Origin: Candidatus Saccharimonadota bacterium
Lineage (GTDB): Bacteria > Patescibacteriota > Saccharimonadia > Saccharimonadales > UBA4665
Direction: 5' to 3'
DNA: 34,652 nucleotides
NCBI GenBank assembly: GCA_003133385.1
Contig: PKXF01000001.1
Span: 1-34,652 of the forward strand
The notes beneath the pieces were generated by a model. That model was not told the DNA's origin. It ran no database searches and was given only the letters and a program-made list of their open reading frames with translations. Of the stretch, positions 1 to 34,652 are shown one piece after another. A program made the translations under genes and the position numbers. The number at the start of each line of letters is the position of its first letter. Position 1 is the stretch's first letter.

Positions 1-61
1 TATCTATCTGAACCTGGACACGAACGAAGTGGCGCTTATCTATCTGAACCTGGACACGAAC
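1..61. repeat. 36-bp tandem direct repeat at window edge (two copies, second incomplete)
   Basis: A 25-bp stretch beginning tatctatctgaacctgg is present identically at 1-25 and 37-61, giving a 36-bp period. The period is a multiple of three. On the plus strand it can be read as a 12-residue repeat (IYLNLDTNEVAL) in a frame open from the window edge to a TGA at 110-112. The array may continue to the left, outside the window, so its copy number is unknown. Two copies with an 11-bp gap do not look like CRISPR. Confidence 0.7.
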
Positions 62-112
62 CAAATTCCAGATTATATAAAGATTAACCAGGACTTACTG
101 AAACTTTTGTGA
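2..112 (+). CDS. Possible C-terminal end of a repeat-containing protein (partial)
   Basis: A plus-strand frame is open from the window edge to TGA at 110-112 and reads two copies of IYLNLDTN followed by QIPDYIKINQDLLKLL. It would overlap convergently the last 18 bp of the minus-strand gene that ends at 95. No start is visible and I recognise no family. The only arguments for coding are the in-frame repeat period and the amphipathic tail. The frame could equally be chance reading of a non-coding repeat. Confidence 0.2.
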   Translation: MYLNLDTNEVALIYLNLDTNQIPDYIKINQDLLKLL

Positions 113-877
113 ATTCGGGGGTACGATTGGAACATCCGGGTAGCTATTAAACTGGCCTGTCGAGGCAGCAATACCCAACATGGCGAAGGCGGTTTCAACG
201 GTTTGATAGAGAGCTGTCCGGTGAATAACGTTCTGAGGCGGCGCATAAGGTTCTAAGGTCCAAGAGGCTATAGTGGCAGGATCTATCATAGCCATTTGTA
301 ATACTCGCCTCTGGTGCCGTTCAAGGTCAACATCGCCCACGCTTACCGATTCGGTATTAGTAGTTAGAAGGCTAAAAGCGCTATCTACATCCTGCCGGTT
401 TGTAATTTGTACCGCCCAATAGGTTTTTGCAGGGGCTTTTTCGCTCATAACGGCTCTGGCTTCAATTCGCGTGTCAAGTGCTTCCGCGGCGATACGTCGT
501 CCTCGAAGGACGCCGGTAGTATCCCTTTGTTGTTCCAGTGTTTCAACATGGCGGTTTACGAAACTTAAGGCAGCGGCTTCGGCGTTACGCTTTTCCCGGC
601 CCATTTCCATGCGGCGGTATTTTTTAGCGTACTCGTGGCCAAAGCCTTTGGAATTAAAGTAATTGTCGATATGCTGCCACACTATGGAATTGAAGAAGAA
701 ATCGAAGGCGGCCGGTTCCGGTGGCATAAATTCAAGCACAGACGAGCCTGGGGCTTTGTCGCTCAGGGAGCTTTTAAGAATCTGGCGGCCGGCCAATCTG
801 GCGGCGGCTAGACGTCTATTAGATAGGGCGTAAACATCTTTCGGCTTCACCCTGGGAGCTTCTGGACGCTTTGGCAT
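95..877 (-). CDS. Hypothetical protein, 260 aa, basic N-terminus
   Basis: I do not recognise this protein. It has no signal peptide or membrane segment. The first 40 residues are rich in Lys/Arg (MPKRPEAPRVKPKDVYALSN...). A central stretch, roughly residues 80-145, is charged and probably helical (YAKKYRRMEMGREKRNAEAA). The C-terminal third contains a Pro/Tyr-rich segment. The ATG has a plausible ribosome site, GAGG seven bases upstream. It is divergent from the ABC exporter gene, with about 105 bp between the starts; that gap holds A/T-rich promoter-like sequence. Length and clean coding suggest a real soluble cytoplasmic protein of unknown role. Confidence 0.75.
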   Translation of the reverse strand: MPKRPEAPRVKPKDVYALSNRRLAAARLAGRQILKSSLSDKAPGSSVLEFMPPEPAAFDFFFNSIVWQHIDNYFNSKGFGHEYAKKYRRMEMGREKRNAEAAALSFVNRHVETLEQQRDTTGVLRGRRIAAEALDTRIEARAVMSEKAPAKTYWAVQITNRQDVDSAFSLLTTNTESVSVGDVDLERHQRRVLQMAMIDPATIASWTLEPYAPPQNVIHRTALYQTVETAFAMLGIAASTGQFNSYPDVPIVPPNSQKFQ

Positions 878-982
878 AGCTAATCCTCGGTTTACCTTAG
901 CTTATATTACAATACTTTGTTATATTTTGCAAGAAGTTATAAATAGACGGGCTGGACTCTGTTATGCTTATACTTAAGCAGT

Positions 983-2890
983 ATGGACGACCAAAGGCTA
1001 ACAAAAGCTATCGAAGAAGGGGTAAGTAAAGGCGCCCCGGTTGATTTTATTGAATACAGCCTGATACGCGCCGGCTGGCCCAAGCAAATGGTCACCGAGG
1101 CAATTGATAAGTGGCTGCAGGAAAACGGCCGCTCGCATAAGACCACGGCGTTCAAGGATTGGCTTAAGAAATATTACGCTCAGGCCAAGCCGGCTATAGC
1201 CTTGATGGTCGTACTTAACACCATTGCCAGCGCCATTGCCCTATTGCAGCCGTGGCCGCTTAAACTGCTGGCCGACTCGGTTTTTGGGGCGGTGCCGGCG
1301 CCTTGGATATTGAAGCCTTATACCCATACCCCGAAGCTGATTCTGATCGTGGCTTTTTTGACGCTTTTGATCTTCCTATTAAGCCAGGCTTTTGGGGTCA
1401 TTAAAGACTATACGCTGCTTAAAATCGGCTTTTGGCTGAACCGTTCCATAAAAGAAGAGGCCTTCAGGCACATCCTGCATCTGCCGCTGTACCATGAGGG
1501 CCGGCTGCCCAAAGGCGACTATATTTATAGGCAAAATGAAGTTACGAACAGCCTATCCGATCTTATTTTAAACTCAACCAGCGCCATGATCGGCGACGTC
1601 ATCATGATTATCGGCGTGACTGGCATTATGCTGGCCCTTAACGCCAAGCTGACAATTACGACCATCGTGGTCATTCCCTTCCTGATATTCTCGGTCTGGC
1701 TGTTCGGCCCGGTTATGTCCCGCTTGGGTATGATGCTGACCAAGCTGTTCAGCGCCACATCGACTCTTATTGCCGAATCGATCGACAACTCCGAGATGGT
1801 CCAGGCCTTTAACCTCCAGGAGCGCCAGGTTCAGAAACTGAAGGACTTATGGCAGCAGACTTACGTAATATCCCGCAAAGGGCTACTGTGGGGCAAAGCT
1901 TTCCAATTCAGCAACGGCTTAGTGGTCATGCTAGGCACTTCCATCGTTATATATTTCGGCGGCACCGAGGCGCTGCACCAACAGTTTTCACTTGGTGACC
2001 TGCTTATTTTCATGACCTATTTGGGCTACCTTATCAGCCCGATCAGCGATATTACTTCGCAGATCACTATCCGCCGCCAGAAGCTGGTTAACGTGCGGCG
2101 GGTCTATGAGGTACTGAGTGACCATGAAGGCGTCGAGCACTTGCGTGAAGACCGGCGTTTGCCCCAGGTGCAGGGCCGTATCCAGTTCCAGAACGTGTCC
2201 TATGGTTATAGGGACAACATAGTACTGGACCAAGTAAGTTTAACCGTTGAGCCGGGTCAAAAGGTCGGTATTATCGGGCCCAGCGGTACCGGTAAGAGTA
2301 CTTTTTTAAAGTTATTGGACCTGTATATTGAGCCGACGGCCGGTAGGATTTTAATTGACGGGCTTGATATCCAAACCGTCAGTCTTCAGGATTTGCGGCG
2401 GTCTATAGCTTGGATTAGCCAATCGCCCCAGTTGTTTGCCACCTCGATTGCCGAAAATATGCAAGACGGCGACATTGCCCGGGTAATTACTCCTGAGGAA
2501 ATTTACTGGGCGGCGCAGGCGGCCAATATTAACGAGTTCGTTAATAAACTGCCGATGGGCATGAACTCTATTGCCGGCGAGGGCGGCTCCAGCCTGAGCG
2601 GCGGGCAGCGACAACGCATCTCAATTGCCCGGGCGCTGCTTAAAAACGCCCCAATTATCTGCATGGACGAGCCGACCAGCGCGTTAGATGATAAATCCGA
2701 GAAGCTAATTCTTAATTCTATAGGCTCGCTTATACAGAACAAAACGGTGCTTTTGGTCACCCACCGGCTGCCGCTGCTCAGCCTGATGGACAAGGTCTAC
2801 GTGCTGCAAGATGGCCACCTGGTTGATGTGGCCGAGTATGGCGGTATTGAGCAGTACACTTACCAGTTGCAGGTTAACGGCCAGCTATAG
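983..2890 (+). CDS. ABC exporter, fused transmembrane and ATPase domains
   Basis: A half-transporter of the MsbA/MdlB type, 635 aa, expected to dimerise in the cytoplasmic membrane and export lipids, peptides or drugs using ATP. Residues 1-47 form an extra soluble helical module ending in 'aGW....v.eAi', followed by a six-helix membrane domain (about 65-355) and an ATPase domain. The ATPase shows Walker A GPSGTGKST (432-440), signature LSGGQ (538-542), Walker B with D562 E563, and the switch histidine H594; all catalytic positions are intact. No clear Shine-Dalgarno precedes the ATG. A TATACT box ends eight bases before it, so the 5' leader may be almost absent. Substrate cannot be told from sequence. 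Confidence 0.93.
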   Translation: MDDQRLTKAIEEGVSKGAPVDFIEYSLIRAGWPKQMVTEAIDKWLQENGRSHKTTAFKDWLKKYYAQAKPAIALMVVLNTIASAIALLQPWPLKLLADSVFGAVPAPWILKPYTHTPKLILIVAFLTLLIFLLSQAFGVIKDYTLLKIGFWLNRSIKEEAFRHILHLPLYHEGRLPKGDYIYRQNEVTNSLSDLILNSTSAMIGDVIMIIGVTGIMLALNAKLTITTIVVIPFLIFSVWLFGPVMSRLGMMLTKLFSATSTLIAESIDNSEMVQAFNLQERQVQKLKDLWQQTYVISRKGLLWGKAFQFSNGLVVMLGTSIVIYFGGTEALHQQFSLGDLLIFMTYLGYLISPISDITSQITIRRQKLVNVRRVYEVLSDHEGVEHLREDRRLPQVQGRIQFQNVSYGYRDNIVLDQVSLTVEPGQKVGIIGPSGTGKSTFLKLLDLYIEPTAGRILIDGLDIQTVSLQDLRRSIAWISQSPQLFATSIAENMQDGDIARVITPEEIYWAAQAANINEFVNKLPMGMNSIAGEGGSSLSGGQRQRISIARALLKNAPIICMDEPTSALDDKSEKLILNSIGSLIQNKTVLLVTHRLPLLSLMDKVYVLQDGHLVDVAEYGGIEQYTYQLQVNGQL

Positions 2891-2922
2891 CCACGCTTGT
2901 TTAACATAGGCTGGCGTCCAGG

Positions 2923-2952
2923 TTGACAGTCTGGTTATGCTTATGATATGTT
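2923..2952 (+). promoter_or_regulatory. Candidate sigma-70 promoter for the LysM gene
   Basis: TTGACA at 2923-2928 and TATGTT at 2947-2952 are separated by 18 bp in the gap between the ABC exporter and the LysM gene. The gap (2891-3086) contains nothing else obvious. Transcription from here would leave an untranslated leader of about 130 nt with a GAGG-type ribosome site before the ATG at 3087. Assignment is by consensus match only. Confidence 0.45.
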
Positions 2953-3086
2953 TCTAGGGAATAGCCTGCTTGAAATCCTTGTTCGAGCGAACTCATGAAA
3001 AACAATAAACACCCTTAGCAAAAAATATTTTTATGTCGTATAACAAAAGAGACAAAAATGTATATAAAAAGAAGAGGTAGCAGGTA

Positions 3087-4730
3087 ATGTACCCATACGT
3101 CAATACAGACCCAGGTAGCACGTACTACGGAAAGGATTACTACGTAGAAACGGCCCCTCATGGGGAAGAAGCTCATGTGTATCAGGATGGTCGCAAAGAC
3201 TATGTTCCAGACAGTTATAATAACATCCCGGCTGCTGGGTGGTCCCCTCCAGGTACGCCGACTTACGGTTCTACTGGCGGTACTCCTGCGCCAGTTCCGG
3301 TTGCCGCTCCCCCTGCCGCCCCTCCCCCGGCTGCTCCGCCGCCAGCTGCGCCGGCTCCTCCTCCGTCCAATCCAGCACCACCGCCAAATAGCGGCTCGGC
3401 TATTGAGGGCATAGATAAACAAGAGGAAGAGATTAAATCTGAAATAGGCAGAATGGCTGGCGCTCAGCTTCCGAAACAAGCTTACGTAGAGGACAACCAG
3501 ATTCAGATGTCTGTCAGGCAATTGCAGAATCAAATATACGGAGCTTACGAATCAGGTGCTCTCAGCCAGCAACAAATGCAAGATATGGAAAGCACGACCG
3601 TTCAGCTAGGCATGACAGGCATCAGGCAGGAAATGGAGACATTGAAGAAGCTGGGATCAGCCTCTCCTATCGACCAGACTGACTTGAAAGCCCAATACGA
3701 TAATCTCTCAGCCGAAATAAGGGAAATGGAACAGCGCGGTGCCTTACCAAAACAATCAACCGGCGAGCTATCACAGACAATGCAGGTTCTGGAAAAAGAA
3801 ATCAATACATTTGCGGTACCTTCTGGTTCCACTCCTACGCCAAATCAGCCACCGACAACTCTAGGTGGACAAACCGGATCGTCGTCAGGTAGCAGTGATA
3901 ACAATAACAACAGCGGTTCTAGTTCTAGTTCAAGCTCATCTTCATCGGGTGGCGGAGCGATTGCCAGTGATGGCGGTGGCACCAATGCTCCGCTCAGTAG
4001 TGTTGCGGCAGCCCCTACAGCACCAAGTGGTGACAGTACCAGTAGTACGCCCGCTACTCCGGTGGCCAGCGGCGCTACGTACACTGTCGTATCCGGCGAT
4101 ACCATGTGGGGCATTGCTCAGAGTAATAATATTCCGCTTTCCCAACTTGAAGCCCTGAATCCGCAAATCCAGCATCCTGAGCTTATACTCCCAGGCGAAA
4201 GTATTAACATCGGTAGTGGCGGTGTAGATACTAATACCAGTACTGCCAGCAGCGGTGCCACCTATACGGTGGTCCATGGTGATACGCTTAGTGGTATTGC
4301 GGAGGCTAATGGAATGAGTACCAGCCAGATTGAAGCCTTGAATCCGCAGATTAAAGACCCCGACCTTATTTTCCCAGGACAAAGTGTTAATTTGGGTAGC
4401 GGTAGCACGGCTACACCGGACTCAAGCCAACCAGCCGCGGTGGTGGTAGGCCCGTCGACGTCGACTGACACAAGTGGCTCAGCCAATAGCGGCATTACTG
4501 GAAGCTCTACTAGCTCAGGCGGTGGAGCTATCGGTTTCCCGGACAAGTCCAGCTACAGCAATATCGGCAGCGAAACGGCCAAAGCCGGTGACATCACACT
4601 TGGCGAGAAAGCCGCAGCCCAAGGCTGGGCAGATAGCAGCGGCGGGGCAATTTCCGATATAGCTAAGAACGTATTTGAGGTTGATAATCATACTTCTACT
4701 GATCCGCTGAAGATAGACGAGAAGAAATAG
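3087..4730 (+). CDS. LysM-domain protein with Pro/Ala- and Ser-rich linkers
   Basis: A 547-aa protein with two LysM modules, at about residues 330-375 and 391-436 (TYTVVSGDTMWGIAQ and TYTVVHGDTLSGIAE, each ending in LNPQI..P.LI.PG.S.N.). LysM binds N-acetylglucosamine-containing glycans such as peptidoglycan. Around these are a Tyr/Asp-rich N-terminus (1-50), a Pro/Ala-rich linker (about 70-108), a charged probably coiled region (about 110-230) and Ser/Gly/Thr low complexity. There is no hydrophobic signal peptide or membrane helix, which is odd for a wall-binding protein. Either export is unconventional or the start is elsewhere, but GAGGTAGCAGGTA before the ATG supports this start. It converges on the HAD-like gene with an 11-bp gap. 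Confidence 0.88.
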   Translation: MYPYVNTDPGSTYYGKDYYVETAPHGEEAHVYQDGRKDYVPDSYNNIPAAGWSPPGTPTYGSTGGTPAPVPVAAPPAAPPPAAPPPAAPAPPPSNPAPPPNSGSAIEGIDKQEEEIKSEIGRMAGAQLPKQAYVEDNQIQMSVRQLQNQIYGAYESGALSQQQMQDMESTTVQLGMTGIRQEMETLKKLGSASPIDQTDLKAQYDNLSAEIREMEQRGALPKQSTGELSQTMQVLEKEINTFAVPSGSTPTPNQPPTTLGGQTGSSSGSSDNNNNSGSSSSSSSSSSGGGAIASDGGGTNAPLSSVAAAPTAPSGDSTSSTPATPVASGATYTVVSGDTMWGIAQSNNIPLSQLEALNPQIQHPELILPGESINIGSGGVDTNTSTASSGATYTVVHGDTLSGIAEANGMSTSQIEALNPQIKDPDLIFPGQSVNLGSGSTATPDSSQPAAVVVGPSTSTDTSGSANSGITGSSTSSGGGAIGFPDKSSYSNIGSETAKAGDITLGEKAAAQGWADSSGGAISDIAKNVFEVDNHTSTDPLKIDEKK

Positions 4731-4741
4731 TTTAAGGTTGA

Positions 4742-5335
4742 CTAAGGCACTTCGCTGCTTAGTATTTGCTCAAGTGTCTGTTGCAAGTTAGGCAGGCCGG
4801 CAAAAGACAGGGCGCCAATGCCCAAACTCTGGGCAAACTGCAGGTATGCGGCGTTGCCGCTAACGACCATGGTTGAGCGCGGCGGTTCGCCGATGGCTTG
4901 CAAGGCCTGGGCAAACACATCCTGGCTTAACAGTGGGGCTTTAAGGTTCAGCGGCAAGGGCCCGGTAATGACCTCAAACAATTGGTTCTGTTTATTATAC
5001 TCACTTAAGATGGCATATTCCTGGGGGCCGAGATTGGCCAACACTCCCAGTTTGACGAAGTGGCCGTGGAGATTACGCATAAAATTGGTTACGGCTGGCG
5101 AGATAGACTCCTGCCGGAGCGTAAAAATATTGGAATCAATGTCCGGACGGCTCAGCTTATACCTGAAAGAGTCGGCAACTTTGTCTGGTGTAATTTCGCC
5201 TCGGAAATATTGGTCGACTACGGCTTGGAGCTCTCCGGCCACGGCCGGCCCGCTCTGTTGGGCAATGGCAAGATAGTCTGAAAATACATCTGGCACCCAG
5301 ACGCTGTAAAAGTCAAAGAAGATGGCTCTTATCAT
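4742..5335 (-). CDS. HAD-superfamily-like protein, probably catalytically inactive
   Basis: A 197-aa protein with the layout of a small haloacid-dehalogenase fold: opening strand MIRAIFFDFYSVW, helical cap, second strand KLGVLANLG, lysine in 'LNLKAPLLSQDVF', and fourth strand STMVVSGNAAYLQFAQSLGI. The family needs DxD in motif I and acidic residues in motif IV. Here motif I is D8-F-Y10, so the second Asp is missing, and motif IV has Ser-Gly-Asn instead of acids. The motif III lysine seems retained. Known HAD phosphatases need both aspartates, so I infer a binding or structural role, or an altered chemistry. Cytoplasmic; it stands alone between the LysM gene and dapA. Confidence 0.7.
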   Translation of the reverse strand: MIRAIFFDFYSVWVPDVFSDYLAIAQQSGPAVAGELQAVVDQYFRGEITPDKVADSFRYKLSRPDIDSNIFTLRQESISPAVTNFMRNLHGHFVKLGVLANLGPQEYAILSEYNKQNQLFEVITGPLPLNLKAPLLSQDVFAQALQAIGEPPRSTMVVSGNAAYLQFAQSLGIGALSFAGLPNLQQTLEQILSSEVP

Positions 5336-5401
5336 TACTCCCTAGAATAGCAGAAAGCTTACCTGCTCGTCATCTAATATCAGGGGACTTTTAACGACTT
5401 T

Positions 5402-6373
5402 TTAGGTTTGTTCAAGGTCGGCTAGTACTCTAGGCGCTTTTTGCCGCAGATAGTCCATTTCTGCGGGCGTTGCTATCATCGGGGGCAAACAGTCACCAAC
5501 GACGCTGGCACCAAGGATGTGAGCCATCATGACTTTAGTTGGAATCGGATTCGGCGTATCGTGTAGCTGTCCGATTTCATCGGTGTGAACCGACTCAAAT
5601 TCACACGATGGAATTAGCCTTGCCTCTAACGATTCGGCTTGTTCTACATCACCTGAAAAGTGTGATTCAAGCATCCGGCCGATGGTCCGGCCAGCCCAGT
5701 GGCTAGCCACCGATATGGCGCCGACCGCCCCAGCTCGGGCAAAGGCCAGGTTCAGGTTGTCGTCACCGCTGTATAGCGCCAGGTCGCTGCCGAATCGTTC
5801 ATGCAAAGCCTCAGCCATGGCAATTGTGCCGGTGGCATCTTTGACAGCGTTCACTACGCCCTTGTCTACCAGTCCACTAATAGTCTCAAGCTCGACTAGC
5901 TTGCCGGTACGCACCGGGATATTATAGAGCGTAATCGGCAAATCGCTCACGCCACGCAGCTGCTGGTAGTAATGACTGATGCCGAACTGCGTTGGCCGGT
6001 TGTAGTAGGGTGAGACAGCCAGGATGCCATTAAGCGAGCCACGCCGGTCGGCTTCTTTAGTCAGGCTTACCGCCTCTTCGGTATTATTGGACCCTGTACC
6101 GCCGAGTAACGGCACGTCCGGTCCAACTGCCTCGCGCACCACATCGAACAGATCAAGCTGGTCTTCAACCAGCAGCGTAGGGCTTTCGCCGGTCGTGCCG
6201 GCCAGTACTAGCCCGTCCGAGCCGTTAGCCACTAAATAGGTAGCCAGTTCCTGGGCAGCATCATGGTTTAGCCTTCCACTTTGCCCGAAGGGCGTAATCA
6301 TAGCGGTCAGTACCCGCGGTCCTATCGTATTCTCCGGTGTCGCCGCTTGTTCAAAATTCATTCTTTCACTCAT
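5402..6373 (-). CDS. dapA: 4-hydroxy-tetrahydrodipicolinate synthase (DapA family)
   Basis: A 323-aa class I aldolase of the DapA/NAL barrel family. DapA condenses pyruvate and aspartate semialdehyde in the lysine/diaminopimelate pathway. Visible hallmarks are AGTTGESPTL (T60 T61), SPYYNRPTQFG, YNIPVRTG (Y150, R155, the Arg that binds the semialdehyde carboxylate in DapA) and the Schiff-base lysine K178 in NAVKDATG. The residues fit DapA better than N-acetylneuraminate lyase. The ATG follows TAGGAG by six bases. Its leader contains a small ORF and a terminator that together resemble attenuation (6403-6514). No other lysine gene is in the window, so the pathway context is unknown. Confidence 0.88.
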   Translation of the reverse strand: MSERMNFEQAATPENTIGPRVLTAMITPFGQSGRLNHDAAQELATYLVANGSDGLVLAGTTGESPTLLVEDQLDLFDVVREAVGPDVPLLGGTGSNNTEEAVSLTKEADRRGSLNGILAVSPYYNRPTQFGISHYYQQLRGVSDLPITLYNIPVRTGKLVELETISGLVDKGVVNAVKDATGTIAMAEALHERFGSDLALYSGDDNLNLAFARAGAVGAISVASHWAGRTIGRMLESHFSGDVEQAESLEARLIPSCEFESVHTDEIGQLHDTPNPIPTKVMMAHILGASVVGDCLPPMIATPAEMDYLRQKAPRVLADLEQT

Positions 6374-6402
6374 TGTATTCTCCTAAAATTAACCTGGTTA
6401 TT

Positions 6403-6435
6403 AAAAAAGCCCCGGGCCGTAGCGCGGGGTTTTTT
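6403..6435 (-). terminator. Intrinsic terminator in the dapA leader (attenuator)
   Basis: On the minus strand CCCCG/CGGGG (6425-6429 with 6410-6414) forms a GC stem with a 10-nt loop and runs into six U residues; the flanking A6/T6 can extend it. It lies 30 bp upstream of the dapA start and downstream of the leader ORF, so read-through is needed to express dapA from the leader promoter. Its loop and top base pair belong to the competing 10-bp pairing (6416-6425 with 6455-6464). Confidence 0.8.
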
Positions 6436-6464
6436 GTTTGGCAGGTCAAGGAAAGCGCTACGGC
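6416..6464 (-). promoter_or_regulatory. Candidate antiterminator pairing overlapping the leader stop codon
   Basis: GCCGTAGCGC at 6416-6425 is a perfect 10-bp inverted match to GCGCTACGGC at 6455-6464, 29 nt apart. One arm contains the stop codon of the 18-codon leader ORF. The other occupies the terminator loop and one base of its stem. The two folds are therefore expected to exclude each other: a ribosome reaching the stop codon would cover the first arm and allow termination, while a ribosome held further upstream would leave it free. The pairing is seen; the regulatory logic is inferred. Confidence 0.55.
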
Positions 6465-6514
6465 AACAGCTTCTGGCGCTTCTTTACTTCTTCTGGAATT
6501 ACTAATTTGAACAT
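6458..6514 (-). CDS. Putative leader peptide, 18 aa, upstream of dapA
   Basis: The ORF reads MFKLVIPEEVKKRQKLLP then TAG. It carries four lysine codons, including tandem AAG at codons 11-12, placed before the terminator that precedes a lysine-pathway gene. An extended -10 box (TGATATGAT) ends seven bases before the ATG, so the message would be nearly leaderless. Classical amino-acid attenuators share this design: regulatory codons, stop codon inside an RNA arm, then alternative hairpins. Lysine sensing is inference; Glu-Glu-Val-Lys-Lys or another cue is possible, as is a small functional protein. Confidence 0.5.
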   Translation of the reverse strand: MFKLVIPEEVKKRQKLLP

Positions 6515-6521
6515 GGTATGT

Positions 6522-6530
6522 ATCATATCA
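6522..6530 (-). promoter_or_regulatory. Extended -10 promoter of the dapA leader
   Basis: The minus strand reads TGA-TATGAT, an extended -10 element, with the leader ATG (6514) seven bases downstream of its end. The usual start distance puts the first transcribed base at or next to the A of ATG. The -35 region is weak, which is tolerated by extended -10 promoters. Confidence 0.5.
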
Positions 6531-6553
6531 CAAACACTGCAAGATCTCTAAAC

Positions 6554-6583
6554 AAAAAAGACCTTCGAATTAATCGAAAGTCT
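6554..6583 (-). terminator. Intrinsic terminator of the tmRNA gene
   Basis: Minus strand AGACTTTCGA...TCGAAGGTCT forms a 10-bp stem with one G-U pair and a 5-nt loop, followed by six U residues. It begins four bases after the CCA end of tmRNA. Confidence 0.9.
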
Positions 6584-6587
6584 CTTA

Positions 6588-6996
6588 TGGTGGAGCTGCC
6601 GGAGATTGCATCCGGGTCCGTCGGTTTAACATGGTTAGTCTTCTACAGGCATAGTTTGTTTTAGGATCTTAGGCAGTGGGTATCAAAACAAACAAACATT
6701 CCACTGCAGCAGTCCAAAGTCTTAGCAAGTAGCTAGGACATTTCTACTTGAGCGTCCAGAATATATGACGCGCTTTCGCACTATCTGGCGTCGTGTTCAG
6801 CGCGGCTTTAGTGATTAAGCTAAAGCTGGTGCGGGCTGTAGTGTAAATAGCGCAGCGAGGTTTTGGGCCCCGTTACGTACAAATGCTACAGCTTCGCTAA
6901 TTTTAGAAGTTGCATCTAAAAAATTTGCCTATACGCTGACAAGCGACCTGCTGATCTAACCGATAAAGTCCAACGTCGAGCTTAACATTCAGCCCC
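6588..6996 (-). ncRNA. ssrA: Transfer-messenger RNA (tmRNA, SsrA)
   Basis: The 409-nt RNA rescues stalled ribosomes by adding a degradation tag. The 5' end GGGGCTG pairs with CAGCTCC before the discriminator A and an encoded CCA, forming the tRNA-like acceptor. The 3' part contains the T-arm (GGACCCGGATGCAATCTCCGG). A tag frame ends in GCT TTA GCT TAA, and the stop lies in the loop of a perfect hairpin (GCTTTAG/CTAAAGC, 6805-6826), as in helix 5 of known tmRNAs. The frame is open back to GCA at 6926-6928, giving up to 37 codons ending QPAPALA. GCA at 6911-6913, 84 nt from the 5' end, is a likelier resume point and gives 32 codons starting ATSKISEA. The resume codon is not certain. Confidence 0.93.
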
Positions 6997-7029
6997 TCGT
7001 ATGTGCCGCCGTAGTTACGACGGCCCATT

Positions 7030-7038
7030 ATTGTATCA
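7030..7038 (-). promoter_or_regulatory. Extended -10 promoter of tmRNA
   Basis: Minus strand TGA-TACAAT lies about 34 nt upstream of the mature tmRNA 5' end. The primary transcript would carry a short 5' piece with a small hairpin (CCGTCG...CGGCGG, 7008-7025), presumably removed by RNase P. Confidence 0.6.
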
Positions 7039-7092
7039 CGTTTGAGGTTATATTTCTAGCTTTTAGGGCATCCAGGTCAGGCGACTAGCGAG

Positions 7093-7557
7093 CTAGATAC
7101 CTAGTTGGTGGTCACAGGCACCAAGTTTGCCTGGGCGGCAGACTATCTGGTGCAGGCTTTGTAGGGTAGCAATTAGCTGAAACAGCTGGTCTTCACCTAG
7201 CCGGGCGAATTCCGGTCCGAAACTGCGCCTCATGATAGCGGTGGCCGCTTCAGTTACTTGCATACCAAGCGGCGTCGGCGCCGTGATATGCCGGCGGCGG
7301 TTAGTCGGGTCCTTTTTACTCATGAGCAGGCCCTTGCCTTTTAACAGTTTAATTTGCCGGCTGATGCTGGCTTCGGTCTGACCGAGCGAGTTGGCAATAG
7401 TAAGTTGCTGGACGCGGGGATTCCATTCTAAGACCATCAGCAGCTTGTACTGGCTTAGGCCAATGCCGAGTTGCTCTTGGAGCACTTGGTCATACTGTTT
7501 GGCCAAGACTTCAGAGATGTGCTGCAACAGATAACTGAGGTTTGTAGTCGGTCCCAT
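7093..7557 (-). CDS. MarR-family transcriptional regulator
   Basis: A 154-aa winged-helix DNA-binding protein, normally a homodimer that represses nearby genes and responds to small ligands. The helix-turn-helix is around residues 50-75 (LTIANSLGQTEASISRQIKLLKGK). The wing carries DPTNRRRHITAPTPLG, the family's D-x-R-x-x-x-I/L-x-x-T-x-x-G pattern. It follows ksgA by 18 bp on the same strand, so it may be co-transcribed with rpf-ksgA. It also has its own TAGAAT box ending nine bases before the ATG and no Shine-Dalgarno. Four C-terminal residue types (Cys139, Cys147 region) could be redox- or metal-sensitive, but this is only a guess. Ligand unknown. Confidence 0.88.
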   Translation of the reverse strand: MGPTTNLSYLLQHISEVLAKQYDQVLQEQLGIGLSQYKLLMVLEWNPRVQQLTIANSLGQTEASISRQIKLLKGKGLLMSKKDPTNRRRHITAPTPLGMQVTEAATAIMRRSFGPEFARLGEDQLFQLIATLQSLHQIVCRPGKLGACDHQLGI

Positions 7558-7575
7558 ATATTTGTAATTCTAGGC

Positions 7576-8376
7576 TCACACACTTAACGCGTCAAGAGTA
7601 AGGTTGTTGTAGAGTTTATACCACTCATCCAGGCTTAGGGTTTGGGCTCGCCGCTGCGGGTCAATTCCGGCCGTTTGGCAGATGTCCGCAGTTAGTGCGC
7701 GGTCAAGCTGTAAACCGCTGCTGAGCGTATTGAGCAAGGTTTTCCTGCGCTGTGAAAAGCCGGCTTTAATAATCCGGAAGAATTTAGCTTCATCCAGTCC
7801 CGGGAACAGCGGCTTTTGCCGCCACGTTAGGACCACTATTTGTGAGTCAACTTTAGGCGGCGGCGTGAATAATTTTGCCGGCACTTCACGGCCCAGGTCT
7901 ACCTGCCAGTAAAACTGCACAGTGACGCTAAGCAGTGACATGTCTCCGGGAACAGCCGATAGGCGCCTGGCGACTTCTTTTTGGATGAGCAAGGTGGCAG
8001 AGTGTGGCGGGTTGGCGGTTTCGCTTAAAGTCCTTAGCAGATGGCCGGTTAAATAGTACGGTATGTTAGCAACTACCTTATAGCCTGGTGGCAGGCTGGT
8101 GAAATCGTAGGCCAGGATGTCGCCGTTAACAACTTCCAGGTTTGGGGCTTTTAGCTTACCGGGCAGGTTGGCCGCCAGGATCTTATCTAGTTCAACGGCA
8201 ATGACGTGCTTGGCCCGGCTGGTCAATAGCGTGGTGAGCGTACCTGGTCCCGGGCCGATCTCCAAGACCGTATCACTAGGGCCGACGTCTGCACCGTGGC
8301 ACATAGCCTCCAGGCTGGCCGGGTCATTCAGCCAGTGTTGCCCGAGGGATTTCTTGGTTAAAGGCTGGTCAGGCAT
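7576..8376 (-). CDS. rsmA: 16S rRNA dimethyladenosine transferase KsgA/RsmA
   Basis: This SAM-dependent enzyme dimethylates two adjacent adenines in the 3' terminal helix of 16S rRNA during small-subunit maturation. Family signatures are KSLGQHWLNDP at the N-terminus, the SAM loop LEIGPGPGTLTTLL (from E39), an acidic ribose-binding site (VELD), and the catalytic N104-I-P-Y107. The C-terminus has FSQRRKTLLNTL. I place the start at MPDQPLTKKSLGQ, 266 aa, the usual family length. A longer frame from a TTG at 8433 would overlap the preceding gene and add residues the family lacks. The gene begins 11 bp after the RpfB-like gene ends. Confidence 0.95.
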   Translation of the reverse strand: MPDQPLTKKSLGQHWLNDPASLEAMCHGADVGPSDTVLEIGPGPGTLTTLLTSRAKHVIAVELDKILAANLPGKLKAPNLEVVNGDILAYDFTSLPPGYKVVANIPYYLTGHLLRTLSETANPPHSATLLIQKEVARRLSAVPGDMSLLSVTVQFYWQVDLGREVPAKLFTPPPKVDSQIVVLTWRQKPLFPGLDEAKFFRIIKAGFSQRRKTLLNTLSSGLQLDRALTADICQTAGIDPQRRAQTLSLDEWYKLYNNLTLDALSV

Positions 8377-8387
8377 ATTGGGGTTGC

Positions 8388-9614
8388 CTAATTCGACGGC
8401 GGGAACGCCGATATGCCTGTCCTGTAGTAGCAACCGGGGTTCTGCGAAGCCAGACCACCGCCGGATAGGTTGGTGTTCCTAACTATAGCCTGGTCCTGGA
8501 CTGAAGGTGCGGCGCTGCTTGGCAGGCCGCTGAGGCCCAGCCTTTCCCATGTCCCAAGTGAGAATTGGTAAGCACCGTAGTAGCCGTTGCCGGTGTCATC
8601 CTGGTAATTGCCGCCTGATTCGCAGTCGCGCAAGGCCGACAGCCAGGTACCCAGCGTACCGCTGACCGGAGCCGTACCGATTGCCACAATTTGGGTTACC
8701 GGCGGTTGTAGTTCGACCGATTGCAACTGGATTTTGACACCGGTTAACACGTTGACCTCATAGGTTATGAGCAGGGTGCCCGGAGAACCTTGCTGCTGCA
8801 CGGCACTGGTACCGACAGATAAGCTGGCATCGTCGACGTTTTGGACCGGTTCGGGGATGGGCTGGGTAGCGGTTACAACTTCCGTACCTTTGTGCAGGAT
8901 AAAGATTTGCTGGCTGGCGCTTATGGGCGTGCTGAGGGCCGGTTGCACGGTATCGCCGTTTTTAAGTATCAGGTGCTTTTCGATGAGCATTCCGCCGATA
9001 GTATCAGCGGCGGTGCGGGTCACAATCGGGGTGCCGTACAGGATCAAGCTAATTGGTACCGATGGCTTAATATTAACCGTTTTGCCGATGGCGCCACCGC
9101 TTATAAAGGCTGGGCTGGGCGTAGCCGTAACTTCATCCTCCGGATAGAGGCTGATTCCGGCTTGCTGGGCAATGGCTCTTGGGGTAGCGGCCGCGCTAAA
9201 GGTGTACGTTCTGGTGCTTCCCTGGACAATTTCCACCGGCGACGCCCTTAAAATGTTAATTCTAAAATCATTGGAGTTAATATGGGTCGTAATGCTCGGT
9301 TCAACTATATCGCCCTGGGCCAAGGTAATATGCAGGCTACTTAGCAGGGCGCCGACGCTCGGTTCGTTGCTGGGAACGGTTTGCTGGACCCCGTCACGGG
9401 TCACTATAACGATGTAGGCGTTGGACGCCGGGTGGTCAACCCGGTTGATAAACAGGAAAACCACGATGCTGATAACCAGCAGGACACTAAAGGTTGCAGC
9501 TATCGTCGCATAGGGGTGCCGGCTCATGATTTTCATTTTGCGTACGTGTTTGGGCCAACGCAGCCGGCGATAGCGCATGAACCGTAACTGTAATTTTTGA
9601 AGTCGGTGGCGCAT
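8388..9614 (-). CDS. RpfB-like cell-wall hydrolase (DUF348 repeats, G5, transglycosylase-like domain)
   Basis: A 408-aa membrane-anchored muralytic protein. A basic N-terminal tail (1-33) precedes a membrane helix (about 34-57). Ubiquitin-like DUF348-type segments follow (about 65-110, 115-175 and 180-240, each with 'V..LL....I.L..GD.V.P'), then a G5-like segment (about 260-318) and a C-terminal resuscitation-promoting-factor/lysozyme-like domain (about 322-395). In that domain LRDCESGGNY carries the expected catalytic glutamate E332, with a second Cys near the end for a disulfide. Known Rpf proteins cleave peptidoglycan and stimulate growth. It precedes ksgA, as rpfB or yabE does in Actinobacteria and Firmicutes. 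A TGCTACAAT box lies 15 bp before the ATG. Confidence 0.88.
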   Translation of the reverse strand: MRHRLQKLQLRFMRYRRLRWPKHVRKMKIMSRHPYATIAATFSVLLVISIVVFLFINRVDHPASNAYIVIVTRDGVQQTVPSNEPSVGALLSSLHITLAQGDIVEPSITTHINSNDFRINILRASPVEIVQGSTRTYTFSAAATPRAIAQQAGISLYPEDEVTATPSPAFISGGAIGKTVNIKPSVPISLILYGTPIVTRTAADTIGGMLIEKHLILKNGDTVQPALSTPISASQQIFILHKGTEVVTATQPIPEPVQNVDDASLSVGTSAVQQQGSPGTLLITYEVNVLTGVKIQLQSVELQPPVTQIVAIGTAPVSGTLGTWLSALRDCESGGNYQDDTGNGYYGAYQFSLGTWERLGLSGLPSSAAPSVQDQAIVRNTNLSGGGLASQNPGCYYRTGISAFPPSN

Positions 9615-9686
9615 ATATATAGATATACTATTGTAGCAAAATAGGCCTTAGCCTGACAGCATTAACAGGGGTGGGAATAATGTTTT

Positions 9687-11825
9687 TTACAGTTTTTTCA
9701 GGCCGGCAAAACTGACGTTCAGTTTCCGGGTTCCGCGGCCTTTAAAGTACACAACAGCGGTTTCGCCCTCTATTTCCATAACCGTGCCGACACCAAAAAC
9801 CTGGTGCTGCACGCTGTTGCCTTCGTAAAGCTCAGGTATGACGTACGGCTCGCTCGTTGGGGCGGGGTCAGGCGTCCTGACATCTTCAAAACCGGTGTTG
9901 CCTGCCGTAGTTTGGAAATTACTGTCTATCTCCGACAGGAAACGGCTGGGCGGGTTGTGCTGCATGCCACCGTACAGCAGGCGGCTGGCGGCAAAAATCA
10001 TGTATAGTTCGCTCCTGGCGCGAGTCATGCCGACGTAGCACAGCCGGCGTTCTTCTTCCATTTCGTTTTGGTCATACAACGCCCGGGAATGTGGGAAGAT
10101 CGATTCCTCCAGTCCGCTCATGAAAACGACCGGGAATTCCAAGCCTTTGGCGGCGTGCAAGGTCATCAGGGTTACGGCATCACCGTTAAAATCGGTGCCG
10201 TCTAGATCGCTTATTAAAGCTACCTCTTCTAAAAAGCCCTCAAGGCCGGCATCTTGGTATTCCTGGGCGACGCTGAGCAGTTCTTTGACGTTTTCCTGGC
10301 GGGTCTCGCCTTGGAGCGTGCCGTCGCTTAAGAAGTTCAGGTAGTCAATGCGTCTCAGCAGCGAGTCGATCAGGCCGGATACAGTTGAGGTTTGGCTGAC
10401 TTCGCGTAGGGATTCCAGGATATCGCTGAGCTCACTGAAGGCGGCCCGGGCTTTAGGGGTCAGTGCTTCGCAGCTACTCACCTGCGCTAAAGCGCTGTTT
10501 AGCGACAGGCTTTTATTTGTTTGCCAGGAGAAAAAGTGTTGCAAGCTGGTACCGCCAATACCTCTGGTCGGAATATTGACAATCCTCTCAAAGCTGACCC
10601 GGTCTTCCGGCTGGAAGATAATTCTCAGGTAAGCTACGATGTCTTTAATTTCTTTGCGGTCATAAAAACGTACCCCGCCGACAACCCGGTACGGCAGGCC
10701 GTAGTGGACGAAGTTTTCTTCAATCGAACGGCTTTGGGCATTGGTACGGTACAGCACGGCAAAATCTTTAAGGCGGTAGCGTCCGCTATCAACACCGAGG
10801 CGGACCCGGCGGATTATAGCTTCGCCTTCGGCCCGCTCGTTAGCGACGCTCAGCAGCTGGACCGGTAAACCATCTCCGGCGTCGGTCCAGAGCTTTTTGT
10901 CAGAGCGCTGGATATTTTTGGTAATGACGGCCTGGGCAGCGCTCAAGATGTTTTTAGTGCTGCGGTAGTTTTGCTCCAGCTTGATAACAGTGCAGTTTTT
11001 AAAATCCTTTTCAAACTTGAGGATATTCCGGAAATCGGCATTTCTAAAGCTGTAGACGCTTTGCCAGTCGTCACCGACCACGGCGATATTCTTATGTTCA
11101 TTAGTTAACAAGTTAACTAATTGGTATTGGGCGGTGTTGGTGTCCTGGTATTCATCTATCATGATGTAGCGGAACTGATTGCTCCATTTTTTGCGAATGT
11201 CCGGTTTGGTTTTTAACATGTGCACCGTCCGGTTGATTAGATCGTCAAAGTCCAGGGCTGAAGCTTCTTTTAAGGCTTTCTCATACGATGGATAAATTTG
11301 CGCGGCGGCTTTTTGGGCCGGGCTACTAGCCAGATTGGCATATTCGGCAGGCGTAAGCATGTCGTTTTTGGCACTGCTGAGCAACGTGCTTAAAAGACGC
11401 GGGGGAAAGGCCTTTTCATCTATTCTTAGTAGTTTGCTGACTTGCTTAACGGCGGCTTGGCGGTCGGACTCGTCAAAGATAACAAAGCTCCTGGGCACAC
11501 CGATGGCTTCCCCGTCGATTCTTAGCAGCCGCACGCAGATACCGTGAAAGGTACCCATATACGGCATGAAGCCGCGGTTGTCGGCCTTCTCGCCCAGCAA
11601 AACGGCCACGCGCTGACGCATCTCTTTGGCGGCTTTATTTGTAAACGTTACCGCCAAAATATTAAAAGGCGTAGCCTTGTTGGTAGCAATAAGGTAAGCA
11701 ATGCGGTGGGTCAGCGTTTTGGTTTTACCGGATCCGGCACCGGCCTGAATCAGAAGTGGCCCTTCAGTCGTTTCGACGGCCCGCCGTTGTTCCGGATTAA
11801 GTCCCGTAAGTAGCTGGTCTAACAC
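9687..11825 (-). CDS. pcrA: UvrD/PcrA-type superfamily 1A DNA helicase
   Basis: A 712-aa 3'-5' helicase for nucleotide-excision repair, replication restart and removal of RecA filaments. Motifs in order: LNPEQRRAV (Q motif), Walker A AGAGSGKT (28-35), TFTNKAAKEM, MIDEYQDTN (Walker B), VVGDDWQSVYSFRNA, LEQNYRST, TLHAAKGLEFPVVF and RRLCYVGMTRAR. The C-terminal 45 residues, HQVFGVGTVMEIEGE..., form the Tudor-like domain by which PcrA/UvrD binds RNA polymerase. Length matches PcrA. The start is GTG at 11825, with TAAAAT ending seven bases upstream and no Shine-Dalgarno, so the message is probably leaderless. Confidence 0.95.
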   Translation of the reverse strand: MLDQLLTGLNPEQRRAVETTEGPLLIQAGAGSGKTKTLTHRIAYLIATNKATPFNILAVTFTNKAAKEMRQRVAVLLGEKADNRGFMPYMGTFHGICVRLLRIDGEAIGVPRSFVIFDESDRQAAVKQVSKLLRIDEKAFPPRLLSTLLSSAKNDMLTPAEYANLASSPAQKAAAQIYPSYEKALKEASALDFDDLINRTVHMLKTKPDIRKKWSNQFRYIMIDEYQDTNTAQYQLVNLLTNEHKNIAVVGDDWQSVYSFRNADFRNILKFEKDFKNCTVIKLEQNYRSTKNILSAAQAVITKNIQRSDKKLWTDAGDGLPVQLLSVANERAEGEAIIRRVRLGVDSGRYRLKDFAVLYRTNAQSRSIEENFVHYGLPYRVVGGVRFYDRKEIKDIVAYLRIIFQPEDRVSFERIVNIPTRGIGGTSLQHFFSWQTNKSLSLNSALAQVSSCEALTPKARAAFSELSDILESLREVSQTSTVSGLIDSLLRRIDYLNFLSDGTLQGETRQENVKELLSVAQEYQDAGLEGFLEEVALISDLDGTDFNGDAVTLMTLHAAKGLEFPVVFMSGLEESIFPHSRALYDQNEMEEERRLCYVGMTRARSELYMIFAASRLLYGGMQHNPPSRFLSEIDSNFQTTAGNTGFEDVRTPDPAPTSEPYVIPELYEGNSVQHQVFGVGTVMEIEGETAVVYFKGRGTRKLNVSFAGLKKL

Positions 11826-11832
11826 TGTATGT

Positions 11833-11841
11833 ATTTTAGCA
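11833..11841 (-). promoter_or_regulatory. Extended -10 element of pcrA
   Basis: Minus strand TGC-TAAAAT is followed by seven bases and the GTG start of pcrA. Transcription should begin at the start codon or within a base of it. Confidence 0.45.
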
Positions 11842-11851
11842 GAAGAGCTGC

Positions 11852-12244
11852 TTACTCGCGGGAATTAGCAGTCAGTGAAAGGCCAAGACTCAAAAGGGCT
11901 GCATCAGAAGTTAGAAGCGTCATCCCTTCTACTTGAGCTTGGGCAATAAGCATGCGATCAAATGGATCGTGCTTACTTAGAGCAGGAAAATTCGCCAGGG
12001 CATCGGCGTGGACTACATCAAACGAAAGATTTTTAAGGCCGGCCGCAGCTACGTCTTCAAGTAAATCATCTGAAGATACAAGCTTACCAAGCATGGTCTT
12101 AATCCGAATCTCCAATATACTGACTGAAGATACATAGACTTCATCGGCATTTTCTATATACTGCTTAGCTTTTGGACCTAATGAGCGGCCGTCGGCTTGT
12201 GTGGTCAGCCAAATTAGCGCGTTGGTATCTAGAAGAATCTTCAA
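11852..12244 (-). CDS. vapC: PIN-domain toxin VapC, first module
   Basis: A PIN-fold ribonuclease, the toxin of a type II pair. The acidic metal-binding residues are visible: D6 in MKILLDTN, E45 in SILEIRI, and aspartates in HDPFDRMLIAQA and LLTSDAAL. I choose the TTG at 12242-12244, which overlaps the antitoxin stop (TTGA) and gives the family-typical MKILLDTN, as in the paralogue at 21741. A TTG four codons upstream is also open. It is translationally coupled to the antitoxin gene. VapC toxins cut tRNA or rRNA; the target here is unknown. Confidence 0.88.
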   Translation of the reverse strand: MKILLDTNALIWLTTQADGRSLGPKAKQYIENADEVYVSSVSILEIRIKTMLGKLVSSDDLLEDVAAAGLKNLSFDVVHADALANFPALSKHDPFDRMLIAQAQVEGMTLLTSDAALLSLGLSLTANSRE

Positions 12245-12495
12245 GTTTTGTCCCAATTCTTGCCGTAAAACATTTCTTGTATATCCGGATCTGCGCCCTC
12301 AGAACCTTTCTTTTTGTACATGAGCTTGCCAGAGGCTGTACCAAACTTTATCTTAATTTTTTTGGGTTTTGCAGCCATGAGTACAACTTCTTGCTCACCA
12401 TAACTGCCGATGTAGACAGGTGATCCCGACTTTGCCTCTTTAATATACTTCGACAAATTCGTCTTTGCATCATAAATTGTAACGACTTTACTCAT
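12241..12495 (-). CDS. Phd/YefM-family antitoxin, first module
   Basis: An 84-aa antitoxin. The N-terminal DNA-binding part (VVTIYDAKTNLSKYIKEAKSG) matches the Phd/YefM fold. The C-terminal tail (SEGADPDIQEMFYGKNWDKT) is expected to wrap around VapC. It is closely similar to the antitoxin at 22145 (shared DAKTNLSKYI, G..(V/I)YIG). It is expressed from a well-formed promoter whose -10 ends six bases before the ATG, so it is probably leaderless. It should repress its own promoter. Confidence 0.88.
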   Translation of the reverse strand: MSKVVTIYDAKTNLSKYIKEAKSGSPVYIGSYGEQEVVLMAAKPKKIKIKFGTASGKLMYKKKGSEGADPDIQEMFYGKNWDKT

Positions 12496-12501
12496 GGCTA
12501 C

Positions 12502-12530
12502 AGTATAAACGTCTGCCTAGACTTAGTCAA
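12502..12530 (-). promoter_or_regulatory. Promoter and likely operator of the first phd-vapC module
   Basis: TTGACT (12525-12530), a 17-bp spacer, and TATACT (12502-12507) form a near-consensus promoter, with the antitoxin ATG six bases after the -10. The spacer contains CTAGACTTAG (12517-12526 on the plus strand), nearly repeated in the second module's promoter, and a GTCT-AGGC-AGAC dyad. Both are candidate antitoxin-binding sites. Confidence 0.65.
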
Positions 12531-12585
12531 TACCAATAATCTGTGCAGGGGGGTTATTATAGGTCCCGTAGATATTATTGTTTTT

Positions 12586-13374
12586 CTAAGACTTTTGGCC
12601 GCTGTGGAGCATCTTATAGGCCGCTTCGACAATCCCGGCAAACTTGGCGTAGTTCAGGCTGGCGGCACCGGGCAGTAAGCCGTCAATGCCTTCCAGGCCG
12701 AGTATGCTAGGAACAAATTCGGTATCAACGCTGGCGCCGTAAATAACCCGCATGTCAGTCGCCATTTGTTCGCCGTACAGATCGCCTAATATTGACCGGA
12801 TCCACTTAATGGCGGCGTGGATCTCATCAGGTTTGGCAGGAATACCGTTGCCAAAGGTGCTGATGGCCCAGACCGGTTCGTAGGCTATTACTACCCGCTC
12901 GACTTCGTCTTCCGTCAAATTGGCGATAGCCGTCGTCAGCTGGTCGTGCAACACCCGCTTGGTCTCGCCGCTTTCCCTCTCGTGCTTGTTCTCACCGATG
13001 CACAGTATAGGCGTAATGTCGTTGCGTATGGCCGCTTGGACTTTGTTGCAGATCGTATCGAGGCTCTCGTTAAAGTAAATCCGCCGCTCCGAATGGCCGA
13101 CCAGTACGTAGTCGGCGATGCCGCGGAGCATGGTGAAGCTGACTTCACCGGTGTAGGCGCCCTCGTCCTTGTAATAGGCGTTCTGGGCCGCCAGGTGGAA
13201 TTTGCGTTGGTCGATTTCGCGCGAGATCGGCTGCAGGGCGAGCATGCTCGGCGCCAGCACAACCTCAATGTCGCGGTGCACCGGTATATGGTCGCTTAGC
13301 CTTTTGACTAGTAGGCTGGCCTCATGGATGGTGAGGTTCATTTTCCAGTTACCGACGATTAAAATGCGTTTCAT
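12586..13374 (-). CDS. tpiA: Triosephosphate isomerase
   Basis: Interconverts dihydroxyacetone phosphate and glyceraldehyde 3-phosphate in glycolysis. A barrel enzyme with the substrate lysine in GNWKMN, the electrophilic histidine in LVGHSERR and the catalytic glutamate in IAYEPVWAI, plus the phosphate-binding loop near YGASVD. I place the start at MKRILIVGNWKMN (263 aa). A GTG eight codons upstream directly abuts the pgk stop and is possible. It is the last gene of a pyk-pgk-tpiA run on the minus strand. A TACAAT box between the two possible starts might add an internal promoter. Confidence 0.95.
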   Translation of the reverse strand: MKRILIVGNWKMNLTIHEASLLVKRLSDHIPVHRDIEVVLAPSMLALQPISREIDQRKFHLAAQNAYYKDEGAYTGEVSFTMLRGIADYVLVGHSERRIYFNESLDTICNKVQAAIRNDITPILCIGENKHERESGETKRVLHDQLTTAIANLTEDEVERVVIAYEPVWAISTFGNGIPAKPDEIHAAIKWIRSILGDLYGEQMATDMRVIYGASVDTEFVPSILGLEGIDGLLPGAASLNYAKFAGIVEAAYKMLHSGQKS

Positions 13375-13398
13375 AGTGGTTATGTCTTTATTGTACAC

Positions 13399-14697
13399 TC
13401 ATTTTTTGTCTAGTAGCGCTTCTACGCCGGGTAATTTGTGGCCGGCCATCAGTTCCAAGCTGGCGCCGCCGCCGGTTGAAACGTGATCAAAAGCCCCTAG
13501 TAAGCCCCGTGATTCTACGTAACCTACGGTGTCGCCGCCGCCTACGACTACAAACGGCTTGTGGCCCAGATCACCTAGTAAGGCTTCAATAACCGTTTCC
13601 GTGCCGTGGGCTGTCGGCCCAATCGGTCCCTGTAAGCTAGGAGTTTCGGTCACCCCCATCGTGCCGTTCCAGACGACAGTTTTAGCCAGCTGCACGCCTC
13701 CGGCGATAAATGATGCGCTGAACGGCCCTATGTCCAGGATCCTCTCACGTTTACGGACCCGCATGGAGGACGTGGGTACCCGTTTAGGGTAGTTGGTAAT
13801 GTCGGCCACGCTGTTGCTGCCCCAATCGACAATCCTGGTGGGTGCCGTCTTGTCGATCCACTCGGCTACCACCACATCGTGAGGCATACTGAGCACGAAG
13901 GGCCGCTTCTTGGATTCGGCGGCCGCCCGCTTTAGGATGTCCTTGGCAACTTGCAGTTCGGTCCGGTCATAGATACTGTCACCAATATCGATGCCCTGGG
14001 CTACGAGGAACGGGTTGGCCAGGGCGCCGCCAATCGCTACGTAGTCGGCAATTTCAATAAAGCGTCTTAACAGTTCGATCTTGTCGGCCACTTTGGCGCC
14101 GCCAATTATGGCCATCAGCGGCCGTTTGGGCTCCTGCATAGTCGAGGTTATGGTATCGACTTCTTTTTCTAGCGATAAGCCGGCCACGCTGGGCAGAAAA
14201 TGGGTAACAGCGTCCATACTGGCACCGATGTGGTGGACCGAGGCAAAACAATCCTGTACGAAGACTTCGGCGCCGGAATCTTCAGCTAGGGACTTGGCGA
14301 AAGTTTGATCGTTAGCGTCTTCGCCCGGATAAAAACGGATGTTTTCAAGCATGACAATTTGCTTGGGTTTCATTTGATCGGTAGCCCTAATGACCTTGTC
14401 GCCAATGCAATCACTAACAAATGTTATGGGGTGCCCGAGCAGTTCCTCTAGCCGCTTGGCGACCGGCGCCAGGCTCATTTTGGGGTTTGGCACGCCGTCA
14501 GGGCGGCCCAGTTTGCCAATAATAACGATCCGGCAGTCAGCTTTTATAAGGGCATTGATGGTTGGCAGGTTGTTTCTCAAGCGGAAGTCGCTCATGACCT
14601 TTTTGCCATCAGCGCTTAAGGGGGCGTCAAGTTCGGCCCGTAGCAGGACGGTTTTGCCTTTGATGTTAATGTTACGGATTGTTTGTTTTGTGAACAT
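13399..14697 (-). CDS. pgk: Phosphoglycerate kinase, divergent active site
   Basis: Transfers phosphate from 1,3-bisphosphoglycerate to ADP in glycolysis. Recognisable blocks include SLAPVAKRLEELLG, LENIRFYPGED, GGAKVADKIELL, FVVVGGGDT and VSTGGGASLELMAG, and the length (432 aa from MFTKQTIRNI) is normal. I chose this ATG because AAGGGTGG lies just upstream; the frame also opens seven codons earlier. Several usually fixed positions differ: RVDFNVP is R20-AELDAP, HLGRP is KLGRP, AHRAHAS is VHHIGAS, and WNGPMGVFE is WNGTMGVTE. The basic residue of DFRLRNNLPTI is kept. It is probably still an active PGK of a divergent lineage. Confidence 0.92.
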   Translation of the reverse strand: MFTKQTIRNINIKGKTVLLRAELDAPLSADGKKVMSDFRLRNNLPTINALIKADCRIVIIGKLGRPDGVPNPKMSLAPVAKRLEELLGHPITFVSDCIGDKVIRATDQMKPKQIVMLENIRFYPGEDANDQTFAKSLAEDSGAEVFVQDCFASVHHIGASMDAVTHFLPSVAGLSLEKEVDTITSTMQEPKRPLMAIIGGAKVADKIELLRRFIEIADYVAIGGALANPFLVAQGIDIGDSIYDRTELQVAKDILKRAAAESKKRPFVLSMPHDVVVAEWIDKTAPTRIVDWGSNSVADITNYPKRVPTSSMRVRKRERILDIGPFSASFIAGGVQLAKTVVWNGTMGVTETPSLQGPIGPTAHGTETVIEALLGDLGHKPFVVVGGGDTVGYVESRGLLGAFDHVSTGGGASLELMAGHKLPGVEALLDKK

Positions 14698-14728
14698 ACC
14701 ACCCTTTAGCATAAGCAATCATATGCTT

Positions 14729-16165
14729 TTATTCTAGCACGCGAACCTTAATGGTATCGGTCGTACCGACTACCCCCGGATAGCGGCCGGAGGCGGTTAC
14801 TACAATGTCGCCTTTATGGAAGAGCTTAGCCTGGCGCAGCCAATCTGTTAGTTTGTTGGCGGCCAAGGGATCGACAGGCTGCATATAGCTTTTGTTGCCG
14901 TAGACAATCGCCAGCTGCTGAAGCGTCCGGACGTCATTGGTAACTGAAATCAGGGGGATGGTTGTTCTATACGAGGCTATCTGGAGGGCGGTAGCGCCTG
15001 ATTTGGTTTCAGCCACAATGGCTACGGCTTGGACGTCTTCGGCCAGGCTAATAACCGCTTTGCTAATGGCGGCTTGCCGGGTATGGTCATCATCGGTGGA
15101 CTCAAAGCTGACTTTTAGAGGCATGTGATGCTCGGTGTATACAATGATGCGCTTCATGGTCTGCACGGCCTCAATGGGGTATTGGCCGGTGGCTGTCTCA
15201 TCGCTCAGCATGACGCAGTCGCTGCCTACGATGACCGCGCTGGCGACGTCGGACACTTCGGCGCGCGTCGGTTCGGGGCCTTCGTTCATACCGGCTAACA
15301 TCTGGGTGGCCACAATGGTCGGTTTGGCATACTGGCGGCCCAGGCCGATGATCCTGCGCTGGACAATCGGTACGCTCTCGGGCGGCGTTTCCACGGCCAG
15401 GTCGCCGCGGGCGATCATGACGGCGTCACTAGCTCGCACAATGTCCTCAAGGTTGTCGACGGCGGCTTTGGTTTCAATCTTGGCAATAATCTTGACGTTG
15501 TAGTTCAGCGACTTCAGCAGTTTGCGCAGTCGGGTTATATCGTCGGCGGTCTGGACAAAACTCAAAGCTACGTAATCAATATCCTGGGCCGAACCGTAAA
15601 CTAGATCAGTCCGGTCTTTGGCGGTTATTATATCGCCGCCAAAATCGGTATCTGGCAGGTTGATACCCTTACGCTGGACAAGTATGCCGCTATTGGCAGC
15701 CGTGACATGTACTACTCCGCTGCGGACGCTGCTGACAGTGGTGTGGAGCTTGCCGTCGTTTAGATAGATACGTTCGCCGCGCTTCACTTTTTTTGATAGA
15801 TCGTATTGGGTAGGCAGATGGCCGCTCCCGGCATAGTCGGCCCCGAAACAGAAACTGAAGGACTGGCCTTTTGCAATAGTCGCCACGCCGTCGAAGTCGC
15901 CCAGCCGGATTTTGGGTCCTTGCAAGTCCTGGATAATGGCCACGGGTTTGCTGGCTGCTTTGGCTGCTTTGCGGACCCAGGCAATCTGCTGGGTGCGTTC
16001 TTTATTGGTGCCGTGGGAGAAGTTAAGCCTCAAGCCGTTTACGCCGGCTTTTATTAGACTGGCTATAGCTTCGTAGTTATCGACCGACGGACCGATCGTA
16101 GCGATAATTTTTGTACGTTTAAAATCTTTTGGCGCGATATTTGGCGCGCCGTTTAAGCTCTGCAT
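14729..16165 (-). CDS. pyk: Pyruvate kinase
   Basis: Makes pyruvate and ATP from phosphoenolpyruvate and ADP. Family motifs are KIIATIGPS, LRLNFSHGT, IIAKIETKAAVDNL (catalytic Lys), MIARGDLAVE (Mg2+ acids) and PTIVATQMLAGM followed by PTRAEVSDVASAV. At 478 aa it has the A, B and C domains but no extra C-terminal PEP-utiliser domain. It heads the pyk-pgk-tpiA operon, 31 bp before pgk. A TGATAAGAT promoter lies about 46 bp upstream, and GGTGGGG precedes the ATG as ribosome site. Whether it is allosteric cannot be read from sequence. Confidence 0.95.
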   Translation of the reverse strand: MQSLNGAPNIAPKDFKRTKIIATIGPSVDNYEAIASLIKAGVNGLRLNFSHGTNKERTQQIAWVRKAAKAASKPVAIIQDLQGPKIRLGDFDGVATIAKGQSFSFCFGADYAGSGHLPTQYDLSKKVKRGERIYLNDGKLHTTVSSVRSGVVHVTAANSGILVQRKGINLPDTDFGGDIITAKDRTDLVYGSAQDIDYVALSFVQTADDITRLRKLLKSLNYNVKIIAKIETKAAVDNLEDIVRASDAVMIARGDLAVETPPESVPIVQRRIIGLGRQYAKPTIVATQMLAGMNEGPEPTRAEVSDVASAVIVGSDCVMLSDETATGQYPIEAVQTMKRIIVYTEHHMPLKVSFESTDDDHTRQAAISKAVISLAEDVQAVAIVAETKSGATALQIASYRTTIPLISVTNDVRTLQQLAIVYGNKSYMQPVDPLAANKLTDWLRQAKLFHKGDIVVTASGRYPGVVGTTDTIKVRVLE

Positions 16166-16209
16166 GACTGTCCCGCCCCACCTACGCTTTGCTAGTCTTA
16201 TAGTTGTTT

Positions 16210-16557
16210 TTATCTTATCACATCGCGCAACTGTTTGCGCCGCCAGAGCCAGGCGCCAAGACCGCTCACGGCTACGAATAAACCGATGACGTCGCCGGGG
16301 CCGGTGTTGTTGAGCGACGCCGGGGCCGAGGTTGAGGTTGGGGTTGAGGCTGAAGTGTCACCAGGGGTGCTGGTAACGCCCGTAATTACCATTTTGTTGG
16401 TGTCAGCCTTGCTAGTAGACGAGCCGGCGGGGTGGTGGTTGGCTGTTGGCGCTTTGACGGACGTGGGCCGGAAAATTAGGAGGATGCCAATAATAACGAC
16501 TACGACAATAACGACGTATAACAGATAGAGAATATTTCTTTTGTCCCGAAAGTCCAT
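16210..16557 (-). CDS. Small membrane-anchored surface protein with NTGPG C-terminal signal
   Basis: A 115-aa protein with a short charged N-terminus, one strong membrane helix (about 9-28) and a Thr/Ser/Pro-rich middle (about 30-78). The C-terminus is LNNTGPGDVIGLF, a second hydrophobic segment, then RRKQLRD. This ending matches that of the secreted protein at 29282 (LVNTGPGSIVGLF...YRR) and resembles a degenerate LPxTG sortase signal: motif, hydrophobic stretch, basic tail. Function unknown. It partly overlaps the pyk promoter region at its 3' end. Confidence 0.75.
   Translation of the reverse strand: MDFRDKRNILYLLYVVIVVVVIIGILLIFRPTSVKAPTANHHPAGSSTSKADTNKMVITGVTSTPGDTSASTPTSTSAPASLNNTGPGDVIGLFVAVSGLGAWLWRRKQLRDVIR
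16212..16220 (-). promoter_or_regulatory. Extended -10 promoter of the pyk-pgk-tpiA operon
   Basis: Minus strand TGA-TAAGAT, about 46 bp before the pyk ATG. It shares the TGATANNAT pattern with the tmRNA and dapA-leader promoters. It overlaps the last codons of the upstream 115-aa gene. Confidence 0.5.
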
Positions 16558-16646
16558 AACGCACTTTTACTCCGATTACCTATGGGACATAATATACTAA
16601 TCTTTACATTTAGGCAAACTGCTTAGGCTAGGCTGGTAGACGGAGG

Positions 16647-17285
16647 CTAGGAGCGCTCAAATACTCGTTTTTTGCCGATGGTCAGACGGAGTAGGATGCT
16701 GCCGGCATAGGTGCATAGCGCGGTAAGAATAAACGATATGGCAGCGTAGCGGGCACCATTTAAGCTCCAGGAGTAGCTCACGCTCGTGCGGCAAGCGCTA
16801 ATAACGTATGGCAAGGTGTGGTAGACAAACAGCAGTACCAGCGTTAGAAGCAGCAGTGCCGCTACTAGCCGCATGACCAGGTGCTCGATGATGTTCTCAA
16901 CCATTAAGCGCCGGTTGGCATGGACATAATCCAACTGCCGGCTCAACTGTACGGTCTCCAGGATAAAGCGGATAATAGCCGCGGCAATTACGTAAGTTAC
17001 CAGGCCGACCACGGCCCAAACTAAGATAAGCGGCCAGCTATTGGCGAGCGTGGGGCTAACAGCTTGCAAGGATTGGCCGGTTAGGCTCAGACCGGTATTG
17101 GTATGGCTCTGTTCCCAGCCTATTAAGTCCTGTTTTAAGGCGCTGTTGTTCAGGCTGAAGGTAATAAGCGCTCCCACGGTAATAATTAAGCCGGCCAGTA
17201 CAACCACTAGGCCGCTCAGCCACGACGGGGCCAGAACTGCCCGTAAAAAACTTATATCTTCAGCCGTGATTTTTGTCATTGTCAT
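16647..17285 (-). CDS. Hypothetical integral membrane protein, about four helices
   Basis: A 212-aa protein I do not recognise. Hydrophobic segments lie at about residues 20-45, 80-108, 137-160 and 178-203, with a soluble loop of some 35 residues after the first. The region between helices 2 and 3 is charged (ETVQLSRQLDYVHANRRLMVENI) and probably cytoplasmic. The C-terminus is basic (GKKRVFERS). A TAGAGT box ends six bases before the ATG and there is no Shine-Dalgarno. A separate TTGACA with weak TACTGT lies further upstream. Neighbours on the same strand are other small membrane proteins. Confidence 0.75.
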   Translation of the reverse strand: MTMTKITAEDISFLRAVLAPSWLSGLVVVLAGLIITVGALITFSLNNSALKQDLIGWEQSHTNTGLSLTGQSLQAVSPTLANSWPLILVWAVVGLVTYVIAAAIIRFILETVQLSRQLDYVHANRRLMVENIIEHLVMRLVAALLLLTLVLLFVYHTLPYVISACRTSVSYSWSLNGARYAAISFILTALCTYAGSILLRLTIGKKRVFERS

Positions 17286-17390
17286 AGTGTGACTCTACAC
17301 CGAAACAGTACTTGAGCCCGGCCGTACCTGTCAAGTGCTACAACCTGCATTTAAGAGCTGGTTTTTGTTAAATGGTTCCGGGGTAACCGC

Positions 17391-17849
17391 TTAGCGTTTT
17401 ATTGTCTTCTTCAGGTATTCTAAGATGTCGCCTTGGTTTTTTAATTCTTTCATCTGTTCTTCCTGTAGATTGGCGAGATAGGTAAGCGTCCTATGGTCGG
17501 TCTCGGCTTTAGCGTTCTGTTGCCCCTGGATGACATTCTGCCCAACCATGATTATCGGCAGTAGAACCAATTGCAGGAAGTTTTGCGAAACCCAGGCAAT
17601 CAGGGAAATGAGACTGGCTGCCACAATCCAATGCGGGAAAAAACTCTTCAGGTGCGGCGAAACCAGTACTAATATAGCCGGCAGCGAGCAAAGAGATAAC
17701 AGGCCAAAAATATAGGCCGTCCACATTGAGCCTACGGTATTGGTAATCTTTAAGGCCAGGGCGGTGTTAAACCTTGTTACACCCTCTTCTTCTTGTTGAA
17801 GTAATGATTTCGGGTTAACGACGTGTTCGTTGGGTGTAAGTTTGCCCAT
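17391..17849 (-). CDS. DUF1003-like membrane protein
   Basis: A 152-aa protein with two membrane helices (about 40-66 and 70-98) followed by 'LLPIIMVGQNVIQGQQNAKAETDHRT' and a coiled tail (LQEEQMKELKNQGDILEYLKK). Two helices and then a charged 'qN....d..' segment fit the DUF1003 family; its function is unknown. A TGCTATAAT box ends nine bases before the ATG, with no ribosome site. It is downstream of the desaturase gene, about 65 bp away, but with its own promoter. Confidence 0.7.
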   Translation of the reverse strand: MGKLTPNEHVVNPKSLLQQEEEGVTRFNTALALKITNTVGSMWTAYIFGLLSLCSLPAILVLVSPHLKSFFPHWIVAASLISLIAWVSQNFLQLVLLPIIMVGQNVIQGQQNAKAETDHRTLTYLANLQEEQMKELKNQGDILEYLKKTIKR

Positions 17850-17915
17850 ATATTTAAAATTATAGCAAAAGACAGTTAGGGAATCGAATTATGGCTCTTT
17901 AGCCGGGCAAACGCT

Positions 17916-19118
17916 TTAACTTAAGGCAGGTTCCCTGGAAGGTTCTGAAGATTCCTTGCCAACCCATACGGCATCAGGGTCTTGGGCCCACCGCTCGTCG
18001 CGCCCCGCTTCAAACCTAACAACTTCCCTTCCTAGGAAATCAAGGAACTCAACCGTATACTCTTGGGCTCTCTTGCCTTCGTCATCCAAACCTTGCAGGT
18101 TGGCTATGTCCCAGCGCTCGTCATATACCGGCAAGACAATTTCTTCGCGGTGGCCCCGGAGATCGTAAATACGGCTGTCGGCGATAATCCTGGCGCGTCT
18201 TTGGAAGTCCCGAATACCTTTACCCGGCATTTGGAATAGAATACCCTGGCGCATAGCAGCCTTCATGGCCAGCGAAGGGTAGGTCTCAAAAAGCGCATCA
18301 CCGAGCTTGCCGTAGAGTCCGTAGTGACGGCCTTCATCCCTGGCCACTCGGGTCATCACGGCGCGACTAACCTGTCTGACCAGTTCGCTGCGTCCGCCTA
18401 TGCCCCGCTCTTTCATCTGTCGCCATATGTCAGGGTCAGGCTCGGCTAGTCCGGTCCCTTCGGTGTCCAGTGGGTAAACATCATTGTCGTATTTGGCCGT
18501 TTCCTCCAGTAGCATCCCGGTCCGCTGATGGGAAAGCATCGTGGCTTTTTCTTGGAGCGTCACATAAATAATAGCGTCAGCGATGGAAGGTGGGTCCGGC
18601 ACGTCCATAGTCGACATCTGCTCCATATGATCATCCTGCAATTGGAAAGGATCTACTAAATCCAACCGTTCCAAAAGATTACGCATAACTATCGAGTGGC
18701 GGCTTTCTTCAGCCGCCCAGCGCCTGTTCCATTGGCTCAATGAGTCGTTAGCGCCAAACATCGTCTCGACTTGGCGGAAGTATCCGGGCAGGTTATCTTC
18801 TGTTAAAAGCCCGACTTCCAAAGCAACGCGGGCTGCCAGTGGCAACGGCGACTCTTCGGGAGCCCAATCGCGCTTATTGCCTCTTCGTATCTCGCCCATG
18901 GCCTGGATATCAATATGGTGCTGTAACCAATCGACATCCGGCACCATGAGATGGGGATACCAAGGCTTGTCGGTTTTCATGTGCATGGCGAAGGCGTTGT
19001 CTATTACTGGGGTGAGCTCGTGAAGAGACTCCCTGTCGGCTTCATGATCAATCGATGCGGGGTCCATGGCCGGTGGGAATGGCCCTACTTCGTTCATTAA
19101 TCGTTCTAATGCCGGCAT
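17916..19118 (-). CDS. Acyl-ACP desaturase-like diiron protein
   Basis: A 400-aa ferritin-like protein of the stearoyl-ACP desaturase (FA_desaturase_2) type, which uses O2 and electrons to add a double bond to acyl chains. Six diiron ligands are plausible: E101, E138-x-x-H141 (EESRH), E190 (LQEKATM) and E262-x-x-H265 (DEGRH). The start is the ATG seven bases after AAGGAGG; a TTG two codons earlier is less likely. Family members are about 275-360 aa, and here the C-terminus is longer and acidic. The nearest likely sources are actinobacterial DesA-type enzymes (inference). It lies 34 bp after the heme membrane protein gene, so it is probably co-transcribed. Confidence 0.82.
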   Translation of the reverse strand: MPALERLMNEVGPFPPAMDPASIDHEADRESLHELTPVIDNAFAMHMKTDKPWYPHLMVPDVDWLQHHIDIQAMGEIRRGNKRDWAPEESPLPLAARVALEVGLLTEDNLPGYFRQVETMFGANDSLSQWNRRWAAEESRHSIVMRNLLERLDLVDPFQLQDDHMEQMSTMDVPDPPSIADAIIYVTLQEKATMLSHQRTGMLLEETAKYDNDVYPLDTEGTGLAEPDPDIWRQMKERGIGGRSELVRQVSRAVMTRVARDEGRHYGLYGKLGDALFETYPSLAMKAAMRQGILFQMPGKGIRDFQRRARIIADSRIYDLRGHREEIVLPVYDERWDIANLQGLDDEGKRAQEYTVEFLDFLGREVVRFEAGRDERWAQDPDAVWVGKESSEPSREPALS

Positions 19119-19151
19119 ACGCAACCCTCCTTTTTAACTATGCTTTTTATA

Positions 19152-19871
19152 TTACGGTAAATGAGGCGAATTCCAAATGAAATTTTTAACCGTTCTAGGC
19201 AAGAGTGATTGGTATTTGCCAATTACAGAAATGGTTACCGCTAGAAGATACACGACCCATACCGTGCGCAGCAATCGGGTGTGCGTATCGGTGCCGATGA
19301 ACCAGGAGTGGAGCCAGACAAGAGCGAACACCAGATAGTTTAATCTATGTAGTTTACGCCACCACGGGATATTCATGCCCCGCCATGCCAAAGAGGCGGT
19401 AATGACCGTGCCGAGCAAAATAGTTAATGCCGTGTAGGATGGGATTAGCCACCAACGCAGGTTTGATGCAACAAAACGCAGGTGCAAGTAACTAACCAGG
19501 CCAAACCCTATTAAAATGAAGGTTGGGTGCAATACCGCAAATAGCAGGGCAAAGCCCCCCTCAAAACGATGGAAATAGATGACGCGTGGAAACAGTTTGC
19601 GTAACCAGCGTAAGTTCGTGGCAATCAACACCTGCCAGGTCACGAAAGTGAAGGCATACAGACCGAGTAGCGGGAACATCAGCTTCAAGACCGCCTGTAA
19701 ACTCGCCAGGTGCATGAAGCTTGAGAACCCCCGGTCATGAACAAATATATATATGGGCAAACACAACGCTGCTATATATAGACCGAGTAGTCCGGACTTA
19801 ATTAAGACTTTATTGAGGCCATGTAATTCTGGCAATACCCTGGCATTATTATGAACATTGGATTTGCCCAT
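19152..19871 (-). CDS. Ferric-reductase-like transmembrane heme protein
   Basis: A 239-aa membrane protein with about six helices and four histidines placed as in the ferric reductase/YedZ (PF01794) heme fold: H101 and H115 on one helix (YFHRFEGGFALLFAVLHPTF) and H175 and H188 on another (KLHRLNYLVFALVWLHSWF). These could hold two b hemes and carry electrons across the membrane. No FAD or NAD(P)H domain is present, so a partner is needed. It sits between the Yx(FWY)xxD protein, 30 bp upstream, and the diiron desaturase. No Shine-Dalgarno is obvious before the ATG. Confidence 0.82.
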   Translation of the reverse strand: MGKSNVHNNARVLPELHGLNKVLIKSGLLGLYIAALCLPIYIFVHDRGFSSFMHLASLQAVLKLMFPLLGLYAFTFVTWQVLIATNLRWLRKLFPRVIYFHRFEGGFALLFAVLHPTFILIGFGLVSYLHLRFVASNLRWWLIPSYTALTILLGTVITASLAWRGMNIPWWRKLHRLNYLVFALVWLHSWFIGTDTHTRLLRTVWVVYLLAVTISVIGKYQSLLPRTVKNFIWNSPHLP

Positions 19872-19901
19872 GTATTACAGATGCAAAGTTGTTGCAATTT
19901 G

Positions 19902-20441
19902 TTAGTAACCGTTACCTGAAGAGCTAGTGGCCGGCTGGGTCGAAGAACTTGAAGGCGCAGTGGTAGTTGCTTTGGTCGAAGAAGTTGCGACCGGTTTAGC
20001 CACGCTGAAATTACTGACACCATCCCCGGTTACTTGTCCGGCGCTGTCAGACGTGAAGAAGTATAGTGGCATTCCATTGTAGGTGTACTGGGTCTGGCCG
20101 TTATCAGTTCGCTTAATGGTACTGACACCCGAGGGCAGATTAGTTGTTGAACCAGTGTCTTGGTATGCGGGCCAGCTTGACAGTAGCGACCCGGATACAT
20201 TACTAACACCAGAGCTGTCCCCGCCGTATGTGTATAATGCCATGCCGTTTGCGGCTACCAAATATTGGCCAATAGAGGAATTGTTTTTAGTCGTGAATAC
20301 GGCGTTATTAACTGGAGCCACACTGCTTTTGGTCGAGCTGGTTCCAGTAGTTTTATTCGACTTATGGAAAATAGCATAGCCGCCGGCCACCGCTACTATC
20401 ACTATAATCAGTCCTATTATCATAGCTGAGTTCTTTTTCAT
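19902..20441 (-). CDS. Membrane-anchored Yx(FWY)xxD repeat protein (PF03640/COG4315 type)
   Basis: A 179-aa protein with an N-terminal membrane anchor (about 7-25) and an extracytoplasmic part holding two copies of the family motif: Y70-T-Y72-G-G-D75 within GQYLVAANGMALYTY, and Y127-F-F129-T-S-D132 within YTYNGMPLYFF. The C-terminal 35 residues are Ser/Thr/Ala-rich. The family is described only as a predicted lipoprotein of unknown function; here no lipobox Cys is present, so the helix itself anchors it. TAGGAG precedes the ATG. An ECF-type promoter candidate lies 80 bp upstream, and the heme protein gene follows after 30 bp. Confidence 0.85.
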   Translation of the reverse strand: MKKNSAMIIGLIIVIVAVAGGYAIFHKSNKTTGTSSTKSSVAPVNNAVFTTKNNSSIGQYLVAANGMALYTYGGDSSGVSNVSGSLLSSWPAYQDTGSTTNLPSGVSTIKRTDNGQTQYTYNGMPLYFFTSDSAGQVTGDGVSNFSVAKPVATSSTKATTTAPSSSSTQPATSSSGNGY

Positions 20442-20523
20442 GCGATCTTCTCCTATTTATAGTTGCTGAGCTGAAGCGAATCAAGCAGGCCGTACCTAAG
20501 TTGTTTCCCTCTTCGATTATGTA

Positions 20524-20550
20524 TAACGTGACAGAACAAGTTTTGTTACA
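20524..20550 (-). promoter_or_regulatory. Candidate ECF-sigma promoter (TGTAAC-N16-CGTTA)
   Basis: Minus strand TGTAAC (20545-20550), exactly 16 bp, then CGTTA (20524-20528). This resembles the ECF consensus TGAAAC-N16-CGTA known from extracytoplasmic-function sigma factors. It stands between the anti-sigma gene and the PF03640-type gene and points at the latter. The sigma gene's own upstream region has a GTTACA/TGTAAC inverted repeat (21649-21665). Match is by eye. Confidence 0.45.
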
Positions 20551-20563
20551 AAAGCGTGTTGTA

Positions 20564-21130
20564 TTAAACGTCTTTTAGGGACAGTAGCGCATTATTGATA
20601 GCTTGGCGCTCAGGATTTGGAGCATTGGCGGCGGCTTGCCGTAAATTGTTTTTACAATATTCATAAACCGCATAGTTTGCGGAGACCGACTTATAGGTGG
20701 CGGCTTCCGTCTGATAATCGGCGAGAGTAGCAAGAACTAAATTCGAATTTGCATGACCAGCTATGAGTTGCTTTACTTCTTGGGCCCGTTTCATCATGAC
20801 GGTTCCTCTATAGCTTGGGTCTACCGACATTGCAACATTGTCCGATAATTTTTGAACCGGGTACAGCCAACTACCTGGTGACACTGTTTGGGCTAATATA
20901 ACTAAGGCCATTCCAAGAGCAAGTCCTGTTATAGATGTCAGCCCGATCGGGATAAGTTTTCTCCAGCTGCTCTCAGGCTTATCCGTTAGTATGGGCGCTA
21001 AGAACGCGGCCTCGGCGCTTTTCAGCTGTCTAAGATCGCGAGCTACAGACAGCAGCCCGTTGACTTCAGAATCCGGGGCGCCGGCTGAGATTAGTTCTTT
21101 TTTTAGATTGTTACGAGTTTGGCTCTTCAT
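20564..21130 (-). CDS. Membrane anti-sigma factor with DUF5667-like domain
   Basis: A 188-aa protein: cytoplasmic N-terminus (1-55), one membrane helix (about 60-82) and an outer domain beginning SPGSWLYPVQKLSDNVAMSV, matching the DUF5667 pattern 'PGs.LYp.k...e...'. It starts on the ATGA that ends the ECF sigma gene, which is the normal arrangement for a sigma/anti-sigma pair. The N-terminal helix would hold the sigma factor until an envelope signal releases it. No zinc-finger HxxxCxxC motif is visible, so it is not a ZAS-type anti-sigma. Function inferred from position and topology. Confidence 0.78.
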   Translation of the reverse strand: MKSQTRNNLKKELISAGAPDSEVNGLLSVARDLRQLKSAEAAFLAPILTDKPESSWRKLIPIGLTSITGLALGMALVILAQTVSPGSWLYPVQKLSDNVAMSVDPSYRGTVMMKRAQEVKQLIAGHANSNLVLATLADYQTEAATYKSVSANYAVYEYCKNNLRQAAANAPNPERQAINNALLSLKDV

Positions 21131-21645
21131 TTCAAATATTCTTTCAGCTTCTTTAGGGCACGGTATTGCAGTACGCGCACATTACTCTCGCTAAGACTTA
21201 GGTTCTTGGCTACTTGCCTGCACGATAAGCCCTCAATAAAGCGCATCGTTACAACTGAGTGCATGTCCTCCGGCAATTTATCTAAGGCTTTTTTTAAGTC
21301 TTGAACTTGCAGCTTTGTGTCTAGCAGTTCACCGGCACTCGGCCTGGTATCTTCGTATAAGGCATCGGTGACCTCAACTAGTAGCTCTTTCTTTTTACGC
21401 CAGTGGTCAATTAACACGTTGCGGGCGATTCGGTACAACCACGACTTCACGGAACCGCCATGAAAACTTGCCCTGGAGGCCCAGGCCTTTTCAAAAGTAG
21501 TACTTGTTAAATCTTCGGCAAGTTGAGCGTCTTTAGTCCGCCAGAACAAGAACTTATATATTGACTTGGCGTGGGATTCATAAACAACTTCAAAATTATC
21601 GGTTGAATTTATCATCTCCTTATTGTCTAACGGTTCATCGCCCAT
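21127..21645 (-). CDS. ECF-type RNA polymerase sigma factor
   Basis: A 172-aa sigma-70-family protein with only regions 2 and 4. Region 2 is VVYESHAKSIYKFLFWRT through DLTSTTFEKAWAS and WLYRIARNVLIDHWRKK (about 20-85). Region 4 is LDKLPEDMHSVVTMRFIEGLSCRQVAKNLSLSESNVRVLQYRALKKLKEYL (about 115-170). It is overlapped by its likely anti-sigma and heads a same-strand block with the PF03640-type, heme and desaturase genes. An inverted repeat GTTACA-N5-TGTAAC lies just upstream of the ATG and might mark autoregulation. Confidence 0.93.
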   Translation of the reverse strand: MGDEPLDNKEMINSTDNFEVVYESHAKSIYKFLFWRTKDAQLAEDLTSTTFEKAWASRASFHGGSVKSWLYRIARNVLIDHWRKKKELLVEVTDALYEDTRPSAGELLDTKLQVQDLKKALDKLPEDMHSVVTMRFIEGLSCRQVAKNLSLSESNVRVLQYRALKKLKEYLK

Positions 21646-21740
21646 AATGTTACATCAATTGTAACCCAATGGAGTGTCAGTAATCGGCTAGGTAACGATT
21701 AAATCAGGTTCAGATCAGTAATTTTAGAAATACCTTATTC

Positions 21741-22133
21741 TCACTTTAAAGCATTAATCAGTTTTAAATCATTGTGCTGCGTAGCAAGTATCTTGCTGTC
21801 GCTCGTCATAAATGAGCATCTTTCGCTTAGTGCAATATTGATTAACATATTGTCAAAGGGGTCTTTATTGTCGGGGTTAAAAACGCTGTAACTTCTTAAG
21901 GCATTTATGTCGGCGTCCACGAGTTCAATACCCATCGTTGGCAAATCATCGACTACTGAAATATCGATAGTCATTTTACCAATACTCTCTTTTATTTTCA
22001 TCTCAAAAAACGAAAAGTAACTGATGAAAACTCTGTTTGAAGTATTACTCAACATCTCTAGAGCATCTTGGCCAAGTCTCGGATCTTGCCCAACTAGCCA
22101 AACAAATACCTGGGTATCTATTAAGATTTTCAT
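21741..22133 (-). CDS. vapC: PIN-domain toxin VapC, second module
   Basis: A 130-aa PIN ribonuclease. Metal-binding acids are D6 (MKILIDTQ), E44 (FFEMKIK), D94 (DPFDNM) and D112 (MTSDSKI). The first motif has DTQ rather than the common DTN. It is paralogous to the toxin at 11852 (same KDPFD-N/R-ML and TSD blocks). It begins 11 bp after its antitoxin gene ends; in the first module the genes overlap instead. Target RNA unknown. Confidence 0.88.
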   Translation of the reverse strand: MKILIDTQVFVWLVGQDPRLGQDALEMLSNTSNRVFISYFSFFEMKIKESIGKMTIDISVVDDLPTMGIELVDADINALRSYSVFNPDNKDPFDNMLINIALSERCSFMTSDSKILATQHNDLKLINALK

Positions 22134-22144
22134 CTTAGACTTAT

Positions 22145-22393
22145 TTATTTACCTAACAACAGCTCACTAACAGAGCGCTCAGATGACGGTGAAAATGCGT
22201 CTTCGCTGACGGTAACCTTACCTTTACTGACGCTGAAGTTCCGTTTGGCTTTACTGCCTACATGATCTGGTATTTTGATAAGCAGGACTTCAGCCTTCCC
22301 GAAACCACCAATATATATCTTCTCGCCGTTTTTGGCGGCAGTTATATATTTACTGAGATTAGTTTTAGCATCATGAATTGATATTGTTTTCAT
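22145..22393 (-). CDS. Phd/YefM-family antitoxin, second module
   Basis: An 82-aa antitoxin with the Phd-type N-terminus (ISIHDAKTNLSKYITAAKNG) and a C-terminal toxin-binding tail ending in SVSELLLGK. It is strongly similar to the antitoxin at 12241 over the first 40 residues and different in the tail, which suggests a shared DNA site but separate toxin specificity. The -10 box ends six bases before the ATG with no ribosome site, hence probably leaderless. Confidence 0.88.
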   Translation of the reverse strand: MKTISIHDAKTNLSKYITAAKNGEKIYIGGFGKAEVLLIKIPDHVGSKAKRNFSVSKGKVTVSEDAFSPSSERSVSELLLGK

Positions 22394-22399
22394 ATCTAT

Positions 22400-22428
22400 A
22401 TATTAGCTAACTAGACTAAGTTTGTCAA
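22400..22428 (-). promoter_or_regulatory. Promoter and likely operator of the second phd-vapC module
   Basis: TTGACA (22423-22428), a 17-bp spacer and TAATAT (22400-22405), then six bases to the ATG. The spacer has CTAGACTAAG (plus strand, 22411-22420), one base different from the element in the first module's spacer. Confidence 0.65.
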
Positions 22429-22604
22429 TAGTTTTTTCTAATGTGGCTATCTGAATGCTTTTAAGCTAGGAGATGGTGTTAGGGAAACTGCTAGGCTTTG
22501 TTCAATAAAGGTCTTCGTAACTGGAGGTCTTTTTTATACATAAACCAGTTTGGTTACAGGTCGACTTAGTTTTGAACTTTTTAATAATTGATCTGCCCCG
22601 TTCG

Positions 22605-24047
22605 CTATCCTATGCTCAATAGCGTGCTAGTAAGGCTTAGGAAAATTACCACGATGATACCGCCCGCGACAGTCGTTGGCTTTAGCTTCAGCCTAAGAGC
22701 ACTCACCATAGGAAACACGATTATTAGGGGAAGAAGTGGCAAGAAGTATCTGCCATAGACTCCAAATACATCAGAGGCACCAACCTGGGTATTGCCAACG
22801 TAAAACGCCAGGCTGAGTAAAAGATAAGTTCCCACTAGAATAACAAAAGCCGAGCTCCATAATCTTTTCTTATATCTAACTAGCTCTGGCATTACAGGTA
22901 TCTCGGATATAGATAAAAAAAGCACCAAATAGAGTAGGCCCATAATTGGTAACGATAGATAAATAAGCCTACTGGTTACAATGCCCACAAGCCCTTCATA
23001 AACAGTGTCATAATTTTTGGTAAAAGGCTGAGCTAGTGCACGACCCGTGAAAAGTAGTAAGTGGTGCACTACAAAGTGAAACTGAGCCTTACTATTTATA
23101 TATGTATTTAAGCGCGGGGTAAGTACGGTACTTGCTGTTATGTGGCTTGTACGGATAGCGAAGAAGATACTGGCTATACCAAGTATGGCAGCATCTGCTA
23201 TACGCCACATCCAACCATGTATTTTCTTCCCAAAAAACTTGATTGGTATTACTAAGGGTAGTGCTGCGATTAACCAATAACCGTCTTTAATGACACACAG
23301 CCATAAACTTGCTATGGAAATAATGATAAGTCTTCGCCAGTCTAGGGGCACCCTCTTTGCGAAAATGGCCAAGGTATAAGCAATTATCAACCAGCTCAAC
23401 CCGTTGACCAAACCATCTGCCCCAATGATAGAAGCTTGTGATAGAGAAGTCGGCAGTAGCGCCACTACAACCAAGAACCATTTACCTCTCGGTAGTAATT
23501 TTATGGCCCACGCAGCTAAGGCTATATAAAATAACAGCGTAAAAATTCGTCCAATATATACATACCAAATTAGCGGCAGGGCCAGCGTCTTAACTATAAA
23601 TACACCAATGACGCTTGGGATATAAGCCCACGGCGGGTACGTCACAACGGACGTAAATATTGCTTGTGTGCGATGAGCCCCTACTTGGTTAGTTGAGCTA
23701 TAAGTACGATCGAGTTCTTTTGCTTGACTTTTATATGTTTGCTCATCACTGCTCCGCGAGAGATTACGGTAGCCATTTACCATATTATTGATGTTGCTGG
23801 GTAAGTAGCCGCCATACTGGTTATCTGGCAGTCTCTGTTCCCAAAAAGTTCCCTGGCTTATCTGATAAGCGCGCGGGAAATGGGTAAATTCATCCGTGCC
23901 ATTAAGCGGGGCTAATTGAAATACGAATAAAACACCAAAGACAAGGGCTAAGCCTATAAATATCTCGGTAGGATAATTAACGAGTTTCCTGAGAGTTTTA
24001 TGGACGTAGTTACCGAGAGTCACTGAAGTAGTCGCCAAGATCTTCAT
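22605..24047 (-). CDS. DUF2142-family polytopic membrane protein
   Basis: A 480-aa protein with about ten or more membrane helices. The first large outer loop carries APLNGTDEFTHFPRAYQIS and QYGGYLPSNINNM, which fit the DUF2142 signature (P..DE..Hf.ra). DUF2142 proteins resemble GT-C glycosyltransferases and are often in surface-polysaccharide loci; the acidic DE could be the active site, by analogy. Neighbouring GT2 genes support a glycan role. TATGCT ends six bases before the ATG. The 210-bp gap downstream (22394-22604) holds the second phd promoter and no clear terminator. Confidence 0.8.
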   Translation of the reverse strand: MKILATTSVTLGNYVHKTLRKLVNYPTEIFIGLALVFGVLFVFQLAPLNGTDEFTHFPRAYQISQGTFWEQRLPDNQYGGYLPSNINNMVNGYRNLSRSSDEQTYKSQAKELDRTYSSTNQVGAHRTQAIFTSVVTYPPWAYIPSVIGVFIVKTLALPLIWYVYIGRIFTLLFYIALAAWAIKLLPRGKWFLVVVALLPTSLSQASIIGADGLVNGLSWLIIAYTLAIFAKRVPLDWRRLIIISIASLWLCVIKDGYWLIAALPLVIPIKFFGKKIHGWMWRIADAAILGIASIFFAIRTSHITASTVLTPRLNTYINSKAQFHFVVHHLLLFTGRALAQPFTKNYDTVYEGLVGIVTSRLIYLSLPIMGLLYLVLFLSISEIPVMPELVRYKKRLWSSAFVILVGTYLLLSLAFYVGNTQVGASDVFGVYGRYFLPLLPLIIVFPMVSALRLKLKPTTVAGGIIVVIFLSLTSTLLSIG

Positions 24048-24172
24048 TTATCTAGCATAGTCCTATTGACCAGCTATTGGTATTCTTTCGTCATATGCGT
24101 AACTATTCGTACAGACTAACAGGATAGAAACTATTACAATGTACTTGCAATGTAAGCTAGTTGGAGGCTTGT

Positions 24173-24550
24173 ATGGGAAAATTGTTGTTATTTCTGTCTT
24201 TCGGAATCTTATTGTTTGTATCTGTTAGCGCTGCTTTATTTCCTCAAAATCTAATGTTTTTGTTTGCGTCTACAAGCTCAACTTACCAAAATGTTAGAGA
24301 GGTTTTAGCTTTTGTGTTGATAATGCAACTTGTCACACGACCACCACGTCATGCGTGGATCCGTGTCTTATCTGGCTCTATAGCCCTGGCGGCCGTTATC
24401 TGGACTATCGATGCGACGTACACTGGCCAAATGCTTCCGCTTGACAGTCTTGCATTCCTTGGAGCGTCTATAGCAATCGGGGTTACTGCCCTTGAGCGTA
24501 GAGTTATTACGCCAACTACCTGGTTAGCGGGAAATAAGGCGTTAGCTTAA
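24173..24550 (+). CDS. Small membrane protein, about four helices, unknown
   Basis: A 125-aa hydrophobic protein starting MGKLLLFLSFGILLFVS. Helices are near residues 4-24, 40-52, 62-80 and 88-106. I chose the ATG at 24173 because GGAGG lies five bases upstream; a TTG at 24161 would place the ribosome site inside the gene. It precedes the YggT-like gene by 12 bp with an AAAGGAGG site between, so the two are one operon. No family recognised. Confidence 0.7.
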   Translation: MGKLLLFLSFGILLFVSVSAALFPQNLMFLFASTSSTYQNVREVLAFVLIMQLVTRPPRHAWIRVLSGSIALAAVIWTIDATYTGQMLPLDSLAFLGASIAIGVTALERRVITPTTWLAGNKALA

Positions 24551-24562
24551 AGGAGGATAATT

Positions 24563-24961
24563 ATGAGTGAACATGTACAAGAGGTTAGGAATGTAACAAA
24601 CGGCGAGGTTGCCACAAAGACGACGCGGGTGGTTGATGACGAGGCTGACGCGCCTGCACGGGGTCAACATTCGTTAATAGTCACACGAATAGTGTGGTTT
24701 ATCGCCGGAGTATTGTTAGTGCTTCTCGCTTTTAGGTTTATATTTGTACTATTGGGCGCTAACCCGGCAAATGGCTTCGCTAACTTTATCTACACCGCAA
24801 GTCATCCGTTTGTAGCACCCTTCTTTGGGATATTCGGCTATAGCATTAAGTACGGAGTGTCACGAGTAGAACTTTCAACGCTTGTTGCTATGGCGGTATA
24901 CGCTCTTATTGCTTTTGGAATTTCCAGGCTCCTGACGATGGGACGACCTTCAAATACATAA
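24563..24961 (+). CDS. YggT-family membrane protein
   Basis: A 132-aa protein. The first 40 residues are hydrophilic (EVRNVTNGEVATKTTRVV). A first helix (about 44-66) leads into FVLLGANPANGFANFIYTAS and HPFVAPFFGIF, the core motif of YggT (PF02325), then a second helix (about 98-122). YggT proteins are poorly understood and are linked to membrane or osmotic functions and cell division neighbourhoods. Strong AAAGGAGG ribosome site. Likely co-transcribed with the gene before it and perhaps with the glycosyltransferase 55 bp on. Confidence 0.85.
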   Translation: MSEHVQEVRNVTNGEVATKTTRVVDDEADAPARGQHSLIVTRIVWFIAGVLLVLLAFRFIFVLLGANPANGFANFIYTASHPFVAPFFGIFGYSIKYGVSRVELSTLVAMAVYALIAFGISRLLTMGRPSNT

Positions 24962-25016
24962 CTTATATTACATTCGTTAATGTATCTAGAAGTAGACCGA
25001 TACAAAGGAGTCAACA

Positions 25017-26168
25017 TTGAGAAAAATAGGTTTTTCATTAGTAGTACCGGTTTTGAATGAACAGGGTAATATAAAAGCCCTGATTGAACGCTTGAGTGCA
25101 GTAATTCCAAAGGTCACTGATAACTTTGAGATAATATTTATTGACGATTCGTCTAGCGATCAAACAGTTGAGGAGATTAAACGCTACTCGAAAAATTTGC
25201 CAATCAAAGTATTTCCCAAGGTTGGCAAGGTTGGCAAGAGTTATTCGCTGCTAGAAGGTTTTGGCAGGTGTCGTTATGAAAGCGTCGGCATGATTGACGG
25301 TGATTTGCAATATCCGCCCGAGGCTTTGCCAGAAATGATTAAAAAAGTGTCCGAGTCAGACGCCGACATAGTAATTGGATCAAGAAAACAGTACGGTGCA
25401 AAAAAAACACGATTAATCGGCACTAAAATCATTATTAACATTTACCGCCTGTTATTTAAGATGGCTTATGATACCCAGTCAGGTCTGAAAGTGTTTAAAA
25501 AAGAAATCCTTGAGCGGGTTGATTTAAGTAGAGTCACTAGGTGGACTTTAGACTTCGAACTACTTCATCAGGCACTGCAAAAAGACTATGTCATTGATTC
25601 AGTTGATATTTTGTTTACTGAACGCCAAGCAGGTAAGTCAAAAGTTAACCCGTTACTTGTTGGTGGTGAGATCATCTATCATGTAATAGAAGCTAAGGCA
25701 AGAAGAAGCCTCGAGCCACTTTCTAACTTAGCTCAACGAACTTGGGTGAAACAATTTCTTAGTTTTAGCATTATCGGTTTAATTAATACTTTCTTAGATA
25801 TAGGGTTGTTTCTGAGCCTAACTTTTTATGTTAGCATTTTTGCCTCTCACATTATTATCGCTAAAGCACTTTCATTTTGTATTGCGGCGACAAATAGTTT
25901 TATATTAAATCGTCGTTTTACCTTTAAGCACAACGGGCAGTTTCGTAAACTGTACATGCCCTATCTAATTACAGCAACGATTGGACTTGGATTGAATACT
26001 GGTGCGCTATATCTGGCGATAAACGCCGCCCACACTAATCGGATAACGGCTTTGGTATTAGCCACCTCAGCTGCTCTCTTATGGAATTTCTTCATCAACA
26101 AGTTTTGGGTTTTTACCGAGTCAATTCCCAAAAAACCAGCACCAATTTATCAAGCAAAACCTGTTTAG
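25017..26168 (+). CDS. GT2 glycosyltransferase fused to a GtrA-like membrane domain
   Basis: A 383-aa protein. Residues 1-225 are a DPM1-like family 2 transferase with SLVVPVLNEQGNI, the nucleotide-binding IIFIDDSSSDQT and the metal-binding MIDGDLQYPPEA. Residues about 245-370 form four helices of the GtrA type (FLSFSIIGLINTFLDIGLF, LNRRFTF, NFFINKFWVF). Such fusions are thought to make and flip polyprenyl-phosphate sugars for surface glycans. The start is TTG at 25017, six bases after AAAGGAG. The next glycosyltransferase starts 41 bp downstream. Confidence 0.9.
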   Translation: MRKIGFSLVVPVLNEQGNIKALIERLSAVIPKVTDNFEIIFIDDSSSDQTVEEIKRYSKNLPIKVFPKVGKVGKSYSLLEGFGRCRYESVGMIDGDLQYPPEALPEMIKKVSESDADIVIGSRKQYGAKKTRLIGTKIIINIYRLLFKMAYDTQSGLKVFKKEILERVDLSRVTRWTLDFELLHQALQKDYVIDSVDILFTERQAGKSKVNPLLVGGEIIYHVIEAKARRSLEPLSNLAQRTWVKQFLSFSIIGLINTFLDIGLFLSLTFYVSIFASHIIIAKALSFCIAATNSFILNRRFTFKHNGQFRKLYMPYLITATIGLGLNTGALYLAINAAHTNRITALVLATSAALLWNFFINKFWVFTESIPKKPAPIYQAKPV

Positions 26169-26197
26169 CTTGTGTCTTCAACTGCACACATCCGCTG

Positions 26198-26203
26198 TAT
26201 ACT
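26198..26203 (+). promoter_or_regulatory. -10 element for the second glycosyltransferase
   Basis: TATACT followed by six bases and GTG at 26210. No ribosome site is present before this GTG, so a leaderless transcript is likely even though an upstream operon could also read through. Confidence 0.4.
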
Positions 26204-26209
26204 TGCAAA

Positions 26210-27007
26210 GTGATTACTTTTGCTGTTATTGGTCACAATGAGGCGCCGACTCTTGAGTATGCGCTTGACCAAGTCTCTGAAGCTGCAATGACTGGAGATG
26301 TCGTGTGGTTTGTAGACAGCGCCTCAACGGATCAATCAAAAACAATTGCGAAGCGCAAAAATATTAAGCGCATCCAAGCACCCATTGGGAAAGGTCGGGC
26401 AATGCGTTATGCAATTGAGCGATTTGAAACCGAGTTCATTTGTTTTATAGACGCAGATCTTCTCGAAGCACCTCGTAATTTCGCATTGGTTTTAGCAGAA
26501 GCTGTCCGCACCAATCCTTCAGACATGGTAGTCGGAGACTTTGAAGATGGCAGTCTTTTAGGTGTCACTATAGGCATTTATAAGCCATTGGTTGCCAATC
26601 TGTTTCCTGAAGCTGCTGATCACTACGGCAGCAAACCATTATCGGGCTTTCGTATTATTCGGAAAGGGCAGGATTTGGGACAGATTCCTGATGATTTTGG
26701 CGTTGAAGCTCATCTTAATATTACACTTGGACTGGCTAGTGCAAGCATAAGTATCTGTTCGCTCGGAACCTATGAAGGACGTTTCCTATACAAGCCGCTC
26801 ATGGGAATAGAGGTTTCTAATGCAATCTTGAACTTGGCTGTTAGTGCTGGCCGTCTTGATGCAGCTTGCCGGTCAGCCTGGGAGGAATGGGTAAACGATA
26901 TTGTCGAACACCTTACAAACTATCATGGTGACTTAGCTATCAGTGTGAGCTTTGAAAGTGAGTTACGTCGTCTAGCATCTCGGCCGCTTCCAAGTGCTGT
27001 CATTTAG
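26210..27007 (+). CDS. Family 2 glycosyltransferase
   Basis: A 265-aa soluble GT-A transferase. Motifs: TFAVIGHNEAPTLEYAL at the N-terminus, VWFVDSASTDQS, GKGRAMRYAI, and the metal-binding FICFIDADLLE. The arrangement resembles glucosyl-3-phosphoglycerate synthase-like enzymes, but the substrate is unknown. The reading frame opens earlier (26081), inside the previous gene. GTG at 26210 is the natural start because the fold begins there and a -10 box sits six bases upstream. No membrane helices. It probably contributes to the same surface glycan as its fused neighbour. Confidence 0.85.
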   Translation: MITFAVIGHNEAPTLEYALDQVSEAAMTGDVVWFVDSASTDQSKTIAKRKNIKRIQAPIGKGRAMRYAIERFETEFICFIDADLLEAPRNFALVLAEAVRTNPSDMVVGDFEDGSLLGVTIGIYKPLVANLFPEAADHYGSKPLSGFRIIRKGQDLGQIPDDFGVEAHLNITLGLASASISICSLGTYEGRFLYKPLMGIEVSNAILNLAVSAGRLDAACRSAWEEWVNDIVEHLTNYHGDLAISVSFESELRRLASRPLPSAVI

Positions 27008-27138
27008 GCTATGAAGCTGAATCAATAGGTGTTTATTGGAAAAAGTGCTTACGTTTGGTGACCCTAGACCACTCGGTCTATAAGGTCGTCGCTGCCGAAA
27101 TTATTAGGTGGAACACGACATTAAGGAATGAACAAGTC

Positions 27139-27168
27139 TTGAATTATGTGTTATCATAATTATGATAA
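27139..27168 (+). promoter_or_regulatory. Promoter with perfect 18-bp palindromic operator for the third TA module
   Basis: TTGAAT (27139-27144), 16 bp, TATGAT (27161-27166). The perfect palindrome TTATCATAATTATGATAA (27151-27168) covers the -10 and part of the spacer. A dimeric antitoxin bound here would block RNA polymerase. The gap 27008-27138 shows nothing else clear. Confidence 0.7.
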
Positions 27169-27187
27169 TCATGAAAGGATACGCCTT

Positions 27188-27454
27188 ATGCTAAGCATTA
27201 GACCCATATCTGATTTAAGAAATCACTTTTCAGAAGTGGAGAAAGAAGTTAGCGGTAAAAATAAGCCTATTATCTTTACTATGAACGGAAGAGCTTCTAT
27301 GGTAACTATGAGTTTTGATAAATTTAGCAAAATGGCGCATCTGGATTATATTGAGCGTGCTCTTGATGAGGCTGATGCTTACGCAAAAAGTCATGCAGAA
27401 AACCTAACACATAAAGATGTGTTCTCTAAAATTAATGCAAAAGTAAATGGCTAG
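27188..27454 (+). CDS. Phd/YefM-family antitoxin, third module
   Basis: An 88-aa antitoxin: IRPISDLRNHFSEVEKEV and IIFTMNGRASMVTMSFDKFSKM match the Phd/YefM DNA-binding fold. The helical tail (ALDEADAYAKSHAENLTHKDVFSKINA) should bind the toxin. The ATG at 27188 follows AAAGGA; the frame is open 14 codons earlier, but that would start inside the palindromic operator. It overlaps the toxin gene by 8 bp. It belongs to a different subgroup from the two VapC-linked antitoxins. Confidence 0.9.
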   Translation: MLSIRPISDLRNHFSEVEKEVSGKNKPIIFTMNGRASMVTMSFDKFSKMAHLDYIERALDEADAYAKSHAENLTHKDVFSKINAKVNG

Positions 27455-27755
27455 ATTTGAACTTCGTTACTCCCCACTTTTCTATGAAGATTTAGATAAG
27501 ATTACGGATTATCTATTATTTGAGCTTAAAAACGAGTTAGCAGCAAAAACACTAGTAAATAATACTGAGGCCGCCATTAAAAAACGTCTCAGTAATCCAC
27601 TGAGCGCAGCGCCTTATCGGTCACTCGGTAACAGACCACACCCGTATCGCAGAATTCTGGTAGGCAACTACCTCATATTCTATGTTGTCATAGATAGCGT
27701 CATGATAATTAGACGCATGCTGTATGGGCGCAGAGACCTAGACAGAATCCTTTAG
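27447..27755 (+). CDS. RelE/ParE-family toxin
   Basis: A 102-aa toxin of the RelE/ParE superfamily: FELRYSPLFYEDLDKITDYL (N-terminal helices) and YRRILVGNYLIFYVVIDSVMIIRRMLYGRRDLDRIL, the usual 'yR.l.vg.Y.i.Y.v....v.i..v.hgrRd' C-terminus. RelE members cut mRNA on ribosomes; ParE members poison gyrase. Sequence alone does not decide between them. Translation is coupled to the antitoxin by overlap. Confidence 0.9.
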   Translation: MARFELRYSPLFYEDLDKITDYLLFELKNELAAKTLVNNTEAAIKKRLSNPLSAAPYRSLGNRPHPYRRILVGNYLIFYVVIDSVMIIRRMLYGRRDLDRIL

Positions 27756-27802
27756 CAATCTATTATTGATAAAAGAACCGAACTATTTAACAGATAAGAG
27801 CT

Positions 27803-27826
27803 GGCTATACATCCTCAAGATGTATA
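27803..27826 (+). other. Hairpin downstream of the third TA module
   Basis: TATACATC and GATGTATA form an 8-bp perfect stem with a CTCAA loop. It is followed by A/T-rich sequence rather than a U-run, so it is at best a weak terminator. It lies about 50 bp after the toxin stop. Confidence 0.35.
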
Positions 27827-27858
27827 ATTTATAACCAAATCTCATCTGTGACTTTCCT

Positions 27859-27948
27859 ATGGTGAGCTCGGTGGGTGCTACATGGAACACCCTATACCCC
27901 AGACTCGTTGAACTCTCCGAAAAGTTTGAAGAGGTTAAAACTGCTTAA
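27859..27948 (+). CDS. Possible 29-aa small ORF or gene remnant
   Basis: ATG at 27859 to TAA at 27948 encodes a peptide ending LYPRLVELSEKFEEVKTA, which looks helical and acidic. No ribosome site or promoter is obvious. It ends three bases before the convergent Fic gene's stop. It may be chance, a decayed gene end, or a small protein. The gap 27756-27950 otherwise holds only the hairpin. Confidence 0.2.
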   Translation: MVSSVGATWNTLYPRLVELSEKFEEVKTA

Positions 27949-27950
27949 GT

Positions 27951-28823
27951 TTATTTGCCGATTTTCCAAACTCCTTTTTCAAGAAATGCTTCTATGGTTT
28001 GTCGCTGAGCTTTATTAATAAGATTGGAGTGCGAGGTATTATTAAGTTTTGCGTAGTCAGCAAGACTAATTATGTTCTTTCCCTCCAAATATGCCAGACG
28101 TTTGTGATAGCTATTCGTTATAGCCTTAGCAACAATTTCTTCCATAATGGAGCTATCTTCCGTCTTATCATATTCTTTAAAAGCTTGGTAGTAAGAGGCG
28201 CGGTCAATAAATTTAATATTGATCGGGACGAATCCCTCTCTTATCAGCAGGTAATTATTAATTACACGTCCGATTCGGCCATTGCCATCTATGAATGGAT
28301 GTATATTCTCAAACTGTAAGTGTAATCTGGCAATACGTCGAGCAATATTGTCTCCCAAACTTGCATGATAATCAGCGAGCGCTTCCTCTAACAAAGTTTC
28401 AATCTGATCAGGACCAGGAGCGATATGGTTAGCAACTCTTACAAACTCTCCAGTCTGCCTAAATCTGCCAGCAATATCATCTCGGATATTGCTAATCAGC
28501 ATCTTGTGAAGCGTTAGCATCACATCTAGAGTGAGCTCTTTAGATTTAGCCGTTTTATCCGTGTATTCAACCACGCGAGCAAGATTCTTTGCTTCGAATA
28601 ACTCCCTCTCTGAAATGAATCTATCGAGCTCAATCTGTAAGAGTATTTTCTCTGTTTCTTCGAGTGTTAAGGTTGAATTCTCGATAGCATTTGAGTTATA
28701 GACCTGTTCAGCGACCTCAGTTTCTGAAATTATTTTTAGTAATGATTCTTTACCCGAGGCACTCTTATAGTATCTAATACGAAGTTTTTGAATGTTCGCA
28801 AGGTAACTGTAATTCTTTGGCAT
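27951..28823 (-). CDS. Fic-domain AMP-transferase, class II
   Basis: A 290-aa protein. The Fic active site HPFIDGNGRIGR starts at H175, with catalytic histidine, acidic Asp and phosphate-binding GNGR all intact. The self-inhibitory motif S44-N-A-I-E48-N49 ((S/T)xxxE(G/N)) lies N-terminal to the core, which defines class II Fic proteins regulated in cis. A helical C-terminal region follows (NTSHSNLINKAQRQTIEAFLEKGVWKIGK), possibly a small winged helix. Fic enzymes usually AMPylate Thr/Tyr of target proteins. A TTGTGT/TATACT promoter ends six bases before the ATG, so the gene is probably leaderless. Confidence 0.9.
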   Translation of the reverse strand: MPKNYSYLANIQKLRIRYYKSASGKESLLKIISETEVAEQVYNSNAIENSTLTLEETEKILLQIELDRFISERELFEAKNLARVVEYTDKTAKSKELTLDVMLTLHKMLISNIRDDIAGRFRQTGEFVRVANHIAPGPDQIETLLEEALADYHASLGDNIARRIARLHLQFENIHPFIDGNGRIGRVINNYLLIREGFVPINIKFIDRASYYQAFKEYDKTEDSSIMEEIVAKAITNSYHKRLAYLEGKNIISLADYAKLNNTSHSNLINKAQRQTIEAFLEKGVWKIGK

Positions 28824-28829
28824 AGTCTA

Positions 28830-28858
28830 AGTATACACAAATTTAACGTTTTACACAA
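28830..28858 (-). promoter_or_regulatory. Promoter of the fic gene
   Basis: TTGTGT (28853-28858), 17 bp, TATACT (28830-28835), then six bases to the ATG. The remaining gap 28859-29018 is A/T-rich and contains a perfect TTCCAA-taaa-TTGGAA inverted repeat (28924-28939) of unknown role. Confidence 0.55.
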
Positions 28859-29018
28859 GTAAATCGTGAAAATATAATGTATTCCAACCATGCTTCACGT
28901 TTTACGTTCATATAAATCACTTATTCCAATAAATTGGAACTGTAGTGTTTGTTGCTCGAACTTTATATATGTAAGTTAAGACAAGAAAATACTGTGGCTT
29001 TTTTAAGCATAAGCTTGA

Positions 29019-29093
29019 TGGTGACCTCACGGAGAATCGAACTCCGATTGCCAGGATGAAAACCTGGTGTCCTAGCCGTTAGACGATGAGGCC
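29019..29093 (-). tRNA. tRNA-Glu (anticodon TTC), CCA encoded
   Basis: The minus strand folds as a cloverleaf: acceptor GGCCTCA with TGAGGTC, an anticodon arm CCAGG-TTTTCAT-CCTGG with anticodon TTC, a T-arm CGGAG-TTCGATT-CTCCG, discriminator A and an encoded CCA. D-arm sequence TCGTCTAACGGCTAGGA is typical of tRNA-Glu. It is a single-gene unit between fic and the secreted-protein operon. Confidence 0.96.
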
Positions 29094-29105
29094 GCAATGG
29101 GGGCT

Positions 29106-29114
29106 ATTATAACA
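29106..29114 (-). promoter_or_regulatory. Extended -10 promoter of tRNA-Glu
   Basis: Minus strand TGT-TATAAT, 12 bp upstream of the tRNA 5' end. Confidence 0.6.
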
Positions 29115-29125
29115 GATTGAAAATG

Positions 29126-29152
29126 AAAACCCCCTCTCTTTAAATGAGGGGG
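29126..29152 (-). terminator. Intrinsic terminator of the secreted-protein operon
   Basis: Minus strand CCCCCTC-N9-GAGGGGG followed by TTTTC. It is about 130 bp downstream of the last gene. The stretch between (29153-29281) is non-coding and contains another stem, TAGCATA...TATGCTA, near 29230-29255. Confidence 0.8.
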
Positions 29153-29281
29153 TAATCTGGAGATCTTTGTTTTGTTCGTCAGAGCGGTCAGTCTTTGCTC
29201 GTTCAACTGCCGCTAGCGTAGCATATAACGGGGTTTTATGCTAGCGCTTATCCACAGTTTTGTTAAGTAGCTGTTACCTGT

Positions 29282-30493
29282 TTATTGACGGTTCAGGCGT
29301 CGGGCCAACAGGCGTCGGTAGAAGGCCGTACCGCCTACAGCTGTGGCTGCGAATAGGCCGACGATGCTACCAGGACCGGTGTTAACCAAAGCGGTTGGTG
29401 TGGCGGCTGGAGGAGTCGTCGTAGTAGTAGTTGGGGGGGTAACAACTGGCGGTCCTGTAGAAGTGAACGTTACGTTTTGAGCACAAGCTAGGCCACCGGC
29501 AGTTTTATCCTGGCCGTTCACATTGAAGTGAGCGGTAGCAGTCACTGTGTAGGTACCGTTTGCACTGTATTGGTGAGTTTGGCCAACAGGACTTGCACTC
29601 GTTACTGTGGTGTGATCACCCCAGTCTATAACAGCGTTCGTGAAGCTGGCGCCATTAGTCTGAGTGGTCGTGAAGTTACTGATCTTTACAGTACGGTTGT
29701 CTTCGGCTGTAAGGCCAAGGTCAGTACACATGTAAGTAGGAGTTTGGACTACTGGTTGAGGTTGTACGGTTACCTGGTAGACAACAACTACCCGGTAGTT
29801 CCAACAGCCCCATTGAGTACCGGTACTCATAGCATTCGGGCTGCCGATAGGTGTAGCCCCATTGACGACACTGTCAGGTAAGCTGCCGAAGGTTGTCTGA
29901 CTCAGGTCGTTGTTATAGGTAACCGACTGAGGTACCAGGGTAAGTTCGACTGGCTGGCCGTCACAGTTTAGACTTGTAGTGTCACTAGCACTGGCGGCGT
30001 TGGAAGCACTCACTGTGCTGCCGAAAGTAAAATTGTTGCCAGTAGTATTTACGGGAGCTGTGGTAGCTAGTTTGACATCATGCGCTACTGCACTACCACT
30101 ACCGTTGTCATTGAATTGGGACTCGGCGTCGTTGTGGATGTAAGTCCAGATATCAAACTTTTCACCGGCGGTACAAGCCGAAGTAAGGCTGTCAGATAGT
30201 GGTGGGTTGTTTGCACCTAGCGGGCTGCCACTGGTGTTTTGGCGGATACGGACAAAGTTAGACTCGTCACCAAGCGGGTAAGATCCTTGGTTTGAGGATA
30301 GCGTGCCACCTGATCCACTTATTCCACAGATGTTGTTAAAAACCGGTGTTGTGGATGTCGTGAATCCATTTGGATTATATTGGTAACAAGCAAGCGCGCT
30401 GGCGTTACCTGTAAAACCTACGATTAGTACAGTCGCGCTGGCAACCATAAGGCTAAGTCCGGCGCTAATTGCTTTATTGAAGTAGTTGGTCAT
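29282..30493 (-). CDS. Secreted PKD-like protein with NTGPG C-terminal anchor signal
   Basis: A 403-aa exported protein. The N-terminal signal peptide is AGLSLMVASATVLIVGFTGNASA (about 11-33). A middle part (about 40-230) has several Cys and no family I know. A PKD-like beta domain follows (about 260-345: AVIDWGDHTTVTSA, HQYSANGTYTVTATAHF). Next come a Thr/Pro linker (VVTPPTTTTTTPPAATP) and the ending LVNTGPGSIVGLF, a helix, and YRRLLARRLNRQ, a sortase-like anchor. The ribosome site is AAAGGAG. It follows the 406-aa secreted protein gene by 25 bp in one operon. A surface adhesin or coat role is a guess. Confidence 0.82.
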   Translation of the reverse strand: MTNYFNKAISAGLSLMVASATVLIVGFTGNASALACYQYNPNGFTTSTTPVFNNICGISGSGGTLSSNQGSYPLGDESNFVRIRQNTSGSPLGANNPPLSDSLTSACTAGEKFDIWTYIHNDAESQFNDNGSGSAVAHDVKLATTAPVNTTGNNFTFGSTVSASNAASASDTTSLNCDGQPVELTLVPQSVTYNNDLSQTTFGSLPDSVVNGATPIGSPNAMSTGTQWGCWNYRVVVVYQVTVQPQPVVQTPTYMCTDLGLTAEDNRTVKISNFTTTQTNGASFTNAVIDWGDHTTVTSASPVGQTHQYSANGTYTVTATAHFNVNGQDKTAGGLACAQNVTFTSTGPPVVTPPTTTTTTPPAATPTALVNTGPGSIVGLFAATAVGGTAFYRRLLARRLNRQ

Positions 30494-30518
30494 GATATTT
30501 CTCCTTTAAAGTTCCTTA

Positions 30519-31739
30519 TTAAGCGCCTGGTTGACCTGGGTCTCCAGGTTTTTGTGGGGTGGTTGGTGTAGTCGGGGTGGTAGGAGTTGTAGGGGTAGTA
30601 GGTGTAGTCGGAGTGGTGTTCGGTGTAGTCGGTGTAGTCGGTGTGGTATTCGGGGTAGTAGGGGGTGTAGTCGGTGTGGTATTCGGTGTGGTGCCTGGTG
30701 TAGTCCCTACTGGTGTAGTAGTTGTAGGTGTGGTACTTTCGCCACCGCCGCTGGATCCACCGCCGCTTGGCGTATTGTGCTTAGCGTGAGGACGACCTTC
30801 TGGTGCGCCAGTCGGGCCAGGGCCATGAGGTGACCGGCCTGGAAGGCTCTGGGGATGTGGGCCTGCGCCACCGCCACCGCCGGTTGAACCGCCGCTTATA
30901 TGTACGATAGTGTTAGAGCTTGAGCCGGAAGTGTTCGAGTTAGACTTAGGAGCCTGGGACTGAACAGTGCCTTTAGGAGCAGTCTTCGTCGGATGGCCGG
31001 TGTTGGAAGGACGGGAATTACCATTCTGATGGGCTGTTTCAATTATCTGACCTTCTGGTGTGATTCCCCAGCTGGCGGCAATTGCCTTTTGAAGCGCGTA
31101 GTTTTCGCTGCCGGCTACCGGTGCGATGTTAAATACGTCAGTAGGACCAGTGTTGCTGGTTACGTTACCGTCAATTCCTGACAGATCTTTGTTGCCGTCA
31201 TATACAGGAGAGAAAGTCAGGATACTACCGGTAGATGACTGGTAGCTGAACTCTTCAGGAGCTCCAAGTATTCCGCTCACAACGATATTACAAATCTGGT
31301 TACGGTCGGCGGTGTTGGTTTGTATTAGATCTAAGGTCTGAGCAGCTTCGGTGACAACGTCGGCAGGGATAACGTTCGTTTTAGCAGCGTCTATAATAGT
31401 GTAGACAATAGCTAGGGCAGCTGTATTGCTACCAATCTGTTTTGCTACTTCGTTGGAAACTGTCTCGACATTGCTAGCCTGGTCAAATTTCCATTGGCCG
31501 TCAATAAGCTGCGCCGATATCGGCTGCATCATGTTTGAGCCAACGGTTGAGGCGTAGTCATTAAGTCCGAGAGGAGTTTCTGCGCAGTCGGCGGCGGCTA
31601 ACTGCGTTACCTCTGCACTGGGAACCGCTTTTGGATTAGCGCCGTGGGCGTTGCCTCCGCCGCTTTCTAGGGCGTATGCGCCAGCACCAAGAGCGGCTAC
31701 ACCTACTAAGGCTGCTGGAACTACTTTGTTCATCTCCAT
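30519..31739 (-). CDS. Exported protein with long Pro/Thr repeat tail
   Basis: A 406-aa protein. The N-terminus MNKVVPAALVGVAALGAGAYALES is a signal peptide or anchor. Residues about 45-235 form a globular domain of unknown family with a Cys pair (ADCAETP, NQICNIVV). A Gly/Ser/His-rich linker follows, and the last 90 residues are repeats of TPTTPTTPNTTP. There is no C-terminal membrane segment, unlike its operon partner. AAGGAGA precedes the ATG. It is the first gene after the strongest promoter in the window, so it is probably abundant. Such tails often span the cell wall and carry glycans; that is inference. Confidence 0.8.
   Translation of the reverse strand: MEMNKVVPAALVGVAALGAGAYALESGGGNAHGANPKAVPSAEVTQLAAADCAETPLGLNDYASTVGSNMMQPISAQLIDGQWKFDQASNVETVSNEVAKQIGSNTAALAIVYTIIDAAKTNVIPADVVTEAAQTLDLIQTNTADRNQICNIVVSGILGAPEEFSYQSSTGSILTFSPVYDGNKDLSGIDGNVTSNTGPTDVFNIAPVAGSENYALQKAIAASWGITPEGQIIETAHQNGNSRPSNTGHPTKTAPKGTVQSQAPKSNSNTSGSSSNTIVHISGGSTGGGGGAGPHPQSLPGRSPHGPGPTGAPEGRPHAKHNTPSGGGSSGGGESTTPTTTTPVGTTPGTTPNTTPTTPPTTPNTTPTTPTTPNTTPTTPTTPTTPTTPTTPTTPQKPGDPGQPGA
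30540..30745. repeat. Degenerate short tandem repeats encoding the Thr/Pro tail
   Basis: Units of the type GGTGTAGTCGGNGTNGT recur about 15 times with third-position changes and encode the TPTTP/TPNTTP repeats of the minus-strand gene. All copies stay in frame. The opposite strand shows an artefactual VGVVGVV frame. Confidence 0.75.
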
Positions 31740-31818
31740 AATATATTCTCCTTCTTACTAGACTCACTCCTGTGGGTCGATAGCGTTATCCCTTACGTCT
31801 GCTCTTTTACTGTTTACT

Positions 31819-31847
31819 ATAATAGCACGCGTGTTGATATTTGTCAA
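31819..31847 (-). promoter_or_regulatory. Consensus sigma-70 promoter of the secreted-protein operon
   Basis: TTGACA (31842-31847), 17 bp, TATTAT (31819-31824). This is the best -35/-10 match in the window. It leaves an untranslated leader of about 70 nt before the first gene, with a clear Shine-Dalgarno. Confidence 0.8.
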
Positions 31848-31900
31848 GCATTATAGCGCTTTTCTATGACTTATGCAATAATATTATATACGTAAGCGTC

Positions 31901-32887
31901 TTAAATAGCGGCTTCTTGGCGGGCAAATACAAACTTTGGCACGGTAACAAGGGGTGATTTATCGCCGGCATCAAGCTCCAGCAGCCGCATACCCCGCAAA
32001 ATAGCCTGGGTGCTTTGGGCCTTTTGAGCGGCCATTTGCCGGTAGCGATCGTTTATCCGGAGATAGTCGCCTACGTCAAGCCGTGTCGCTTTGCCCTCAT
32101 GCGTCAGTGTCCGGGCAAAGGGCAGTTCCCGCTGGGCCTGGGTAGTTAAACGGGCTATAAGTAATCTGTCACCAAGTGCGTTGTGCAGCTGCCTCAAGGG
32201 GCTCTGCCAATTAAAACCACGAAGCGCGCCGCTTGGAGAGTACTGTGCGCCACCCAAGAAATCGGAAATGACTACGCAAACGTCGCTGTTCTCCTCCAGG
32301 TCTTCACTCGCCAGGACCCCGTTCAGTCCGGCGGCCAGGGCTTCACCACTATTTTCAGGGGTATGCGGCTCATCGGCTGAACGTGTATAGTCGTCATACT
32401 GCTTCAGTGTCCAGACGCCTTTAACTATCTCATCGTGAATTTCAAGGGGTCGCTGTCCTTCGCGGGCAGCATGTATATCAAGTTCGGCACCCTCGCTCTG
32501 GGCAGCTAGGGTGACGGTAGCAAGTGCCACGCGTGCCAGGGCGTGCAAGCTGTGTTGTCCGGTGGAGTTTAAGTAGCGGTCGCCATACTCCACAACGGTG
32601 TGATAGGTACGAGGCTGGTCTTCGCCCCGGCCTTTGTACGCCATGGCCCGGTCGCTAGCCAAAGTTTCGGCCACGGCCAGGTTTTCTATTTCGTCAATGC
32701 CTGGGCTGTATTCCCCAATATCATCAATATCGAGCGGTTGCGGGGCATTATCCAGTGTCGGTATGCCGCCATAGCCGCCGGTACTATCGACACCGACAAG
32801 GGCTTTGATGCTGGCATCCAGCTCATCAAGCAAGGCGCCGGGCTTAAGATCGGCGAATCTATCGGTTGCGAGGGATTCGTAGGCCAC
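31901..32887 (-). CDS. DUF58-like protein of a MoxR/vWA module
   Basis: A 328-aa soluble protein. The segment VCVVISDFLGG matches the conserved 'vvviSDf' strand of DUF58, a vWA-like fold. The upstream arginine-rich 'YxxGDxxRxIDW' motif of DUF58 is only weakly echoed (YKGRGEDQPRTYHTVVEYGDRYL). DUF58 proteins work with MoxR ATPases, sometimes as chaperones that insert metal or assemble envelope proteins. The start is GTG at 32887, eight bases after AAGGAG, overlapping the AAA gene by 29 bp. Confidence 0.65.
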   Translation of the reverse strand: MAYESLATDRFADLKPGALLDELDASIKALVGVDSTGGYGGIPTLDNAPQPLDIDDIGEYSPGIDEIENLAVAETLASDRAMAYKGRGEDQPRTYHTVVEYGDRYLNSTGQHSLHALARVALATVTLAAQSEGAELDIHAAREGQRPLEIHDEIVKGVWTLKQYDDYTRSADEPHTPENSGEALAAGLNGVLASEDLEENSDVCVVISDFLGGAQYSPSGALRGFNWQSPLRQLHNALGDRLLIARLTTQAQRELPFARTLTHEGKATRLDVGDYLRINDRYRQMAAQKAQSTQAILRGMRLLELDAGDKSPLVTVPKFVFARQEAAI

Positions 32888-34166
32888 GTAAAACGCTCCT
32901 TTTGGCTACCGGTGGGGCTGGCTCTTCTTGGTTAGGACCGGCTATAGCCTGGTCAACGTTGTATCCCAAAATAGCGTGATTGCCGTATGAAAACTTCGCT
33001 ACGCGATCATCTACCAAACGCTCGATAGCTTCTGGGGATTGCAAGGAAAGGACTCTTCCGCCTTCTTCTGTCGTAGCGTCATCTTCAGCTAAACGGCTAT
33101 AGGCAACTCTGAAGGCTTCGCGGGCAATGATGCGCCGGGCGGCAATAGCCTTATCCAAATCGCCAACGTTCCGTTCTAAGTAATCGCTCATGTTACCTTC
33201 GGCAACACCGCTTAATTTAGCGACAGTTGGCATAACCAGGGCGGCTACCCGGGCGGCTACAAGCGGCGTGATCTCGGTACCTTCTTCATTTCTATGGACA
33301 AACATGTAGGCACGGCTGGCGGCTGTGAAAGCCTTACCGATCCGGGCGTCAGCTGGACTTATGGGAGCGACAAGGCCACTGTCGTTGAGCCGTTTAATCA
33401 GATCAACGGTAAAGTTACCTGTCACTGAACCACCGTCACTACTTTCTGGGTCAGGATAGGCTTCAGCTACGAGGCTAGCTAGTTCACGGCGAACTAAGGC
33501 CGATGGTAATATCGGAGCCTGGGCAAAGTCAACTTCTGGGGAGCTTTGAATTAAGCGGGCCGTTGCATCGTCTACATCTCCGGTCAATACCTCGGCGCCT
33601 ACCCTACTCTGAATTGAAGGGCTGAGGCGGTGTACGTCTCGGCCGTTCGGATAGTTTGTGGTTATGTAGTAAGCAGCGTCTTGGAGGTTGATGCGGTCTA
33701 CATGGCTGTTATTGGTAGGAACTACCAACTCTTCACCGTCCCATAACTGTTGGACGGCTTTTTGGTTGCGCATGTGCGACAGCTCGTTCAGGAAGAAGGC
33801 CGGATTTTCGGCGTCAACAACTTGGAACTTACCTTTAACGAATTTGGGGCCGTCGGCGCTAGGGTTTGGGTGGGCGTGACCAAATAAGGTCGATTCGGTG
33901 TCGGTACTGTTTATACTAATGCGCTGGTCGGGTCCGATCATCAGGTTTCCCATAGTGGTTTTAACGGTGCCAAAAGTACCCAGTGCCATAACACCACTGT
34001 CCTGGCCCCTACCGGTAGCCATTAAGCCGTAAGCAAGCTGCCAACGGTGGTCGTCAGGCAAAACTACTTCATTCTGCATGACTGCCAACGCGTCTTGGGC
34101 GTGGTCCATATGCTCCTGTAAATCTCCTGTTGCGTGCCATTGATCTTGTAAACTTCGTTCACTCAT
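32859..34166 (-). CDS. MoxR-like AAA+ ATPase with altered Walker motifs
   Basis: A 435-aa protein laid out like MoxR. Walker A is G63-TFGTVKT70, where the usual third glycine is V68. The Walker B position reads FFLN127-E128 instead of DE. The sensor-like YYITTNYPNG is followed by LSPSIQSRVG, matching MoxR 'aTqNP...LpeaqlDRF'. A helical lid follows. Lys and the catalytic Glu are kept, but the Mg2+-binding Asp is Asn, so ATP turnover may be reduced. The C-terminal tail is basic. AGGAGG precedes the ATG. It sits between a vWA-TM gene and the DUF58-like gene, the standard trio. Confidence 0.7.
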   Translation of the reverse strand: MSERSLQDQWHATGDLQEHMDHAQDALAVMQNEVVLPDDHRWQLAYGLMATGRGQDSGVMALGTFGTVKTTMGNLMIGPDQRISINSTDTESTLFGHAHPNPSADGPKFVKGKFQVVDAENPAFFLNELSHMRNQKAVQQLWDGEELVVPTNNSHVDRINLQDAAYYITTNYPNGRDVHRLSPSIQSRVGAEVLTGDVDDATARLIQSSPEVDFAQAPILPSALVRRELASLVAEAYPDPESSDGGSVTGNFTVDLIKRLNDSGLVAPISPADARIGKAFTAASRAYMFVHRNEEGTEITPLVAARVAALVMPTVAKLSGVAEGNMSDYLERNVGDLDKAIAARRIIAREAFRVAYSRLAEDDATTEEGGRVLSLQSPEAIERLVDDRVAKFSYGNHAILGYNVDQAIAGPNQEEPAPPVAKRSVLRGLRIPRNR

Positions 34167-34169
34167 TAC

Positions 34170-34652
34170 TTATTTCCTCCTCTTAGATAGCTTTGTAATT
34201 CCTGACAGACGACGGCCGGCCGCTAGAACAAGTCCGAGGGCGGCGGCAAGTATAGCCAAGTCTTCAGCATCATGGTTCGGTTGCTTACTCTCACTGGCCT
34301 CGGCATGATTTAATATGCCTGTTATGGCATCCTGGACACCGGCGGTAGTGGTGGCAGTCTTAACGTTACTCGCACCAAGCAGATTGCGGAACGACTGTAC
34401 GTTAACAGGGGCGTCAACGGTGGCAATACCTATTTGATTGGTACTGTTTGTACTGCCGACAACGACTGCGCTCAAGGTATCCTTGGAAGTGCTGCTTTTC
34501 ACCTGCTTTTCAACAGCTTGTATGCCAGCTACGTCCTCCGGATTAACGGCTGAGCCAACAATAATTATGTCATTCGGCTGGGGGCCGCTCAAGGCGTCGG
34601 CCACACTATTTCCACCCATGCTGTTTGACAGAGAGTCACCGTTTTGAAAACT
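34170..34652 (-). CDS. vWA-like membrane protein, C-terminal part (cut by window end)
   Basis: The frame is open to the window end, so the true start lies beyond it; an internal ATG at 34617-34619 is probably not the start. The visible 160 residues look like the later half of a von Willebrand A fold (DIIIVGSAVNPEDVAGI, LSAVVVGSTNSTNQIGIATV, NVQSFRNLLGASNV), then one membrane helix (LAILAAALGLVLAAG) and a basic tail ending SKRRK. With the MoxR-like and DUF58-like genes it resembles BatA-type sets. The MIDAS motif would lie outside the window, so this is tentative. Confidence 0.55.
   Translation of the reverse strand, partial: SFQNGDSLSNSMGGNSVADALSGPQPNDIIIVGSAVNPEDVAGIQAVEKQVKSSTSKDTLSAVVVGSTNSTNQIGIATVDAPVNVQSFRNLLGASNVKTATTTAGVQDAITGILNHAEASESKQPNHDAEDLAILAAALGLVLAAGRRLSGITKLSKRRK

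Follow-up and report, generated by a model that had tools for sequence, protein, structure and literature searches.

The window, meaning the whole stretch of 34,652 nt analysed here, comes from a tiny bacterium of a candidate phylum (Saccharibacteria). It carries on its minus strand a gene, dapA, for 4-hydroxy-tetrahydrodipicolinate synthase, an enzyme that presumably takes the first dedicated step on the way to lysine, and this gene is preceded by a leader of about 110 nt that contains a short ORF, an inverted repeat and an intrinsic terminator. The DapA protein scores 231.2 bits against TIGR00674, above the cut-off of 206.15, and matches by sequence the DHDPS of solved PDB structures. The upstream neighbour of the leader is a tmRNA gene, which the preliminary description of this DNA had overlooked together with its terminator; because this gene has a terminator of its own, the leader forms a separate transcription unit. 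The elements of the leader, all on the minus strand, and the genes around it are as follows (G000 denotes the genome of the window).

6588-6996, minus strand: tmRNA gene with its own terminator
6550-6545, minus strand: TAGAGA, a poor -35 element
6530-6522, minus strand: extended -10 element TGaTATGAT (pattern scan: 9 of 12, with TG before the second hexamer)
6514-6458, minus strand: near-leaderless leader ORF MFKLVIPEEVKKRQKLLP, 18 codons and TAG, with its ATG at 6514-6512, 7 nt downstream of the -10 hexamer
6484-6479, minus strand: tandem lysine codons AAG AAG (codons 11-12), the proposed control codons
6482-6476, minus strand: region 1, GAAGCGC, which in folding pairs with GCGCUUU at 6458-6452 to form the putative protector helix 1:2
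6464-6455, minus strand: region 2, GCCGTAGCGC, the 5′ arm of the antiterminator, including the TAG stop at 6460-6458
6435-6403, minus strand: intrinsic terminator (regions 3:4), AAAAAACCCCG..CGGGGCTTTTTT, of the form A6-CCCCG...CGGGG-C-T6
6425-6416, minus strand: region 3, GCGCTACGGC, the 3′ arm of the antiterminator, corresponding to the terminator loop and the edge of its 5′ stem
6384-6380, minus strand: Shine-Dalgarno sequence AGGAG of dapA, from the sequence
6373-5402, minus strand: dapA, the proposed controlled gene, starting 29 nt past the last T of the terminator run

To the base, these elements agree with the preliminary description, which had reported a promoter, an 18-codon ORF with four lysine codons including a tandem pair, a stop codon in one arm of a 10-bp inverted repeat, and an intrinsic terminator with the other arm as its loop, about 30 bp before dapA. 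Lysine occupies codons 3, 11, 12 and 15 of the ORF, an enrichment that is modest when the window peptide is taken alone (4/17, P = 0.0115). The sequences GCCGTAGCGC and GCGCTACGGC are perfect 10-bp complements, and the 2:3 antiterminator uses the 5′ arm and the loop of the terminator (dG of -10.6 for the GC stem and -15.6 including the A/U extension), so that the two structures are mutually exclusive. A third helix also folds, in which GAAGCGC, covering the second lysine codon and the following arginine codon, pairs with GCGCUUU at the 3′ side of region 2. Because of this third helix, the leader has a predicted three-hairpin layout of the trp type (1:2 protector, 2:3 antiterminator and 3:4 terminator); the classical architecture claimed earlier does match the trp type, but the protector had been missed. 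Folding of the full leader gives z = -2.36, with 5 of 200 shuffles equally stable. Another inverted repeat, UUGACCUG / CAGGUUAA (6449-6442 and 6396-6389), flanks the terminator, ends shortly before the Shine-Dalgarno sequence of dapA and is absent from the relative G318 described below.

Because none of the other 92 genomes in the window's family has dapA, conservation was tested in other families. The dapA of the window's subfamily is rare in class-wide and order-wide samples, and a single-protein DapA query of the genome contigs gave no match. An alignment-based DapA search returned 80 loci, of which one only belongs to a Saccharibacterium, G318 (RIFCSPHIGHO2_12_FULL_41_12), and the others have no terminator-bearing leader, bar one unrelated weak hairpin. 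The region upstream of dapA was readable in G318, G233, G130 and the more divergent G458, and is cut at a contig end in G588. DapA of G000 is 43-50% identical to that of G318, G130 and G233 (46% for G318), and the best family of G458 DapA is TIGR00674 at 181 bits, below the cut-off of 206. A homologous leader precedes dapA in three of these four readable relatives, G318, G233 and G458, which belong to families f13 and f2 as against f1 for the window. The dapA gene of G130 follows an RNase J-like gene at a distance of 69 nt and has no leader, and the DapA proteins of G190, G379, G428, G432, G438 and G590 fall into different subfamilies, which lack such leaders. The three homologous leaders read as follows.

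G318: TTGACA-17-TAAAAT, 9 nt, ORF MNIFHNYTGNKKVIKLKP with its stop, then GCCGTAGTGC and CCCCGCGCTACGGCTCGGGGCTTTTTT
G233: ORF MSFVIVTKKQIGIPNARR with its stop, terminator ACTCCCTCGGCAGGGAGTTTTTT, region 2 AGGCGGTGAT
G458: TGgTATGAT, 6 nt, ORF MVQRMNREKKPTTPPRAER with its stop, terminator ACTCCCCGGCGCGGGAGTTTTTT

In all four leaders a terminator follows a near-leaderless ORF of 18-19 codons that includes a tandem Lys-Lys and has its stop codon within the antiterminator arm; the preliminary description had looked to relatives for conservation of the ORF and the pairing, and both are kept in three dapA leaders from two other families. The leaders of G000 and G318 have in common their ORF length, K11, K12, K15, P18, a TAG within the arm and the core of the terminator, and CCCCGCGCTACGG is found once in each of these genomes, each time before dapA. 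Across the leader peptides, only lysine, length and stop position are conserved, and protector helices are predicted also in G233 and G458. In the 10-bp pairing, for which compensatory changes had likewise been sought earlier, the sole antiterminator change between G000 and G318 (GCCGTAGTGC) is a C to U that keeps the pairing as G-U. Because a MAFFT alignment of the leaders was uninformative outside the terminator, each sequence was folded separately and covariation was not counted.

The effect of ribosome position was modelled by a partition function that gives the probability of the terminator stem, P(terminator), with the RNA masked up to a ribosome whose A site holds a given codon. With the first lysine codon of the pair in the A site, P(terminator) is predicted to be 0.007, 0.005, 0.000 and 0.000 in G000, G318, G233 and G458, respectively, and with the ribosome at the stop codon 0.999, 0.999, 0.979 and 0.979; the earlier suggestion that ribosome position decides between antiterminator and terminator is thus predicted by the model in all four leaders. 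Dinucleotide shuffles of the sequence upstream of the terminator match this switching pattern in 28, 0, 21 and 68 of 1000 cases in the same order of genomes, in four tests that are not fully independent because the leader sequences are related. The first lysine codon gives a result that is stable for footprints of 9-14 nt, and codon 12 of the window leader, the second lysine, gives antitermination only at a footprint of 9-11 nt. When the codons giving P(terminator) below 0.1 are taken as the antitermination interval of a leader, lysine is the sole amino acid present in this interval in all four leaders, and the interval of G318 consists of codons 10-13 only, including the lysine pair. With no ribosome, the equilibrium P(terminator) is 0.98 in G233, 0.97 in G458, 0.66 in G318 and 0.26 in the window leader, which when naked folds mostly into the antiterminator at equilibrium.

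The whole G000 genome (1.09 Mb) was also scanned for terminators before genes that are preceded by short near-leaderless ORFs; a corresponding scan of G233 covers about 460 kb. Besides that of dapA, four leaders lie in G000 before biosynthetic genes, and their codons correspond to leucine (leuA), arginine (an argH operon), proline (proB-proS) and tyrosine, tryptophan and phenylalanine (DAHP synthase).

G000:C2:1036-1222 (L011): leuA leader MVSLVKYQLDLLLLGLSGLCFTMVEA, with a Leu run, a near-leaderless ORF, an 11-bp antiterminator and a terminator
G000:C14:118240-118404 (L064): arginine leader MNNQTSIIIVRRSSRISGSCPS with a terminator, before an operon of the argH-argF-argJ-argB-argC type (argF-type assigned by eye)
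G000:C8 54690-54555, minus strand: proline leader MSKKLRFASVLPLPPTRA with a terminator, before a glutamate-5-kinase-like (proB-like) gene, which scores below the proB cut-off, and then proS
G000:C10 24430-24299, minus strand (L051): Tyr-Trp-Phe leader MLIASTYWFTETPYGGLLDV with a terminator, before DAHP synthase, a gene that in this assembly appears to be broken into two frames

Of the 120 possible pairings of the peptides with the pathways, the correct one ranks first, and the -10 geometry of the window leader is repeated in these four leaders as well as in G318, G233 and G458. In the arginine leader, P(terminator) is predicted to be 0.14 with Arg11 in the A site and 0.86 at the stop. Equilibrium folding gives no switching for the leuA, aro and proB leaders, which are therefore assigned on codon content, and for leuA also on the complementary arms. 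A leader with leucine codons precedes leuA in all eight relatives that have this gene among 393 genomes of the class (L281-L288), and its core, GGGCTGTGCTTCA..GGTTGAAGCC, recurs with small changes in each of them. Because of these leaders, peptide-leader attenuators are likely to be at home in these bacteria, independently of the evidence from dapA. Near-leaderless starts are also ordinary in the lineage, since among promoter-like sites that lie no more than 100 nt from an ATG gene, 42 of 147 in G000 and 40 of 159 in G318 end 5-9 nt before the ATG.

Some further loci came to attention in the scans. A leader-like Val-rich ORF, MCKRSLVVEVFVIPT, and a terminator precede a 90-aa ORF near a contig end at G000:C5:16005-16135 (L014), and on the minus strand of G318:C9 at about 132634 (L238) the ORF VKTFATTANLILLGRLTDGLSV and a 9-bp arm complementary to a terminator lie before a short ORF. 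Upstream of 23564 on the minus strand of G000:C2 (L025), a strong terminator-like hairpin stands 6 nt before metK with a competing 9-bp pairing upstream, and is possibly a further RNA switch. On the minus strand of G000:C14, upstream of 8986 (L023), an ABC transporter ATPase gene follows a highly stable terminator (dG -21), and the complement of the 5′ arm of this terminator is found again as a 10-nt stretch upstream.

The dapA leader is very probably a ribosome-mediated transcription attenuator that reads lysine supply in the form of charged tRNA-Lys, and because its arrangement is kept in three other lineages it probably switches dapA on when lysine is short. Beyond the observed anatomy, its conservation and the position dependence of the predicted switch, we infer that transcription would terminate in the cell, that ribosomes would stall and that lysine would be the signal. 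RNA polymerase would start at or just before the leader AUG, and a ribosome would load onto the nearly leaderless transcript. When Lys-tRNA is plentiful, the ribosome would reach the stop codon in region 2 and cover this region, so that the 3:4 terminator forms and transcription ends before dapA; when Lys-tRNA is scarce, the ribosome would wait at the tandem lysine codons and cover region 1, so that region 2 pairs with region 3 and dapA is transcribed. If the leader is not translated, the 1:2 protector hairpin would allow the terminator to form. Folding predicts such termination clearly in G233 and G458 and more weakly in G318, and in the window leader the order of co-transcriptional folding would have to favour 1:2.

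The connection of DapA with lysine has gaps, because DapB (TIGR00036) was not found in G000, G318, G233 or G130, and neither LysA nor DapF was found by a motif scan of G000 and G318, a crude scan that is not proof of absence. Aspartate kinase and Asd were found in G000 only. The missing steps may be carried out by unrecognised enzymes, or DapA may serve another purpose; the leader argues for a lysine link of this orphan DapA, and lysine dependence would be a functional hint for an enzyme without findable pathway partners.

An attenuator of this build could instead sense translation in general, responding to slow ribosomes, an antibiotic or any starvation, with the lysine codons incidental. In line with this possibility, the antitermination intervals hold other residues (V, I and E in the window leader; R, M, N, E, P and T in G458), and the downstream lysine pathway was not identified. 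However, the tandem lysine is present in four of four leaders as the only residue common to these intervals, and the four sister leaders in G000 carry codons matching their own pathways, which makes a general sensor unlikely. It is more improbable still that the leader, from its own promoter to its own terminator, is an independent unit for an sRNA or a small functional peptide, and that dapA is expressed from a separate downstream promoter with no switching. Although a terminator normally ends a unit, and an RNA of about 110 nt would result, the peptide is not conserved except in lysine, length and stop position, the mutually exclusive folds are kept despite sequence change, and the stretch of only about 30 nt from the terminator to the dapA ATG contains a Shine-Dalgarno sequence but no promoter recognisable by pattern scan.

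A ligand- or protein-binding RNA using the same terminator, such as a lysine riboswitch or a T-box, is a very improbable explanation, although RNAs of this kind are generally known to regulate lysine genes elsewhere (for the L-box see also PMC1262725): the only Rfam matches in the window at gathering level are the tmRNA and one tRNA, no Rfam riboswitch or T-box appears in the leader even at E up to 10, and the leader of about 110 nt is largely occupied by the ORF. That the ORF, the inverted repeat and the terminator came together by chance is scarcely credible. Among 2000 dinucleotide shuffles of the leader, 16 do reach a perfect 10-bp repeat, and unusual features were what the window was read for, but three other lineages share the arrangement, each with predicted switching, which refutes chance unless the homologous leaders are assembly artefacts.

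Lysine genes are controlled by riboswitches, T-boxes and repressors. In the open (non-subscription) literature searched, neither a lysine leader-peptide attenuator nor amino acid attenuation in CPR bacteria was found, in keeping with the earlier statement that none was known. The dapA leader would fill this gap in the list of amino acids. Saccharibacteria, which belong to the CPR (Patescibacteria), are likely to control the small number of amino acid genes that they have (Lys, Leu, Arg, Pro and aromatic) by a suite of attenuators with near-leaderless ORFs, of which the lysine specificity is probably undescribed, and the orphan DapA is probably lysine-related. If this is true, host-dependent, gene-poor bacteria would be able to sense amino acid supply without a regulator.

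Among known systems, the L-box lysine riboswitch governs the lysine genes of many bacteria and often acts by terminating transcription, and for B. subtilis lysC a lysine-rich leader was reportedly once proposed before the riboswitch was recognised. The L-box aptamer is absent from the window leader according to Rfam, and the signal here would be tRNA charging and not binding of lysine to RNA. Like the trp, his and leu attenuators of Proteobacteria, the window leader has a promoter, a short ORF with proposed control codons, a stop codon lying within region 2, a U-tract terminator and predicted, mutually exclusive 1:2, 2:3 and 3:4 helices; it differs from them in its lysine codons, its dapA gene, its near-leaderless ORF and its occurrence in Saccharibacteria. 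Against Rfam Leu_leader (RF00512) it scores 23.5 bits, far below the gathering score of 50.

The near-leaderless start, previously put forward as a novelty, is the norm in G000 and is known from trpL/rnTrpL of S. meliloti, where a leaderless leader ORF lies at the 5′ end of an RNA with an attenuator terminator (PMC7298713, PMC10117765); the two systems are alike in these respects, and trpL has Trp codons and belongs to an alphaproteobacterium. In Actinobacteria the LEU element, a leader ORF with a Leu run, precedes leuA (PMC1262725); the leuA leaders of Saccharibacteria resemble it in layout, a likeness that does not imply homology, and may be related to it. The study of the LEU element also sought conserved regulation by RNA in the lysine and arginine operons of Actinobacteria and reported none (PMC1262725). 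In Salmonella, orf34 of speF senses arginine supply by two consecutive codons for basic residues, and replacement by Lys abolished arginine control; unlike a simple intrinsic attenuator, this system responds to arginine and acts through RNA decay or translation and possibly Rho termination (PMC6386406). The nearest hint in the literature is the SEP5 sORF of S. meliloti, which has six Thr and three Lys codons and lies before an aspartate dehydrogenase gene (PMC10117765). By its description in that source, SEP5 is like the window leader a suggested leader peptide with lysine codons in aspartate-family metabolism, but it has a mixed Thr/Lys cluster and belongs to another phylum; the comparison covers the peptide, its codons and the adjoining gene. 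Set beside these systems, the dapA leader is best read as a known mechanism, the attenuator, with an amino acid and in a phylum that are new to the open literature searched.
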